DNA of 64,000 nt from Polyangiaceae bacterium. GTDB taxonomy: Bacteria > Myxococcota_A > Polyangia > Polyangiales > Polyangiaceae. The position numbers and the translations under genes were made by a program. Where the stretch lies: NCBI GenBank assembly GCA_013214025.1, contig JABSRN010000011.1, forward strand, positions 62,001-126,000, read 5' to 3'. How positions within the stretch are numbered: the stretch's first letter is position 1; the number at the start of each line of letters is the position of its first letter. Below the pieces are notes generated by a model, which was given only the letters and a program-made list of their open reading frames with translations, was not told where the DNA came from and searched no databases. Of the stretch, positions 1 to 64,000 are shown one piece after another.

Positions 1-1816
<1,816 letters not shown>

Positions 1817-1825
1817 TAGAACGTC

Positions 1826-2320
1826 ATGGCGGATGAAATCAGTCTAGAAATCGTGACCCCGGAGGGGCCGCAGATCTCTGTAATGGTGAGCGAGTTCACG
1901 GCCCCCAGTGTCGATGGCGAGTTTGGCGTGTTGGCAGGCCATCGTCCCTTGTTGGCTGCCACGCGTGCCGGCATCGTTTCCTATCGTCAGGGTGGGGAAG
2001 ACGTGCAGGTCGCGGTCGGCGAAGGCTACGTCGATTACAACGCGGATCATGTCAAAATTCTCACTGAGCACTTCAGCACGAAGGATGCCGTCGATGCTGT
2101 TCATGTGCGACTCGAACTCAAGGCTGCTGGCGATGAACTAGCAGATTTTGAGGGCGAGCCGGGATCTCCTGAGTACCTGACGCTGATCGCGCGTGAGTTG
2201 TGGGCAGCCGCCCAGCTGGAACTGTACGGCGATCCGCCGCCGCCAACTATTCGCAACGAATTCAGCACTCAGAAAGAAGAGATGTTTGAAGACGATGGTG
2301 AGGACGACGATCTCGACTGA
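1826..2320 (+). CDS. atpC: F1Fo ATP synthase subunit epsilon
   Basis: Epsilon subunit of the F1 central stalk, which couples rotation and can inhibit ATP hydrolysis. The N-terminal beta-sandwich is clear (EIVTPEGPQISVMV, then DGEFGVLAGHRPLLA, the family signature). At 164 residues it is longer than the usual 130-140. The surplus is a Pro-rich stretch and a very acidic tail (EEMFEDDGEDDDLD) in place of a tidy C-terminal helical hairpin. It lies 9 bases after atpD, and a strong hairpin terminator follows at 2355. The identification is firm; the role of the acidic tail is unknown. Confidence 0.95.
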   Translation: MADEISLEIVTPEGPQISVMVSEFTAPSVDGEFGVLAGHRPLLAATRAGIVSYRQGGEDVQVAVGEGYVDYNADHVKILTEHFSTKDAVDAVHVRLELKAAGDELADFEGEPGSPEYLTLIARELWAAAQLELYGDPPPPTIRNEFSTQKEEMFEDDGEDDDLD

Positions 2321-2354
2321 GGCGGGACCGTTGCCGTCTTGGCAATATCGAGCG

Positions 2355-2388
2355 ACAGGCTCCGCGATTGCGGGGCCTGTTTCGTTTT
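2355..2388 (+). terminator. Rho-independent terminator of atpDC
   Basis: An 11-base arm ACAGGCTCCGC (2355-2365), a GATT loop and a pairing arm GCGGGGCCTGT (2370-2380, one mismatch) are followed by TTCGTTTT. It sits 35 bases after the atpC stop, in the gap between convergent genes, and would end atpDC transcription before the minus-strand NUDIX gene. Confidence 0.8.
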
Positions 2389-2437
2389 GTCCAAGGGCCA
2401 AGCCTGGTGGCGCACTGGGGTCGGGTGCGACGATCGC

Positions 2438-2959
2438 CTACGGGTTACGCCGGGGGGTGAGGTGTTTCTCCGACTTCGTCTCAAACCAGTCTTTCAGAGC
2501 CCAATGGACCGACGGGAAGGCGAGTTCGTCCCACGGCACGTCTTCATAACTGAAGAATTCGAGGGATTGAGATTCAATGCCGGGGCTCACTTGCGGATCG
2601 AGCAGAGTCGCGCGGTACATCAAGTGGACTTGTGAGCGTTCGGCGAGGGTGTAGACCGCCAACAGACCATCGAGCTCGATTCTTGCGCCCGCTTCTTCGA
2701 GGGCCTCGCGTTTGGCTCCGTCCTCGGGTGTCTCTTGCAGCTCCAAGAACCCAGCAGGCATGGTCCAGAACCCAATGCGCGGCGGAATGGCGCGCCTGCA
2801 AAGCAAGAGGCGCCCTTCATAGGTGACGACACTGCCCACGATAATGCGGGGGTTCTCATAACAAATGTGATGGCAGTCCAGACAAACTTTACGTTCGTGG
2901 GTGTCGCCCTCGGGGACTCGGAGGTGAACAGGGCCTTGGAGGCGTGGGGGGGGGCTCAT
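2438..2959 (-). CDS. NUDIX hydrolase with zinc-ribbon-like N-terminus
   Basis: Predicted pyrophosphohydrolase cleaving a nucleoside diphosphate linked to another moiety. The NUDIX box is complete: GFLELQETPEDGAK followed by REALEEAGA, matching Gx5Ex7REUxEExGU, at roughly residues 88-110. The N-terminus (THERKVCLDCHHICYENP) matches the short Cys-containing segment of the NudC-like subfamily, with only one C-x2-C pair preserved. Product 173 residues. It is the last gene of a minus-strand run (DUF58, rsmA, lipoprotein, this gene), 19 bases after its upstream neighbour. A run of nine G residues at 2946-2954 lies in codons 2-5. The substrate cannot be told from sequence. Confidence 0.9.
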   Translation of the reverse strand: MSPPPRLQGPVHLRVPEGDTHERKVCLDCHHICYENPRIIVGSVVTYEGRLLLCRRAIPPRIGFWTMPAGFLELQETPEDGAKREALEEAGARIELDGLLAVYTLAERSQVHLMYRATLLDPQVSPGIESQSLEFFSYEDVPWDELAFPSVHWALKDWFETKSEKHLTPRRNP

Positions 2960-2978
2960 GAGTTTTCAGTCTACGGTG

Positions 2979-3491
2979 CTACTTGCGATTCGTTTTATTG
3001 TGTTTCTTGAGAGCCGCTCTGCGCTTGCGCGCGTCGAACACGAGGAAAGGGCGGTCCAGAAGAACCCGCCCGCCCAGCAAGATCCGGATATTCCAGAGCC
3101 CGAGTGGATCTCCCGGGGAGAAGGTGAACACGTGATCAAATCGGGATTCACCGGCTGCGATGGAATCTTTGGCGAGGCCCACGCGTCGCGCACCGCTTCG
3201 CCCCGAGCTTCTGTCGGGCATGCTGAGCTCCCACTGGACGACGCGGTCTTCTTGGGCGGGAGTGGTCAACTCAATGCGAAATCCGTGGCGCTGTTTGGCG
3301 GAATTGAGTTCAAAAGGTATTTCGCGCCGTTTCTGGACTTGCCCTCCAAAGAAGATGCCGAAGGCGGCCGATTCACGCTGTGTAGGAGATGACTCTTTGC
3401 AGCTTGCGAAGCACAGACTCAGTCCCAACATGCAGAGGACGATGCTTGCAGCTGCCAAGCGTGGTCGCTGGGCGCGGCGGCGGTCTCTCAT
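2979..3491 (-). CDS. Small lipoprotein of unknown function
   Basis: A 170-residue protein with a basic N-terminus (MRDRRRAQRPRL), a hydrophobic core and a possible lipobox LCFASC, so probably a membrane-anchored lipoprotein. The mature part looks beta-rich, with FRIELTTPAQEDRVVQWEL and FSPGDPLGLWNIRILLGG resembling an immunoglobulin-like or 'effect of agonist' sandwich; I recognise no named family. I chose the ATG at 3491 because it overlaps the rsmA stop codon as ATGA and begins exactly at the signal peptide. A longer frame starts at 3617 inside rsmA and would bury that signal. Its position between rsmA and the NUDIX gene suggests cotranscription but no shared function is evident. Confidence 0.75.
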   Translation of the reverse strand: MRDRRRAQRPRLAAASIVLCMLGLSLCFASCKESSPTQRESAAFGIFFGGQVQKRREIPFELNSAKQRHGFRIELTTPAQEDRVVQWELSMPDRSSGRSGARRVGLAKDSIAAGESRFDHVFTFSPGDPLGLWNIRILLGGRVLLDRPFLVFDARKRRAALKKHNKTNRK

Positions 3492-4360
3492 GGGTTGAGC
3501 TCTCGTGCCATCGCCGCGAATTGTTGAACGGACAGTGTTTCGCCGCGGAGGTCCAGTTCGATTGCGCATGCTTTGGCGGCTGCAGCGAGTTCTTCCGGGG
3601 GGCGAATACTGCGCCACGCGTTACGCAGCTTTTTTCGTCGCTGATGAAAGGCACCGGAGACCAGCGCTCGAAACAGTTGGTTTTCCTCGATCGGATCTGC
3701 GCGCGGCTCGAGCTTGACCACTGCGGAGTCGACTCGGGGTTGGGGTCGGAATGCGCCCCGTTTGATGATGAACGCTCGAGTGGCGTGAAACTGCGCGCCG
3801 ACAAAGACCGTCAATGCGCCATAGTTAGCCCCCCCGGGCTTGGCGCAAAGTCGATTGGCCACTTCGAGTTGTACCAAGAACACCGCGCGACTGAGTTGTG
3901 GCGCTAGAGTGCATGTGAGGCGCAATAGTTGCCCCGTAATGTTGTACGGCAGGTTGCCTACTAAAACGTGAGGGGCGGAGGAGGTCGCGAAGAGCGAAGT
4001 GTAGTCGACGGTCTTCGCGTCATCTTCGACCACAGTCAGTCGACGCTGCGCGACATCGTCGGCGAAAATCTCTGTCAAGACGGGAACCAAATCGCGATCC
4101 CTTTCGATCGCTGTCACCGCAGCAAATTCCTTCAGCAGATGCGACGTGAGATTTCCGAGTCCCGCACCGATCTCCACAGCCGTGCCGGCAGGCTCGGCGT
4201 CCGCCTCCTCGGAAGACACTTCGGCAGGGCTTCCTCGGCTGGCTACACGAGCGATCTTCGAGCAGAGGTGCTGATCGGATAGAAAATTTTGCCCAAAATG
4301 ATGTTTGGGGGACAGCCCGAACTCGGCGAGTAACGATTTGGGGGAGAGATCTCGACTCAT
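3488..4360 (-). CDS. rsmA: 16S rRNA (adenine1518/1519-N6)-dimethyltransferase
   Basis: Dimethylates two adjacent adenines in the 3' hairpin of 16S rRNA during late 30S assembly, using S-adenosylmethionine. The 290-residue product carries the family N-terminus KHHFGQNFLSD, the SAM-binding motif VEIGAGLGNLT and the catalytic NLPYNITGQLL (NLPY motif IV), in the right order, then the small C-terminal helical domain. An insertion rich in Glu, Ala and Ser (about residues 43-58) precedes the SAM motif. Its start overlaps the DUF58 stop by four bases (ATGA) and its stop overlaps the lipoprotein start in the same way, so translation is probably coupled along the operon. Confidence 0.96.
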   Translation of the reverse strand: MSRDLSPKSLLAEFGLSPKHHFGQNFLSDQHLCSKIARVASRGSPAEVSSEEADAEPAGTAVEIGAGLGNLTSHLLKEFAAVTAIERDRDLVPVLTEIFADDVAQRRLTVVEDDAKTVDYTSLFATSSAPHVLVGNLPYNITGQLLRLTCTLAPQLSRAVFLVQLEVANRLCAKPGGANYGALTVFVGAQFHATRAFIIKRGAFRPQPRVDSAVVKLEPRADPIEENQLFRALVSGAFHQRRKKLRNAWRSIRPPEELAAAAKACAIELDLRGETLSVQQFAAMARELNP

Positions 4361-5970
4361 CCGTCTTCCTGTACTTGATGCGCGTTGCGGCGGGGAGCAG
4401 GGCCATGGCCCGGGGCGCGAATTTTTAGTGGGGAGTGGGTCTGAATACCGAGTTGGTTCAACTCGGTCTGCCCGCGTGCCTCAGCGCTTTCGCTGCGCCA
4501 GCGGACGGCGAGACTAGCGGCACTGGGTAGGGGCTCAAGATCCGGGCTATCCACACCCAGGTGGATGGGAAGCCAGTGCAAGCGGAGTCGGCGGCGCTGG
4601 CGTTTCTGCAACGCCTTGTGAATCTCCGGCCGCTGTTGGGCCGTCGGAGACGGAGACCAAATATACAATATCGTGGCGGCCGGGCGGCGCCGGGGGAGCT
4701 GGCGCAGCCAATCGGCCATTTGTAAATCCGTCTTCTCGCGATCGGGTTCAGGCTTCGGCGAACTCTCCAACCCAAAGGCGCTAAGGTAGCGCCGCAGTGT
4801 TTGGTCGTGGTTATTGCTTCCGTCTATTGGAATGACAGGCAGGGGCGCCCGCTCCATCGCGGCTGCTGCACGGGCAGCAAGCCGGCCGCTTTCTCGGTAC
4901 GACACCCCCTTCGCGAGGGACGGGAACAGCGGTTTCATGTGCTCGTACACCCGTCGCGCCACGGCGACATCGTCAAGGGCGCTGCGGTCGTGATCGAAGC
5001 AGCTGCTTCGGTGGCTCAGGTCCGCGAGGAGTTGCATGAGATGTTTCTTGCCAGCATCCGGGGGGAGCTCGGCTAGAACCCGACGACCTAGAATGACTAA
5101 ACCGATTCGATCGCCGTGTCGGCTGTGTTCGACGGCGAGGGTCGCGGCTTCATCGATGGCGCGATCCATTGGCGCTTCCCCCGCTGGCCCCGCCCAATGC
5201 TCAACCGAGGCGTCTAGCGCGATCCAGACGACGTCCCGTTCTTCCACGTCGTGGTCCCGGACCAAGAGCATGCCCCGACGTGCGGAGGCTTTCCACGCGA
5301 TGTGTTTCAGTGGGTCCCCCGCTTGGTGTTCCCGAAGTTCCCGAAGTTCAGAGCCGGGACCGCGGGTCCTGCCGAAGTTGCCCGCGGGGCTGATGAGCCC
5401 GCTGCGTCCACCGCGTGGGGAGCGCAGAGAAGCGGCGTATGCCGCCGGAAGAACATTGATGCCGAAGGCATTCGCGAAAGTGAGAGGGATCTCGAACAGA
5501 TCGGGACCACCCCGTAGCTCCAGGGAGAGGCCGTGGATGCCATGGTGCCCGACCCGCAACGCGCGAACTCGCACCGTCACCCGCAGGCGGCCGCTGGCGG
5601 GGACTTCGCCATTATTTGGCTCGATCGTGATGTCCAGACCAGGAGAGTGGACAGCGCGGAGGTGGACGAATCTAGTCGCCCGGCTATCACGGTTTCTGAC
5701 CTCCGCGTTCAAACAGATCTCTTCTCCGCGGCCGAGGGTCGCGAGCCGGACGTCATCTGCCCACAGCATTTCAAAGCCCGCACTGCGCACTCGGGCGACG
5801 CCGAGCAGCGTGACCCCCCGAGCGACACCCAGTCCGAGTAACAGCGCGCCGCCCCAGCCGATGATCGCTGATTGTTGCGCGGCCACGCCGGCGACGACGG
5901 ACAGGCTACCTGCGATGGCAAGATCCACCGCAGGTCGTGTCGGGTACAGGCGCATGCCTGAGGCTAGCAA
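4357..5970 (-). CDS. DUF58 membrane-associated protein
   Basis: A 537-residue DUF58 protein, the family usually encoded beside MoxR ATPases. Two hydrophobic segments near the N-terminus (about residues 14-55) would anchor it in the inner membrane. The DUF58 core is recognised by LRELREHQAGDPLKHIAWK at about residues 208-226, followed by a region resembling a vWA fold (ERDVVWIALDASVEHW; the DxSxS metal site is not intact). The matching MoxR and DUF4350 genes lie upstream on the same strand (7.5-9.9 kb), with an amino-acid dehydrogenase in between. The general role inferred for such sets is chaperone-like assembly or activation of envelope or metal-dependent complexes; the client here is unknown. 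It overlaps rsmA by four bases. Confidence 0.85.
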   Translation of the reverse strand: MLASGMRLYPTRPAVDLAIAGSLSVVAGVAAQQSAIIGWGGALLLGLGVARGVTLLGVARVRSAGFEMLWADDVRLATLGRGEEICLNAEVRNRDSRATRFVHLRAVHSPGLDITIEPNNGEVPASGRLRVTVRVRALRVGHHGIHGLSLELRGGPDLFEIPLTFANAFGINVLPAAYAASLRSPRGGRSGLISPAGNFGRTRGPGSELRELREHQAGDPLKHIAWKASARRGMLLVRDHDVEERDVVWIALDASVEHWAGPAGEAPMDRAIDEAATLAVEHSRHGDRIGLVILGRRVLAELPPDAGKKHLMQLLADLSHRSSCFDHDRSALDDVAVARRVYEHMKPLFPSLAKGVSYRESGRLAARAAAAMERAPLPVIPIDGSNNHDQTLRRYLSAFGLESSPKPEPDREKTDLQMADWLRQLPRRRPAATILYIWSPSPTAQQRPEIHKALQKRQRRRLRLHWLPIHLGVDSPDLEPLPSAASLAVRWRSESAEARGQTELNQLGIQTHSPLKIRAPGHGPAPRRNAHQVQEDG

Positions 5971-5985
5971 GCCTGAGTCGGGTTC

Positions 5986-6009
5986 AAAAGCCCCGTCGCA
6001 TTCGGGGCT
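5986..6009 (-). terminator. Terminator of the amino-acid dehydrogenase gene
   Basis: Read on the minus strand, AGCCCCG, a 7-base loop and CGGGGCT form a perfect 7-bp stem followed by TTTT. It lies 100 bases after the dehydrogenase stop and 19 bases before the DUF58 start, so it separates the two units. Confidence 0.6.
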
Positions 6010-6108
6010 GGAGACGCCGCCATTCCACCCCTGAACTTCGTTGAAATGCCCCGTCGCAGCGTTTCTCGTTAGTATTGCCGGCGACTGCGAGCCCCTGCGC
6101 CCGCGGCC

Positions 6109-7407
6109 CTATCCCCGCTGCCAGTTGGCGGTCATCAAGCGGTCAATCAGTGTTGCGGTCCGGTGACCCCAGATGGGGTGTGGCTGCTGGGCACGCTCGT
6201 CAGCGAGTCGATTCGCGGCGGAAGTGGTTGTGACCCCTTTGCGTTTTGCGAGCTCGAACACTTCCCGGGTTACGTTCGGGATCGAGCCCTCCCACGCGGA
6301 ATCGAAATGCCGTTCGATCGCTGGGTCCTCGGGGAGCCAGCCGTATTGTTCGTTGGCGCAGTTGACGATCCCCATTCGGTTGGCGAGAAAGTCTGGGACC
6401 AGATCGATGTTTCGCGCTCGCAGCGATCGCGAATCGCGTTCTGGGTCCAACAGTTGGTTGTTGGCGGCACCGCAGACTAACCGAGTGTTGAGTTTCGGGA
6501 TGGTGTCGGGGCCGAGGATTCCGCCCAGTGCGTTGGGAACGAAAATGTCGCAGGCCATTCGATAACAGGTGTCATCGGTAGCGCTGACCAGGCGAATATC
6601 GATAGGATCGCTAGCGAAGGCCAGCGAAAGCTCTTGTTGAAGACTGCTGGATATTTCGAAGGCAGTAATCGTTTCTACCTGACGCTCGAGCAGGTCGCGG
6701 ATCATGGCGGCTCCGACGTTACCGGTGCCTTGCATGCACACGCTCATTCCGCCGAGGCTTTGCCCATACAGAATGCTCACCGCGGCCTCCATCGCGCAGA
6801 CCACTCCCTTCGCCGTGGCCCCCGAGGGGTTACCCGAGCCCCCAACTTCTGGCGCTACACAGGTTGTGTGGCGAGTGCGGCTGAATATTTGCGCCATGTC
6901 CTCGTTGCCGGTACCCACGTCCTTGGCGGTGACGTAGATGCCTCCCAAGCTCGAAATGAAATCCCCGTAGTCGAGATAGACGTCTCTTCGGCCGTCGGCT
7001 GTTGCCTGCAGGTTATCTTGGGCGATCAGCCCCTTGCCGCCGCCCCACCACAGACCCGCGAGAGCGTTCTTTCGGCCCATTCCTCTCGAAAGTCTGAGTC
7101 CGTCGCTCAGGAAATCGCCCAGGTTGTCATAGCCCCATCGCCGCACGCCACCGGCGCCTTGTCCGCGAATCGTCCGGTGCAAAAACACACCGAGTAGGGA
7201 GCCGCTGCGCTGCCCGAACTCCAAGAAGACGGCCTCGTGAGCGTCGAAATCACGTCGGTGTTCGGCGAGATGTTGGCTCCACGTGTCGAGTTGGGGATTT
7301 GAGCATTGCAGCTGGCCGTTGCGCCACACGAAATAGGCGCGTCGTTGGCCGGTGTTTCCTAAGGTGCGACGCAATCGATCGATACTGACGTCGGAGAGCG
7401 CGAACAT
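6109..7407 (-). CDS. Glu/Leu/Phe/Val-type amino-acid dehydrogenase
   Basis: NAD(P)-dependent oxidative deaminase of an amino acid, most like the leucine-dehydrogenase branch. Of its 432 residues, the N-terminal substrate domain holds GLWWGGGKGL with the conserved active-site Lys and AKDVGTGNEDM with the catalytic Asp. The C-terminal Rossmann domain has MQGTGNVGAAM (GxGxxG), and CGAANNQL is typical of the Leu/Phe/Val group. Glutamate dehydrogenase is less likely given these signatures. The gene stands alone between MoxR and DUF58, with its own terminator and a palindrome 47 bases upstream of the ATG. The exact substrate cannot be fixed from sequence. Confidence 0.88.
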   Translation of the reverse strand: MFALSDVSIDRLRRTLGNTGQRRAYFVWRNGQLQCSNPQLDTWSQHLAEHRRDFDAHEAVFLEFGQRSGSLLGVFLHRTIRGQGAGGVRRWGYDNLGDFLSDGLRLSRGMGRKNALAGLWWGGGKGLIAQDNLQATADGRRDVYLDYGDFISSLGGIYVTAKDVGTGNEDMAQIFSRTRHTTCVAPEVGGSGNPSGATAKGVVCAMEAAVSILYGQSLGGMSVCMQGTGNVGAAMIRDLLERQVETITAFEISSSLQQELSLAFASDPIDIRLVSATDDTCYRMACDIFVPNALGGILGPDTIPKLNTRLVCGAANNQLLDPERDSRSLRARNIDLVPDFLANRMGIVNCANEQYGWLPEDPAIERHFDSAWEGSIPNVTREVFELAKRKGVTTTSAANRLADERAQQPHPIWGHRTATLIDRLMTANWQRG

Positions 7408-7453
7408 GGCGATGTTACTCTAGCGCGCCGGCGAGGGCTGGTCGAACGACGAG

Positions 7454-7466
7454 CGCGTCTGACGCG
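7454..7466. promoter_or_regulatory. Palindrome upstream of the dehydrogenase gene
   Basis: CGCGTC-T-GACGCG is a perfect 6-bp inverted repeat around one base, 47-59 bases ahead of the dehydrogenase start and after the MoxR stop. It could be an operator; no matching regulator is encoded nearby. Confidence 0.3.
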
Positions 7467-7496
7467 TTGGGTCGGCTGATATCTGGCGACGGACCG

Positions 7497-8468
7497 CTAC
7501 GCTGGTTGAACCGCACGCCGGTAGCTCACGTGACTCAGCGCCTCGTTGATGATGCTGCTAGCTGTATCGGGATCACCGTCGAACTCTGGAGCGAGGATCA
7601 AGCGGTGCGCCAGAACGGATGGGGCGGCGGCGCGAATGTCGTCTGGTGTGGTGTAGGGTCGGCCGTGCAAAACTGCCGAAGCTTTGGCGGCTCGGAGCAG
7701 GCTAAGGGTGGCTCGGGGGGAAGCCCCCAGCGAGACTTTGGCATGATGTCGGGTGAATCCCACCAAGCGGACGGCGTAGTCACACACGTCCTCTTCCACA
7801 TGCACACGAGCGGTCACCGACTGCAGGCTGGTGACCTCGGGCGCATTCAATATGGTTTGGGGCTCAGGTGATGCGACGTTGTGCTGCTTTAGCATCTGGA
7901 GCTCCTGCTCCGGTGTAGGATATCCAACGCCGATACGAACTAAGAATCGGTCGATTTGGGCCTCTGGTAATGGATAGGTGCCGTCCAAATCGATGGGATT
8001 CTGAGTCGCCATAACGAAGAAGGGGTTGGGAAGCTCGAAGCGGTTGCCTTCGATCGTGACCTGCCGTTCTTGCATAGCCTCGAGCAGTGCCGACTGGGTC
8101 TTCGCGGGCGCGCGGTTGATCTCGTCGGCCAGTAGCACGTTCGTAAATATCGGGCCGGACCGCAGGCTGAAATTGCCGTCCTTCGGGTTCAATACGTAGG
8201 TGCCGGTGATGTCCGCCGGTAACAGATCCGGAGTGAATTGGATGCGGCGCATGGAGCAACCCAGTGCGCCCGCCATCGCCTTCACCAGAGTCGTCTTCGC
8301 GACGCCAGGGACGCCCTCCAGCAGCGCATGCCCTTGGGCCAACAAGGCCACCAGCATGGAATCGATGACACTGGGATCTCCAATGTACACGGTGCTGACT
8401 TGTCGCCGAACTTCCGCCAAGCGCTCCCGGGCGGATTCGATTTCGGTGATGGCAATGGCTTGGGTCAA
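7497..8468 (-). CDS. MoxR family AAA+ ATPase
   Basis: AAA+ ATPase of the MoxR group, thought to remodel or activate partner complexes together with DUF58/vWA proteins. Walker A is LLEGVPGVAKTTLVKAMAG; Walker B is VLLADEINRAPAKTQSALL, followed by the ATQNPID sensor region. The C-terminal lid helices are present. The first ATG or GTG-free extension reaches a start at 8516 that overlaps the upstream gene by 52 bases. A TTG at 8466-8468 instead gives a TTGA overlap with the DUF4350 stop, as in other junctions here, and still precedes the conserved helices, so I prefer it (323 residues). It sits directly downstream of DUF4350 and near DUF58. Confidence 0.92.
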   Translation of the reverse strand: MTQAIAITEIESARERLAEVRRQVSTVYIGDPSVIDSMLVALLAQGHALLEGVPGVAKTTLVKAMAGALGCSMRRIQFTPDLLPADITGTYVLNPKDGNFSLRSGPIFTNVLLADEINRAPAKTQSALLEAMQERQVTIEGNRFELPNPFFVMATQNPIDLDGTYPLPEAQIDRFLVRIGVGYPTPEQELQMLKQHNVASPEPQTILNAPEVTSLQSVTARVHVEEDVCDYAVRLVGFTRHHAKVSLGASPRATLSLLRAAKASAVLHGRPYTTPDDIRAAAPSVLAHRLILAPEFDGDPDTASSIINEALSHVSYRRAVQPA

Positions 8469-9898
8469 GAGCTGTGGTTCCTTGGTGACGGTGTCGTCAA
8501 CAGGCTGATGATACACTCGACTCGGGATTTCATCGTTTCAATCGTTCCAGTCGAGATGCGAATTCTGTCCGAGTGGAGCACGGCATGCTCCGCCTTATTC
8601 ATTTCCACGAACAATTCTGATAGGTCGACGGCAATTTTCTCCTCCAGCAGCTCATCCCGTCGGATCGTGGCGAGAATAGCGTCGGTGGAAGCCGAGGTGG
8701 GCAGCCGGAGCAGCTCGCGCAGGCGTTCCTCAAGGGCCGCCTTCAGCTCAAGCACGAGCAAGGCGCGGTGGGTGGTGGGGGCGGACAAAACTGCCGCCCG
8801 CCCGGCGGTACCCCCCTGAGCGACCAAAGGCGTCTCCCTCGCGAAGCTGGGCGGCGCCCGACGATAGAGGCGTCCACTGGAGCGGTGTGCCCACAGTGCT
8901 GCGGCCAGCGCTGCCAAGCCAGCCAACAGTGCTGCGAGCACTGACGGCAGACCATTGTTACGAATTTCGGACAACAACTCATCGAGATCTTGTCGTCGGC
9001 GCTCCAAGGCGCCGCTGAAATAATTATCGTTGCCGTACTGACCCATCTGGACAAATCGATGGCTCACGACGAACAAGTCCCCATCCCGAGAGCCCCAGCT
9101 ATCGTCTTCAAGCAGGTAATCCATCAGGCCTATCGCAAACTGCCGATTCCCAGGGAAACGCATCATGGCGTTGATGAACACCGAAGGGTCTCCCAACGCA
9201 AACAGACGCCCACAACGTTTCACCGACGGGGATTGATTCCCGACGCCTGTATTCAGCCCGCAGGCACCCGATTCGCCTATCACACCCGTCAGGCCGAATA
9301 GAATTGGCGCGCCATCCAACATCGGAATGTTGAAGACGGGAGTGACCTCGAAATCCCCTGGAGTGACCAATCCCGTCGGGTGATTGGTGGCGAGCTGCTC
9401 CACTCCCTGGGCGACAGGATGGCGACCGCGCTCTAGCCCCGCGACCCAGTTGCTGGTCGGGATCGCGATCGGGAGGTCGGGATTATTTCGGAGCGTAAAC
9501 TTGGCGCCGGTTGGGATCGTTCGACGTTGAATGCGAAAACGTTCGAGCAATTGGTCGCCGGCGCCGAAGTCGTCGAGCAAGGCAATGCGACCGCCGTCCC
9601 GCAAGAATGCAGTTGCCGACTCAACACGCAGCGGCTCTGTCGGGTGTAGAATGAGGATGCCATCCTCAGGTCCAAGTTCCGACCAATCCAGGCGTTCCCG
9701 GAGTTGTAGCTGCGGACCCAGGTGATCCCTGGCGACGTTAACGAAAGCTGAAATGCTTCGCCAGTGGTCGGGGGAGAAGGAAAAATCCCCGTTTGGCTCG
9801 GCATGAAGATTTACCGATATGGCCAGCAGCATCAGCGTGGCAGCCAGTCCAGTGGCTTTCCGGTGCAGTGACGTGTCGGCGGACGTGGGTGTATGCAC
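8465..9898 (-). CDS. DUF4350 domain protein
   Basis: A 477-residue exported or membrane protein of the DUF4350 type, commonly encoded in MoxR/DUF58 clusters. It begins with GTG and a signal peptide or anchor (LAATLMLLAISVNLHA). The family region includes the phrase GRIALLDDFGAGDQLLERF at about residues 105-123, and a single membrane span (VLAALLAGLAALAAALWAH) lies near residue 325. The C-terminal ~135 residues after the span are cytoplasmic and helical. It is the first gene of the run, overlapping MoxR. A MoxR-interacting membrane subunit is the best inference; no activity is established for the family. Confidence 0.8.
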   Translation of the reverse strand: MHTPTSADTSLHRKATGLAATLMLLAISVNLHAEPNGDFSFSPDHWRSISAFVNVARDHLGPQLQLRERLDWSELGPEDGILILHPTEPLRVESATAFLRDGGRIALLDDFGAGDQLLERFRIQRRTIPTGAKFTLRNNPDLPIAIPTSNWVAGLERGRHPVAQGVEQLATNHPTGLVTPGDFEVTPVFNIPMLDGAPILFGLTGVIGESGACGLNTGVGNQSPSVKRCGRLFALGDPSVFINAMMRFPGNRQFAIGLMDYLLEDDSWGSRDGDLFVVSHRFVQMGQYGNDNYFSGALERRRQDLDELLSEIRNNGLPSVLAALLAGLAALAAALWAHRSSGRLYRRAPPSFARETPLVAQGGTAGRAAVLSAPTTHRALLVLELKAALEERLRELLRLPTSASTDAILATIRRDELLEEKIAVDLSELFVEMNKAEHAVLHSDRIRISTGTIETMKSRVECIISLLTTPSPRNHSS

Positions 9899-10242
9899 TC
9901 TCGACCCGCCCCTTGTCCAGCCACCCTATCCCGATCCGGATCAGTTGGGATCTGAGTTTTTTCCTGCACCCTTTTGGGATCTCCCAAGAACCAGGCGCGT
10001 CCCGGATCGGAAATTCAGCGCGATTCCATCTATCTGTCCGGTAAAGCTGCGCCCTTTTCGAGATCGTGCTCCCTGCAGGTAGCGGCAGAGTGCCTACGGA
10101 TGGCCGGATGCAACGGACTCCTCGGGACCCCCGAGCGTGTAGGTGCCGCAGCGCGCTGTACGTTTTTTTTAATCTTTACCCCCTTCGATGCCGCTAATGT
10201 AAGTGAGCCAATGGCGTAGGAAAGCTTGACCGCTCTGCCCCC
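9899..10242. other. Intergenic region between divergent genes
   Basis: This 344-base gap separates the divergent DUF4350 and small-protein genes and should hold both promoters. A run of eight T residues (10163-10170) and an imperfect repeat of 'GGGATCT' around 9949 and 9975 are visible. I see no RNA gene or convincing -35/-10 pair. Confidence 0.5.
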
Positions 10243-10506
10243 ATGGCTACATTACTAAAAGAAGGCTCTCAGCACCGGCTCCCGGATTGGACCCAACAGA
10301 AGTTCGTAGCAGCACCGCAAGGCAGAGTTCCCATGCTTCCCAGTTTTATCATCGATCAGATCCGCCGGCGCGAGGCTGAAGAACGGCTCCGTCAGGAGGC
10401 GGAGCAACCTCGACTTGAGCTGCCGATGGATGTCTACCCGGAACCGGAGGCACGGGATGACGAAGAGATGAGTGAGCGCGGCGTCGTGATTCTCGACCTG
10501 GGCTAG
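10243..10506 (+). CDS. Small acidic protein of unknown function
   Basis: An 87-residue protein with no recognised domain. The middle is a charged helix (IDQIRRREAEERLRQEAEQ), followed by a Pro/Glu/Asp-rich segment ending in VVILDLG. Start ATG at 10243, with no signal peptide or membrane segment. The composition looks like real coding sequence, with periodic GC at third positions and a helix of coherent polarity. A palindrome and possible terminator follow shortly after the stop. It is separate from the lipoprotein pair downstream. Confidence 0.65.
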   Translation: MATLLKEGSQHRLPDWTQQKFVAAPQGRVPMLPSFIIDQIRRREAEERLRQEAEQPRLELPMDVYPEPEARDDEEMSERGVVILDLG

Positions 10507-10813
10507 ACTGTCCTGTAGCGATCCGATGGCGCCTAATTAGGCGTCACCGGTGTTTTGTCCGCTAGCTCGTTGGTCGGGTGAGAACAGGCCGCGGCGTTCG
10601 GCTGGCGAGGAGCCGCTCGGGGACACCGATACGGGCGAGGAGCCGGAGTGTTTACAAGCCGGGTCCGGCCGCCGAGCCTTTCTTGTGCTTGCTGCTAGAT
10701 GGCCCGTTTATGGTGAAGATCACCGAGCGTGCTGTCGGGCCGGGGCCTACTCGCGTTCGGCTGGACAGATTCGGCACATCGGGACCGGGGCTTGTACTAG
10801 GCTCCGCCCGCCC
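10507..10813. other. Intergenic region upstream of the lipoprotein pair
   Basis: About 307 bases without a supported gene. It contains the palindrome at 10530-10543, CACCGGTG followed by TTTT (10545-10556), and loosely repeated GCGTTCGGCTGG words near 10594 and 10753. The downstream lipoprotein frame stays open through part of this region but lacks a signal peptide if started there. Confidence 0.5.
10530..10556 (+). terminator. Palindrome and T-run after the small gene
   Basis: CGCCTAATTAGGCG is a perfect 14-bp palindrome 24 bases after the stop of the 87-residue gene. A second short palindrome CACCGGTG and TTTT follow. It may act as a terminator, although the T-run is not directly adjacent to the first stem, or the palindrome may be a protein-binding site. 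Confidence 0.35.
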
Positions 10814-12475
10814 ATGCCCCGAATTCGGCGAAAACCGCTGCTTTTGTGCCTGCTCTTGAGCGGCTGCTTCTCCACAGATTCCGGAGTCGAAGCCCCGCTT
10901 GAGCGAATCTATTTTCCAGTCGGCGTCGCCCTCAGCGATGCGGGCGATCGGTTGTTCGTTGCGAATAGCGATTTCGATCTGCAATTCAATTCCGGCACGC
11001 TTCAGCTCTACGACGCTGCAGCCCTCCGTGCCTTGTTGCCTCGCTATTGCGACGACGATTCTGCCTGCAACACCGGCGAGACTTGCGACAACCGTTCGCT
11101 GGACGGCGAAGCTCCGACCTATTGGTGTGTCGAACCGGCAAGCGGCGCCACACCCCTCGATGTTTGCGCGAGGGCGATGCCCAGTTTGAGCGCCCGACGA
11201 GGCGAAAATTTGTTGAACTTGTCTACCCAGTCTCCCTCGGCGCTGCTCAATCAGCCCGGGCGATGTGGTCCTATCGACGCTGGACAGTACGATCTCAGGG
11301 TTGACACCGTCCGCATCGGCGCCTTCGTCAGCGATCTGATCGTGGTGCCTCGGAGCGATGGTACTGGCACGACAGACGCCGGCAGCCAGAGCTCCGGCGA
11401 CGTTCGCCTGCTCATGCCGGTGCGTGGCGACGCCACTTTGCACTGGGTGGATGTCAATGACGGCGCTAGGGGCAAGGGCGAGTTGGACTGCGGGCAGGAC
11501 CCCTCATCGAGGGTTTGTGATGCCAATCATCGTCGTGGCGACGATTCAGCCACAGAGAATAGCCGGGGAGTCGAGCTTCCTTCCGAGCCCTTCGCCGTCG
11601 CGGCTAGTAGCGATGGCGATCGCATCCTGGTAACGCACCAGGCGTCGGGGCAACTGTCATTGTTCACGGGCGGTGCGTCCCCCAGTGGGCCGCGTCTTCA
11701 GTACGTGCTCAGCGATCTGCCGGCAGGGGCTGTGGCCATCGCCGCGGTACCGGAGCCGGAGCTGACGAGCGCAGGAAATAGCGGCAACGATTCCTTCTTG
11801 GTCAGCTACCGAAACCTCAGCACCATCTCGCTGGTGCGATTTTTCGATGACGCTCCGCCGGCGGGTTCCGCTGGCGAAAATCGCCCCTACGTGTCGCGGA
11901 CCGCGCAAATCACCATCCGCGCCAACGCTCGCGGGACCGACAGTCGCGGTCTGGCGGTGGATCCCTCCGATCGGCAAGGCTGCGAGGCGAGCTGTACGGC
12001 TGGCGACATCCCTTGCCTGACCGAATGCGCTGCGATCCCACTCGACATTTACGCTTCCAATCGGAACCCCGATACCTTGTTGATCGGTGAAACTAGGGGC
12101 TCTCTCAACGAGGCGCTGACCGACGATTTGCCACGCTTCGACCAGGTGCAGTCTCTACAGGCTGGGCCATCGAAAGTCGTGGTGGGCAAGATTCGCAATA
12201 GCGACGGTGAGCTCGAGCGCCGGGTATTCACCTCTTGTTATGACGCCGCGAGCGTGCACATTTACGACCCTGCCCAGCAGCGTGTCGAAATGGTGATTCG
12301 AACGGGCCGTGGCCCTCACGCCATCGTTATCGACGAACAGCACGCTCTGGCCTACATCGCGCAATTTGTAGATTCCTACGTGAGCATCGTTGATTTGGAT
12401 CAGTCTCACACTCATTCCTACGGCAAGATCATCGCCAACCTAGGTCGTGCCATCCCACCGAGGGCGTCGAAATGA
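10814..12475 (+). CDS. Lipoprotein with YVTN-like propeller segments
   Basis: A 553-residue predicted lipoprotein: MPRIRRKPLLLCLLLSGC gives basic residues, a hydrophobic core and the lipobox LSGC. Blades of a YVTN-type beta-propeller are suggested by YFPVGVALSDAGDRLFVAN near the start, PFAVAASSDGDRILVTH in the middle and GRGPHAIVIDEQHALAYIA near the end. Cys-rich loops (CDDDSACNTGETCDN; QGCEASCTAGDIPCLTEC) interrupt them. I chose the ATG at 10814 because it starts the signal peptide; the frame is open back to 10550. The stop overlaps the next gene as ATGA, so the two are probably made together. The function is unknown; it is presumably a surface or periplasmic scaffold. Confidence 0.8.
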   Translation: MPRIRRKPLLLCLLLSGCFSTDSGVEAPLERIYFPVGVALSDAGDRLFVANSDFDLQFNSGTLQLYDAAALRALLPRYCDDDSACNTGETCDNRSLDGEAPTYWCVEPASGATPLDVCARAMPSLSARRGENLLNLSTQSPSALLNQPGRCGPIDAGQYDLRVDTVRIGAFVSDLIVVPRSDGTGTTDAGSQSSGDVRLLMPVRGDATLHWVDVNDGARGKGELDCGQDPSSRVCDANHRRGDDSATENSRGVELPSEPFAVAASSDGDRILVTHQASGQLSLFTGGASPSGPRLQYVLSDLPAGAVAIAAVPEPELTSAGNSGNDSFLVSYRNLSTISLVRFFDDAPPAGSAGENRPYVSRTAQITIRANARGTDSRGLAVDPSDRQGCEASCTAGDIPCLTECAAIPLDIYASNRNPDTLLIGETRGSLNEALTDDLPRFDQVQSLQAGPSKVVVGKIRNSDGELERRVFTSCYDAASVHIYDPAQQRVEMVIRTGRGPHAIVIDEQHALAYIAQFVDSYVSIVDLDQSHTHSYGKIIANLGRAIPPRASK

Positions 12476-15400
12476 CGGTTCGAAAATCCACCCGGGCTGC
12501 CTTCGCGCTGGCGCTCGTTATCATGCAGGCGTCCTGCGATCAGGCCCCCGCGCCCGTGTCTCTGGCGTCCCTGCAGCCTTCCGGGGATTTGACGCTGCTG
12601 TGCGTCACGGATGTCGAGCGGGATGGAGTGTGGGATTTTAGTGGCCGCCCGATAGACGAATGCCCGGCCCAGGGCCAACCCGTAGACGGCAGTCGACGGT
12701 TGCTCGCAGTCGTCACGCAACCCAATCGTGGGGAGCTGGCTGTGGTGGATATCTTCAGTTCGACTGTCTTGGATCTGGAGCCCACGACGCCCGGCCCCAC
12801 GTTTTTACCGGTCGGTCAGCGCCCGCTGAAGATAGTGTCGACACCGGGTGGCGAGGCAGTGTTCGTGGGCATGGGGGATGTCGGGAGCGAAGGCATCTAC
12901 GCCATCCCGACCAGCTGTTTGGATCCTCGCAAAGAAGGCGAGGCCATGCGTCAGCGGAATTCATGGGCTGCGTGCCGCTTGCCCTCAGCTCCAGGAGAGA
13001 TGACCGTCGTCATCGATCGTTCGGGAGCTGAGTCCTGCGGAGGCGCGGTCACCGAGACCGTGAGTGACGCGGGCGCTGACTCTGACTCTGGCGCTGACAC
13101 GGGAACGATCCGTGATGCGGGAAGCTTGTCAGAGTCTGGTTTGTCCGCGGACGCGGCACTGGACGGCGACCTCTTCGGTAGCACCCTGACCCATTGCGTT
13201 GCCGATCTAAGCCGCGAGACAACGGAGCCTGGTCGGCGAAAATTGTTGGTGTCGCTACCGGATGAGGGTCAACTGGTGTTGATCGACGCTCAAGCTCTGT
13301 TGAACCGAGCGCCCGGAAGTTTTGACGGCTGTCCGATTGAACGCATCTTGTCGTTGGATGTCGAGTTGCCTGCGGAGCCCATTGCTCAGCAGCCCCCGGC
13401 GGATCTCCGCGATTTTGTGGTGCCGCCTGGAACGGCGCGACCCAATCCCTCCTTTAGCGCGCGCCCCGCCGGATTCGCGGTCTCCGACGGGGAGCTGTTT
13501 GTTGGAGATCTCGACGCTCCGGTGATTCACCGCGTGGACATCTCGGACCCGTGTTCCATGTCTGAGGACGCGCCGTTGTTGCCGATGTCCTATCTTGACC
13601 TCTCCCAAATCGTAACAACGCGGAATCTCGCCGTCAGCCCGGTCACCATGGACGAAAAGCGATTCGTCTACGCCATCGACAATCACGGAGCAGTGATGGT
13701 TTTCGATGTGAGCGCGGATTCGACCGATCCGACGCCGATTCTGTTGGAGCGCTCTTCTTGGGCACCCTACGTGCCACCCGATCGCATCGCAGCCGCTTCC
13801 GCCGCAAAAGCGATTCAGTTCATTGATCATGATGCGCCCATCGCGGACGCCACAGGAGTCGCAGTGGAAGGCGAATTGTGTGACCCATCGGTAGATCTCG
13901 ATTCGACGCTGCCGGGCGCGCTTCATCGATTTGGAGCGGGGGCAGGGGGAGCGACCCCCAGTCGTCTGCGCGGAATATTTGCGTACATCGTGTTCGACGA
14001 CGGCAATGTCCGAGTGATCGACATCGAGGATTACGATTCTCTTTGTCGTCGTCCCGTCCAAACGAATGCTAGCGACGAGCCGGATTTTCGCGGCTGCTTG
14101 GGTGACCCCTCCGCCGTGCCTTTCGTCGTGAGCGAAGACCCAACGGTCACCGACGAAATCAGCTGCAACATGGTGCAGAGGCACCGAGCTCGCAGTGCGA
14201 CGTTGATGTTGAACAGCGCGGAGCTCGGATGGGCTTCAGCGGGCGTCCGGGCATTCCCCGCACTGACCGGTGCCGACGGTCGTATTCTTCCCAACGATCG
14301 CAGCGATGAGGGTCGTCAGAATCCGAAGATGTTGGCGGTACTTCACCGCGATGACCAGGTTCCCACATTGTTCGTTGCCGGCACCGAGCACGGTCCCGAC
14401 TCCACCGACGAGGAAGAGCGACTTCCGCTGAATCCGGCTCTTGCCAGCCACAACTCCCTGGCACTCATCACGAATGAGCCGCGGGCGTATTTTGGCGGCT
14501 CCGGGGCGAACTATTCTGCGGTCTACGAGGGAAAGATTCGGGGAGAACGTCCGGCAGGCGTCTTGGGCAGCTCCCAGAGTGCGATCGAGCTCAGCGCGGA
14601 TCTGAACGCGGCATTTTGCTCAGGCGGGGTCGAAGATCAGGATGCGATGACGGATCGGGGGACGCAGATGGGCTTATCGGGAGAAGCTCTCGACGCCTTC
14701 GCTCGGGACCACGCGGATTTCGTTCACATCACATCGAGCTTCCCCGATGAGGACAGTGCGTGGTGGACTGGCGCTCGCTGCGGTTCCTTCAGTGCCATCG
14801 GAGAAGTGGCGGGCGTGGATCTCTCGGGTCCCCCTCATCTAATGTGTCGCGCCGTATTTGGCTCGCCTACGGATCCCTTGCCGCCACGAGACTTGCGGAT
14901 CCTGGAGGCCTATCAGTCTCGATTGGTGATCGAGCGTCGCGGTGGGCTCGGTTCTGCCTTCGACCTGCCCGCACCTGGACAGGCAGCGGGCGGCACCAGC
15001 GCCTACGGCGAGCTGCTCAGCTGCTGTTTCCCGGAGGCGCTCAGCTACGAGGTCAGAGCCGGCGATCAGTGGGTCGTGTCGTCGCCCTATTTTTATCATT
15101 CGATTCACGCGTCCCCGCGTGAGCTGCAGTCAGGAGCCACTGAATATCGCTGCGTTCGGGATCCCAATCCGTGGCGCTCGCGACTCGACGGTCGTGCTTT
15201 TGAAGTCAGCTGTGCAGATTCCGATGACGGTCAAAGCTGTGCGGCGGCGGGCGTGGGCGTGGATCCCACGGCGACCGCCTGTGTCAGTGCCCTGACAGAA
15301 AGCTATCGCTGTGGTCCTGAGGAGCCGGCGCAGCTCGCCTGCGAGCCTCCCGCGGCCTTCGCGGGGTCTCCCGCGTGCGTTTTCCAGAGTCTAACAACCC

Positions 15401-15648
15401 GATTTGCGGTGTATCGCGGCGACACGCCGAGCCAGCGAGACATGCGCTTTTCCTGGACCATGACCGGCGCCTTCGACCCGATGACCGTCCCCTTGGGGGT
15501 TCCGCCTTCCTATTCTCAGAATGTTCCGGCCGCCATCGCCTACGCTCAGAAAGCCGGACTGCTACTGGTGGGAGACGCGCAGCGACAAGGAGTGGTCCCG
15601 ATCGCCGTAGGATCCCCTTCCGGACAGATCCCCGTACCGATCCAGTAG
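12472..15648 (+). CDS. Large lipoprotein, propeller-like, unknown function
   Basis: A 1058-residue predicted lipoprotein starting MTVRKSTRAAFALALVIMQ followed by ASC as lipobox. After the anchor, LLAVVTQPNRGELAVVDIF and GQRPLKIVSTPGGEAVFVG resemble propeller blades like those of its upstream partner. A linker at about residues 197-225 is rich in Asp, Ala, Gly and Ser (DAGADSDSGADTG), typical of myxobacterial surface lipoproteins. The C-terminal third has many Cys residues (for example CSADSDDGQSCAAAG-like segments), suggesting disulfides outside the cytoplasm. The four-base overlap with the upstream gene implies coupled translation and possibly a two-protein complex. I recognise no enzymatic motif. 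Confidence 0.8.
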   Translation: MTVRKSTRAAFALALVIMQASCDQAPAPVSLASLQPSGDLTLLCVTDVERDGVWDFSGRPIDECPAQGQPVDGSRRLLAVVTQPNRGELAVVDIFSSTVLDLEPTTPGPTFLPVGQRPLKIVSTPGGEAVFVGMGDVGSEGIYAIPTSCLDPRKEGEAMRQRNSWAACRLPSAPGEMTVVIDRSGAESCGGAVTETVSDAGADSDSGADTGTIRDAGSLSESGLSADAALDGDLFGSTLTHCVADLSRETTEPGRRKLLVSLPDEGQLVLIDAQALLNRAPGSFDGCPIERILSLDVELPAEPIAQQPPADLRDFVVPPGTARPNPSFSARPAGFAVSDGELFVGDLDAPVIHRVDISDPCSMSEDAPLLPMSYLDLSQIVTTRNLAVSPVTMDEKRFVYAIDNHGAVMVFDVSADSTDPTPILLERSSWAPYVPPDRIAAASAAKAIQFIDHDAPIADATGVAVEGELCDPSVDLDSTLPGALHRFGAGAGGATPSRLRGIFAYIVFDDGNVRVIDIEDYDSLCRRPVQTNASDEPDFRGCLGDPSAVPFVVSEDPTVTDEISCNMVQRHRARSATLMLNSAELGWASAGVRAFPALTGADGRILPNDRSDEGRQNPKMLAVLHRDDQVPTLFVAGTEHGPDSTDEEERLPLNPALASHNSLALITNEPRAYFGGSGANYSAVYEGKIRGERPAGVLGSSQSAIELSADLNAAFCSGGVEDQDAMTDRGTQMGLSGEALDAFARDHADFVHITSSFPDEDSAWWTGARCGSFSAIGEVAGVDLSGPPHLMCRAVFGSPTDPLPPRDLRILEAYQSRLVIERRGGLGSAFDLPAPGQAAGGTSAYGELLSCCFPEALSYEVRAGDQWVVSSPYFYHSIHASPRELQSGATEYRCVRDPNPWRSRLDGRAFEVSCADSDDGQSCAAAGVGVDPTATACVSALTESYRCGPEEPAQLACEPPAAFAGSPACVFQSLTTRFAVYRGDTPSQRDMRFSWTMTGAFDPMTVPLGVPPSYSQNVPAAIAYAQKAGLLLVGDAQRQGVVPIAVGSPSGQIPVPIQ

Positions 15649-15690
15649 TCAGCTCTTTCGGAGGCGGCTGGCTGTTGCTAAGCCCTATGC

Positions 15691-18312
15691 ATGGGCGCGC
15701 GGAAGACTCCGGTCATGCAGCAGCACGCTGCCGCCAAAGCGTCGTATCCAGATGCGCTGCTGTTTTTCCGGCTCGGTGACTTCTACGAAATGTTCGGCGA
15801 CGATGCCGTCGAGTGCTCCCGGTTGCTCGATTTGACTCTCACCAGTCGAAACAAGGGCAAAGCAGACGAGATCCCCATGGCCGGAGTTCCCCATCACGCG
15901 GCCCACAACTACATCGGCCGGCTATTGCAGATGGGCCGCCAAGTGGCGGTCTGCGAGCAGATGGCGGATCCCGCCACGGTCAAGGGCATCGTTCCCCGGG
16001 AGGTGGTACGGGTCCTGACCCCCGGCACCGTCACTTCCGGTGACCACCTAGAGTCGGACAGCAACAATTGGCTCGCGGCCGTCGAACGTGACGCTGACGG
16101 GGCGGTGGCACTCTGTTTTCTGGACCTGTCTACTGGAGAGCTCGCCGTCGCTTCCTTGCCTGACGTCGTCGCAGCCCTCGGCGAGCTAGGACGAGCGGCA
16201 CCCAAAGAGATCTTGGTGGGCGCGACGACTCCCGAAGAATCGGAGGCGATGGTGGCGGCGATAGGCGCAGTAGGCGCCGGGGTGTCCCTGACGACTCCCG
16301 TGCGGCCGGATGAGCCTTTGGATGAGGCCGAGGTTCCCGGGCTGTGCGGAGCCTTTGCCAGCGAAGCGAAATCGATCCACGCCAACGTGCCTCGGGCGCT
16401 GGCTCGGGCTCTGCGTTACGCCCGTCGTTGCAATCCGAAGACGGAGTTGCCGATCACACGGCTGCAAAGGTGGGATCCGACGGACGCGCTGGTCATCGAT
16501 CAGACCGCGATTCGACATCTCGAACTCGTGGCCTCCTTGAGTGGGCACAAGGAGGCCACCTTGCTCCGGGTGGTGGATCACACGAAGACCGCGTTCGGAG
16601 CTCGCCTCTTGCGCCGGCGATTGCTGGCTCCGTTGACCGATGTCGGCACCATTCGCCGGCGACTCGATGCTGTCGAGCTGTTTGTGATGCAGGCCTCCCT
16701 GCGCCGCGAGCTTCGAGCCCGACTGACGGATGTTCGTGATATCGAACGCCTCAGCGTTCGAGCCGATCTGCGTGAAGCGAATCCGCGGGACTTGGGCTCC
16801 TTGCGCGATAGCCTGCTGGCAGCACAAGAAGCCGTCGATGGTTTGAACGAACTTCGCGAGCCGGACGCCCGAGAGCAACTGGGACTCAGCGGCCCGGGAG
16901 TCGATGCCGTGCCGGAGCTCGCCAAAATCTTGGGTGATGCCCTCGTCGATCGCCCCCCAGCTGCAGCGAAGGAGGGCGCAATATTTCGCAAGGAATTCGA
17001 CGCGGAGCTGCACGAATACGATGAGCTCCGCAAGAGCGGCACGGAGCGAGTGGTTGAGTTGGAGGCGCGACTCAAGAAGGAAACCGGCATCGGCAATTTA
17101 CGCGCGAAACACACTCGCGTGTTCGGTTGGTACGTCGAGGTCAGCCGAGTGCACCTGGAGAAGGTGCCCGATGCCTGGCGGCGCAAACAGACGGTGGCTA
17201 ACGGGGAGCGTTATACGCTGGACGAGCTGGACGAGTTAGCCGAGCGCATCGTTCAGGCCGACGGTCAGCACCGCACGCGCGAGCTGGCGCTGCTGGAGGA
17301 GCTCTATGGCCAGGTGCGAGAGGCCGGAACTCGGATCCGCAGTCTCGCGACCCTGCTGGCGTCCTGGGATGTGTCTTCCGCCCTCGCCGAGCTGGCTCAT
17401 AGCCACGATTACTGTCGGCCGGAACTCTCCGATTCTTCTGTGTTGCACATCGAAGATGGCCGGCACGCCGTCGTCGAGAGGCTTGCCGCCGCAGGCAGAT
17501 TTGTGCCCAATGACGTCGTGCTGGACGCGGACGCCGAACGTATGTGGCTGGTGACGGGCCCCAATATGGCTGGCAAGAGCACGCTGCTTCGGCAAACCGC
17601 TCTGACGGTGATTCTGGCGCAGATGGGAAGCTACGTGCCCGCGCGTCGGGCGGCCGTTGGCATCGTGGACCGTGTGCTGTCCCGAGTGGGCGCGAGCGAC
17701 AACCTGGCCGCAGGGGAGAGTACCTTTATGGTCGAGATGCGAGAGACCGCGGAGATTCTGCGGTCGGCGACTGCGCGGTCTCTCGTGATTCTCGATGAAA
17801 TCGGTCGCGGCACGAGCACCTTCGATGGCCTGGCTATTGCTCGGGCTGTGGCCGAGCATCTGGTCGACGTGGCAGGTTCTCGGGCTCTCTTCGCCACGCA
17901 CTATCACGAACTCACCGCCCTCGGAGAAGAGCATGCCCATGTGGCTAACCACAGCGTGAGCGCTCGCGAGATGGAGGACGAAGTGGTGTTCCTGCATCGG
18001 CTGGTCCCCGGGGCGGCAGGGCGCAGCTACGGCGTTGCCGTTGCCAAGCTGGCGGGCCTGCCAGAATCCGTGCTGGCACGTTCTCGCGCCATGCTGGCGA
18101 GCCTGGAGGCAGGGCCTGACGGGCCACCGGCGAAGACGAAACGGAAGCCTGCGATGGGTCCCGCCACGCAACAGTTGGATCTTTTTGCTGAGAGCCCACC
18201 TAGTGCTGCCGAAAGAGAGGCACTGGATACCTTGAAGGCTCTCGATGTCGAGCGATTGACCCCCCTCGAAGCGCTGCAGCTACTCGATCAGTTGCGCGGA
18301 ACGCTGCGCTAA
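15691..18312 (+). CDS. mutS: DNA mismatch repair protein MutS
   Basis: Recognises mismatches and small loops and starts methyl-independent or MutL-dependent repair. The 873-residue product has the mismatch-wedge motif GDFYEMFGDD (Phe31, Glu33), connector and core domains, and the ATPase domain with Walker A GPNMAGKST at about residues 623-631, LVILDEIGRGTSTFDGLAIA (Walker B and signature) and FATHYHELT. Length and order are those of a full MutS1. The C-terminus retains a short helix-rich tail (LTPLEALQLLDQLRG). It lies 42 bases after the large lipoprotein, on the same strand, and converges with hrpB. No second mut gene is in the window. Confidence 0.97.
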   Translation: MGARKTPVMQQHAAAKASYPDALLFFRLGDFYEMFGDDAVECSRLLDLTLTSRNKGKADEIPMAGVPHHAAHNYIGRLLQMGRQVAVCEQMADPATVKGIVPREVVRVLTPGTVTSGDHLESDSNNWLAAVERDADGAVALCFLDLSTGELAVASLPDVVAALGELGRAAPKEILVGATTPEESEAMVAAIGAVGAGVSLTTPVRPDEPLDEAEVPGLCGAFASEAKSIHANVPRALARALRYARRCNPKTELPITRLQRWDPTDALVIDQTAIRHLELVASLSGHKEATLLRVVDHTKTAFGARLLRRRLLAPLTDVGTIRRRLDAVELFVMQASLRRELRARLTDVRDIERLSVRADLREANPRDLGSLRDSLLAAQEAVDGLNELREPDAREQLGLSGPGVDAVPELAKILGDALVDRPPAAAKEGAIFRKEFDAELHEYDELRKSGTERVVELEARLKKETGIGNLRAKHTRVFGWYVEVSRVHLEKVPDAWRRKQTVANGERYTLDELDELAERIVQADGQHRTRELALLEELYGQVREAGTRIRSLATLLASWDVSSALAELAHSHDYCRPELSDSSVLHIEDGRHAVVERLAAAGRFVPNDVVLDADAERMWLVTGPNMAGKSTLLRQTALTVILAQMGSYVPARRAAVGIVDRVLSRVGASDNLAAGESTFMVEMRETAEILRSATARSLVILDEIGRGTSTFDGLAIARAVAEHLVDVAGSRALFATHYHELTALGEEHAHVANHSVSAREMEDEVVFLHRLVPGAAGRSYGVAVAKLAGLPESVLARSRAMLASLEAGPDGPPAKTKRKPAMGPATQQLDLFAESPPSAAEREALDTLKALDVERLTPLEALQLLDQLRGTLR

Positions 18313-18343
18313 ACCGGCGGTCCCGCCGTGAGCCGGTAGCGGC

Positions 18344-20881
18344 CTAGCGGCGTCGCGGGGGACGAGGTTTCGGTGGAATAGCTGTGCCCCCATCTTCGGG
18401 CCACGGGTGTTTGGGGTAGCGGCCGCGAAGCTGCTTACGTACTTCGCCGTACTGACCCGACCAGAAGCCGCTCAGATCTCGTGTCACCTGCTGGGCTCTC
18501 CCGTTCGGAGCTTGTAGGTGAAGAGTGAGCGAATGGCGGGAGCCGCAAATGGTCGGGCCGTCGGTCATGCCGAAGAAGTCTTGGATGCGCGAGCCCACCC
18601 AGGGTTCGGCGTGGGTGCTGTAGTGCACCTCCAATCGCCGACCATTGGGTAGCGCGATGCTGTCCGGAGTGTGTTCGGCAAGAGCGCGCGTTTGAGCATG
18701 GTCTAGCTGCGCGGTTAACAACTGCTTCATATCCATCGATTCGAGATCCGCCAAGCTGGAAATATCGGTGCACGCGCGTTTTAGGATGGCGGTGGGATTT
18801 TCGGACAACGCGGGCCAGTCCAATTCGGGCATGTATTGCGATAGCAATTGTAGCCGAGCTCGCAAGGCGTCCAGCTCATCCCATTGTTTGCCGAAGCCGG
18901 AGGAGAGTGCCGCCTTGGCGAGAACTTCTGACACCTCGGAGGACGGCTTCGCTACCGTGCGGCTCTCTTCGATGGTTACGGAGCCTAACAGGATGCGACT
19001 GACAGACTCGACCCGGGACCGTCTGCTGTTCCAGCTGAGTTCGTCGCGATATTCGAGGTGGTCGTCTAAGTCGAGCAACCAGTCGGCCTCGACAGCCGAC
19101 GCTACATTCACAGTGGTGCCTCGGCGTTCTCCGCGTTTTTGTTCCCCGAGATCTAGCGCCAAGACGAACGGGGCGTCGCGGACCACCGAAGTTTCAGACA
19201 GGCGGGCGTCGCTTCCGCTCTGCAGGGTAACATCCGCGCTTCCTGGCTTTTTCCTACGCGCGACGCGGTCGATGTGTCCGCATAATAAGCTTTGCCGAAT
19301 CCTGGTATCGATTTCTTCGTTGTCGAGGCTGCCGTCCGTCGTTCTATCTGGCGAGAGTTGGCGGCGTAGTTGGGAGCAAGAGCGGCGCACGGCCGCTAGG
19401 CGATTGCCGTCAACGTTCGCTCTAGCAGCCGCGCCGCGAGAGAATTCTGCGACTTCGACTTCGGCATACAGATCCATCAATTCCGTGAGATCCGACAGCC
19501 CGGTCGCCGAGTCTGCTGGCTCGCGTTGGCGCCGGCGGATGTCGCGTTCCGAAAGCAGAGCCGCAGCGAGGCAGGCGGGTTCACCCACGCCGGCGGTCAT
19601 CGCGGAAATGAGAAACCGTGCGAGCCGCGGGTGCAGCGGGATTTGTGTGAGCTGTTCGCCGATGGGCGTCAGCCGAGAGCCGTCAGCGAGGGCGCCGAGA
19701 AGCCCCAGTAGCCGTTTTGCGTTGTCGATGTCGGCTCCCGCCGGTCTCTCCAAGAAGCGCAGTGTATCGGTGTCTCCACCGGTCAACTGACAAAGGTTGA
19801 GCCACACTTCACTGAGATCGCTGCGAAGCAGCTCGGGAATGTCGTGAGTGGGCCGCCGTTCAAAGCTCCCCCGGGTGTACAGACGCCGCACCCAACCCCT
19901 TTGGGTCCTTCCGGCTCGCCCGGCTCGTTGGATAGCTGAGGCTTGGCTGATATCTTGGAGTTCGAGCACAGCTCGGCCGCCCCAGGACGAGTAGGAGGCG
20001 ACGCGTGCGAGACCGCTGTCGATCACCGTTGTCACGCCGTCGATGGTCACGGAGGATTCTGCGACGTTGGTCGCGAGTACAATCTTGCGGAACCGTTGCG
20101 GGGCGACGGCGCGTTGTTGTTCCTTCAGGCTCAACTCCCCATGAAGCGGCAGTACCTCTAGGGTGTCGCTGCCAAGATTCTTTCCTAAGAGCTGTAGCGA
20201 GTTCTGAATTTCGCGTGTGCCCGGCAGGAACACCAGTAGGTCACCGCTGGAGTCCCGCTCGAGGGCGTCCCGAACCGCATGGCTTACGCGGTTCTCAAGG
20301 TATCGCTCATCGACGTCGGCGTCGTAGGTAATTTCGCAATCGAAGGCTCGTCCCTCGGTGGTAATTCTCGGAGCGCCCCCCAGGTAGTCGGCGACGGGGC
20401 CTGCGTTGAGGGTGGCGCTCATCACCAGGAGGTGCGGCGCGTTGGTCCTCTGGCGACGAATGCGGTCCAGTAGCGTGAGGCAGAGGTCGGTTTGAGCGTG
20501 CCGTTCGTGAAATTCATCGAGAATCACAACCGCTACGCCGTCTAGCGGATCTCCGCTCAACAATCGACGGAGCAACACGCCTTCGGTGACGAAGCGGACG
20601 CGGGTTTCCGGGCCGCTCACATCCTCGAAGCGCACCGTATATCCGATGCGTTTTCCGGGCCGCTCCCCGAGCTCGCTGGCGACGCGGGTAGCGGCGAGCC
20701 GTGCGGCCAATCGCCGCGGCTCTGTTACGATGATCTCTCCGCTGACACCGGCGTCCAGCAGTGCCCTGGGAACACGAGTCGTTTTCCCAGCCCCGGGAGG
20801 CGCTTCGAGTACGAGGACACCCTTGGCGCGGAGCGCGGAGACGATCTGCGGGAGGTGTTCGTCGAGGGGTAGCGGTATCAG
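18344..20881 (-). CDS. hrpB: ATP-dependent helicase HrpB
   Basis: DEAH-box helicase of the HrpB family; the substrate RNA and pathway are unknown. The P-loop LEAPPGAGKTTRVPRALL, the DEAH motif (VVILDEFHERHAQTDL), SATLN, the Q-x-x-G-R-x-G-R motif (QRAGRAGRTQRG) and the C-terminal HrpB region are all present. The first ATG, GTG or TTG in frame is a TTG at 20710, which falls after the P-loop, so it cannot be the true start. Coding is evident up to at least 20870. A CTG at 20881 would give 845 residues, the usual family size, beginning 6 bases after the glycosyltransferase stop. The frame remains open further upstream within that gene. The start given is therefore provisional. Confidence 0.9.
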   Translation of the reverse strand: MIPLPLDEHLPQIVSALRAKGVLVLEAPPGAGKTTRVPRALLDAGVSGEIIVTEPRRLAARLAATRVASELGERPGKRIGYTVRFEDVSGPETRVRFVTEGVLLRRLLSGDPLDGVAVVILDEFHERHAQTDLCLTLLDRIRRQRTNAPHLLVMSATLNAGPVADYLGGAPRITTEGRAFDCEITYDADVDERYLENRVSHAVRDALERDSSGDLLVFLPGTREIQNSLQLLGKNLGSDTLEVLPLHGELSLKEQQRAVAPQRFRKIVLATNVAESSVTIDGVTTVIDSGLARVASYSSWGGRAVLELQDISQASAIQRAGRAGRTQRGWVRRLYTRGSFERRPTHDIPELLRSDLSEVWLNLCQLTGGDTDTLRFLERPAGADIDNAKRLLGLLGALADGSRLTPIGEQLTQIPLHPRLARFLISAMTAGVGEPACLAAALLSERDIRRRQREPADSATGLSDLTELMDLYAEVEVAEFSRGAAARANVDGNRLAAVRRSCSQLRRQLSPDRTTDGSLDNEEIDTRIRQSLLCGHIDRVARRKKPGSADVTLQSGSDARLSETSVVRDAPFVLALDLGEQKRGERRGTTVNVASAVEADWLLDLDDHLEYRDELSWNSRRSRVESVSRILLGSVTIEESRTVAKPSSEVSEVLAKAALSSGFGKQWDELDALRARLQLLSQYMPELDWPALSENPTAILKRACTDISSLADLESMDMKQLLTAQLDHAQTRALAEHTPDSIALPNGRRLEVHYSTHAEPWVGSRIQDFFGMTDGPTICGSRHSLTLHLQAPNGRAQQVTRDLSGFWSGQYGEVRKQLRGRYPKHPWPEDGGTAIPPKPRPPRRR

Positions 20882-20886
20882 GACCG

Positions 20887-21618
20887 CTACCCCTGAAAGC
20901 GAATCATCCAGGTGAGCTTCGCGAGATTCTTCAAGACATTGGGCACGCGCTTGAACAAGTTGATCGATGGTGGTCGCTTTTCGAGTACGCGAACTGGGAT
21001 TTCGATGACTGTGTTCGACGAGCGGTAGGCGCGGATCACGAACTCGCTGGCGAACACGTCTTTGTCTGCCAAACAGGCTTCGACTTCGCCCAGAAGCGAG
21101 TTCCGGCGAAATGCCTTCAGTCCGTGGGTGTCCGTCCCCCGGAAGCCGAGTAGGAGTCGCAGTAAATTGGTGTAACCAACGCTAGCGGCGTGTCGCAAGA
21201 AGGGGCGTTCGTCTTCGGCTCCGGCGATCAGTTTCGAGCCGATCACCATATCGGCTTCTCGCTTCTCGAGAATTTCGATGGCGCGTAGGTGAAAGTCGGT
21301 GTCGCAGAGATCGATCTCTTCGCAGATTACGAATTCGCCCTTCGCGCGGCCGATGCCGTCCCTCATCGCCTTGCCGTAGTTGGGCTCGCCGATGGAAAAA
21401 CTGCTGACCTCGGGGTAGCGTTCGCTGAGGGTTACAGCAAGCTCCACCGTGCGGTCCGAGGAACCGTTTTCGGCGAGAATGATCTCGTAGGACCAGCCGA
21501 GGGGCTTGAGTCGATCTTGTAGATCCACCACTGCCGACCGAAGAATGCCTTCCTCGTTGTAGATCGGAATGACGATGCTGATGTGGGGTCGGCGGGCGCC
21601 GTTGGTGGGTTCGCTCAT
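20887..21618 (-). CDS. Family 2 glycosyltransferase (GT-A)
   Basis: A 243-residue GT-A fold glycosyltransferase resembling dolichol/polyprenyl-phosphate mannosyltransferases. ISIVIPIYNEEGILRSAV opens the nucleotide-sugar site, ILAENGSSDRTVEL carries the first acidic pair, and EEIDLCDTDFH stands where the DxD would be expected. There is no membrane segment, so it is probably a cytoplasmic enzyme using a lipid-phosphate or other acceptor. It lies between polA (132 bases upstream) and hrpB (immediately downstream), both on the minus strand. The sugar donor and acceptor are not deducible. The usual DxD appears altered (DLCD), which may affect metal binding. Confidence 0.85.
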   Translation of the reverse strand: MSEPTNGARRPHISIVIPIYNEEGILRSAVVDLQDRLKPLGWSYEIILAENGSSDRTVELAVTLSERYPEVSSFSIGEPNYGKAMRDGIGRAKGEFVICEEIDLCDTDFHLRAIEILEKREADMVIGSKLIAGAEDERPFLRHAASVGYTNLLRLLLGFRGTDTHGLKAFRRNSLLGEVEACLADKDVFASEFVIRAYRSSNTVIEIPVRVLEKRPPSINLFKRVPNVLKNLAKLTWMIRFQG

Positions 21619-21750
21619 GGGGCCTCGGAAAGTAAGAAAAGAAGTGTCCGGCTTTTCGTCCAGACGGGGGGAAATGTCAAAGGTGCCGCAAATCTGGGAA
21701 ATTGAGGGGTTGTTTTGTCTCTGGCGGCCTCTGGGACGAGATGCGCGCCC

Positions 21751-24495
21751 TCAGTGGGCGTCAGTCCAGCTGGCCCCGGCACCCACGTCCACCACGAGGG
21801 GCACGCGCAGGGGGTAGACGTTTTCCATTCGCTCCCGGACCACGTCTTTCGCGTTAGCGACTTCGGATTCCGGCACTTCGAACACGAGTTCATCGTGAAC
21901 CGTCAGGATCATGCGGCTGCCCGGCGTAGGGGGCTCCCGAAAGGTGAGCATGGCTAGTTTGAGCAGGTCAGCGGCGGTCCCCTGAATGGGCGTGTTCATC
22001 GCGATGCGCTCCGCTGCCAGTCGGCGAGCCCGGTTGCCGTGGTGAATATCGGGCATGAGCCGTCGCCGTCCGAGCAGAGTGCTGATGCTCTCGGCCCGCC
22101 GTGCGGTTTCGATCGTCTCGTCCATGAATCGCCGGACGCCTTCGTACTGACGAAAGTAGCTGGCGATGAAATTCCCGGCTTCCATGCGGTGGATGCCGAG
22201 GCTCTTGGCCAGGCCGCTGTCGCCTTGACCGTAAACCACTCCGAAGTTGACGGCCTTAGCACGTCGTCGCAGCTCGTCGTCGACCTTGTCTTCGGACACT
22301 TCGAAGATTTCCATGGCCGTTCGAGTGTGAATGTCCTGTCCGGTTTTGAAGGCTTCGAGCAATCGCGCATCCTCGGAGAGATGTGCGAGTACCCGCAGCT
22401 CGACTTGTGAGTAGTCGCCGCTGACCAGTTGGTAGCCATCCGGGGCACGGAAGGCGCTGCGAATAGAGCGCCCGAGCTCGGTCCGAATCGGGATGTTTTG
22501 GAGGTTGGGATCGTGGGAGGAGAGCCTTCCGGTGGCGGCGACCGCTTGGTCCCAGCTGCAATGAATGCGTCCGGTCTTGGGGTGAACCAGCGCGGGCAAG
22601 GCATCCACGTAGGTCCCTTTCAGCTTGGCGAGCTGGCGGATCTCCAGAATCAGTTTCGGCAGTTCGTGCTGTTCAGAAAGAGCTTCCAGCGTCGCCGCGT
22701 CTGTGGATCGTGCTGTTTTTGTTCGCTTGAGAGGCTTGAAGCCCAAATCGTCGAATAGGAGCTTTTCGAGTTGTCGAGGGGAGTTCACGTTGAACTCCTT
22801 GCCCGCGATCTTGTGAGCCTGCTCCTCCAAAGACGCGAGGTCACGGCCCAGCCGGGCTCCGAACTTTGTCAGGAACTCGCTGTCGACCTGTACGCCGTCT
22901 TTTTCCATTTCGGCCAGCAACGGGGCCAAGGGCAACTCCACCTCTCCGTAGAGCTTGTCGAGATTTTCCTCGGCGATTCGAGCCTCGAGGCGTTCCCAGA
23001 GACGGAAACAGGCGTCGGCGTCGGCTGCGCCAAAGGGGCCGGCATCGGCGACGCTCACTTCATCAAAGCTGATGCGCTTTCTACCTTGCTTCGTCAGGTC
23101 GAGGAGGGGCGTGAGGCTGAGGCCCAACTCCCGGGCTGCGAGGGACTTGAGATCGTTCTTCTGAGATGCGTCCAGCAGGTAGGCGGCTAGCATGGGATCG
23201 AAAGCGACCTCCTCTAGCTCGATGCCGTGTTGGCTCAGCAGGACGCGTGAGCGCTTGATATTGTGAATACAGAGTTGAACGCCGGCTGTGGCAATGAGCT
23301 TGCCGAATTTTGCGAGCGTTGTTTTGGAGTCGAGCTGTTTGGGGCCCGCCATGTCGCGGTGAGCGAGCGGCACATAGTAGCCCTTGCCGTTTTCGAATGC
23401 GAAGCCCAGGCCGACCAAGGTGGTGGCCATAGGCCCGCCGCGAGTAGTCTGGGTTTCGAGGGCCCACTTTCCCGCCTTGGATGCGAGCGCTAACAATTCA
23501 TCCAGGCGCTCGTCGCTGAGAACGGTTTCGAGCTCGGCCGCCACAGCGGCAGGGGTCGGCTGTGCTGCGCTGGCGCTGCCAGAGCCTCCACCCGAAAGCG
23601 GGAGCGACGTCTGGCTTTCTTTGTCGAGAGCTGTGAGCTGGCGCTGGAATCCCAGTTCGCCATAGAGCGTTCGCAGGCGATCGAGATCACGTCCGCCATA
23701 GGTGAGACTCTCCCGGTTCAGGGTGACGTCGCAGTCTTCCTTCAGCGTGACCAGACGCTGACTAAGAAAAGCCTGATCTCGGTACTCGGTGAGATTCTGG
23801 TTCAGTTTTTTGCGAGTGACCGACGCCAGGTTTTCGTAGACCCCTTCGAGGGTGTCGTGGGTGTTGAGCAAGTCCTTTGCGGTCTTGGGCCCCACGGAGG
23901 GGACTCCTGGCACGTTGTCTGAACTATCCCCCATGAGAGCCAGCAAATCCCGCAGCTGGTTCACGCGCACGCCGAATCGCTCTTCCACTTCTGAGACGCC
24001 AAATACGCGATTACGCATGGTGTCCCACATCAACACATCGTCGCCCACCAGTTGCATGAGATCCTTGTCAGCGCTGACAATGACCACGCGGATTGATTGT
24101 TCTTGGCAATGTCGGACTACGGTCGCAATGAGGTCGTCGGCTTCGACACCGTCTTGCTGGAACACAGGGATCCCGTAGGCGTCGATCAGCTCGCCGGTTC
24201 GCTTCATCTGCACCTTCAGATCCTCGGGTGCGGGCGGGCGGTTCGCTTTGTACTCGGGATAGATTTCTTTGCGAAAGGTACGCGTGCGAGAATCCATCGC
24301 GACCGCCAACATTTTTGGCTGGCACTGTCGGGCCATGCGGTCGAGCATGTTCACGGTGCCAAACACCGCGTTGGTGGGTTCGCCACTGGGGCTACTGAGG
24401 GGTTGAACGGCGTGATAGGCGCGAAACACAAATCCGCTCAGATCTACGAGATATAATACGTCGTCAGAACCGGCGTCGAACAATGGGGTGGACAT
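21751..24495 (-). CDS. polA: DNA polymerase I
   Basis: Repair and Okazaki-fragment polymerase of 914 residues. The N-terminal 5'-3' exonuclease domain is intact (YLVDLSGFVFRAYHAV; VEADDLIATV; ALMGDSSDNVPGVPSVGPKT). The C-terminal polymerase domain has motif A SGDYSQVELRVLAHLS, motif B RRRAKAVNFGVVYGQGDSG and motif C TVHDELVFEVP. The central 3'-5' exonuclease fold is present, but its metal ligands are changed: the FDTET motif reads LETQT, NLKYD reads NIKRS, and only the last Asp (AADAD) survives, so proofreading is probably absent. The start ATG is 98 bases from the divergent kinase gene. Confidence 0.97.
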   Translation of the reverse strand: MSTPLFDAGSDDVLYLVDLSGFVFRAYHAVQPLSSPSGEPTNAVFGTVNMLDRMARQCQPKMLAVAMDSRTRTFRKEIYPEYKANRPPAPEDLKVQMKRTGELIDAYGIPVFQQDGVEADDLIATVVRHCQEQSIRVVIVSADKDLMQLVGDDVLMWDTMRNRVFGVSEVEERFGVRVNQLRDLLALMGDSSDNVPGVPSVGPKTAKDLLNTHDTLEGVYENLASVTRKKLNQNLTEYRDQAFLSQRLVTLKEDCDVTLNRESLTYGGRDLDRLRTLYGELGFQRQLTALDKESQTSLPLSGGGSGSASAAQPTPAAVAAELETVLSDERLDELLALASKAGKWALETQTTRGGPMATTLVGLGFAFENGKGYYVPLAHRDMAGPKQLDSKTTLAKFGKLIATAGVQLCIHNIKRSRVLLSQHGIELEEVAFDPMLAAYLLDASQKNDLKSLAARELGLSLTPLLDLTKQGRKRISFDEVSVADAGPFGAADADACFRLWERLEARIAEENLDKLYGEVELPLAPLLAEMEKDGVQVDSEFLTKFGARLGRDLASLEEQAHKIAGKEFNVNSPRQLEKLLFDDLGFKPLKRTKTARSTDAATLEALSEQHELPKLILEIRQLAKLKGTYVDALPALVHPKTGRIHCSWDQAVAATGRLSSHDPNLQNIPIRTELGRSIRSAFRAPDGYQLVSGDYSQVELRVLAHLSEDARLLEAFKTGQDIHTRTAMEIFEVSEDKVDDELRRRAKAVNFGVVYGQGDSGLAKSLGIHRMEAGNFIASYFRQYEGVRRFMDETIETARRAESISTLLGRRRLMPDIHHGNRARRLAAERIAMNTPIQGTAADLLKLAMLTFREPPTPGSRMILTVHDELVFEVPESEVANAKDVVRERMENVYPLRVPLVVDVGAGASWTDAH

Positions 24496-24593
24496 CGCCC
24501 TGGGCCTTAGCAGATCGTGGCATTTGGCGGGAAGCCGTCCGCTGTGTGCTCGGTCCTTTGAAATGCGCGGGAGCCGGTTTAGGCTGTGTTCCT

Positions 24594-26057
24594 ATGGGTG
24601 AACTCCAACCCCCGGCTGAGCTCATCGCGCAGAAATATCGCTGTACGCGGCTGCTGGGCCGCGGCGGCATGGGAGCCGTCTGGGAGGGCGTGCACGAGAG
24701 TCTCGGCACCCGAGTGGCGGTCAAATTCATCGATGCCGAACACGCCGAGAGTAACGAGGCCCGAAAGCGCTTCGTCAATGAGGCCCATGCGGCGGCGAGA
24801 CTCAACAGCAAACACGTTGTTCAAGTCTACGACCAGGGGGTGACCGAGGACGGGCGCCCCTATATCGTCATGGAGTTCCTGTCGGGGGAACCCCTGGACC
24901 GCCGGCTGGCGAGGGGTCAGCGCCTGGGCAAAGAGGAGACAGTCCGAATCATCCACCAGCTGTGTCGCGCGCTGGTGCGAGCCCACGCAGCTGGCATCGT
25001 TCACCGGGATCTCAAGCCCGAGAACGTATTTTTGGTATGGGACGAGGAAGACCAGAGGGACGTTTGCAAACTCGTGGACTTCGGAATCGCTAAGTTCACC
25101 ACCGACAGCGTGGGTGGTGCGGCGGCGACTCAAACCGGTGCCGTGCTGGGGACGCCACATTATATGAGCCCGGAACAGGCCCGCGGACTCCGTAGCGTCG
25201 ACTCAAGGGCGGATCTTTGGAGCGTATGTGTCATCGCCTTCGAATGTTTGGTGGGCCGTCGACCCTTCGTCGGGAGAGCGATGGGGGATTTGCTGGTCAA
25301 TGTCTGCACGGAACCGGCGCCCGTTCCTTCCACCCTTCATGATGAACTGCCCCCTGCCTTTGACCATTGGATCGCGCGTGGGCTTCAGAAAGAGCCCGAC
25401 GGACGGTTCGAGACCGCCGAACAGTTGTCGGACGCTCTGGCGGAGGCACTGTCGGAACCACGACTGAAGTTCGCGAGCCTGGCTGACGGGTCGGCGCGGC
25501 CGGCCCTGACCACGAGGGGGGGCGAGGCGAATTCCCCAGGAGCTTCAGCCGAGGGGGGGGGAGCGAGCCGAACGGGCACCGGGACATTGCCCGCGCTGCC
25601 CACTCGCCGGGCCAGCGTGCCCATGTGGGGACTTCTGGCGCTGTTAGTGGCGGGTGGCAGTTGGACTCTGTTCCGGTTCGGTGGCGCGACAGCACCCAAC
25701 GCATCCGTGACTCCGGGTGCCTACCCAAGTCCGACGGCGGCGCCAGCGCCCCTGGTCGCCGTGGTGGGGGTGCCCTCTGCCAGGGTCGTTCCGTCAGCCG
25801 CAGCGGCACCCGCGATGACGGCTCCGCCTGGGCCATCGCTTCGGCGGGGCTCCGGTCGGCCAAGCCAGTTCGCGGCGGACGACGGTCCTCGCGTCGACGG
25901 GCGTCATGCCGGCATTGCAGCGCACAAACGGCAACCGTCAACCTTACTGCCGAGCAGCGCAGTTGCAACGCCCAGCGCATCAGCGGCCGTTCTGGGCGCG
26001 CGCCCGCGGGGCCCGAAGGTCTCGGAACCGGCGCTCATCGATGAGCTGGGTTATTGA
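24594..26057 (+). CDS. Eukaryotic-type Ser/Thr protein kinase
   Basis: A 487-residue membrane-anchored Hanks-type kinase. The Gly loop LLGRGGMGAVWEG, the ATP-binding Lys (RVAVKFID), the catalytic loop IVHRDLKPENVFL, DFG (LVDFGIAKF) and the GTPHYMSPEQ activation segment are all intact, so it should be active. A Gly/Ser/Ala linker with a run of nine G bases (25553-25561) leads to one membrane span (about residues 345-360). A Pro/Ala/Ser-rich tail of about 130 residues follows, presumably outside the membrane. I chose the ATG at 24594, 13 residues before the Gly loop; an alternative start at 24483 would overlap polA. It is a typical myxobacterial signalling kinase with an unknown target. Confidence 0.93.
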   Translation: MGELQPPAELIAQKYRCTRLLGRGGMGAVWEGVHESLGTRVAVKFIDAEHAESNEARKRFVNEAHAAARLNSKHVVQVYDQGVTEDGRPYIVMEFLSGEPLDRRLARGQRLGKEETVRIIHQLCRALVRAHAAGIVHRDLKPENVFLVWDEEDQRDVCKLVDFGIAKFTTDSVGGAAATQTGAVLGTPHYMSPEQARGLRSVDSRADLWSVCVIAFECLVGRRPFVGRAMGDLLVNVCTEPAPVPSTLHDELPPAFDHWIARGLQKEPDGRFETAEQLSDALAEALSEPRLKFASLADGSARPALTTRGGEANSPGASAEGGGASRTGTGTLPALPTRRASVPMWGLLALLVAGGSWTLFRFGGATAPNASVTPGAYPSPTAAPAPLVAVVGVPSARVVPSAAAAPAMTAPPGPSLRRGSGRPSQFAADDGPRVDGRHAGIAAHKRQPSTLLPSSAVATPSASAAVLGARPRGPKVSEPALIDELGY

Positions 26058-26253
26058 AACTGGCTCACTTTGACCGCAATAGCGCGACCAGGCAGCGGTT
26101 GGATTCCGTTGAAAATGCTGAAACGCGGAACAGGTGGGATGCGCGGAACTAACTAAGATAATTGATGTAATCATCGTTTCGTACACCCTGCTGCAAAGAA
26201 TTACATGTGCGTGACAATCGGCCCGCAGGGCGGTGTTACTCCGCGCTCGTCAT

Positions 26254-27735
26254 ATGGCTTCTTTGATTATCGTCGCGTATTTCGGTGTTCTTCTCTTGCT
26301 TTGCACTTACGGCGCGCACCGCGCGCACCTGGTGTGGCTTTGTTACCGTCACCGCAAGCGTCTCGCGGCGGTCGGGGAACTTCCGGCCCTAGTTGAGGCC
26401 GACCTGCCTCGGGTTACGATTCAGTTGCCGCTCTATAACGAGGCAACTGTCGTCGAGCGGCTGCTGGATGCTGTCGCCACCATGGACTACCCGCGGGATC
26501 GGCTGGAAATTCAGGTCCTGGACGATTCGAACGACGAGACCATCCAGTTGGCGCGTCGCAAAGTGGAACGCCTCCGCGACCAGGGACTCGACATTCACTA
26601 CGTTCGCCGCCCGGATCGGGTTGGCTACAAGGCTGGCGCTTTAGAGTACGGCTTAACGTCTTCCACGGGTGAATTTATCGCTATTTTTGACGCGGATTTT
26701 ATCCCCCAGCCGGATTTCGTGCGAGCTACCATCGGGCATTTCGCCGATCCCAAAATCGCGATGGTTCAGACGAGGTGGCAACACCTGAACCAGGCTGTGA
26801 GCTTGCTCACCGAGATCCAGGCGATGATGTTGAACGGACATCACCTCGTGGAGAATCGCGCTCGATGCGCAGCGGGCCACCTCTTCAACTTCTCTGGCAC
26901 CGGCGGCATCTGGCGTCGCGCAGCTATCGACGATGCGGGTGGTTGGGAACACGATACGATCACTGAGGATTTGGATCTTTCCTACCGCGCGCAGCTGCGA
27001 GGCTGGCGGTTCATCTACCGTCCCGATGTCACGACTCCTGCGGAGTTGCCGGAAGAGATGTCCGCGTTCCGCGCTCAGCAGTACCGTTGGGCGAAGGGGA
27101 CCGTCCAGACGGCGCGCAAGCATCTTCGTCGCATTCTCAATGACGGTGGGCTCGGCGTGGAGCAACGCATTGAGGCGGTCTTCCACCTCACCCCCCATTT
27201 CGCCTATCCACTGATGCTCCTGTTGAGCGTGCTGCTGTTACCGGCGTTGATTCTTATCCCGGCAACCGATGTGTTGACGATGGCTCTGGTCGATCTGCCC
27301 TTGTGTCTCGGAGCCACGGGTTCCCTTGCAGCGTTCTATTGTTCTGCAGAGCGCGCCGGTGGCGGGACCGTCGGATCGGCTTTGCGCCGGCTTCCGGCAC
27401 TCATTGCCCTCGGCGCTGGACTCAGCCCTCACCTCTCTCGCGCCGTGTTGGACGGCTGGAATGATATGGCTGGTGAGTTCATTCGCACGCCCAAGCGGGG
27501 CCGCACTGCGGGACGCTACCGTCAGCGCGCTCAGCTTCCTATGGTCGAACTCGGTCTGCTGCTTCTCAGCCTTTGCGCGGTGGTAGCTTCTATCGAGACT
27601 GGCCATTACTTCGCGACGCCGTTCACCATGTTGTTCGCTGGTGGCTATGGCTACGTCTCTTACCTGGTTGTTTCCGAGCAGCTCAGTGTTGGCGACGATG
27701 CTCCCTCGACCGAGGTCGCCCCCGCAGCCGAATAG
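26254..27735 (+). CDS. Cellulose-synthase-like family 2 glycosyltransferase
   Basis: A processive or mannan-synthase-like membrane glycosyltransferase of 493 residues. It has one N-terminal span (LIIVAYFGVLLLLCTYG), a cytoplasmic GT-A domain with VLDDSNDET, DADF, TEDLDLSYRA and the acceptor motif QQYRW, and several C-terminal spans, as in CslA/glucomannan synthase relatives. It presumably extends a beta-linked polysaccharide using a nucleotide sugar. The ATG at 26254 is preferred over a GTG at 26233. No BcsB/BcsC-type export genes are adjacent, and the kinase upstream is separated by 196 bases that include a locally AT-rich stretch. Confidence 0.9.
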   Translation: MASLIIVAYFGVLLLLCTYGAHRAHLVWLCYRHRKRLAAVGELPALVEADLPRVTIQLPLYNEATVVERLLDAVATMDYPRDRLEIQVLDDSNDETIQLARRKVERLRDQGLDIHYVRRPDRVGYKAGALEYGLTSSTGEFIAIFDADFIPQPDFVRATIGHFADPKIAMVQTRWQHLNQAVSLLTEIQAMMLNGHHLVENRARCAAGHLFNFSGTGGIWRRAAIDDAGGWEHDTITEDLDLSYRAQLRGWRFIYRPDVTTPAELPEEMSAFRAQQYRWAKGTVQTARKHLRRILNDGGLGVEQRIEAVFHLTPHFAYPLMLLLSVLLLPALILIPATDVLTMALVDLPLCLGATGSLAAFYCSAERAGGGTVGSALRRLPALIALGAGLSPHLSRAVLDGWNDMAGEFIRTPKRGRTAGRYRQRAQLPMVELGLLLLSLCAVVASIETGHYFATPFTMLFAGGYGYVSYLVVSEQLSVGDDAPSTEVAPAAE

Positions 27736-28004
27736 AGCTCCTCCAAACGGCCGCTTTGGTTCAAATCAGGGCGGACCTATTGGGTCGTATGTGCTGGAAG
27801 CACGTACACCGCGCACCCGCTGACGCCGGCAAGCTCGGGGGTATGGGGGCGCAGCCCCCGGGTGCGTCACGCTGATTTACGCGTCTTTGATAGACATTTT
27901 CGACTGCCGCGTTAACATGAAGGCCTGTTCAGCGGGGGGCGGCAACAGATCGATATCTATCGGTCATCTTTTAGTCAAAGCCTCCCAAGAACCGGAGTTG
28001 TTGC
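27736..28004. other. Intergenic region upstream of ihfA
   Basis: This stretch of 269 bases has no supported gene. A GC-rich hairpin lies at 27845-27859. Downstream, an AT-richer patch (TTTGATAGACATTTTC near 27884) may contain the ihfA promoter, but no hexamer pair has good spacing. GGTTCAAATC at 27759 resembles a tRNA T-arm, but the stems do not pair. Confidence 0.45.
27845..27859. repeat. GC hairpin
   Basis: GGGGGC-GCA-GCCCCC forms a perfect 6-bp stem with a 3-base loop. No T-run follows on either strand, so it is not a standard terminator. Confidence 0.4.
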
Positions 28005-28337
28005 ATGACCAAGGCCGATATCGCTCACGCCGTCTACTCGAAGCTCGGGGGTTTCTCGAAGAAGGAGTCCGCGGACCTCGTTGACCTCATCTTCGAGACA
28101 ATGAAGGAAACCGCTGGCCGCGGAGAGAAGGTCAAGATCTCCGGCTTTGGCAACTTCGTATTGCGAAACAAGCGTCAGCGGCAGGGGAGGAACCCCCAGA
28201 CGGGTCAACCCATCGTCATCACCGCTCGTCGGGTGCTCAATTTTAAGGCGAGCCAGCTGCTCAAGCAGGCGCTGAATGACTCATCGGAAGCAGAGCCCCG
28301 TCCAGAGGCGGTGGCTCCGAGTCTCACCGAACTATGA
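28005..28337 (+). CDS. ihfA: Integration host factor subunit alpha
   Basis: DNA-bending nucleoid protein of the HU/IHF family, working as a heterodimer with IhfB. The 110-residue product begins MTKADIAHAVYSKLG, has the conserved core GEKVKISGFGNFVLR, and the DNA-intercalating arm with GRNPQTGQPI, followed by RRVLNFKASQLLKQAL. The last ~15 residues (EAEPRPEAVAPSL) are an extra acidic/Pro tail. A MerR-type gene follows 185 bases later, a pairing common in deltaproteobacterial genomes, usually after pheT. pheT is absent here. HU cannot be fully excluded, but the pairing and arm favour IHF-alpha. Confidence 0.92.
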   Translation: MTKADIAHAVYSKLGGFSKKESADLVDLIFETMKETAGRGEKVKISGFGNFVLRNKRQRQGRNPQTGQPIVITARRVLNFKASQLLKQALNDSSEAEPRPEAVAPSLTEL

Positions 28338-28522
28338 GTCTCAACGAACTTTGACGGAACGAATCGCGTGAATTTTTAGCGCGAGATGTGGGTGCAGCGA
28401 TCGGGAAGTGCGGAAGTCCACACAACCCAACAAACGATATCTAGGAATCAGATTGTGGTCGCGGGCCGTTTTTAGCGGACGTAGTTACTGGCGCAATCTG
28501 AGTGTGTTAGCGGAGGCAACTG

Positions 28523-29239
28523 ATGGCGAAGCGTGACCTGGTTAAGCTCTACTACCGAATCGGCGAAGTCTCTCGCATTGTGGGGGTTCAACCTCATGTG
28601 TTGCGATACTGGGAGACCGAGTTCCGGACGATCCGTCCCCAAAAATCTAGTCGAGGGCAACGAGTTTACTCCCGAAAGGACGTAGAGAAGCTCATTCGAG
28701 TGAAAGAGCTTCTCCGACACGAGGGTTTTACGATCGCAGGAGCGCGGAAGAAGCTGCGTGAACGTCAGTCATTGCCTGCCCCGATGGACGGAGCCGCTGG
28801 CGTGACGGCAGCCTCAGCCCCGATTGCGGGTATCGCTCCAGCACACCAACCGACTGTCTCCGATAGCGCTGTGCCCTCGATGCGCGTCGCTGACGGGGCT
28901 GCGGATACTGCTATTTCGCCGGCTTCCTTGGCGGCGGCAAGAACGCGCTCCGACGCGGCACCGACCGCCCGAGCTGGACGGTTGGATTTGGCCGACCTGT
29001 CAGGGGGGGCTCTTCGCCCCGCTGCCGTTCCGGGTTCAGGGAGCGCTCCCTCGGGCGAGTTTCATTCTGATACGTCCGGGTCACAATCTGGGGATGCTGT
29101 GAGCTTTGCTCTAGGCACTAGTGCGGGTGAGAAGGCCACTCGTGCCGCCAAGAGAATGCGGCGAGGGCTCACGAATGTGCGAGCCGACATCGTCCGGATG
29201 CTAGGGGAACTCGGCGATCCGGTCGCTGAGTTGGACTAG
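28523..29239 (+). CDS. MerR family transcriptional regulator
   Basis: A 238-residue regulator. Residues ~4-75 form a MerR winged helix: [20 protein letters not shown], then [26 protein letters not shown] and [11 protein letters not shown]. The family normally bends promoters with long spacers. The rest is low-complexity Ala/Ser/Pro and a short C-terminal helix, without Cys clusters for metal sensing or a recognisable ligand domain. The ihfA-merR pairing is conserved in related genomes but its role is unknown to me. The intergenic distances leave room for its own promoter. Confidence 0.88.
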
Positions 29240-29332
29240 TCGGAGGCGGAGCGGGCGGAGCCGTCTCTTCCGGCCCGATAGCGTCTTCCGGCCCCCCAGC
29301 TGCGTCGCGTCCTAGAGTGGTTGAACGTGGTC

Positions 29333-29347
29333 GGACAGATTCTGTCC
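29333..29347. promoter_or_regulatory. Palindrome upstream of ssb
   Basis: GGACAG-ATT-CTGTCC is a perfect 6-bp inverted repeat around three bases, 65-79 bases upstream of the ssb start. It has the size of an operator half-site pair. It does not match the LexA motifs I know from E. coli or Bdellovibrio, so its regulator is unassigned. Confidence 0.35.
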
Positions 29348-29411
29348 TGGGCGAGCTTGACGCCACTTTGCGGAGCGGTCACATGCTTGGCTCAACCCTT
29401 TCGGAGGAACC

Positions 29412-29930
29412 ATGGCGGACGGTCTTAATCGCGTAATGTTACTCGGCAACCTTGGCGCGGATCCTGAATTGCGTGTCACTGGAGGTGGCCAATCGGTCCT
29501 AAAGATGAGGCTCGCAACTAGCGAGAGTTACCTCGATCGCAATCGGACTCGGCAAACGAAAACCGAGTGGCACAACGTTGTTGTGTGGGGCAAGCGAGCG
29601 GAGGCACTAGGTAAGTTCCTCGCGAAGGGCTCACGCCTGTTCATCGAGGGAGGTCTCCGGACTTCCAGCTATGACGACCGCGACGGCAACAAGCGATACC
29701 GTACGGAAATCGTCGCGAACAACATCATCCTCTCCGGTCGCGCCGGCGGCGGAGGCGGCGGAGGCGGCGACGGCGGCTACGACGATGGCGGTGGCTACGG
29801 CGGAGGCGGCGGAGTTAACCAAGGCGGCGGAGGCGGCGGAGTTAACCAAGGCGGCGGAGGCGGCGGAGGCGGCGGCTACGATGACGACTACGGCGGTAGC
29901 GTCCCGGACGACGACGACATTCCGTTTTAG
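29412..29930 (+). CDS. ssb: Single-stranded DNA-binding protein
   Basis: Binds and protects single-stranded DNA in replication and repair. The OB-fold occupies residues ~1-108 ([55 protein letters not shown]). A flexible linker of almost pure Gly with Asp, Tyr and Asn follows. It is built partly from a repeated DNA unit ending in GTTAACCAA (ending at 29822 and 29849), giving two copies of [10 protein letters not shown]. The acidic C-terminal tip DDDDIPF is the usual partner-docking tail. An RBS GGAGG precedes the ATG. Total length 172 residues, normal for the family. Confidence 0.96.
29799..29849 (+). repeat. In-frame repeat in the SSB glycine linker
   Basis: Two consecutive copies of a 24-27 bp unit, (GGCGGA)nGTTAACCAA, encode the repeated GGGGGVNQ segment. 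Linker length is likely to vary by slippage in multiples of three, without loss of frame. Confidence 0.7.
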
Positions 29931-29940
29931 GAGACGCGAG

Positions 29941-31692
29941 GTGCCGAAGCGCGGGCGACTCGCTAGCGCCGTGGTCGGGTGTATCGCCGGCATGGCTATC
30001 GGTGGTGGGTGCTCGGACGAGCCCTCACCGCCTCCTGCGCTGAAGCCGGTAGCTGTCGCGGCTCGGGCTGGCTTGTCCTTCGAATTTTCGATCGCGCGGC
30101 CTTCCCGGAGCTGGACTGCTTTTCGCAAACTCAGCGGGGCAAGCGGAGCGCTGCTTCCCAGCACTCCTGCTATCGCGCTGGCCACGTTCGGAGGCTTGCC
30201 GCTGGAGATGGTGCGGACCTTGGTTCCGGAAGCGCCCATTCGGGGCGTTGGTGGCTCCGTCGGGGATCAGCAACAGTTGCTCGTGGCCCTCCCGGTGGTG
30301 AGCGGCGCCGAGCTTGTTGCGCGGCTCACCACCGGAAAAAACGTTCGCTACACTGAGACCGTGGAGCCGAAATCGGGCCTCATCCAGTTGAGATCCCTGG
30401 ACAGTCCCCTGGTGGTAGGAGTCCTCGACGATTCTCTGCTGTTGAGTCCTTCCGCGGCGGCGATAGCGTACTTTGGCGAGTACCTAGTACGAGGCGTTCG
30501 CTCGAAGCACACAAGCGACGCGGATATTCGCGTAGTCGCGCCGGAGTCGGCGTTGAATGAGGTGGTGGTGCCGCTGCTACGGCAGCTCTGGATTTCGAAA
30601 AAAACGGGCCTTTTACTGGCGGACCGGCTGGCTCGTAGCCAGGCGGGTCGTGCACCTGACTTCGCGGAGCCCGCGCAGCTGGTTGCGGTGATCGGTGCGG
30701 TGGTCGAGAGCGGGCTGCGGACCCTCTCCGCATCCAGCTCGTTAGCACTGGAGCTGTCCGTAGATGCGCTGGGCGCGGAAATCGCGCTCAGTCTGCAGCC
30801 GAAACCGGGCAGTGCTGTTCGTGAGCTCCGAAAAAGCATGGCGCTGGGACCCATGAGGGAGCTTTTGCAGCTACCGCAAGAGGCGTCTGTTGCGCTGATG
30901 CTTCGAGCTGAGCCGGAAGGGCGCGCAGCACTCGGGACTGAGTTCGCCGCCAAGCTGACCGCACTATTGGGGGACAGGATCGGCGCCGTGCCGCGAAACC
31001 GAATCGAGTTGGCTGTCGCAGGGGTGATGCTTGCGGTCTCCGATGTCTCGTTGCTAGGCGCAGTTGAGCTGCCGGACCGGCGGCGGGGGCTGTTCTTCCA
31101 AACCCAGGTGCCAAAGTCCGTGGGATTTACCGAGGCCGTCTCGAAAGTCGTCTCGCTTTTAGAGATCGGAGCTCTTCGAGCTCCGATCGAGAGTCACTGG
31201 GGGCCTTTCCAGCTGCGGAGCGTTGACCCTGGGGCGGAGAGGCTCGGCGGCGTGGATCTTGTCCGAAAGAGAACCGCCAAGTTTCAGCCTGTGCCGGTTC
31301 AGATCCGTTTCGGAGTCCCGAAGCCGGGGACGGCGGGCCTGGTCGTTCTGTCGGAACAATCTGATTCGGTCGCTCGGCTCCTTGGAGCTCCAGCATTGGC
31401 GGGGGGCGCTGATCTGGGTTCCGACCCGCTCTTTGCGGCGGCGGCAGCGTCGCTGGGCAATTCCGTAAATACGGCGCTGATCGTTCGGATGACGGGGCCA
31501 GGTGGTGACAGCGAGCTGACGCGGCTGTTGTTGAGTTGGGGCGCCGCCGGGGAAAATCTCTCGCTCCGACTATTTGTCTCAGAATCAGCACTCCTTGGTT
31601 TGGCCCGGCAGTTGTTTGCGCCCGGCGGTCCCAGCACCGCAGCGCCCCCTCCGGCTTCTGCCGGGAGCACGGCGCCAGCCCCCCCCCCCTAA
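29941..31692 (+). CDS. Predicted lipoprotein of unknown function
   Basis: A 583-residue protein starting at GTG 29941: (V)PKRGRLASAVVGCIAGMAIGGGC gives a signal and the lipobox GGGC. The mature part alternates hydrophobic strands and short helices (PAIALATFGGLPLEMVRTLV; QLLVALPVVSGAELVARL; SPLVVGVLDDSLLLSPSAA), a pattern of large periplasmic repeat-like folds, but I cannot name a family. The tail APPPASAGSTAPAPPP is Pro/Ala-rich and ends in a run of 11 C residues (31679-31689) directly before TAA. The frame is also open back into ssb to 29671, where it only encodes an Ala/Glu/Thr low-complexity shadow; the signal peptide fixes the start. The gene lies 10 bases after ssb. Confidence 0.75.
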   Translation: MPKRGRLASAVVGCIAGMAIGGGCSDEPSPPPALKPVAVAARAGLSFEFSIARPSRSWTAFRKLSGASGALLPSTPAIALATFGGLPLEMVRTLVPEAPIRGVGGSVGDQQQLLVALPVVSGAELVARLTTGKNVRYTETVEPKSGLIQLRSLDSPLVVGVLDDSLLLSPSAAAIAYFGEYLVRGVRSKHTSDADIRVVAPESALNEVVVPLLRQLWISKKTGLLLADRLARSQAGRAPDFAEPAQLVAVIGAVVESGLRTLSASSSLALELSVDALGAEIALSLQPKPGSAVRELRKSMALGPMRELLQLPQEASVALMLRAEPEGRAALGTEFAAKLTALLGDRIGAVPRNRIELAVAGVMLAVSDVSLLGAVELPDRRRGLFFQTQVPKSVGFTEAVSKVVSLLEIGALRAPIESHWGPFQLRSVDPGAERLGGVDLVRKRTAKFQPVPVQIRFGVPKPGTAGLVVLSEQSDSVARLLGAPALAGGADLGSDPLFAAAAASLGNSVNTALIVRMTGPGGDSELTRLLLSWGAAGENLSLRLFVSESALLGLARQLFAPGGPSTAAPPPASAGSTAPAPPP

Positions 31693-31745
31693 GGTTTTGC
31701 AACAACTGGCTGTGCGCAGGCTCAATTCGGAATAGAATTGGGGTG

Positions 31746-32852
31746 ATGTCGCAGAGAGAACGCGTGCTGGTTACCGGCGTTCCGGATTTTCGTGCGCGCT
31801 TCTTCGTGGAATACCTGCTCGCGAACGAGCCGGAAGCGCAGATTTTTTGTCTCGTGGAACGCGATCGATCGGAGGCGGCCGAACAATTTGTATTGGCGCT
31901 TTCGCAATCGGATAAACGTCGGCTCGTTCTGCTTTACGGAAACTGTCGGGCGATCGATTTCGGCCTGAGCGGTAGCGAGTACCACCAGCTTGGCTCCCGG
32001 GTGACGCGCATTCATCACATGTCCCAGCTGACGGACCCGCGTGCGGATCGCCACCGAGCTGAATCTCACAACTTGGCTGCCGCTGAAGAAGTGATCGAGT
32101 TCGCTCGACAGTGTACGCCGCTCAAGCTGCTACTGGCCCACTCCACCGCCTGGGTGAGCGGCAACCGCACCGGGGTGGTGTTGGAGTCGGAGTTGGATGC
32201 CGGTCAAAGTTTTCGACTGCCAGTCCGGGAGTCGTTGGCGGTTGCCGAGCAGCTCTATCGCTGCGCGATGAAGGACTTGCCCATTGCGGTGCTCAGGGAG
32301 AGCCAAGTGTTGGGCGACTCTAGAACGGGGGAATCGGATCGGGACGACAGCACTTTCCGCTGGATTCGGCGCTTGGTGCGGGCGCCCGAGTTGCCCGCGT
32401 GGCTTCCGGGGCATGAGCGTTGCCCACTGAACGTGGTGCCGCTGGACTACCTGGTGGCGGCGGCTCACCGCATCGGTCATTGGGAAGGCGCCGCAGGCAA
32501 AACATTTCATCTTACCGATCCCGATCCCCCGAGTGTTCGACGGGCGGTGGAAATGATCGCTGAGGCAAGCGGGAAGCGCCCCCCGCCGGCGCGACTGTTC
32601 AAGAACCCGCTCGCGAAAGCCTTGTTGCGCGCCCCGGGATTGGGTCGGCTCACTCAAGATCCGAGGGCCCTGTTGGAACTGTTGACGGTGGACGTTCGCT
32701 ACGACGCGCAACATACGCGCCTGGCCTTAGAGGGAACCCAAGTGCAGTGCCCCCCGTTGGAGTCCTACGTTGGGGCACTGGTGCGGCGGGCCCAGGTGGA
32801 AAGTGCGACCGCCGCCGCGAGCCCCGATTCGGAGGTGTACGATCCGTTGTGA
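31746..32852 (+). CDS. Degenerate SDR (thioester-reductase-like) protein
   Basis: A 368-residue member of the extended short-chain dehydrogenase group related to male-sterility/thioester reductases. Conserved landmarks are FGLSGSEYHQL, STAWVSGNRTGVVLESELDAG, LPIAVLRESQVLGDSRTGE and PLNVVPLDYLV. However, the nucleotide loop TGxTGFxG reads TGVPDFRAR, and the catalytic Y-x-x-x-K region (usually FRNPYEETK) reads FRLPVRESL, so both Tyr and Lys are missing. It is probably a pseudoenzyme or binding protein rather than an NAD(P)H reductase. The ATG at 31746 starts exactly at the beta-1 strand; longer frames run back into the lipoprotein. The SGNH gene follows closely, probably in one operon. Confidence 0.82.
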   Translation: MSQRERVLVTGVPDFRARFFVEYLLANEPEAQIFCLVERDRSEAAEQFVLALSQSDKRRLVLLYGNCRAIDFGLSGSEYHQLGSRVTRIHHMSQLTDPRADRHRAESHNLAAAEEVIEFARQCTPLKLLLAHSTAWVSGNRTGVVLESELDAGQSFRLPVRESLAVAEQLYRCAMKDLPIAVLRESQVLGDSRTGESDRDDSTFRWIRRLVRAPELPAWLPGHERCPLNVVPLDYLVAAAHRIGHWEGAAGKTFHLTDPDPPSVRRAVEMIAEASGKRPPPARLFKNPLAKALLRAPGLGRLTQDPRALLELLTVDVRYDAQHTRLALEGTQVQCPPLESYVGALVRRAQVESATAAASPDSEVYDPL

Positions 32853-32877
32853 TCCTCGGAGCCGGGGGGCGCGACTG

Positions 32878-34188
32878 GTGGTCGTGTCCACGCTGGCCTT
32901 CACTACCTGCGCCCCGGTGGTGTCGCAGCGGGCTGGCGCGCGCGCCGACGAACACGGAATCCCGGCGGCTCGGCAAGTCTCCCCACAAGTTGAGCCGAGC
33001 TCGAAGCCACTGCACTGCCAGGTACCCCGGGCGACCCAGAATGCTGACCCAGCGCCGGCGCGTCTCGGATCGGATGAACTGAAGTTGCCGCGTTTCTTCG
33101 CGGCCCTCAGAGAACTCAAGGCGAATCGCCGCACCGATCACGTGCGGGTCATGTGGTTGGGCGACTCTCATACCGCGGCAGATTTTTGGCCCCACCAGTT
33201 GCGAATCGCCCTGCAGGGTCGGTTCGGCGACGGAGGCCCGGGCTTTCTCTACACCGGGCTGAAGCTTTATCGCCACGGTTCAGCCGCTATCGCCCGGGAG
33301 GGGAAGTGGCGCAGCCAACCTCGAGCACCGGCGACGATCATTCCGAGTTTCGACCGTCGTTTCGGTTTGGGGGGGATTCGAATGGTCCCTCAAAGCGGCG
33401 GAGCTCTTGTTTCGCTTTCCCTCAAGGAGCCCGGAGAAGGTCAGCTTCGATGGGAGCTGCTCTATCGTTTGCCTCATGCTCGGAGCTCACTGCAAGTATC
33501 TTTGGGGAGTCAGACGGAGACGCTGTCGCGGGCAGCGGCCGATTCCGAACAAGGCACCTTGATGCAGAGCGTGCGTCTCGAGGGGGCAGCGGCCGATTCC
33601 TTCCGTGTGAGTGATTTCCGGAATCAACCGGAAGTGTTTGGGGCTATCGCCGAAAGAACTGCGCCCGGTGTTGTGCTGGATACTCTAGGTATTAACGGAG
33701 CACGGATCAAAACTACGATGGTCTGGAATGAAGGGGCTTGGGTTCGTGAAGTGCGTCGGCGGAGTCCGGACCTGCTAATTGTGGCGTTCGGCGCCAACGA
33801 GGTCGGCGATCGCGTGGCACCCTGGCGATACCGTGCGGATTTTAAGGAATTGGTCGGCCGCGTTCGTCGGGGCTCGCCCGGTTGCGAATGTTTGATCGTG
33901 GGACCGATCGAGAGGGCTGCCCGAAACTGGAAGCCGCACCCCCGAATGAAGCCCATCGAAGACATGCAGCGGGAGACGGCCCGGGAACTGGGTTGTGAGT
34001 TTTTCAGTTCCGTCGATGCGATGGGGGGGCCCGGGTCACTCAAGACGTGGAGTGAACTCTCGCCTCAGTGGGCGAGGAGAGACCGGGTGCACCTGACCGT
34101 GAGAGGCTACCGGGAATTGGGACGGCGCTTGGCCGACACTGTGTTGACATCGTTCGATGCAGAGCGGAGCCGGCGGGCAGCGCATTGA
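32878..34188 (+). CDS. SGNH/GDSL-type hydrolase, exported
   Basis: A ~437-residue SGNH-fold hydrolase. Block I is VMWLGDSHTAADFW (nucleophile Ser), the block III position is IVAFGANEVGD, and block V is DRVHLTVRGYRELG with the Asp-x-x-His pair, so the catalytic set is complete. The start is uncertain: GTG at 32878 leaves a short hydrophobic segment ending LAFTTC, which could be a weak lipobox, while ATG at 32770 overlaps the SDR gene. A jelly-roll-like insert (residues ~85-220) lies between blocks I and III. The mature protein is probably extracytoplasmic, acting on an ester such as a polysaccharide or peptidoglycan O-acetyl group; the substrate is inferred, not shown. A paralogue lies convergently downstream. 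Confidence 0.82.
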   Translation: MVVSTLAFTTCAPVVSQRAGARADEHGIPAARQVSPQVEPSSKPLHCQVPRATQNADPAPARLGSDELKLPRFFAALRELKANRRTDHVRVMWLGDSHTAADFWPHQLRIALQGRFGDGGPGFLYTGLKLYRHGSAAIAREGKWRSQPRAPATIIPSFDRRFGLGGIRMVPQSGGALVSLSLKEPGEGQLRWELLYRLPHARSSLQVSLGSQTETLSRAAADSEQGTLMQSVRLEGAAADSFRVSDFRNQPEVFGAIAERTAPGVVLDTLGINGARIKTTMVWNEGAWVREVRRRSPDLLIVAFGANEVGDRVAPWRYRADFKELVGRVRRGSPGCECLIVGPIERAARNWKPHPRMKPIEDMQRETARELGCEFFSSVDAMGGPGSLKTWSELSPQWARRDRVHLTVRGYRELGRRLADTVLTSFDAERSRRAAH

Positions 34189-34224
34189 ACCGTGCTAGTG
34201 GTTTGGCGGCGGTTGACGTGGCTG

Positions 34225-35727
34225 CTACGGAGTTCCGGGAGCGCGTTTCGGCGCTGCTGCTTTTCGGTAGCTTTCGTAGCCACTGATCAGCGCTTGGTAC
34301 ACCCAGTTGCCGATGATCTCGGCGCCCACTGAGGTCGGATGGGTGAGATCGGCTTGACCGAGTCCACGACGCACCCACTTGGCCATGGAGCCCTTGCCGC
34401 CCATAGCGTCGAAGGTATTCCAGAAGGCGCAACCCACCTCGTGGGCAGTTTTTTCCTGCTCGTCAACGATCAGGGGAATCACCGGCACGGTGATCATCCA
34501 GTCTTTTTCTTTGCGTGCGCGATCCATTGCTCCGAGCACGAGACAGTCGGCTCCGGGCACTGCGGCTTTGGCTTGGAGCAAAACCTCTTTCATGGTCCGG
34601 TGGTAGTCTTCCATCGAATAGGCGAAGCCGTCGCCGCTCTCGTTGGCGCCGAACTGGTAGACGATCAGCTTTGGATCTCGCCAAGCGAGCTGTTGGGCCC
34701 AGTGGGTGTCGTCTTGTTTGTCCAAGAAGCGGACGCGAGCCCCTTGGATACCAATGGCGTCTAGGACGACCCCTGCTTGGTCACGCTCCATCGCGACGCC
34801 GAATACCCGAGTCATGCCCCCTGCCGTGAGGATTTCGAGCTGATGCTCACCGTCGGACACGACAACATCGTGGAATCCGGAGGTCTTGGCATCGGCACGG
34901 GTCGAGATGGTTTCGACGAGCTTGCCGTCGACGCTCAGCTTGAGGTCGCCGCCGTGGGGTTGAGACAAATAGGCGATTCGGAATCTGCTGACGTGCCTGC
35001 CGTAGCTGCCCTTTTCTGCGGTGCCAAATCGTGCTCGCACTCCGGGAGCGGCTTTGAAGCTGACGCCACCGAGACCGTACAGACCGTCCTTGAGGTAGGG
35101 GCCAACGACACGACTCACCACCCAACCGCGGCTGGCGAAACGAAACACGTCGTTGTGAAAGTACGCGGGCCAGGCATTGGCGACGAGCATGAAGCCGTGC
35201 CCGGCATCTCCGAACTGAGTCTGGAGTTTTCGGCGTAGCGTAGCGGTTACGTAGTCACTCGCGACGAGTGAATCTCCGTGATAGACGATGCGGGTGATCT
35301 GGCCATCGCGTTTGATGGCGGTTTTGGCTAGCGACGCGTAAAATTGCGAGAGCGACTCCGGATCGATGAGCGGGACGGGTGGCTGCTCGGCATCGATTGC
35401 CGGTATTTTGAAGTCGTCCTGCTTGGCCGCGATGGGGCCCTTACGTTCGGTGACGCGGATCTGTTCGGGCAGAGCGAGCTCCTCGCGGAAGTGGCTCTCG
35501 GTCGCCAGTGTAGATTCGCCGAGCTTTTGATCGTCGGCGACCAGCTGGGCAACATCGGCCGCGGCTTCCCCCTCGGGAGCTGTGAAAATACGAGCGCGCT
35601 CGAGACCCGGCACCCGCTGAACAGCGACGCCTAAGGCAAGCAGCAGCGCTGTCGCGATCACGGGGCGGCTAGCGAACACCTGGCGTGGGTGAACGACAAG
35701 CTCACCGGGCGCCTGGGTTGAAAGCAT
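34225..35727 (-). CDS. Second SGNH/GDSL-type hydrolase, membrane-anchored
   Basis: A 500-residue paralogue of the previous hydrolase on the opposite strand; the two stops are 36 bases apart. An N-terminal span (ASRPVIATALLLALGVAVQ) anchors it, with the catalytic domain outside. Block I is VYHGDSLVASDYV, block III is YQFGANESGDG, and block V is ADLTHPTSVGAEIIG. Both proteins share the phrases RFGDGGPGF/QFGDAGHGF after block I and DAMGGKGSMAKW/DAMGGPGSLKTW near the end, so they derive from a duplication. The family acts on acyl esters; the true substrate is unknown. The FHA gene lies 18 bases upstream, suggesting one operon. Confidence 0.88.
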   Translation of the reverse strand: MLSTQAPGELVVHPRQVFASRPVIATALLLALGVAVQRVPGLERARIFTAPEGEAAADVAQLVADDQKLGESTLATESHFREELALPEQIRVTERKGPIAAKQDDFKIPAIDAEQPPVPLIDPESLSQFYASLAKTAIKRDGQITRIVYHGDSLVASDYVTATLRRKLQTQFGDAGHGFMLVANAWPAYFHNDVFRFASRGWVVSRVVGPYLKDGLYGLGGVSFKAAPGVRARFGTAEKGSYGRHVSRFRIAYLSQPHGGDLKLSVDGKLVETISTRADAKTSGFHDVVVSDGEHQLEILTAGGMTRVFGVAMERDQAGVVLDAIGIQGARVRFLDKQDDTHWAQQLAWRDPKLIVYQFGANESGDGFAYSMEDYHRTMKEVLLQAKAAVPGADCLVLGAMDRARKEKDWMITVPVIPLIVDEQEKTAHEVGCAFWNTFDAMGGKGSMAKWVRRGLGQADLTHPTSVGAEIIGNWVYQALISGYESYRKAAAPKRAPGTP

Positions 35728-35745
35728 GGTCCAGCCGGAACGGGA

Positions 35746-37089
35746 TCAGAAGGGCGCGTCGCGGACCAGGCCGCGGGTGGGCTTTTTAGCCTTCTGCTTA
35801 GGTCGGGGAGTGGGGGGGCGCCAGACGGTGGGCGCGGATCGGGCCACAGGATTCCGTGCAACGGGCTCGGTTGCGATGGGCAGGGAGCTTGGGCTGACGA
35901 CCGAAGCGCTCTCCACCGGCTTGGAGGGTTTCGGATCGACTTCGGGCAACTCGTCCGGGTTGAGTGCCTCGTCCTGTTTATCCAGCTCGGCGAGCATCCT
36001 GACTGCCCGCTTGCGGCGAGTGGAATCGACGCCTTCGCTCTTGGCGATCTTGTCGAAGATATCGCGGCGCTCGGTATCGTCCGCCGCGCGGCTGGCGGCC
36101 TCGAACAGGCTATCCGCCCAGGCGGACTGGATCTCGCGGTACTCAGCGGTGTCTCGTGCATTGCTTTCGTCGGCGATGCGGCTCACGGTTTCGTGAGCTC
36201 CGGCAACGTCGCCCTGGGCGAGCTGAGCTGCAGCTTCTGTTAGCAGGCGGGTTCCTTCGGGGATCGCTGCTGCCGGCGCATCGCCGTTCGCCTGGGAATC
36301 GTCGCTATTCGACCAAAGCATAACGGCACCCAAGGCCAACACGACCGACGCTCCGAAGGCCAGTCTCGGCACCAGTTTGGCAAACTCAGTTTGAGAGCTT
36401 CCACCGGTAGATAGTGTTCGGGGATCCAGGCGAAAGACCTCGCCTTTGCGAACGAACTTGAACTGAACGTCGCCGAGCTCGATGACGTCGCCAGATTCGA
36501 GAATGCTGCGTTCGAAAGGCGTGCCGTTGATCCGAACGCCGTTGGAGCTGTTTCGGTCAGTGATCTCGTAGCGATGGTCGCCCAGACTAGTCAAATCCGC
36601 GTGCACGCGACTGACGGAACTGTCGTTGACGGCAATCTGGCATTCTTCGCCGCGACCGATCGACGCCGCGGTCTCGTTGAGCGGGAATATCGCCCCCACC
36701 GAGGGCCCCATGATCATCACCAAGCGGTCATCCCGCAGGGTCATGCTGGCGGGACCGCCGGGCACGGTGACGGTGCTGCGTTTCTCGCCTAGGGGAGTGG
36801 TGTCGTCGTCGACGTGAAGTCGGTAATCACCGAGTTCGATGAAATCACCGCATTCGATGCCCATGACATCGGCGAGGGGTTCACCGTTGAGGTAGGAGCC
36901 GTTGTAGCTCTGGAGATCTTCGATGTGCCACCCGTTGGCGTCCTTGAAAATCCGCAGGTGCTGGCGACTGACGTTCCGCTCAGTGAGCCGTATCGTGCTC
37001 TCTTTGGCTCGGCCGATGGTGTAGGAGTCGCGCACCAGATTGACTTCGGTCTGGTTCCCCTGATCGTCGTCAATGCACAATTTCCACAT
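35746..37089 (-). CDS. Double FHA-domain membrane protein
   Basis: A 447-residue protein with two forkhead-associated domains, which bind phosphothreonine peptides. FHA1 at about residues 24-95 (YTIGRAKESTIRL; VSRQHLRIF; SYNGSYLNG) and FHA2 at about 140-215 (ASIGRGEECQIAV; VSRVHADL; NSSNGVRIN) both keep the GR, S-R-x-H and NG residues. A membrane span (RLAFGASVVLALGAVMLW) is near residue 250, followed by a helical segment and a Pro/Lys-rich tail. It probably reads the output of a Ser/Thr kinase such as the one at 24.6 kb, though that link is only inferred. It is adjacent to the SGNH and serine-hydrolase genes. Confidence 0.9.
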   Translation of the reverse strand: MWKLCIDDDQGNQTEVNLVRDSYTIGRAKESTIRLTERNVSRQHLRIFKDANGWHIEDLQSYNGSYLNGEPLADVMGIECGDFIELGDYRLHVDDDTTPLGEKRSTVTVPGGPASMTLRDDRLVMIMGPSVGAIFPLNETAASIGRGEECQIAVNDSSVSRVHADLTSLGDHRYEITDRNSSNGVRINGTPFERSILESGDVIELGDVQFKFVRKGEVFRLDPRTLSTGGSSQTEFAKLVPRLAFGASVVLALGAVMLWSNSDDSQANGDAPAAAIPEGTRLLTEAAAQLAQGDVAGAHETVSRIADESNARDTAEYREIQSAWADSLFEAASRAADDTERRDIFDKIAKSEGVDSTRRKRAVRMLAELDKQDEALNPDELPEVDPKPSKPVESASVVSPSSLPIATEPVARNPVARSAPTVWRPPTPRPKQKAKKPTRGLVRDAPF

Positions 37090-37118
37090 GATCTAGCTCG
37101 AGCGACGGCGAGACGCCG

Positions 37119-38255
37119 CTAGGACCATAGGCTGCTTGTGGTGAGGGAGAAAGCCTCATCGTGAATCGCCGGGCGGGCCGTTCGGATCCCTAGCTTTTCC
37201 CGGCTGGGGCAGACCCGATTCGTCAGTAAAGCGACCACGACTTGTGCATCGGGATCGCACCAGAGGCTGGTGCCCGTGAAGCCCAGATGCCCAAAGGAGT
37301 TCTCTCCGAAGAGTCGGCCGGCCGACGAGTCGGAGTTCGCCTTGCTGTCGAAGCCCATGCGCAGAGTAGCCCCATCCCCTGGGTCTCGCAGCATGCGAGC
37401 TAGTGTCCTGGATTGGAGCAGACGAGCCGAGCGCGAATGAACGCAGTCGACCAACTCTCTTCCCAACTTCGCTACGGCGCCGGCTGTGCCGAACAGCCCT
37501 GCGTGACCGGACTGCTCTTGGGCGCTTAGCAACCAGGCATTTTCGTCGTGAACGATCCCAACGAGCTCGCCTCCGCGCCAAGCAATGGTTTCGGTGGGAG
37601 CCACGCGTTGCTCAAATCGAGGATCCCGCGAGCGCCAGGCTTCCGCCGTGTCGATGTCTAGCTGTAGGGGCCGCAGCAAATCTTGGCGCTGCCAATCGCT
37701 CAGGCTGCATCTTCCTCGCTGGCCGAGAACCTGCCCGAGCAGGATGTAGCCAAGATCGCTGTACTCAGCCTGGGTTCGGAAGCTGCCGTCCGCCAGAGTT
37801 TGACGGGCCTGGAAGATCCGCAGCATTGTGTCCTCACGGCTGACGGCCTCCCCTCGTTCCAACGCATCGTAGAGCGCGATATGGGCTCGGAGTCCCGATC
37901 GGTGGCCAGCGAGGGCTTCGATGGTGGCGGACGCGACCGCCGTGCCTTGCCCGATTCCGCACTCCTGCAACTGGGTGTTCCAGGCCAGTTGGTCTCGTTC
38001 GACCATGCGCCCGATGGCGATCGCCGTGAGAGATTTCGTGAGACTCGCCAAGTCGTAGGGGGTGGCGGTGCTCACTCGAGCCTGAGAGCTAGGGGACCGC
38101 ACTCCAACCGCCGCGGAGGCCCAGCGCCAGCCACTTCGGTAAACGGCTATGTGAAGCACGGCACCTGGAGCCACCTCCGGCCCCAGAATATGCCGCTCCA
38201 AACATGCCGTTAGTTCGGGGCAGAGCGCGGCTGTGTGTCCGGTGTCGTGGAGCAT
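37119..38255 (-). CDS. Beta-lactamase-fold serine hydrolase
   Basis: A 378-residue penicillin-binding/beta-lactamase-class-C-like protein. The nucleophile motif S-x-x-K is in YDLASLTKSLTAIA, the second motif position is YSDLGYILLG (Tyr as general base), and HLGFTGTSLW fits the third. No signal peptide is obvious, so the location is uncertain. Such proteins include esterases and peptidoglycan peptidases; true beta-lactamase activity is unlikely to be inferable. The ATG at 38255 is preferred to a TTG one codon earlier. It is the first gene of the minus-strand run with the FHA and SGNH genes, 29 bases upstream of FHA. Confidence 0.86.
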   Translation of the reverse strand: MLHDTGHTAALCPELTACLERHILGPEVAPGAVLHIAVYRSGWRWASAAVGVRSPSSQARVSTATPYDLASLTKSLTAIAIGRMVERDQLAWNTQLQECGIGQGTAVASATIEALAGHRSGLRAHIALYDALERGEAVSREDTMLRIFQARQTLADGSFRTQAEYSDLGYILLGQVLGQRGRCSLSDWQRQDLLRPLQLDIDTAEAWRSRDPRFEQRVAPTETIAWRGGELVGIVHDENAWLLSAQEQSGHAGLFGTAGAVAKLGRELVDCVHSRSARLLQSRTLARMLRDPGDGATLRMGFDSKANSDSSAGRLFGENSFGHLGFTGTSLWCDPDAQVVVALLTNRVCPSREKLGIRTARPAIHDEAFSLTTSSLWS

Positions 38256-38443
38256 CAACGTTCATTGGGCGCCCCCAACCGGGGGAATTGGCCCGCACGG
38301 ATAGTAATGCTGATGGGGGCCGCTAGGGCAGCCCATTGCGAGCAATTCCCGGGCTCCAGTCCGGATCCCCCGGTTTCGGCGGAGATCCCCCGGCGATGGC
38401 CCATGATGGAGACAAGACTTTCGCCTCCTTATGATGCGCGTTT

Positions 38444-38473
38444 TTGACCACACAGTCGCGGAAACGCTATGAT
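38444..38473 (+). promoter_or_regulatory. Sigma-70-like promoter of pilC
   Basis: TTGACC (38444-38449), an 18-base spacer and TATGAT (38468-38473) form the best consensus promoter in the window. It lies 38 bases ahead of the pilC ATG, and a GGGAGA element follows before the start codon. Confidence 0.6.
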
Positions 38474-38511
38474 TGTACGGACGGGGCGCAAGCTCGGGAG
38501 AATCAACACCG

Positions 38512-39726
38512 ATGCCTGAATTTACCTGGGAGGCGCGAGCCAGAAGCGGCGAGCTTCGTAAGGGCGTGATGGAGGCTGACGATGCCGCCGCCGTTAACCA
38601 AAAACTCCAAGCCCAAAACCTCAGCCCCGTAAAGGTCAAGAAGAAGGGCGGCGGGCTGAACCTTCAGTTCGGCAGCGGTGTTGAGGTCGCCGACTTGGTG
38701 ACCTTCACACGCCTATTCGCCACCATGATCGACGCCGGCTTGCCGCTGGTGCAGTGCCTCGAGATCCTCGCCGGCCAGCAGAAGAATCCAATCTTCGGAA
38801 AGATTCTCAAGGACGTAAAGAGCGCCGTGGAGCAAGGAGCGACCTTCAGCGACTCGTTGCGGCGTCACCCCAAAGTCTTCGACGAACTGTTCGTCAACCT
38901 GGTCCAAGCCGGCGAGACCGGCGGCATCCTGGACAACATCATGAACCGCCTCTCGATCTATCTCGAAAAGCGGCAAAAACTGATTCGTCAGGTGCGGGCC
39001 GCGCTCGGATATCCGGTCATCATTTGTTGCGTGGCTGGTCTCGTGATGGCCGTCATGCTCATTTTCGTGATTCCCGCCTTCGAGTCCATGTTCAGCGAGT
39101 TCGGTGGCGGACCCGATGCCTTGCCCTGGATCACCCGGATGATGGTCAAGCTGTCGAACAATTTCATCGGCTACATGCCTCTCATTGTCTTGGGCGGCGG
39201 CGGAGGCTTCATGGCGTTGAGCTACTACAACAGCCTGCGCCACGGCCGGCGTAACCTTCATCGCATGATGTTGGCCGCGCCCGTCATTGGCAACGTCCTC
39301 CGGAAGATCGCTGTTTCTCGCTTCACCCGTACGCTGGGGACCCTGCTTCAGTCTGGCGTTCCGATTCTCGATGCTCTTGAAATCTGCGCGAAGACCTCGG
39401 GCAATGTCGTCATCGAAGAAGGCATTATGTTGGTCCGGACGCGGATCAGCGAAGGCAAGAACATGGCGGAGCCGTTGATGGAGGCCAAAGTGTTTCCGGA
39501 CATGGTGGTGCAGATGATCGCCGTCGGCGAGCAGACCGGCGCGCTGGATGCCATGCTCAACAAGATTGCCGACTTCTATGAAGAAGAAGTCGACGTGGCT
39601 GTGGGCGGCATGACCGCCATGATCGAACCGATCATGATGGTGGGCATCGGCGGCATGGTGGGGACCGTGCTGGTCGCGATGTATCTGCCCATCTTCAGCA
39701 TGGCCGGCAACATCAAGGCTGACTAA
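38512..39726 (+). CDS. pilC: Type IV pilus inner-membrane platform protein
   Basis: PilC/GspF family platform protein of 404 residues, which holds the extension and retraction ATPases at the inner membrane during pilus assembly. Two T2SSF domains are visible: FTRLFATMIDAGLPLVQCLE (first) and RFTRTLGTLLQSGVPILDAL (second), each followed by the family Gly/Glu motifs and membrane spans (YPVIICCVAGLVMAVMLIFV; PIMMVGIGGMVGTVLVAMY). The start MPEFTWEARARSG matches the family N-terminus. pilB and pilT, the usual upstream neighbours, are not here. A PilS-like kinase follows 15 bases later. A GspF of a type II secretion system is possible, but the context favours pili. Confidence 0.93.
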   Translation: MPEFTWEARARSGELRKGVMEADDAAAVNQKLQAQNLSPVKVKKKGGGLNLQFGSGVEVADLVTFTRLFATMIDAGLPLVQCLEILAGQQKNPIFGKILKDVKSAVEQGATFSDSLRRHPKVFDELFVNLVQAGETGGILDNIMNRLSIYLEKRQKLIRQVRAALGYPVIICCVAGLVMAVMLIFVIPAFESMFSEFGGGPDALPWITRMMVKLSNNFIGYMPLIVLGGGGGFMALSYYNSLRHGRRNLHRMMLAAPVIGNVLRKIAVSRFTRTLGTLLQSGVPILDALEICAKTSGNVVIEEGIMLVRTRISEGKNMAEPLMEAKVFPDMVVQMIAVGEQTGALDAMLNKIADFYEEEVDVAVGGMTAMIEPIMMVGIGGMVGTVLVAMYLPIFSMAGNIKAD

Positions 39727-39741
39727 GCCGGCTGTTTCATC

Positions 39742-41037
39742 GTGTCGCTTCGGCTTGGTGTTCCGGTTCAGAGTACTGAGGGGCTTCACGCTCGTTTGGT
39801 ATGGGTGGTGGCTGGCAGGCTGTCGCTCTTCACTCTATTCCTGGGGCTGATCGGCTTTCTGCGCCTGGATTCTGAGACAGGCGTTGGGGGAGCTGAGACC
39901 GTACAGACTTCTCTTGCCACCCTGGCCGTGGCCTTCGCGATCAGCGGCGTGTACGCCGTAGTATTGCGGACCGGGAAATGGGCCGCGGAACTGGTCTACG
40001 TTCAGGTCGTTGTGGACCAGGTGGTTTGGACCATCGCCGTCTATTTGACCGGTGGCGTGGCGAGCGGTGCGGCTTCCCTGTACGGGCTGAGTTGTCTGGT
40101 GGGCGCCATTCTCGGTGGCTTCGGGGCGGCGGTGCTGGCGGCGGCGGCGGCGTCCGTTTGTTACTCCGCTCTGGTCATCGCCTTGCATACAGGCCGGCTG
40201 GCGCCGCCTTCGGACCAGCCCCTCGCGGTCTACGTCTCTACCACTGAGGACCTCGTCTATCACATCGTGGTCAATGTGCTCAGTGTGGTCATCGTGACGT
40301 TGCTGGCCGCGTATCTTTCGGAGCGATTGCGTGCGGAAAGTGGACGCCTTGTGGTGGCGGAGCACCGAGCGACCCAGGCCGAACATATGGCGTCCTTGGG
40401 TCGGCTCGCTGCTGGCTTGGCCCATGAAATTCGCAATCCCCTAGGCAGCATCTCGGGTTCCATCCAGCTGTTGCGATCCAGCCCGGCCCTAGGGGAAGAG
40501 GACCGCCAGTTGTGCGAGATCATCGAGCGCGAGTCAGCTCGGCTGAGCCATCTGGCGACCGACATGATGGACTTGTCGTCGCCCCGAGTTCCCCAGAAGA
40601 CCGCAGTGGATGCGGCAGCCATCGCCAGGGAAGTGGTCGCTCTGGCTTCGCAATCTGGTCGCGGCGTTTCTGACGTGAAGATCGAGTTTGTCGGGGACGA
40701 CGAGGCGATGGTCAACGCGGATGGATCCCAGCTTCATCAGTTGATCTGGAACCTGGTGAGGAACGCGGTACAGGCGAGCACTGCGGGAGACGCCGTGAAG
40801 GTTCGGGTGAGCCGGACGGACGGCGAGGTTCAGCTGAACGTCGAAGATCAAGGGGTGGGCTTGGCACCGGAGGCCATCGAGCGGATTTTTGACGCCTACT
40901 ACACGACCCGGACTCAAGGCACCGGCGTCGGTTTGGCTGTGGTAAAGCGCATCGCTGACGACCACGGATTCGTGATTGAGGTTCAGAGTGAGCAGGGTCG
41001 AGGAGCGATATTCCTCGTGCATCTCGTCACCGCGTAG
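39742..41037 (+). CDS. Membrane sensor histidine kinase, PilS-like
   Basis: A 431-residue sensor kinase. Five or six hydrophobic segments fill residues ~18-195, as in PilS. A coiled linker leads to the H-box SLGRLAAGLAHEIRNPLGSI with His228, then N-box LIWNLVRNAVQAS and G-boxes (VEDQGVGLAP; GTGVGLAVVKRI). In myxobacteria PilS pairs with the response regulator PilR and controls pilin transcription. Here no response regulator follows, so it is an orphan in this window. The start is GTG, 15 bases after pilC, so it is probably cotranscribed. The pilS assignment is likely from context but not certain. Confidence 0.88.
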   Translation: MSLRLGVPVQSTEGLHARLVWVVAGRLSLFTLFLGLIGFLRLDSETGVGGAETVQTSLATLAVAFAISGVYAVVLRTGKWAAELVYVQVVVDQVVWTIAVYLTGGVASGAASLYGLSCLVGAILGGFGAAVLAAAAASVCYSALVIALHTGRLAPPSDQPLAVYVSTTEDLVYHIVVNVLSVVIVTLLAAYLSERLRAESGRLVVAEHRATQAEHMASLGRLAAGLAHEIRNPLGSISGSIQLLRSSPALGEEDRQLCEIIERESARLSHLATDMMDLSSPRVPQKTAVDAAAIAREVVALASQSGRGVSDVKIEFVGDDEAMVNADGSQLHQLIWNLVRNAVQASTAGDAVKVRVSRTDGEVQLNVEDQGVGLAPEAIERIFDAYYTTRTQGTGVGLAVVKRIADDHGFVIEVQSEQGRGAIFLVHLVTA

Positions 41038-41179
41038 CCCGAAAACCCCACCGAGATCCCCTTCGCGGCCCGTTCTAACGATTCCGCTGCAGCTGTACCG
41101 GGAGTCGTGCTCTGGCGAGGGAAGCTATCGCGCGCTAGGGAAGTACTACTTCACGGACATCGCGTCCCCCGGAGCCCTC

Positions 41180-41767
41180 ATGATCAAATCCAGAATCGTC
41201 CTCGTTGCCCTCGCCGCCGTTGTGTTCCTGATGTCGACGGCTGCGCATGCGGATGCCGCTCCGGGTGGTGCGGAGGCCTTCATCCGGGATCGCCAGGCGT
41301 CGTTGAATCGTCTGATGGACGCCGGCAAGGACGCTGAGATCCAGACCGTCTTCGACTCCCTGCTCGACTACGAGCATCTGGCGCAATACTCCCTCGGAAA
41401 ACACGCAGCGGACCGTAGCGACGCGGAGCGCGCCGAGTTCGGCGATGTACTCAAACAGTTGGTCCAACGCGCCTACCGTCGAAATCTGAAGAAGACCCGA
41501 AACTACAAGGTTACCTACGACAAGACGGTTCCGATAAAAGACGGAGTGGTCGTGAGCACGGTGGCTCGACACGGTACGGATGCTCGCGCGGAGCCGGTTC
41601 ACATCGAATACAAGATGCACAAGGTTGATGCTAAGTGGAGGATCTTTGATATCGTCACCGAGGAATCCAGCATGGCGCGCAACTACCGCCGGCAGTTTTC
41701 TCGGATCATCAAGAAAAAGGGCTTCGACGACTTGATGAAGAGGCTTCGTAAGAAGCTAAACAAGTAG
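41180..41767 (+). CDS. mlaC: MlaC-like phospholipid-binding periplasmic protein
   Basis: A 195-residue exported protein of the MlaC/Ttg2D family, the soluble shuttle that carries phospholipids between the outer-membrane MlaA complex and the inner-membrane MlaFEDB transporter. A signal peptide (MIKSRIVLVALAAVVFLMST, cleaved after AHA) precedes the family body: LLDYEHLAQYSLGKH, FGDVLKQLVQRAYRRNL, and KWRIFDIVTEESSMARNYR, the last being the hallmark segment. The ATG at 41180 is fixed by the signal peptide; a longer frame starts inside the kinase gene. No mlaA, D, E or F is in the window, so it is detached from its usual operon. Confidence 0.88.
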   Translation: MIKSRIVLVALAAVVFLMSTAAHADAAPGGAEAFIRDRQASLNRLMDAGKDAEIQTVFDSLLDYEHLAQYSLGKHAADRSDAERAEFGDVLKQLVQRAYRRNLKKTRNYKVTYDKTVPIKDGVVVSTVARHGTDARAEPVHIEYKMHKVDAKWRIFDIVTEESSMARNYRRQFSRIIKKKGFDDLMKRLRKKLNK

Positions 41768-41835
41768 GAGATTCCGCTCGGGGCGCAGCAACCGACTTGC
41801 CCCTCGTGTTGTCGCGGCTGGTACGATCGGTCGCC

Positions 41836-44106
41836 GTGGCGACTCCGCATTCTGACAGTTCTCAACCCCCTGGGGGTCTTAGCGGCTTCCGTACGGGCGG
41901 AGCACTGTCGAGGATCGATGAGCCTGCCGGCTCAACGGCAACGACCGAACACCTGCCGTTGAGACTGACGGTTACCAGCGGGCTACTGGGCATCGAGTTG
42001 TACGAGCCGGTGCATCTTGGACCTCTCTGTGTTTCCGAAATCTCCGCCACCCTCAACGAGCTGCCGAAACCCGTCGATCTCAGCGGCGGGGTGCGAACCT
42101 TCCGTCACCGTCGTGGGGAGCTGGAGCGTCTGGTTGTCTCGTCGGATCTTGAGGCTCTGCGCCGATGGATCCGCCCGAAGGCGCGGGAGCTATTGGGCGG
42201 CCTCTCCCGTGACGCCAGCGTCTGGTTTCTCGAAAACGGACTGGGCATCGGCATCGTTGGTAAACAAGGCGCGCTGGCCATCGATCTCTTGTGGGCGCCC
42301 AGTGATGGCACTGCGAGACTGGTTCTCAGTGCCGCGAGAGGTGCCGGGCTTCGCGGCCCCGCCATGGCGGAAGCGCTCCGGCTTGTGGATACGCTGTTTG
42401 GATCGATATCGGCGCGGAGTGGGCGGGTCATCTCGTTCAAGGATGTGGCTGGCAAGCTCGGACGCGCTATATTTCCGGCGCTGGGGGCGCGGGCGCCCGG
42501 CGCCACGGGAGTCCGTTTTGGGCCGCTTGAACAGGACGCCGACGAGTACCGCGTGGAGATGGGCCGCAGCTTGGCGCGGGAAGCCCTCTCAGATCCCGCG
42601 GCTCGCGCTCTTGAGCTAGCCCAGCTGACGCGGGAAGCGGATGACGCGCTGTCGCAAGGTGACGCTGAAAAGGCGCGAGGTGAGCTGATCGCAGCCCTCG
42701 AACAAGCCCCTCGGCACCCGGAGCTAGCTCGTCTAATTGCCGAGCTGGATGTATTTTGTGGCGGTCGGGCAGAAGCCGCTCTCGGCATCTTGGTCGACAG
42801 CCTGGCGGCGACGGACTCGGGCGTCGTAGGGGCCGTGCTGATGGCGCGGGTGGGCGATCTGGAAGGTGCACGGGAGGCGGTGCGAGCGGTCGCGCGCACG
42901 GAGCGCTTCGCTCCGTTGGGTGCTTCTCTTTGGCTAGAGCTTGGCGCCCTTGAGACCGATGCGGCTCGGCGTCTGGAGGCTATCGATGAGGCGGTGGCGG
43001 TCTCTCCTGGCTTTGTTCCCGCGCGCTGGAGCCGCTTCGCGGCTCGGGTGCGTTTCGGTCAAGTCGAAGCCGCGCTAGCTGATGCGGAACACTTGGAGGC
43101 CCTGGCTCTTGGCTCCGTCGCGCGCCATGAGGTGAATCGTCGGGTGGCAGCCGAGCTATTGGAAGCAGGATTTGTTCGGGATGCCGGTCGTGCCTTCGAG
43201 CGGGCCCTACGTTTTGTTCCCGACGACGCCGGCGCGACCACGGGACTGGCGCTCTCGCTACTCGAGTCAGGAAAACACGATCGGGCGGTGGCGCTGCTAC
43301 AGCGGGCCATCGAACTCGGGGAGGATCGCTCGGCCCCGGAGAGTGAGGCGCTGGTCGCCCTCGGTCGGCTGCTGGCCACCAAACTACGAGATTTACCCCA
43401 AGCCATCGCTCGGGTGCGGGCGGTGCCCATGAGTTCTCCGCGGGTGGCCGAGGCGCGGGCGCTTGAAGCCCGCTGGCGGGCAGCTATCGGTGATATCGCC
43501 GGTGCCAGCGTGGGATACGCCAAGTTGCGAGAGGTCGTCGAGCTCGGGGGCCCGCGAGACAATCGCGATGTAGCGGATTGGCTGTTGGAGGCCGGGCGTT
43601 TCGAGCGCGATGTAGCGAACGATATCTCCGCAGCCGAAAAACACCTGGCGTTGGCCTTGCGTATCGCTCCTCGCAACGCGGCTGTGGCCGAAGCCTATCG
43701 CGCAACCGCCGCGGTGCTGGCGCGCAAGCTTCGTCCAAAAGCCGAACCGATCCAAGAGGTCGTAGAGGTGGCAGGCCAAGAGCTCGCTGTGGTGGAGTCC
43801 CCCGTGGAATCGGAAGTCAGCTTGGAGCAGGAAGCCGAGGAGCTGAAGCGCCGGCTCATGGCGGGGGTCAGTGATTTGGCGGGCGAGCGGCGCTTGGTTG
43901 AACTACTCACGTCACTCGGGCGGGACGATGAAGTGTTTGCGTTCATATCCGCGCGTGTGGACGAGGACCCCCGTGCCGGCAGTTCGCGCTGGAGCGAAGC
44001 CATGCGTGCCGTGTTGACCCGGCTCATCCGAGCGGCGGAAGATTCCGGACGAGGGGAAGAGGCCAAACTATATCGGCAGGCGCTGGAGCGCTACTCGAAG
44101 CTCTGA
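41836..44106 (+). CDS. TPR-repeat protein with unknown N-terminal domain
   Basis: A ~756-residue protein. The N-terminal ~250 residues (LRLTVTSGLLGIELYEPVHL; LVVSSDLEALRRWIRPKARELLG; ALAIDLLWAPSDGTARLVLSAA) have mixed alpha/beta character and no name I can support. From about residue 260 the sequence is helical with Ala/Leu/Glu periodicity of TPR repeats (EADDALSQGDAEKARGELIA; ALEQAPRHPELARLIAELD; AGRAFERALRFVPDDAGA). No membrane span or signal is evident. The start is uncertain: GTG at 41836 is used; a TTG at 41797 is also in frame. It is close after mlaC and converges on the acidic gene. It probably acts as a scaffold for a protein complex. Confidence 0.75.
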   Translation: MATPHSDSSQPPGGLSGFRTGGALSRIDEPAGSTATTEHLPLRLTVTSGLLGIELYEPVHLGPLCVSEISATLNELPKPVDLSGGVRTFRHRRGELERLVVSSDLEALRRWIRPKARELLGGLSRDASVWFLENGLGIGIVGKQGALAIDLLWAPSDGTARLVLSAARGAGLRGPAMAEALRLVDTLFGSISARSGRVISFKDVAGKLGRAIFPALGARAPGATGVRFGPLEQDADEYRVEMGRSLAREALSDPAARALELAQLTREADDALSQGDAEKARGELIAALEQAPRHPELARLIAELDVFCGGRAEAALGILVDSLAATDSGVVGAVLMARVGDLEGAREAVRAVARTERFAPLGASLWLELGALETDAARRLEAIDEAVAVSPGFVPARWSRFAARVRFGQVEAALADAEHLEALALGSVARHEVNRRVAAELLEAGFVRDAGRAFERALRFVPDDAGATTGLALSLLESGKHDRAVALLQRAIELGEDRSAPESEALVALGRLLATKLRDLPQAIARVRAVPMSSPRVAEARALEARWRAAIGDIAGASVGYAKLREVVELGGPRDNRDVADWLLEAGRFERDVANDISAAEKHLALALRIAPRNAAVAEAYRATAAVLARKLRPKAEPIQEVVEVAGQELAVVESPVESEVSLEQEAEELKRRLMAGVSDLAGERRLVELLTSLGRDDEVFAFISARVDEDPRAGSSRWSEAMRAVLTRLIRAAEDSGRGEEAKLYRQALERYSKL

Positions 44107-44129
44107 TTTACTAGAAACACTGATTTACT
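44103..44129. repeat. Direct repeat across convergent stop codons
   Basis: CTGATTTACT occurs at 44103-44112 and again at 44120-44129, covering the stop of the TPR gene and the end of the minus-strand acidic gene. It is the trace of a short duplication. Confidence 0.5.
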
Positions 44130-45585
44130 CGGAACTCAGCGGCTTCGACGCGGGATCTGCGGGCTCGCTAGCGCTGCCGAGGGGAGCCGCTCCGGAAGCT
44201 GGAGAGTCGTGCGACGGCTCGAGACAAATCAGTCCGAAGCGACCGCAGGCCCACAGGCGCTGATGTTCGTCGTCCCAGGCAAGATCGAGCACTTCGAGTT
44301 CGTCGTCGTCTTCGGCATCGTCGGAGACTCGTAGGTCCGCCAGATGGGTGACGCTGTTGTCGGGCTTCACCAGAACGAGATAGGAGCGCGAGTCGACGGA
44401 AATGTGGCACGACACGACGAGGCATTCTTCGTCGTCAATGCGGACCCAGCCGACGGTGTCGACGGGAGGGCAGCCGGAGAGCGGAACAAAAGTTTTGCCG
44501 CCATCGCGGGAGAGATACGCTCGTTGCTCGCGCACGACCGCGACACATTCCCCCGACGTAGTGAGCCGGCTGGGTGCGTGGCTCCCGTCGACGGCGCTCA
44601 GTTGTCCGGTGAGGACCCAGCGACCCTGCCAGCGCCAGCACACCAGAGTGTTTTCTTCGGTTGTGCTCAGCAGGTAGTCGCCCACCGGTTGCGCCATCGC
44701 CACCGGTGCCATTTCGGGCTCAGCGGCGGGCTGTTGTCCGTCGGTCATGTGCCAGAGTCGCTCTTGCCCGCCGAGCCACAGTCCGCCGTTAGGAGCGGCG
44801 CTCACGAATGCGCGGTTCAGTGTCTCGCTTTCCAGGTAGCGTTTTGGGGCGCCGTCTGTAGCGCTACGGAAAATTTCCTCCACCGTTGTGCTGAGCACAA
44901 ACACGCGGTCGCTGGCGTGTACAGTGGTAAAACTCGAAATCGTGTTGCTTGGCAGGGCGATTTGTAGCGCGTGGACCTCGTTGCCGTCCCGGAGGATTTC
45001 GTACAGGCCGCGGCCGGCTGCCACTAGATGCCCCGCCACTAAATTCAGCGACAATAGTTCCGCATCCGCTCCCCGCAGCTCGACCTCGGTCCAGGGATTG
45101 TCGCTGGCTGCCAGCGGGGGCACTTCGATGGGGATGCTGACGACCTGGTTTGCCAGCAAGTCAGCATCGCTGACGCCTTCGTCGCCATTGCCTTCGTCGT
45201 CGAGCTCCGGCAATTTTTCTGTTAGCCAATCTTCTTCGGCCAGGCTTTCTTCCTGCTCATCGCCAATCGGAGGTAATTCTTCCGCGAGTCCGCTGACGTC
45301 GTCCCCGAGGGGACCGTCTTCATCGTCGCGCAGCAAAAAATCGTCGGCGTCAGGCAGGTCGATGGACACCCCGATGTTCAGCTTGGCGTTGGTGTCGTCA
45401 TCAACGTCCTCCGGGGTGACAATTTCGATGCCGTCGGAAATATTGTCGGCGACACCGTCGTCGTGGTCGTCCGCGTCCTCCACGTCGTGAAGCAGCGTCC
45501 CGATATCGCCGAAGTCCTCGGTCCCGGTCGCTTCCTCGTCAGTCTCCGAGTTTGACTCGCCAGCAGGTACACCCAATTTAGTCAT
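44125..45585 (-). CDS. Protein with acidic N-terminus and BNR-like propeller
   Basis: A 486-residue protein. The first ~145 residues are extremely rich in Asp and Glu (DVEDADDHDDGVADN; LLRDDEDGPLGDD; EEDWLTEKLPELDDE), with no predicted fold. The remaining part is beta-rich and contains a BNR/Asp-box-like repeat, AYLSRDGGKTFVPLSG (S-x-D-x-G-x-T-W consensus, Phe for Trp), as in sialidase or photosystem-assembly propellers. No signal peptide is seen, so it may be cytoplasmic. The activity is unknown. It lies between two plus-strand genes and has its own start (ATG at 45585). Confidence 0.72.
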   Translation of the reverse strand: MTKLGVPAGESNSETDEEATGTEDFGDIGTLLHDVEDADDHDDGVADNISDGIEIVTPEDVDDDTNAKLNIGVSIDLPDADDFLLRDDEDGPLGDDVSGLAEELPPIGDEQEESLAEEDWLTEKLPELDDEGNGDEGVSDADLLANQVVSIPIEVPPLAASDNPWTEVELRGADAELLSLNLVAGHLVAAGRGLYEILRDGNEVHALQIALPSNTISSFTTVHASDRVFVLSTTVEEIFRSATDGAPKRYLESETLNRAFVSAAPNGGLWLGGQERLWHMTDGQQPAAEPEMAPVAMAQPVGDYLLSTTEENTLVCWRWQGRWVLTGQLSAVDGSHAPSRLTTSGECVAVVREQRAYLSRDGGKTFVPLSGCPPVDTVGWVRIDDEECLVVSCHISVDSRSYLVLVKPDNSVTHLADLRVSDDAEDDDELEVLDLAWDDEHQRLWACGRFGLICLEPSHDSPASGAAPLGSASEPADPASKPLSSE

Positions 45586-45707
45586 GATTTCCGCGAGGAC
45601 GATTATAGCCGCGATTGTTCGCTGGGGGAGAGGGTCTGTCGGCTCAAAGTTTCGGGCTTGCTAGCCGTTCGGTTTCTTGCCAACAGAGCCGTGAGGATAG
45701 CCCCGCC

Positions 45708-45968
45708 GTGGAACGCCCGCCACTCATCGACGACGATATGATCACGCGGCGATTTTGCGTGCGCCCACGGGATGTCGTTTTTGTAAAGGACGTTTTGGAA
45801 GCCAGTGAGGGCCTCGCGACCCTATTTGCAGCGGCAGGTGGAGATCTCACCATTGCCGCTTCCGTCAGCCGGGAGGCTGAGTTGGATGAAGTATTGAGGG
45901 ATCTCTGCGCCGAGTTGGAAGGCGCGGCACTATCCGAAATGGGGGCCGAGCCCACCGTTGGGGATTGA
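45708..45968 (+). CDS. DUF4911-like small protein
   Basis: An 86-residue protein starting at GTG 45708. The body RRFCVRPRDVVFVKDVLEAS, EGLATLFAAAG and EAELDEVLRDLCAEL fits the small DUF4911 fold, in which a beta-alpha-beta unit starts with a 'PPxDIAFLK' like segment. An ATG at 45738 would give a shorter form that still contains the whole core. The frame is open upstream to 45615, but that region reads like non-coding sequence. The function is unknown, and the assignment is by resemblance only. Confidence 0.6.
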   Translation: MERPPLIDDDMITRRFCVRPRDVVFVKDVLEASEGLATLFAAAGGDLTIAASVSREAELDEVLRDLCAELEGAALSEMGAEPTVGD

Positions 45969-46040
45969 ACCGGCGTGGATTAGCGCTTCGGCTTATCGGT
46001 CGGCCGCGGTGCCGCTTCGCTGGGCCGGAATAGGGGGTCG

Positions 46041-47015
46041 GTGGACCTACGACAGGTATCGGATGACCCGTTGCGAGTGTCGTCCCAATCCTTTAGCGTC
46101 CGGCGGATGGACGGTGACCAGACAGAGAGACCTCGGGGGACGGTTTCCAGTGGGGGACGATTGGGTTTGTTCGCCGCTGGCTCTCCGGGTTGTCCGTCGC
46201 CGACGTTGCAAGAGGCGTCGCCGCAGTCGGACGCGTCGCCGCAGTCGGATTCGTGGGACCGAGCGAGCCGCGCGATAGTTTCGGAGCCGCGTGATTCGGA
46301 GCCGCGTGATTCGGAGAGGTACGAGCCCGAACAGCGGGACTCCGCCCAGACCGAGCCGCCACCGGTTGATGGCGGCGTTCGATCCGGTGTGGCCCCCGCG
46401 AGTGATGATCCCGGTCTCGCTCCGTGGCGTGAATGGTTGAGCGCTCTCGCGAGTGATGCGGACGCTGCCCAAGCCGCCGCGATGGCCTACCGACAGCTGG
46501 GCGATGACAAACGGAACCTGTGGCTGCGGGCGTTGGATGATGACGCCAAAGCCGTGGCTGTGCCGGCTATCGCCTTGTACGCGCCGCTTCTCGCGGTGGA
46601 GACTGACAAGGCGCGTCGTGCGCTGATCGAAGAGCGGCTATCCCATTGCACAACCGATGGGCTGCCGAAAACAGAGGCTCGCGCGCTGGTGTCCGGTGAT
46701 GCCTTGAGCTTTCGGGTCGTCACCATCGTCACCCCGCTGTATCTCAATTTCGTTCAGGTTATCGCTTGTGCGATTCGCAACGGGGATCACTTCGAATGGG
46801 TCAAACACGATCCTGTGATGTTGGACGATCGCGCTCCGCGGAGCGGAGATCGTATCGAGGGGCTGCCCTCGGAAGCTATGCCGCTCAAGGCGGCAGTCGA
46901 TGTGCTCGCCCATGCAGTCGTATCTCACCAGCGCACCGGTCGAGAGCTGCCCGAAGCATTACGTTTTTTCGCTGATCTGTTTCATTCCCATGGTGACCCG
47001 TACGCGCCGAGATGA
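46041..47015 (+). CDS. Unknown protein with repetitive acidic N-terminus
   Basis: A 324-residue protein of unknown function. The first ~115 residues are low complexity and include DNA-level repeats (46203-46236 encodes ASPQSDASPQSD; 46280-46318 encodes EPRDSEPRDSE). The C-terminal ~190 residues are a compact helical domain (AWREWLSALASDADAAQAAAM-like; DLKALLDDDAKAVAVPAIALY-type helices; FRVVTIVTPLYLNFVQVIACAI). No motif is recognised, and there is no signal peptide. The start is uncertain (GTG 46041 with an AGGGGG upstream, or ATG 46107). The stop overlaps the redoxin-like gene by 26 bases, suggesting coupling. Confidence 0.6.
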   Translation: MDLRQVSDDPLRVSSQSFSVRRMDGDQTERPRGTVSSGGRLGLFAAGSPGCPSPTLQEASPQSDASPQSDSWDRASRAIVSEPRDSEPRDSERYEPEQRDSAQTEPPPVDGGVRSGVAPASDDPGLAPWREWLSALASDADAAQAAAMAYRQLGDDKRNLWLRALDDDAKAVAVPAIALYAPLLAVETDKARRALIEERLSHCTTDGLPKTEARALVSGDALSFRVVTIVTPLYLNFVQVIACAIRNGDHFEWVKHDPVMLDDRAPRSGDRIEGLPSEAMPLKAAVDVLAHAVVSHQRTGRELPEALRFFADLFHSHGDPYAPR

Positions 47016-47544
47016 GTTTCCGGGGAGGAGGTCGGGCTTGGCGCTGAGCTGGGCTTTGGCCATAGGGGCAACGGCAGCTTGTGCCCCTGCACACTCCCCA
47101 TCGCCAAGAGGGGCGCCTGTGGCCGTCAGCCGGCCCATTGAGTTCGGTTTTCGTGATCTGGACGGAAAGCCTTTCTCAAGCGGCGACACTTACGGTCGAG
47201 TAACGGTGTTTGCCGTGCTGCAGAGTTCCAATTTGGGATCCCAGGTGATGGCTCGTCAGCTGGAAGATCTGCGGCGTCAGCACACGCCGCGAATCAATGT
47301 CGGCGCGATGATGCTGGAGCCCCCGAACCACCGAGTGTTTGCCCTCGCGTTTCGGGATGGCCTGAACCTTGGATACCCGGTTATTTTGGCTGACTATTTG
47401 AGTTTCGCGGGGTCCGGGCCGTTCGGCCCTACGCCCGTTGTACCCGCTGTTTTTGTCCTAGATCGGGCCGGGCGCCTGAAGTGGAAAGCCGCCGGAGCCG
47501 TCGAGATTTCAGCCGTAGAAGAAGCCATTCGGCACGCCCAGTGA
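46990..47544 (+). CDS. Redoxin-like lipoprotein lacking active-site cysteines
   Basis: A 185-residue TlpA/peroxiredoxin-type thioredoxin-fold lipoprotein. A signal (GLALSWALAIGATAAC) ends in a lipobox at AAC, and the fold is indicated by PIEFGFRDLDGKPFSSGDTY, RVTVFAVLQSSNLGSQVMA, PTPVVPAVFVLDRAGRLKWK and a cis-Pro region. The position of the CxxC motif reads SSNLGSQ, so there is no catalytic cysteine and no disulfide reductase activity is expected. It may be a structural or binding relative. The ATG at 46990 is inside the preceding gene by 26 bases; longer frames have no signal. argG follows 102 bases later. Confidence 0.75.
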   Translation: MVTRTRRDEFPGRRSGLALSWALAIGATAACAPAHSPSPRGAPVAVSRPIEFGFRDLDGKPFSSGDTYGRVTVFAVLQSSNLGSQVMARQLEDLRRQHTPRINVGAMMLEPPNHRVFALAFRDGLNLGYPVILADYLSFAGSGPFGPTPVVPAVFVLDRAGRLKWKAAGAVEISAVEEAIRHAQ

Positions 47545-47646
47545 ACTATTCGGGGCTCCCAGCTGCCCCGCCCTTGCCGCGTATCCCCGAACCGCGATAA
47601 ACGCGTGGGAACACGCCGACGCGCCAGCGCACCAAAACGAGGTCCT

Positions 47647-48852
47647 GTGAAGAAATCAAACAAAGTAGTTCTCGCTTACTCTGGCGGACTTGACACCAGT
47701 GTCATCCTTCACTGGCTGAAGGCCCAACACGAGTGCGAAGTCGTCGCTTGGTGTGCCGATGTCGGCCAGGCCGATGAACTCGACGGACTTGAGGCCAAGG
47801 CCCTCTCCAGTGGAGCGGTGGCCTACGAACAAGCCGATCTACGAGAAGAATTTGTCGCCGACTTTGTGTACCCAGCGATTCGTGCCGGAGCCATCTACGA
47901 AGGGGAGTATCTGCTGGGCACGTCCCTGGCTCGTCCCTGCATGATTCAGTCGATGATGCGTACGGTGGAGAAACACAACGCCTACGCCATCAGCCATGGG
48001 GCCACGGGCAAGGGCAACGACCAAGTCCGCTTCGAGCTGGGTGCCATGCATTTTGACCCTGATGTCAAAGTGATCGCTCCCTGGCGCGAGTGGGATTTGC
48101 GCAGCCGCACCGACTGTATCAACTACGCAAAAGAGCAAAATATCCAGATCGTCGCGTCAGCAGAGAAGCCTTACTCGATGGATCGGAACCTTCTGCATCT
48201 GTCCTTCGAAGGCGGCATACTGGAGGACCCGTGGAACGAACCCCTCAAGGAGATGTTCGTGCTCACCCGGGACCCCGAGGATGCCCCCGACAAACCCGTC
48301 TATGTCGAACTCGAGTTCGAACGAGGCGATGCGGTGGCGCTCGACGGGCAACGCATGAAACCCGCCGCCTTGCTCGAAGCCCTCAACATCATCGCCGGCG
48401 AGCACGGCGTCGGCCGAGTCGATATCGTCGAAAACCGCTTCGTGGGCATGAAGTCCCGCGGCGTGTACGAGACGCCGGGCGGCACAGTGCTGGTCAAGGC
48501 TCACCGGGCGGTCGAGTCCCTGACGTTGGATCGCGAAGAAGTGCGTATCCGCGACACCATGATGGTGGAGTACGCGACCATCGTGTACCGCGGCCTCTGG
48601 TTCTCTCCCGAGCGCGAGATGCTTCAGAACATGTTCGATGACATCCAGAAAGTGGTCACCGGCACGGTTCGACTCAAGCTGTACAAGGGTTCGCTGCAGG
48701 TGGTGGGGCGCAAGAGCCCGCTTTCTCTGTACAGCGCCGACTTGGCGACGTTTGAAGAAGACAGTGTGTACGACCAGGCCGACGCTGGCGGATTCATCCG
48801 TCTCAACGCGCTGCGTCTGCAAATGCGGTCCAAACGCGCCGCTAAAAAATAG
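47647..48852 (+). CDS. argG: Argininosuccinate synthase
   Basis: Condenses citrulline and aspartate using ATP in the penultimate step of arginine synthesis. The 401-residue product has the ATP-pyrophosphatase loop YSGGLDTSV at residues ~11-19, [14 protein letters not shown], and [17 protein letters not shown], giving complete family coverage. I use the GTG at 47647, which gives the canonical start (V/M)[13 protein letters not shown] with GAGG a few bases ahead; a GTG at 47605 would add 14 residues. argH is not adjacent in the window. A hairpin follows at 48919. Confidence 0.97.
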
Positions 48853-48918
48853 AGCTACGGCGAGAACTCTGCCGGATGGGTGAGCGGTCGCCGCATCGGT
48901 TGTTCTCCAGGGCGGCGA

Positions 48919-48939
48919 GCCCAGGGCTTTGTCCTGGGC
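48919..48939. repeat. Hairpin between argG and the DUF72 gene
   Basis: GCCCAGG, a 7-base loop and CCTGGGC form a perfect 7-bp stem 67 bases after argG. There is no T-run, so terminator function is doubtful. Confidence 0.4.
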
Positions 48940-48976
48940 AGTATGGCCGACAGAGCGCTACCCTAGTGGTACGCGT

Positions 48977-49975
48977 ATGGACGAGCAGCTCGGACTCTTC
49001 GGTGTCTCCTCCTCTGAGGACGACGGCCGCTTCGGCGAAGAGCGAGATCTCGCCAAGCGTTTGCCATCCCGCCTCCGCTTAGGCACCTCATCCTGGACCT
49101 TTCGTGGTTGGGGAGATGGTTTGGTGTACCCCGGGCGCCCCAGTGATCGAGTTCTCAGGGAGCGGGGTTTGGAGATGTACGCTGAGCACCCGCTGTTTAG
49201 AACGGTCGGCGTGGACCGATCGTTCTACCGACCCATGGCAGCGGCGGACTGGGAGCGTTACTCCCGGCAGCTGCCAGACGACTTTCTCTGTGTCAGCAAG
49301 GCCTTCGGCCAGTTCACTAACCCTCGTGGCGACTCTGGTGCCGGCAACCAACTGTATCTGAACGCCTCGGAGTTCGAAGCCCTGGTGCTCGCGCCCATCG
49401 GGTCGGCGAGGCAGCATCACGGTCCGGTCTTGTTACAGTTCTCTCCCATGCCGGTGGCGCTTCGGCCCTCAGCGCGGCAATTTGCCGATCAGCTCGATCG
49501 GTTCTTTTCCAACGTGAGCTCCGAGTTCGAGTTTGCGGTGGAGCTGCGGAACCGGGAGCTGATGACGCCGCGGTACTTGGACGTGCTCCGGCGTCACGGT
49601 GTGGCCCACGTGTTGAACCACTGGGAGCAAATGCCGGATGTCGGCACCCAGGCGCAGTTGCCCGGAATTCTGACTGCCGATTTTTGTGTTGTCCGATTGT
49701 TGATTCCGCCGGGCGAACGCTATGCCGATCGAAAAGAAGAACTGGAACCCTTCAATCGCTTGGCGTCCCCCCAACCCAAAATGCGCGAAGATACCGCGCG
49801 TTTTGTTGCGGAGTCTCTGAAGCTCGACAAGGTCATGTACGTGATGGTCAACAACAAGGCGGAGGGCTGCAGTCCGCTGACGATTCGTGCGTTGGCAGAA
49901 CGCTTGGCAGATCTTGAAAACAAGAGCCCGGAGTCGGACGAGTCGCCGGCGGCGCTCGAGCCAACTAGTGAATAA
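48977..49975 (+). CDS. DUF72 family protein
   Basis: A 332-residue member of the DUF72/YecE family, a TIM-barrel-like fold of unknown activity. Family signatures are RLGTSSWTFRGW, VYPGRPSDR, FRTVGVDRSFYRPM, FLCVSKAFGQFTNPR, GPVLLQFSPM and the C-terminal MVNNKAEGCSPLTIRALAE. The ATG at 48977 is preferred; a start at 48929 would add 16 residues without similarity to the family. The N-terminal ~30 residues (MDEQLGLFGVSSSEDDG) are acidic and specific to this protein. It is downstream of argG but separated by a hairpin. Confidence 0.9.
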   Translation: MDEQLGLFGVSSSEDDGRFGEERDLAKRLPSRLRLGTSSWTFRGWGDGLVYPGRPSDRVLRERGLEMYAEHPLFRTVGVDRSFYRPMAAADWERYSRQLPDDFLCVSKAFGQFTNPRGDSGAGNQLYLNASEFEALVLAPIGSARQHHGPVLLQFSPMPVALRPSARQFADQLDRFFSNVSSEFEFAVELRNRELMTPRYLDVLRRHGVAHVLNHWEQMPDVGTQAQLPGILTADFCVVRLLIPPGERYADRKEELEPFNRLASPQPKMREDTARFVAESLKLDKVMYVMVNNKAEGCSPLTIRALAERLADLENKSPESDESPAALEPTSE

Positions 49976-50256
49976 ACGGTAGCTCGCCAGCGAATCGGGT
50001 GGTCACATGGGCGTTCGCTGCTACTGGATTGGAGTAAGCTAAGAAAGTTGCGGCGCCGGTCTATCCGAGTCCTGTCACAGTCTGGATTTGCCCGGGCCTT
50101 CTTCGCGGCCCCGCGCTGCAAACAGGTTGGACGAGAGAGCGCAGCGATCGTGCCATCACGCTCGAGCAGCGAACTCGCCGAAGGCGACGGCTAGTCATGG
50201 ACGCGGCTAGCCGCGCGTCGTAGACCCAGCTGCGCGCGGCAACGGAGGAAGCCCCC
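49976..50256. other. Intergenic region upstream of the TGG-repeat lipoprotein
   Basis: This 281-base gap has no supported gene. It contains GGGCC-N8-GGCCC around 50097 and the palindrome at 50202, and GGAGG just before the TTG start of the next gene. Confidence 0.5.
50202..50215. promoter_or_regulatory. Palindrome upstream of the TGG-repeat lipoprotein
   Basis: CGCGGCTAGCCGCG is a perfect 14-bp palindrome 42 bases before the lipoprotein start. It could bind a dimeric regulator or form a cruciform. The similar word CGGCTAG appears nearby at 50189. Confidence 0.3.
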
Positions 50257-52134
50257 TTGAAATATCTGTCGAAACCCTTAGTTACAGTTGGACTACTGGC
50301 CTTTATCGCCGTCGCATGTGGGGGGGAAGAAACCTCCAGCTCCGGCAACGATAACAACACCACGGGCACCGGTGGCTCGAGCGCTATGGCCGGCTCGACC
50401 GCGACCGGCGGTACCCTATTTACGACGGGCGGCAGCCTATCGGTGGGCGGCAGCCTGTCGACCGGTGGTGCCCCTAGCTATACCGGCGGCAGCGGCGGTA
50501 GCGCCGATGGCGGTAGTGACGCGACAGTTCCAGACAGCGGGACCCCAGGGGAAGCGTGTGGCAACAACGTCCGTGAGGGCGATGAGGATTGCGATACGGG
50601 CCCGAGCGGCGGCAGCGGCTGCAGCGCCAGCTGCACCTTTCAGAGCAGCTGTGGCGTGATCCTCCCGCTGTCGGATCCCGACGGGGACGGTAAGTGGAAT
50701 GCCACTAGCTACACGACCTTTGAGGAACCCAGCGGCATCGATGCCGCGGATTGCGAAGGCAACTCGGTGGGCGCCGGCGCCGACAGAATTTACGCCCTCA
50801 ACCTTGATGTGCCCGCACGACTCAAGATCACCCTGTTCACCGATCAGTTCGACGGTATCCTCAGGCTGCGCACCGATCCCTGCGCCGACGTTGGCGGTTT
50901 GCCTCCCGAAATTTCAGGGCTGAGCCATTGCTCGGACGTCACTTCCCCCGCGCCGGATTCCGGTGGTGGTGGTGAGATCTTGGAATATGCCTACGTGCCG
51001 CCAGGGACCTACTACATCGTCGTAGACGCGGTGGGTGACGATTCCGGCTATCCCCCGGGCGGGGCTTTCTCGCTGACGGTCGACGTCGGTTGCACTGCCT
51101 CTGAAGCATTACGCCTGGTGGAGTTCAACAACGATGAACCCGATTACGTCGTGGTGCAGAACACCAAGACGTGCGATTTGGATCTCAGTGGCGTCATCGT
51201 GCGTTTTGATGATATCGGAGAGAATCCAATCGACGTGCCGATTCAGGGTGCGGGGACTCTCGGCCCGGGTGAATACCTGAGCGTTGGCGATACCGGCGCG
51301 TCCTTGGACGTGGAGGTAGCTGATGCCATTCGCATGAGCGGCAGCACGAACGGAGCCGTAGCGCTATGTCAGGACGACTGTGACACCGGCGTGTTCGACG
51401 GGCTGCGCTACAAGCTGTCCGGCGGAGTGGATCCCAATCAGCTACCGGGCGGCGCGACCTTCGCCTCCCCGGTCACCGGTGTAGCCTTCGGCGACGAACC
51501 GACGAAGAGCTTGGTTCGCGTCGCCTTCGAGGGCACCGCCCCGGTCATGGTGGCTTCCGACTGGTGCTACGCGCCCATTGGTGTGCGCACCCCCGTCGTT
51601 ATCCAAGAGCTGCATCCCGGTACCGACGCTTTCGTGCGTTTGCTCAATCGCGCCGAGTGCGCGATTGAGCTCTCGGGCTACGAGGTGCATTTCGGCGACC
51701 GCAGAAACGACAGCGAGCTGCCCAATGAGGATGACGAACCGGGCGGGCTAGGGGTGGATGTGACGATGCAGCTGCCGAGTCAGACGTTGGCGGGTGGCGG
51801 CTCGGTTTGGGTGGTGAGTGCGAACGCGAGCGGCGACGACGTGTTGGTGCCGGATCCCGGTATTGCGCTGGATCCGAGTCGCCCAGGCGCGGCTTACCTC
51901 TGTTTGGGCGAGTGCGACGTCATTATCGACGCTGTGAGTTTCCGGGCAGAGATCCAGGATCATGATTTCGATCTGTACCCGGACGGTATCAGCTTCGTGG
52001 GTGGTGGCCTTTCCGGGGTCGACAGCAGCACAGAAGCCGGCGCCACCAATAGCTACATCCGAAACGCGAATTACGCCGGCAGCAATCCGAACTTCCAGCG
52101 TTCGGACTGGGGCACTGGCGGAAGCAGTCGCTGA
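50257..52134 (+). CDS. Cell-surface lipoprotein with Thr-Gly-Gly linker
   Basis: A 625-residue predicted lipoprotein. TTG start (RBS GGAGG), MKYLSKPLVTVGLLAFIAVAC gives the lipobox VAC. A 65-residue linker rich in TGG/GGS (TATGGTLFTTGGSLSVGG) is typical of myxobacterial surface proteins. Next comes the Cys motif CGNNVREGDEDCDTG, like the short Cys-rich repeat found in other Myxococcota proteins, then a beta-rich region, and from about residue 290 two lamin-tail-like segments (RLVEFNNDEPDYVVVQNTKT; IQELHPGTDAFVRLLNRAEC). It is likely a surface adhesin or matrix component; the ligand is unknown. No enzymatic motif is seen. Confidence 0.85.
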   Translation: MKYLSKPLVTVGLLAFIAVACGGEETSSSGNDNNTTGTGGSSAMAGSTATGGTLFTTGGSLSVGGSLSTGGAPSYTGGSGGSADGGSDATVPDSGTPGEACGNNVREGDEDCDTGPSGGSGCSASCTFQSSCGVILPLSDPDGDGKWNATSYTTFEEPSGIDAADCEGNSVGAGADRIYALNLDVPARLKITLFTDQFDGILRLRTDPCADVGGLPPEISGLSHCSDVTSPAPDSGGGGEILEYAYVPPGTYYIVVDAVGDDSGYPPGGAFSLTVDVGCTASEALRLVEFNNDEPDYVVVQNTKTCDLDLSGVIVRFDDIGENPIDVPIQGAGTLGPGEYLSVGDTGASLDVEVADAIRMSGSTNGAVALCQDDCDTGVFDGLRYKLSGGVDPNQLPGGATFASPVTGVAFGDEPTKSLVRVAFEGTAPVMVASDWCYAPIGVRTPVVIQELHPGTDAFVRLLNRAECAIELSGYEVHFGDRRNDSELPNEDDEPGGLGVDVTMQLPSQTLAGGGSVWVVSANASGDDVLVPDPGIALDPSRPGAAYLCLGECDVIIDAVSFRAEIQDHDFDLYPDGISFVGGGLSGVDSSTEAGATNSYIRNANYAGSNPNFQRSDWGTGGSSR

Positions 52135-52698
52135 CTCGCCTTCGGCGAGTCCAGTGAACGAGTCTTGCTCGCCACTGGAGAAGCCTTCCATTTGGACATG
52201 GTCAGGCTGCAAACTTGTGATCAATCATGAGCGTCGGGGGTGAAGGTGGGTCACTTCGCTCTCTCGTTCACGCTGGCTCGGCGAACCTGTATTGCCTAGG
52301 TCCTCGGCCTTCGGCCTGCGGTTCCTTGCAGCGTGAGGCCCCAGCCCCACTTGCCCGATGCCAAAGGAGCGCTCGCGTCGGTTGACGTACATCGCCGATG
52401 CGTTGCGTTCAGCTGCGTGCTCGCCGCTCGCGTCAGATCAGGTGAATCGCCGATACGTCGATGTGACGTCGCGTGCAGGTGCGGTGCGTTCGTCCTCCCG
52501 CTCGCGCCAGTTGTCGCGGATTCGGCCGCTGTTCGCCTTGGCGAGTTCGCTGATTGGGGCGCTCGCGTCAGTTGACGGTACATCACCGATGCGTCGGGTT
52601 CGGCTGCGTCTTCGGCGCTCGCGTCCGCTGGCGTGACTCGGCCGCTGCTCGCCTTTGGCGAGTTCGCTGGTTGAGCCCGATTGTGCAGGCGAGTTCGT
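52135..52698. other. 564-base non-coding region with decayed duplication
   Basis: No convincing gene. Short frames here lack any conserved feature. The region contains the 190-bp imperfect tandem repeat described at 52369. The composition is GC-rich with a periodic GCTCGCGTC / CGCCGATGCG word. Possible origins are a decayed gene fragment or a repeat element; nothing decides between them. Confidence 0.6.
52369..52680. repeat. Imperfect 190-bp tandem repeat
   Basis: Unit A begins GCGCTCGCGTCGGTTGACG at 52369, unit B begins GCGCTCGCGTCAGTTGACG at 52559, exactly 190 bases later. Both continue with a copy of ACATC(G/A)CCGATGCGT and later end in CGGCCGCTG(T/C)TCGCCTT..GCGAGTTCGCTG. Unit B is shorter, through an internal deletion. 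Copies differ by several substitutions, so the duplication is old. Confidence 0.75.
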
Positions 52699-53172
52699 CT
52701 AACGAGGCAGCGCGCTGGGGGGGCGGTTGGGATCGTAGCCGTAGGGGGCCAGCATGTCTTTGGGTACCCGGACCGGGCGGCTTCGTTTGGTGTCGATCAT
52801 GGCCCAGGTGGTGACAGCTTGGACCATCAGTTTGTCGTCGCCGTCTCGGCGGATGATGCTGCAGCGGTCGGCTGTGGCTCCCCGCACGGAGTCGATCCAG
52901 GTGACGATGGTGAGTTTATCGCCGAGACCCGCGAAGGAGTAGTACTCGAGCTCGTGTTTGCGAATCACCCACATGAGATCCGTGAAGTGTTCGCTGCCGT
53001 TGCGGGTCATCCCGATGCTTTCGGAATGCGCACTCGCGGCGTCCGTTAGCCATTGGACGAATACCACGTTGCTGGTGTGACCCTGCCAATCGATATCCGC
53101 TTCTTGCACCGAGACTCGGTGAACGAAAGCTTTGTCGGGGGCAATCAGTGTGCCGCGGCGAGGAAGAGGCAT
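52699..53172 (-). CDS. 4HBT-type acyl-CoA thioesterase
   Basis: A 157-residue hotdog-fold thioesterase of the 4-hydroxybenzoyl-CoA thioesterase group. The active-site segment ADIDWQGHTSNVVFVQWL carries the usual Asp (28), with His32 and Asn35 in the GHxxN position. FAGLGDKLTIVTWIDSVRG and VQAVTTWAMIDTKRSRP match the later strands. The length and order are normal. It is probably cytoplasmic and hydrolyses short or aromatic acyl-CoA. It is isolated on the minus strand between the repeat region and a 305-base gap. The substrate is unknown. Confidence 0.88.
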   Translation of the reverse strand: MPLPRRGTLIAPDKAFVHRVSVQEADIDWQGHTSNVVFVQWLTDAASAHSESIGMTRNGSEHFTDLMWVIRKHELEYYSFAGLGDKLTIVTWIDSVRGATADRCSIIRRDGDDKLMVQAVTTWAMIDTKRSRPVRVPKDMLAPYGYDPNRPPSALPR

Positions 53173-53477
53173 GGCGTGTGTTTCGTGTGGACGGGCTAAC
53201 GCCCATAATCTGCGGAGGAGCAGGCTCGAAGCCAGAAATCAGTGGGACAGGCAACAGCTGAGAACGACCGCACTGCTATCGAGGGTAGCTGAAGGCTGAG
53301 CGTTGTCGGGGGTGTGTGTTGCATTGGGACAGTTGGAGGCGGCAGGCTGAGAGGTAGTGGTGAGTACTGTTTGCTACGGGGTCGACCTACATTGGAACGC
53401 TGAATTTCAGAGGGGTCCGTGGCGGTTTTTTGAATACCGGATTTCGGTATTCCGCGTGACGTGCGAGAATCGCTATC
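53173..53477. other. Intergenic region between divergent genes
   Basis: This 305-base gap separates the thioesterase and hydrolase genes, both transcribed away from it, so it should hold both promoters. I see no gene; the notable element is the inverted repeat at 53432. A run of T residues (53426-53431) precedes that repeat. Confidence 0.5.
53432..53452. promoter_or_regulatory. Inverted repeat ahead of the alpha/beta hydrolase
   Basis: GAATACCG-GATTT-CGGTATTC is a perfect 8-bp inverted repeat with a 5-base spacer, ending 25 bases before the GTG start. It is AT-rich compared with its surroundings and looks like an operator or an RNA hairpin that could cover the ribosome-binding region. No regulator gene is adjacent. 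Confidence 0.45.
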
Positions 53478-54197
53478 GTGGGTTCAAGGACGTTGAGATG
53501 GTTATCACGAGGCGCGCGCGATCTCGCAAAAACTACGTCTCTGTTACCCCGTGATGTGCGTACTAAATTACCCACTTCGGCTCAGCCCGGGGATGACGTG
53601 GTGGTCACCCTGCACGGTGCTCTGGCGACTGCTGGCGTGTTTCGGCCGCTAAAGCGTGTCATTGAGGCCCAAGAGCGGGTGTGGGTCGCTTCCCTCACGC
53701 TCAACCCAGCGTTGGCTATCGAAGATGCAGCGATCCGGCTCGGGGATCTGGTCGCCGAGTTACCGCCCGGCGTGAATTGCCATCTCATTGGACACAGTCT
53801 GGGTGGCATCATCGTCCGCTGGTACGTCCAGCAAGTCCTGCCCGCTGGTCCCGAGGCTCCTACGGTAGTTCAGACCTTTTCCCTCGGAGCACCTTTCGGC
53901 GGGGCATCGGTGGCAAAATGGATACCGCTGCGGCAGGGTCGGGATCTTGTAGCCCAGAGCGCCCTGCTTTCGGAGCTGGCCCGGGGTGCTGACCGTTCGG
54001 CGATCCCCCATTGTTCTTTCGTCGGAGAGGATGACCGAACGGGCAAAGGCGACGGATTATCCGACATCGGCGATCGCATTGTAGTGCCGGATTGTGGACA
54101 CAACGGACTGTTGTTTCACCCGCTGGTCGGCTCGGAGGTCGTATCCAGGATCCTGCAGTCACGACAAGGCGATGCAGCGCCGAGCGAGCCGTGTTAG
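53478..54197 (+). CDS. Alpha/beta hydrolase (esterase/lipase-like)
   Basis: A 239-residue alpha/beta hydrolase. VVTLHGALATAGVFRPL is the oxyanion strand and loop, and GHSLGG at about residues 105-110 is the nucleophile elbow (Ser107). The likely Asp is in FVGEDDRTGKGDG and the His in VPDCGHNGLL, so the triad is present. There is no signal peptide and the N-terminus is basic (GSRTLRWLSRGARDLAK). Start GTG at 53478. It resembles PGAP1/lipase-like acyl hydrolases; the substrate is unknown. A small exported-protein gene follows 12 bases later. Confidence 0.85.
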   Translation: MGSRTLRWLSRGARDLAKTTSLLPRDVRTKLPTSAQPGDDVVVTLHGALATAGVFRPLKRVIEAQERVWVASLTLNPALAIEDAAIRLGDLVAELPPGVNCHLIGHSLGGIIVRWYVQQVLPAGPEAPTVVQTFSLGAPFGGASVAKWIPLRQGRDLVAQSALLSELARGADRSAIPHCSFVGEDDRTGKGDGLSDIGDRIVVPDCGHNGLLFHPLVGSEVVSRILQSRQGDAAPSEPC

Positions 54198-54209
54198 CCC
54201 AACCCGGCT

Positions 54210-54827
54210 TTGACTCGACCGCAGCCAAATAGAGCCCCCCGTTGTCCCCGAGTCTGGCGTTCGGCGAGCGCCGGTCTGGCCGTGGGGATCTTGGCCAGCT
54301 TCCTGGGGATCTCGACGGCTTCGGCTGAACCCACAGATTCCACAAGTTGGGTGTTTGTTGGCGGTGGCCTGTCCAGTTTTCGCGACAGCGACGTGACCGT
54401 TGACCAAGAGAGCCTGCTCATCGACGCGGGCATCGGATCCTCCGGGCGTCGGCGTTTTGTCTTCGGCGCTGGCTACCGATTCCAGACACATTTCGACCAG
54501 GGCACGGACATGATGCTCGTGGCCCGTACGGCCACCCAGGGTTATGCCCTCGGCGATTGGGGTGCGGCTGTAGATCTCGGCGGCTACTGGAGGCTCTGGG
54601 ACGACAACGACCCTCTGGGTTACACCGGCTCGCTGTCTCTGGGCGCGCCTTGGGGAATGACCGCTCAACTGGGCTTCACCTTCGCCCCGGACGAGACGCC
54701 CGGCTACTCGGCGGTGCTCGGAATCGATTTTGCCCGGCTCACCGTGTACCGGCGCTCGGGTCTATCGTGGTTCAGCAATATCTACCCGTCACCGGGACAC
54801 GACGGCCCCAGCCCGTACCAGCGTTAG
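54210..54827 (+). CDS. Small exported protein, probable beta-barrel
   Basis: A 205-residue protein starting at TTG 54210. A signal peptide (SAGLAVGILASFLGISTASA) precedes the mature chain of Gly- and aromatic-rich alternating strands (WVFVGGGLSSFRDSD; FVFGAGYRFQTHF; WGAAVDLGGYWRLW; YTGSLSLGAPWGMTAQLGFTF). This pattern suggests a small outer-membrane beta-barrel, or a beta-sandwich, but I recognise no named family. It sits 12 bases after the hydrolase, so it is probably cotranscribed and may be its partner in the envelope. Confidence 0.65.
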   Translation: MTRPQPNRAPRCPRVWRSASAGLAVGILASFLGISTASAEPTDSTSWVFVGGGLSSFRDSDVTVDQESLLIDAGIGSSGRRRFVFGAGYRFQTHFDQGTDMMLVARTATQGYALGDWGAAVDLGGYWRLWDDNDPLGYTGSLSLGAPWGMTAQLGFTFAPDETPGYSAVLGIDFARLTVYRRSGLSWFSNIYPSPGHDGPSPYQR

Positions 54828-54865
54828 GTCGGCAGTCGCGCAGCTTTCGCTAGGGGCTCTTGGTA

Positions 54866-54908
54866 TATTACTGGGGGTACAGAGGGTTTATTGCTGGGGG
54901 TACAGGGG
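54866..54908. repeat. Tandem duplication at the 3' end of the sulfatase-fold gene
   Basis: A unit TATT(A/G)CTGGGGGTACAG with GGG following occurs at 54866-54886 and again at 54889-54908, about 23 bases apart. On the minus strand it encodes the last codons (LYPQQ stop) and repeats them just after the stop codon. Confidence 0.6.
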
Positions 54909-56966
54909 ACGATCGAGCCAGGCTTGGTATGCGGCTTCGATGGCGTCGGTTTTAGCGCCGTCCACCCCGTAGATGTTTTTTGATTCTGTTGGATCGGCGT
55001 CCAAATCGAAGAGTGCGCGCCCGCCATTTTGCACGTCGGTCACTAGCTTCAACGAGCCGAGCATTGCGGCTCGTTTGAAGGACTTGAGATTGGCCGGAGC
55101 TTCTTCGCTGACTACCAGCGGGCTCTGACTCTTGTTCGAGTCCGGCAACTGGGTGCGCCCGAGGGATCCGTCCTGACCCGTGAGCTGCAAAAGCGAAGCT
55201 GCGAGCCAACTCAAGCTGACGGGCTGTTGAATGCGGCGCCCGGCGCAACCTGGAACCCGCACGAGCAACGGTACTCGGATGACGTCCTCGAATAGGTACG
55301 GGCTGTGGCCGAGCCGTGCCCGGTCACCGAGATCTTCGCCGTGGTCGGCTGTGATCACGCTCACCGTGTTGCGGTGAGCTGGCTGGTTCAGTTGTTTCAG
55401 CAGGGGCGCCAGCTGCGCGTCGATGTATTCGAGAGAGCGCTCGTAGGCTGTGTCAGCCGAGACGGGGTAACCCACCGGTGCGTTGTCGTCCAAGCGATGG
55501 GGAGCATGAGCGTCCGGATAGTGAGCCCAAACGAAGTAGGGTCCGCTGGCCTCGCTGATGAACTGTCGAGTGGTCGCGGTGATGGTGGCGGCGAGCAGCT
55601 GTCCCTTGGTGGGCTGAACGTCCACGACCCTTGGGTTCTCAGATTGAAAGCCGCGATGAGATAAGGCATTCAGAGGGTACCAGTTCACGCTCAGGGTCGA
55701 ATAACCCGCAGCGCGCAGTATCTCGGCCAATGTTCGATCGGTCTGGGCGTCGCGCCCCACCAAGGCGTTGCTGCCGTACAAGTCCGAGACCGCTCGCCCG
55801 CTGAATACGCTGCCCATGGATGGAATGGTCATGGTGCTGGGCGCGTAGGCTCGGTCGTAGCGAAGAGCGCCGGCGGAGAATTGACTCAGCGCCGGCATCA
55901 GCTCGGGCGTGAGCGCATCGGTGCGCATGGCATCGATGGTGAGGAGCAATAATGATCGCTCTGCCGCGGGAGCGCAGTCTGCCAAGAACGCAGGAGAGGG
56001 CAAGGTCGCTTGGGGCGGGGCGTCCCCTCCGCGGCAGTCTTGGTCGATGCCGTCGCTGGGGATCTCGCGCTGTCCCGGTCCACGATGGGGATCGCTATCG
56101 TCGCAATCGGCGCCGCCGAGCCAGCTGGGGGCCGCCCCGTCATGGTCTCGGTCGCTCAGCTGGCGCAAGTGCGAGGCGATGGGCCCGCTGGTGGACGCCG
56201 CTAGGAACAAGTGAAACCGCGCGTGCGGGTGGGCGCCGAGGGGTTGCAGCAGCAATGCACCGAGGGCGAAAGCGGCGATCCCGAGTTGCCGAGATTGCCC
56301 GCCGGGGGCCAACAGCAATCGACAACCGATGACGCTCATCGCGGTCGCAGCCATTCCGGCCCCCGCCGCCAGAGTCACCAAGTGCACGGGGGCGAATACA
56401 TAGTGCCCCGCGGCCAGGCTAGCGGCACTGGCGAGTAGCCATACACACGCGAGGCAGCGGCGAGCAGGCAGGGCTTTGGGAAAGCGCCGGCCGAGAATCG
56501 CGAACTGTTTCTCGGCGAGCCCATAGCTGAGGACAACCAGAGTCACGATGGCGACGAAGGCGACACTTTGCAGACCCAGAAAGGTTTGGCGGAAATCTAC
56601 TTGGGACTCGCTAAGACTGCGCAGCGGTAGCTGATACAAAGCGACACCGAAGGCGACAGCGACCACTATGGCCAGGCTTTGGCTGGTGGCGGGCAGAGCT
56701 CGTTGGCAAAGGCGCGTCCGGCTGGCGACGGAGGCCAGAATGGCCGTGGGCACGGCGATGACGCCAAATATCTGAGTGGTCACCAGGGCGGTGGCGACAA
56801 AGCCTGTGGCCTGGGAGATCAGCGACGGCATCGCCGAGGCGGTGAGCGCCAGCTCTGCTGTGCTGACGGCGAGGGCACCCCATACGGCCGCCATCGCCCA
56901 CGGCGCCCAGTCGTCTACTGCGCGCTGTTTCCACGAGCCTGCACTGTCGGTCTCGGGGGCCACCAC
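54888..56966 (-). CDS. Membrane sulfatase-fold protein with MopE-like motif
   Basis: A 692-residue protein. The N-terminal ~250 residues have six or seven membrane spans. Residues ~272-311 carry a MopE-type metal-binding motif (DRDHDG, then GADCDD, EIPSDGIDQDC), spaced as in the DxDxDG-DCDD-DGxDxDC family pattern. The C-terminal ~375 residues are an alkaline-phosphatase-superfamily domain: LLLLTIDAMRTDAL and VITADHGEDLGD give metal ligands. The nucleophile position reads APSTMTIPSMG, with Thr in place of the sulfatase Cys/Ser, so a phospho- or glycerophosphotransferase-like reaction is more likely than sulfate hydrolysis. The start is GTG. The substrate is unknown; the active domain should face outside the cytoplasm. 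Confidence 0.87.
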   Translation of the reverse strand: MVAPETDSAGSWKQRAVDDWAPWAMAAVWGALAVSTAELALTASAMPSLISQATGFVATALVTTQIFGVIAVPTAILASVASRTRLCQRALPATSQSLAIVVAVAFGVALYQLPLRSLSESQVDFRQTFLGLQSVAFVAIVTLVVLSYGLAEKQFAILGRRFPKALPARRCLACVWLLASAASLAAGHYVFAPVHLVTLAAGAGMAATAMSVIGCRLLLAPGGQSRQLGIAAFALGALLLQPLGAHPHARFHLFLAASTSGPIASHLRQLSDRDHDGAAPSWLGGADCDDSDPHRGPGQREIPSDGIDQDCRGGDAPPQATLPSPAFLADCAPAAERSLLLLTIDAMRTDALTPELMPALSQFSAGALRYDRAYAPSTMTIPSMGSVFSGRAVSDLYGSNALVGRDAQTDRTLAEILRAAGYSTLSVNWYPLNALSHRGFQSENPRVVDVQPTKGQLLAATITATTRQFISEASGPYFVWAHYPDAHAPHRLDDNAPVGYPVSADTAYERSLEYIDAQLAPLLKQLNQPAHRNTVSVITADHGEDLGDRARLGHSPYLFEDVIRVPLLVRVPGCAGRRIQQPVSLSWLAASLLQLTGQDGSLGRTQLPDSNKSQSPLVVSEEAPANLKSFKRAAMLGSLKLVTDVQNGGRALFDLDADPTESKNIYGVDGAKTDAIEAAYQAWLDRPLYPQQ

Positions 56967-57087
56967 ACGTCAGAGTATAGCCTACGCCGGCGGCCGCCAA
57001 CTGCGCTGTGCGAGCCGTCTGCGCAGTATGTCGCCGCGCAGTAGAGCGTAGCTATTGAAGTTGCCGGCGGCGTTAGAAAGGATGGGG

Positions 57088-58446
57088 CTAAATGCTGCTG
57101 AGGGCTGCCACTAGCTCGTCCAGCATGCTGCGGGTGTGCTGTTCGGTGACGGCGATAAGCAACTGGTCACGACGTTCGGGATCCACACGGCCCATGTCGA
57201 GCCCGGCGACGATGCCCGCCTTTTCAGCTGAGGCGCACACCTTGGCGGCGTCGTCCCCGCGGACTTTGACGCAGAACTCGTTGAAGACCGGAAGCTGTCC
57301 AGTGGTGCCGGATTCATAGCCGTCCAGCTTGAGGATGGCACTCCGCAGATAACGTGTCTTCGCTAAGCATTGCTCTGCTACTAGCCGAAAGCCCTTTTTG
57401 CCGAGCATGCTCGTGCGGATGAGCAGGCTCAGGGCAATCAGGCCCTGGTTTGTGCAAATATTGCTGGTGGCTCGCTCCCGGCGGATGTGCTGCTCGCGAG
57501 TGGACAGGGTCAATACAAAGCCGCGTTTGCCGTCCACGTCTTTTGTCTCGCCACAGACCCGTCCGGGCAGTTGCTGCTGAAACTTGCGGTCGTGCCGGCA
57601 GGCGAAAAGACCGACGTAGGGTCCGCCATAATTGGGCGGGCTCGCCAGGGCCTGGCCTTCGCCGGCGGCGATGTCCACGTCCATTTGTCCGGGCGCTTTC
57701 GCTAGAGCCAGCGCGTAGGGCTCGCTGTTGGATGCGACGAGCAAAGCGCCCGCGTCGTGCACCATTTTCGCCAGCGGGGTCAGATCCCGAAGCTGCCCGG
57801 TGAAGCTGGGGTAACCCACCACCACCGCCGCCACGTTGTCGTTGAGTGCGGCCTGGATGGCGTCCAAGTCGCACGCGCCGTTGCTGCCCACGGCAACATC
57901 GGCGTAGTGGTCCGGCGATCGACCGGACAAGTAGGTTTTTGTGACTTCCCGGTAGTTGGGGTGCACACAGCCGCTGACCAGTACCGTGTCGCGCTTGGTG
58001 AGCCGCCGCGCCATCTGCGCTGCCTCGGCGGTGGCGCTGGCGCCGTCGTACATGCTGGCGTTGGCTAGCGGCAGGCCGTACAGCTCGCTCACGACGGTTT
58101 GGAACTCCCAAATGGCCTGGAGCGTGCCTTGCGCCACCTCAGGCTGGTAGGGCGTGTAGGCCGTGTAGAACTCGCTACGTAGCAAGAGCTGGTCAACCGC
58201 TGGCGGGATGTGATGCGCGTAGCAGCCAGCACCCAAAAACGAGAGCATCTGAGGCTGCTGGTTCTTGGATCCGAGCTTCTTAAGGTGGCGCATCAAGTCC
58301 GCCTCCGCCATGGGTGCGGGGATATCGAGATCCCCCTTCATGCGGGCTTCCTCGGGGATGCCAACGAACAGATCGTCTACGGACTCTTTACCGATGATGC
58401 GGAGCATCTCGGTGATTTCGTCATCGGTATGGGGCAGGTAACGCAT
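57088..58446 (-). CDS. gcvPA: Glycine dehydrogenase (decarboxylating) subunit 1
   Basis: Alpha half of the two-subunit P-protein of the glycine cleavage system, which with GcvPB decarboxylates glycine via PLP. The 452 residues start MRYLPHTDDEITEMLRIIG; GCYAHHIPPAVDQLLLRSEF, YTPYQPEVAQGTLQ and MYDGASATAEAAQMA identify this half. The PLP lysine resides in the other subunit. It follows gcvH by 82 bases on the minus strand. gcvPB is not found immediately downstream, where the sulfatase-fold gene starts 122 bases on. Confidence 0.96.
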   Translation of the reverse strand: MRYLPHTDDEITEMLRIIGKESVDDLFVGIPEEARMKGDLDIPAPMAEADLMRHLKKLGSKNQQPQMLSFLGAGCYAHHIPPAVDQLLLRSEFYTAYTPYQPEVAQGTLQAIWEFQTVVSELYGLPLANASMYDGASATAEAAQMARRLTKRDTVLVSGCVHPNYREVTKTYLSGRSPDHYADVAVGSNGACDLDAIQAALNDNVAAVVVGYPSFTGQLRDLTPLAKMVHDAGALLVASNSEPYALALAKAPGQMDVDIAAGEGQALASPPNYGGPYVGLFACRHDRKFQQQLPGRVCGETKDVDGKRGFVLTLSTREQHIRRERATSNICTNQGLIALSLLIRTSMLGKKGFRLVAEQCLAKTRYLRSAILKLDGYESGTTGQLPVFNEFCVKVRGDDAAKVCASAEKAGIVAGLDMGRVDPERRDQLLIAVTEQHTRSMLDELVAALSSI

Positions 58447-58528
58447 CGATTGGGGATGGTCCTTGAAGGGGCCCTTCGCGAATTCCGCTGGTGCGCCGAG
58501 TTGGCAGAGCGGGGAGTCGCGCAGGCGA

Positions 58529-58924
58529 TCAGTGGTCGGAGTCGGCGAGGTGTTTGTCGTAGGCGTCGGCGTCGAGCAATTTTTCGAGCGCGCCCTCGTC
58601 GTCGGGTTTGATGGCGATCATCCAGCCGCTGCCCCAGCAATCATCGTTGATGGTCTCGGGCTCTTCTTCGAGGGCCGGGTTGATCTTGATGACTGTGCCG
58701 GACATGGGGGCGAACAAATCGCTCAGTGTCTTGACGCTCTCGATGGTTCCGAAGGCGGCGCCGGCGGCTACCGTGTCTCCCTCGCCGACGTCGATGTCCA
58801 CCAGGGTGATGTCCCCCAGCTGGTCCACCGCGAAAGACGTGATGCCGATGAGGATGCTGCCGTCTTCGGACAGTGCCCACTCGTGGTCGGTGGTGTACTT
58901 CCGGTCGGTCTTCGTTTCGCTCAT
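58529..58924 (-). CDS. gcvH: Glycine cleavage system H protein
   Basis: Lipoyl carrier shuttling the aminomethyl intermediate between P, T and L proteins. The 131-residue product has TTDHEWALSEDGSILIGIT and the lipoylation segment IESVKTLSDLFAPMSG with Lys65 as the modified residue. The usual motif is ESVKAVSD, so the following residue is Thr rather than Ala. It is placed between gcvT (113 bases upstream) and gcvPA (82 bases downstream). The length is normal. Confidence 0.97.
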   Translation of the reverse strand: MSETKTDRKYTTDHEWALSEDGSILIGITSFAVDQLGDITLVDIDVGEGDTVAAGAAFGTIESVKTLSDLFAPMSGTVIKINPALEEEPETINDDCWGSGWMIAIKPDDEGALEKLLDADAYDKHLADSDH

Positions 58925-59037
58925 TTTGATTGCTCTCGAGTTCGGCGTCAGCGGCCGCTGTGGGCGGGTGCTGCTTTTGGATCGGCGCTGCTTTTGGGTC
59001 AGCGGCTAGCGCTCGATCCCCCAGGGAAAGGGACTTG

Positions 59038-60153
59038 TTAGCCCGCCACGCGGCGCTTGTAAAAGGGCGTTTTGCAGACTTTCGCGGGGATCTGTTTGCC
59101 CCGGCAATCCACCAGGATTTCCGTGCCCACAGCGCCCATTTCCTTCGGCACGTAACCCATTCCGATACTCTTGCCGAGGGTGGGCGACGGGCCGCCGGAG
59201 GTGCAAATACCGACCTTTTCGCCGGCGGCATTCAAAATTGGGTAGTCGTGGCGGGCGATTCCCCGGCCGGTCATTTCGAAGCCGACAAAACAGCGCTTGG
59301 ATCCTTCCGCTTTGATGCTTTCCAGGGCGGACTTTCCGACAAAGGCATCCTTTTTTAGCTTCACGGTCCAGCCCAGGCCGGCCTCCAGCGGGTTGGTGGT
59401 CTCGTCAATATCGTTTCCGTAGAGCGAGAGTCGCGCTTCCAGGCGTAATGTGTCCCGAGCCCCGAGTCCGGCCGGGACCAAACCCAAAGGCTCGCCAGCC
59501 TTCATCAAGGCCTTCCAAAGTGCCGGAGCGTCCACACCGTCACAGAACAATTCCACGCCGTCTTCTCCAGTGTAACCCGTGCGAGCGATGGTGCAGTCAA
59601 TGCCCGCCACCGGACCGTCAGCAAAGCGAAACTGTCCGATGCTCTTGGCTATATTGGCGTCACCGGTCCCGGCCGCGTTGAGGATCTCCAGAGCTTTCGG
59701 CCCCTGCAGAGCCAACAGCGCCGTCTGGTCGCTGATGTCGTTGAATTCGACGCCCTTGTCCAAGCTCGCTTCGAAGTGTTTGGCGATTTTGTCGCGGTTG
59801 GATGCGTTGCAAACGATGAGCACGTCTGTCGGACTGCGCAAGTAGACGATCAGGTCGTCGAGGATCGTGCCCTCTTCGTTGCAGCAGCAGGTGTACATGG
59901 CCTGCCCGTTTTCGATACGACCGAGATCGTTGGTGACCAGTCTGTTGACGGCGGCTGCAGCCCCGTCGCCGCGCACCACCAGCTCGCCCATGTGGCAGAC
60001 ATCGAACAGGCCCGCCGCCGAGCGCACGGCTAAGTGCTCAGCTTTGACCCCGGCGTATTGCACCGGCATGTGCCAGCCGGCAAAAGGGACCATCCGGGCC
60101 TTGTGAGTGAGGTGAATGGCGTGGAGGGGCGTCTGGCGTTGGTCGTCGGTCAC
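59038..60153 (-). CDS. gcvT: Aminomethyltransferase (T protein)
   Basis: Transfers the methylene group from the H protein to tetrahydrofolate, releasing ammonia. The 371 residues have TPLHAIHLTHKARMVPFAG (family N-terminus), YTCCCNEEGTILDDLIVY, ARTGYTGEDGVELFCD and a GLGARDTLRLEARLSLYG block, all typical of GcvT. It begins with GTG at 60153. It is the first gene of gcvT-gcvH-gcvPA. No glycine-riboswitch-like stem is apparent in the 58 bases upstream before the lipoprotein stop. Confidence 0.96.
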   Translation of the reverse strand: MTDDQRQTPLHAIHLTHKARMVPFAGWHMPVQYAGVKAEHLAVRSAAGLFDVCHMGELVVRGDGAAAAVNRLVTNDLGRIENGQAMYTCCCNEEGTILDDLIVYLRSPTDVLIVCNASNRDKIAKHFEASLDKGVEFNDISDQTALLALQGPKALEILNAAGTGDANIAKSIGQFRFADGPVAGIDCTIARTGYTGEDGVELFCDGVDAPALWKALMKAGEPLGLVPAGLGARDTLRLEARLSLYGNDIDETTNPLEAGLGWTVKLKKDAFVGKSALESIKAEGSKRCFVGFEMTGRGIARHDYPILNAAGEKVGICTSGGPSPTLGKSIGMGYVPKEMGAVGTEILVDCRGKQIPAKVCKTPFYKRRVAG

Positions 60154-60211
60154 CCCCAGGGGCTACCGGGGATCTGCAGGGACGACAATGCTAAGGGGGC
60201 GCGGCAGGGCT

Positions 60212-60709
60212 CTACTGCAGCGTATCTTCGTCGATGCGCACGCCGTTTTCGTCCATGCCTGCGGCTTTGAAGGCCTCTTTCTCGGTCATGGGTGGCCCCG
60301 GGATCCTCGAGAGATCCCGTAATCGGATCTCGGTGTATTTGGTGCTGCGTCGCCGGATGCTAATGCGGAAGGGGCGCCGCTTGGTGTCCCGCAAGATGAT
60401 GGCGGACGGAAATATCGTGCCGGCGGCAGAGGTTTCCACGCGAGAAGCTGAAATGTGTTTGCGAATGTAGTTCGCTGTTTTCTCGGGTGTGTAGTGAGTC
60501 TCTAGCCACGCACGCTTTTTGAAGACCTGGCGGATCTTGATCCACGGGGGCAAGATGAGCCCGAACACTTCCTCTCGGGTGGTCGGTTTTTCGCGCTTCA
60601 GCAGTCGGTCCTGGCTAGGTCCTGCTTTTATCAGCTCGTCTTTATTGCAGCCGCTTAGGCCAAGCAGGCAAAAGCAGAGCAGGGCAGCCAGGAGGCGAGG
60701 TGGCAGCAT
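60212..60709 (-). CDS. Small lipoprotein of unknown function
   Basis: A 165-residue protein. MLPPRLLAALLCFCLLGLSGC gives a clear signal and lipobox LSGC. The mature chain is basic and beta-rich (IRKHISASRVETSAAGTIFP; FRISIRRRSTKYTEIRLRD), with no named family. A longer frame starts at 60994, but the ATG at 60709 begins the signal peptide. It lies 166 bases after the PilY1-like gene and 58 bases before gcvT, all on the minus strand. Confidence 0.75.
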   Translation of the reverse strand: MLPPRLLAALLCFCLLGLSGCNKDELIKAGPSQDRLLKREKPTTREEVFGLILPPWIKIRQVFKKRAWLETHYTPEKTANYIRKHISASRVETSAAGTIFPSAIILRDTKRRPFRISIRRRSTKYTEIRLRDLSRIPGPPMTEKEAFKAAGMDENGVRIDEDTLQ

Positions 60710-60875
60710 CGGGCGACCGTAGCGGGTATGGCTGAGAAGCAGAAGTATCAGCATCGAGAATGACTGGTAGTGCAATCTCTGGGGGATTCGGTTGTCCCGG
60801 AGGCGGCTCCGAGCAGCCGGTCGACGCACGCTGAACATAGGGTTCAGGCCCCGTCGGCCGCGCTGGATCCCAGAC

Positions 60876-63800
60876 TCACTCGACGACTGCGGCCCAGGAA
60901 TCCACGCGAATCGTCGCTTGGGGCTGGGCGAGGGCAATGTTTCGGCCGCCGAGTGAGGGGCCGCCGCCAGCCCCGGGGCCGCCGGCGGGGGCATCTCCCT
61001 GGATCGTGAGGGTGAACTGACCCGGGGTGCTCACGGCCATGTCCGTCACGGCACCGCTGCCGAAGTAGGGATCTCCAAGTTCTCCGGCAGTGGGGTCCAT
61101 GCAGGTCAGGGTCCGATCCACGCCGACACCAAAGACCACACCTTCCTCGGGATTCTCTGAGGCGTGGATGCTGTTCTTGAAGTACTCGGCGCCGCCGCTA
61201 CCATCGCTGCCTTGGTACATGGGGAAACCGCCATGGGTGGGGTCACCACTGGGATAGCCGTCGGATGCGACGGGAATGGCGTTGTCGTTGGGAGCGGTAT
61301 CAATGTAATGCAGCGCCCACACTTTGGAGTCACCGGCGCTGGAGCAAGCGGCGCCGTCGCTCGGGGCGGTGGTGGCGAAGAACAGCTGCTCGTTCCACAG
61401 GGTGAGTGGCCCCATCACCCGTTCGTTGGTGTCCAGGGCTTCGTCCCAGTTGAGCACGGCCGTTACCTTATAATTGTCACTCGGATCCAGGACTTCGGTG
61501 AGCGAAATAACGTGGTGCCCGCTGCCTCCTAGGGAATCGACGTCGCCTGTCGCAAACGCGATGGTGATGCGACCCTGGTCGTCAGTGCTCAGCACCGGAG
61601 CCATGGCGATGGGTTTACTGGTCGGGCCGCCGGCGTGATAGACGTCCCAAAAGGTCTGGATGCTCCAGTTGGTGGGGTCGTCGGCGGTGAGATCCAGCCG
61701 TAACAATCGACCCGCCGCGTCTCCAACGAAGACTCGCTCTACCGCAGCACCGGTACCTGCCGGATAACCAATGGGTCGCCCGGTGATGGGGGCGGGGATA
61801 CTAACTTCCAACGCGCCGATCAGCTCGTCGGGGATGTTTGCCATCGACGGAATCGCCGTTCCGCCGAACCGGGAAACGTGGGATTTGTCCCGAAAGGTCC
61901 GCAGTAGCCGGCCGTTGTCTAGACGCACGATGCTGATGGAGCGCGCCTCTTTGGAGTTGTCGTCAAAACACGGCAGGGTTGTCAGCGAGGCGCGGGGCGT
62001 GATGCTGGAGGCGGACGGAGCGGAGGACTCCATCATCGTCACCGGGTCAGGGCCGGGTACAAATGCAGGACAAGCGCCTTGGTCTGCCATCACGCCGCCG
62101 CCGGTGCCCCCCGGAAGGATCGCCACCGGCACCAGGGAGGGAGTGGTATCGTTGTCCAGCCGGATGAGCACAGAAGTGATCAGCGGCGTGGCGGTACCGC
62201 CGCGGCCAAACAAGGGTCTGTTGATGTCGTCCCCGGCGGTGGTGATTTGCCACAGCATGCGCGGGCCGCTCTCATTGCCCGTGCGCCCGTCCTTGTCGGG
62301 CTCCGTAATGTCTACAGCAAAATAGCCCGAGGGACTGATATCGCGACCTAAGGCCTGCACCATCACCGTACGGAAACTGCCCCCCGCAGCTATGTCTCCC
62401 CGGGATCGTTGGAGTTTGTAGTCGGCGTTCCCAGCCTCGTCGCTGTCCGCGGTTCGGATGTCGGTGTCACTACCGTCCCAAACCACGTCTTGAATCACCG
62501 AGACACCATCCAGCAGTTCTCGGGGTACGTTGGGGTATTCCGCCTTGATCCACGGAAGCACCACCGGAGGGATGAACGCGAAACGCTCGTGCATCACGCT
62601 GCCGCTTTCGCCTCTGGCCACGTCGTCGTCGATGTGGGGCGCCATCGGTGCCACGATGAAGCCGTGAAAGACTCCGTCCAGTGTCGACGTGTAGAGCATA
62701 CTGGGACGCTTGGCGCCGACTCGCGCCGTTACAAAGTTTTGGTAGTGAGCGGAGGGTAGCGCTTCCGAAGGCCGACCGGCGACCACCTGGGGCGTCGAGT
62801 GGTAGATGCCGCCCATCAAGTTGCAGACGCTGTCCCTGCACCGGCTAAACTCCTTCTTGGGCACGTTCGCCCCTACAAACCACTTGAGGAAGCGTCTGGC
62901 GCACTCGCTGTCAGTGCCGAGATCGGGGCAGTCACTGCTGATAATGGCCATGGCCTCCGGCTTCGCTGAGACACTGGCGACGAAGGCTGCGGCGTTTTGT
63001 CCTTCAACTCGGGTGTTTGGATCAAGTCCTTGGGCGCCCAGGCCGTCGAAGTCAGGCCCGCCTTGACCGGGCCCATGCGCGCGGGCGGTCAGGGCGGGGA
63101 GGTCTAGGTCCGTATAGACGGTGTAATAGCTTCGCTTGCCGGGGTTGTTGTTCACTTCGTCGGCGTAGTTGTCACCATCGGGTTCGCTGTAGGGGGCGTG
63201 CTCCGGGACGTCATTAACACACTCGAGTCGGGTACGCTCCAGCAGCCCCGCCGCCAGCCCGAAGGCGTCAGCGCGAAACCCCGATTTGAAGCGAGCTGCG
63301 GAGCCGAAGCCGCCGCCTCCTAGGGCCCCGCCGCCCGTCGTGGCGACGGACGTGCGGCTAGCGGGGGTCGAGGAGATGGCCGACAGGATCTCGTTGAGCG
63401 CTACGAACAAATCGCTCGAATTTTCGGCGTAGATTGCATGTTCCGTGCCGCCGTTTTCGGCGATGTCGTTGAGCGCGCAACAGGCCCGGAGCGGCGCGCT
63501 CAACGCTTGGTTTTCTTCCGAGCAGTCAGAGTTCGTGAGATCCTCGCAGAGGGTTTCGCTGTAGACGCCGCCATCGCCGGCGTCTACAGCACCGGCGTCG
63601 CTGGAGCTGCCCCCGGGTACTTCCACACTCTTGAGACCGAAGCCGATGACCGAGGTGGTGACGGGGTATTTCCCATTGGTGCCGGCGAACAGATCGGCGG
63701 CGACTTCGGGAGCTGTGTCTTCGTAGGGGCAGATGCCGGGGGACAGCTCGCCGGGATCCTGGCAGGTGAACGCGCAGCTGGGATACGAGGTGGCCAATTG

Positions 63801-64000
63801 CCCACAAAACCCGCCGACGTAGCCGGTTGCCCAATCATTCCAGGCCGGGTTGATGGGGTCTACGCCGCCGCAGCAGCCAAGATGTTTAGCGCCACCAAGA
63901 ACGCTGGGCACGCCCTTGCAAATATCCGTGACACAGCTCTCTAGGTCCGGGTCGCCGCCGATGTCACAACCTTCGTCTAGCGCCGTGGAATCGGTCTGGT
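60876..64000 (-). CDS. PilY1-like type IV pilus adhesin, 5' end missing
   Basis: The 3' part (at least ~1040 codons) of a PilY1/PilC-type pilus-tip protein. The reading frame stays open to the right edge, reading ...ALDEGCDIGG before a GTG at 63911, so the start lies outside the window. The C-terminal beta-propeller is recognised by GGIYHSTPQVV, RPSMLYTSTLDGVFHGFI and blades with GRLLRLDLTADDP and DDQGRITIAFATGDVDS. The N-terminal part is Cys-rich (CCGGVDP; CPDLGTDSECARR), and a vWA domain probably lies further upstream off the window. It is a minus-strand gene; other pilus genes in the window (pilC) are 20 kb away. The exact role is inferred from the family. Confidence 0.88.
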   Translation of the reverse strand, partial: QTDSTALDEGCDIGGDPDLESCVTDICKGVPSVLGGAKHLGCCGGVDPINPAWNDWATGYVGGFCGQLATSYPSCAFTCQDPGELSPGICPYEDTAPEVAADLFAGTNGKYPVTTSVIGFGLKSVEVPGGSSSDAGAVDAGDGGVYSETLCEDLTNSDCSEENQALSAPLRACCALNDIAENGGTEHAIYAENSSDLFVALNEILSAISSTPASRTSVATTGGGALGGGGFGSAARFKSGFRADAFGLAAGLLERTRLECVNDVPEHAPYSEPDGDNYADEVNNNPGKRSYYTVYTDLDLPALTARAHGPGQGGPDFDGLGAQGLDPNTRVEGQNAAAFVASVSAKPEAMAIISSDCPDLGTDSECARRFLKWFVGANVPKKEFSRCRDSVCNLMGGIYHSTPQVVAGRPSEALPSAHYQNFVTARVGAKRPSMLYTSTLDGVFHGFIVAPMAPHIDDDVARGESGSVMHERFAFIPPVVLPWIKAEYPNVPRELLDGVSVIQDVVWDGSDTDIRTADSDEAGNADYKLQRSRGDIAAGGSFRTVMVQALGRDISPSGYFAVDITEPDKDGRTGNESGPRMLWQITTAGDDINRPLFGRGGTATPLITSVLIRLDNDTTPSLVPVAILPGGTGGGVMADQGACPAFVPGPDPVTMMESSAPSASSITPRASLTTLPCFDDNSKEARSISIVRLDNGRLLRTFRDKSHVSRFGGTAIPSMANIPDELIGALEVSIPAPITGRPIGYPAGTGAAVERVFVGDAAGRLLRLDLTADDPTNWSIQTFWDVYHAGGPTSKPIAMAPVLSTDDQGRITIAFATGDVDSLGGSGHHVISLTEVLDPSDNYKVTAVLNWDEALDTNERVMGPLTLWNEQLFFATTAPSDGAACSSAGDSKVWALHYIDTAPNDNAIPVASDGYPSGDPTHGGFPMYQGSDGSGGAEYFKNSIHASENPEEGVVFGVGVDRTLTCMDPTAGELGDPYFGSGAVTDMAVSTPGQFTLTIQGDAPAGGPGAGGGPSLGGRNIALAQPQATIRVDSWAAVVE

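Follow-up and report, generated by a model that had tools for sequence, protein, structure and literature searches.

The PatA/PatB/Ape1 system of Neisseria and Campylobacter combines an MBOAT protein carrying a C-terminal acyl-Tyr hexapeptide with two SGNH proteins. For PatA, the acyl-Tyr shuttle motif at the C-terminus has been demonstrated, and a hallmark of PatB is the replacement of the block II Gly by Ser or Asn (PMC12148441). The roles of the active-site residues of Ape1 were taken from PMC6174289. We compared this system with a locus of a Polyangiaceae bacterium, which lies in a window of 64,000 nucleotides (the whole stretch of DNA analyzed; GenBank assembly GCA_013214025.1, contig JABSRN010000011.1, positions 62,001 to 126,000). 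As in the described system, the genome encodes an MBOAT with a C-terminal acyl-Tyr hexapeptide and two SGNH proteins, one of which, SGNH-B, shares the predicted Ape1 fold and most of the Ape1 signature residues. In contrast to it, both SGNH proteins are Ape1-type, no convincing PatB was detected, the two genes stand tail to tail, and in the lineage of the window the pair is located apart from the MBOAT gene, beside genes for an FHA protein and a pseudo-SDR (Table 1). Our preferred reading, to which we assign a probability of roughly 0.58, is that an anciently duplicated Ape1-type pair and a separately encoded MBOAT would together run an acyl cycle on a periplasmic polymer. The acyl group is most likely acetyl, and peptidoglycan is slightly favored as the polymer.

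Table 1 Features of the locus, with positions counted from the first nucleotide of the window.
Feature	Position	Strand	Remarks
Lipoprotein-like gene	29671..31692	+	Fast-evolving ORF; same strand as SDR, upstream
SDR, degenerate extended, thioester-reductase-like	31746..32852	+	ATG 31746, stop 32852
SGNH-B, Ape1-fold hydrolase	32770..34188	+	Motifs GDSH, INGA, GANE, DxVH
Gap separating the convergent SGNH-B and SGNH-A stop codons	34189..34224	.	36 bp
SGNH-A, Ape1-fold paralogue with membrane anchor	34225..35727	-	Ser153/Asp460/His463 and Asn362
Double-FHA protein	35746..37089	-	With a hydrophobic segment and a tail at the C-terminus; precedes SGNH-A by 18 bp
Beta-lactamase-fold serine hydrolase (BLA)	37119..38258	-	SxxK (SLTK); precedes FHA gene by 29 bp and diverges from pilC

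Since the gaps between the genes for BLA, the FHA protein and SGNH-A are short (29 and 18 bp), these three probably form a single minus-strand operon. We infer from the spacing that the lipoprotein-like gene, the SDR gene and the SGNH-B gene constitute an opposing operon. The start of the lipoprotein-like ORF overlaps ssb, and the true start is probably near 29980, ahead of the Cys in the stretch ...IGGGCSDEP. A Pfam search with this gene, which the first-pass annotation had not noted, yielded no match; homologues are frequently found near the SDR gene in relatives. The TTG start of SGNH-B at 32770 overlaps the SDR gene, and translation more likely starts at a GTG near 32878, which is followed by a hydrophobic stretch and a Cys; the protein is possibly a lipoprotein. 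SGNH-A carries an N-terminal membrane helix (residues ~21-38). The first-pass annotation had described a paralogous, convergent SGNH pair with one membrane-anchored member, the presence of Ser, GANE and Asp-His in both proteins, and double-FHA and beta-lactamase-fold neighbors, and all of these features were recovered, the last of the motifs as Asp-x-x-His. On the other side of the BLA gene, pilC, pilS, and a pilR-like gene (window positions 38473-41767) adjoin it in divergent orientation. The position of pilC next to the BLA and FHA genes is conserved even in loci without SGNH genes.

SGNH-A and SGNH-B share 28% identity over 424 aa (E 6e-39) and are, on the basis of this alignment, paralogues. 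Their AlphaFold2 models (mean pLDDT 88.1 and 82.9, respectively) match Neisseria Ape1 (4k3u) with Z 42.9 and an rmsd of 2.2 over 347 of 350 residues for SGNH-A and with Z 40.9 and an rmsd of 2.5 over 340 of 350 residues for SGNH-B. Campylobacter Ape1 (8gld, 8gkd) is matched by both with Z 37-38. As in Ape1, the predicted SGNH domain accommodates a beta-sandwich between its blocks I and II, and the match extends over this insertion as well. After Ape1, the next structure matches drop to Z 16-19 and mostly comprise ~170-210 residues, which correspond to the catalytic domain. Profile matches to 4k3u were obtained for SGNH-A (E 3.5e-36) and for SGNH-B (E 5e-53).

Comparison of the active-site residues separates the two families. 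Bar a gap and single exceptions, both families retain the catalytic triad of Ape1 (Ser80, Asp366, His369) together with its oxyanion residues Gly236 and Asn268, and the two proteins of the window have all five. The residue following the catalytic Ser is Leu154 in SGNH-A and His134 in SGNH-B of the window. His81, next to the nucleophile, occurs in 49/49 SGNH-B sequences and in 0/49 SGNH-A sequences. Asn235 is kept in 40/49 SGNH-B sequences and is Gln in 24/26 sequences of the SGNH-A clade A1 introduced below. Directly ahead of the catalytic His, 48/49 SGNH-B sequences have Val or Ile, and most SGNH-A sequences have Thr, Ala or Arg. At the positions of Ape1 His81, Asn235, Thr267, and Val368, SGNH-A of the window has Leu, Gln, Ala, and Thr. 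SGNH-B of the window keeps His81, Asn235, and Val368 and differs from Ape1 by Ala at Thr267, although Thr is present there in 25/27 of its close relatives. Campylobacter Ape1 likewise has GDSH, INGA, and DVH. Taken with the models, these residues make it quite probable that SGNH-B is an Ape1-type esterase, and SGNH-A reads as an Ape1-fold paralogue with an altered active-site rim.

A PatB identity was ruled out for both proteins by the lack of a PF04311 match: the PF04311 (DUF459/PatB) profile returned no row for SGNH-A or SGNH-B with E-values up to 1. Weak matches to this profile were obtained for some SGNH-B orthologues, and no convincing PatB was detected when the genome of the bacterium, an incomplete assembly, was searched for PF04311. 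The block II Gly is kept in both SGNH-A and SGNH-B. Moreover, the catalytic His of PatB is preceded by a hydrophobic residue, unlike that of most SGNH-A sequences. No PatB structure is among the best 50 structure matches listed for SGNH-A; the PatB structure 8tlb appears with Z 16.1 among the matches listed for SGNH-B.

Because SGNH-A retains the block II Gly and mostly has Thr, Ala or Arg before the catalytic His, it shows none of the known hallmarks of a transferase and could instead be an esterase that acts on other substrates. Both SGNH proteins might accordingly be esterases that differ in substrate or location (SGNH-A at the inner membrane, SGNH-B as a possible lipoprotein), with another SGNH protein acting as the transferase of the MBOAT. 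The modeled full-length Ape1 fold of both proteins is in line with this, as are the complete triad of SGNH-A and the absence of PatB hallmarks from it; the genome has additional, weakly SGNH-like genes, and the MBOAT could be served by further SGNH proteins of the incomplete assembly. However, SGNH-A is the gene found most regularly beside MBOAT genes, in Polyangia and in some Acidobacteriota, it departs from Ape1 at His81 in all 49 sequences, and no convincing PatB was detected in the genome. We regard this explanation as possible but doubtful.

The most telling partner, the MBOAT, had been missed by the first-pass annotation because it is encoded on another contig. Among the three MBOATs of the genome, that of contig 58 most resembles the SGNH-linked MBOATs (~52% identity). 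This protein matches PF03062 (E 1.2e-31) and has the C-terminus FVYFQF; its gene is unlinked to SGNH genes in this genome but linked to them in relatives. MBOAT homologues were found in 60/60 family genomes, and those of the FHA-type genomes nearest to the window are 59-68% identical. In relatives, the C-termini read F(V/I)Y(F/G)QF or differ from it slightly, and they resemble the acyl-Tyr shuttle motif of PatA. An MBOAT gene lies near SGNH-A in 46/80 named loci, and in most Polyangia outside the lineage of the window the neighbor of SGNH-A is an MBOAT (PF03062). Two Acidobacteriota loci (L292, L302) show the order SGNH-B-MBOAT-SGNH-A, all in one direction, and SGNH-A, SGNH-B, and MBOAT are co-directional in two deltaproteobacterial loci (L288, L289). 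We give even odds to SGNH-A being the partner of the MBOAT. In a literature search, we found no report on MBOAT-SGNH in Myxococcus and none on O-acetylated myxobacterial peptidoglycan.

Several further observations concern the MBOAT loci. In many FHA-type genomes, the unlinked MBOAT gene is adjoined by a lipoprotein family with an 'ERYFPL' motif and no Pfam match (L105:10865-11698 on contig 58 of the bacterium), which is possibly an added component. With ~590 aa, MBOATs from those FHA-type genomes that are nearest to the window (L105:8914-10683) are longer than the linked ones (~490 aa), the extra part being N-terminal. In addition, the genomes G163, G158, and G198 contain a second MBOAT-A><B locus (L203, L204, and L205, respectively). 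In the tree, the proteins of this locus group with those of a different family within the class, which suggests horizontal acquisition.

In the acyl cycle that we favor, the contig 58 MBOAT would, by analogy with the PatA mechanism, transfer acetyl from acetyl-CoA to the Tyr within the peptide FVYFQF at its C-terminus. The membrane-anchored SGNH-A would take over the acetyl group and place it onto the polymer, and SGNH-B, as its match to Ape1 suggests, would remove it again. Such a cycle would constitute a testable myxobacterial envelope O-acetylation system without PatB, in which an Ape1 fold may have become a transferase; the associated residue switch, the loss of the His at Ser+1, is therefore directly testable.

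Myxobacteria make abundant exopolysaccharides, and the substrate of the pair might be an exported polysaccharide of spore coat, slime or capsule instead of peptidoglycan. MBOAT-SGNH pairs acetylate alginate and cellulose as well (PMC12148441). Yet among the neighbor families identified, which represent a minority of all neighbors, no polysaccharide-making gene recurs beside SGNH-A or SGNH-B, and the proteins matched over their full length, sandwich domain included, are peptidoglycan O-acetylesterases, which makes a polysaccharide substrate unlikely.

Genes of partner proteins do not usually keep a tail-to-tail order. Adjacent SGNH-A and SGNH-B genes are convergent in 29 of 30 loci other than the window, the remaining pair being tandem, and in 10 of the 30 the stops overlap or are separated by less than 10 bp. 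An independent set of 80 named loci gave a similar picture, with the SGNH neighbor convergent in 41 and on the same strand in 7. We found no transcription terminator within the 36-bp gap of the window, the number of terminator-like sites across the region does not exceed the chance expectation, and the junction shows no conspicuous folding (z -1.4). Mutual exclusion of neighboring genes through overlapping transcription has been described as a principle (excludon; PMC7154746). The SGNH pair resembles an excludon in that its genes converge without an obvious terminator between them and in their plausibly opposing activities. Excludons are defined by overlapping, mutually repressing transcripts; the loci compared here show gene overlaps or short gaps, and a role of this kind is conjectural for the pair. 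A conceivable mutual repression of the transcripts of the nearly touching genes may keep transferase and esterase apart. The conserved order of two possibly opposing enzymes offers a clean case in which to ask what gene order does.

In order to follow how the neighbors of the pair change across relatives, we combined trees with gene neighborhoods; the named Polyangiaceae genomes in this comparison were Sorangium, Polyangium, and Minicystis. SGNH-A is set apart with strong support (49 rows, SH-aLRT 100; 41 rows, 99/95 in another tree), and relations among the SGNH-B subgroups are weakly resolved. Polyangiaceae SGNH-A falls into two clades, one MBOAT-linked and one FHA-linked (A1; 26 rows, SH-aLRT 99), and the SDR-linked SGNH-B sequences form a clade B1 (27 rows, SH-aLRT 100). 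A1 is co-distributed with B1, and MBOAT-linked SGNH-A with other SGNH-B. The FHA gene is located upstream of SGNH-A in 25/80 named loci (26 when L252, with overlapping matches, is counted), and FHA and MBOAT genes are both beside SGNH-A in 0/80. Sorangium cellulosum and Minicystis rosea are among the species with the FHA-A linkage. The conservation of the neighborhood was thereby tested and found: the full order SDR-B><A-FHA-BLA is present in nine relatives and in at least five more of the named-loci set. G163 and G193 show the order B><A-FHA-BLA without a recognizable SDR, and in about a dozen other genera SGNH-A and SGNH-B are apart, yet FHA is still found with A and SDR with B. Overall, the convergence of A and B as well as the linkages FHA-A and SDR-B are found repeatedly across many genera and are more than chance. 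The number of independent neighbor changes is small, since the clades share history. By tblastn, the BLA gene is also present in G051 and G156. In G051, SGNH-A is split into two matches (L065:8251-9788), which suggests a frameshift or an assembly error; on account of this split reading frame, SGNH-A dN/dS was left out for the pair L065/L066.

The double-FHA protein comprises two FHA domains (PF00498, E 3.6e-33) with intact GR, SRxH, and N-G motifs, which are invariant in four orthologues. Together with the linkage to SGNH-A, these motifs suggest a kinase readout, and phosphorylation by a Ser/Thr kinase could influence the co-directional SGNH-A. The first-pass annotation had read the set as an envelope-ester-modifying module with a kinase-readout protein. 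Put more strictly, the five genes would form a dedicated module in which the FHA protein receives kinase signals and thereby controls both SGNH proteins and the pseudo-SDR. This view draws support from the intact FHA motifs, from the presence of FHA beside SGNH-A in 25-26 of the 80 named loci and never together with MBOAT, and from the persistence of the FHA-A and SDR-B links in about a dozen genera where A and B are apart. On the other hand, this separated state may represent one event inherited by a clade, the SDR gene is unlinked in many genomes, and PilC/BLA/FHA genes occur without SGNH genes in MBOAT-type relatives. The latter finding indicates that the PilC/BLA/FHA unit is probably older and that SGNH-A joined it later. 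Of the earlier proposal, the envelope-ester modification is upheld by the Ape1 folds and the MBOAT linkage, and the single ancient five-gene module is not. We consider such a module unlikely and a control of the system by the FHA protein similarly improbable. With regard to the acyl cycle as a whole, the FHA and SDR links could also be neutral synteny within one family.

The SDR matches PF07993 (NAD_binding_4; E 5.6e-27) over its N-terminal 240 residues, as well as PRK07201 and thioester-reductase-like models. Its likeness to extended SDRs of this type ends at the active site. TGVPDFRAR stands where the cofactor loop TGxxGxxG is expected and PVRESLAVAE in place of the YxxxK stretch, so that Tyr and Lys are gone; in an alignment to MxaA (4u7w), the second and third loop Gly, the catalytic Tyr, and the Lys are all missing. 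The degeneracy noted in the first-pass annotation thus holds for the window, and the same losses are common to all 42 aligned sequences (the window and 41 relatives), which share another motif instead, with the consensus TG[FY]PSFxAR and VVEETxARAE. Two close pairs of relatives gave dN/dS values of 0.17 and 0.32. The common motif and these ratios led us to reject a decaying pseudogene, and on sequence grounds the SDR is a conserved pseudoenzyme, apparently under constraint. SDR matches were obtained in 52/60 family genomes (E 1e-6), although a few are weak and concern the domains of ordinary reductases. The SDR gene directly precedes SGNH-B on the same strand in about 23 of the 52 genomes, and about half of the SDR-carrying genomes show no SGNH linkage. 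Our likeliest guess for its role is a non-catalytic scaffold or ligand sensor; being co-directional with SGNH-B, it could, as a conjecture, be a non-catalytic accessory. A pseudoenzyme kept in more than 30 genera, often beside one SGNH gene, provides a clean case for studying the role of dead enzymes.

In its most complete form, the proposal for the Polyangiaceae would be an envelope O-acylation system of two Ape1-type enzymes, one of them now a transferase and with no PatB, that was cut from its MBOAT and placed under an FHA kinase reader and a dead reductase, and whose opposing activities are encoded tail to tail by two genes that repress each other; we consider this full combination a long shot. 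Within one genus, a conserved 544-aa protein without Pfam match is encoded between the SDR gene and the lipoprotein-like gene (L065:12174-13808, L066:12457-14088).
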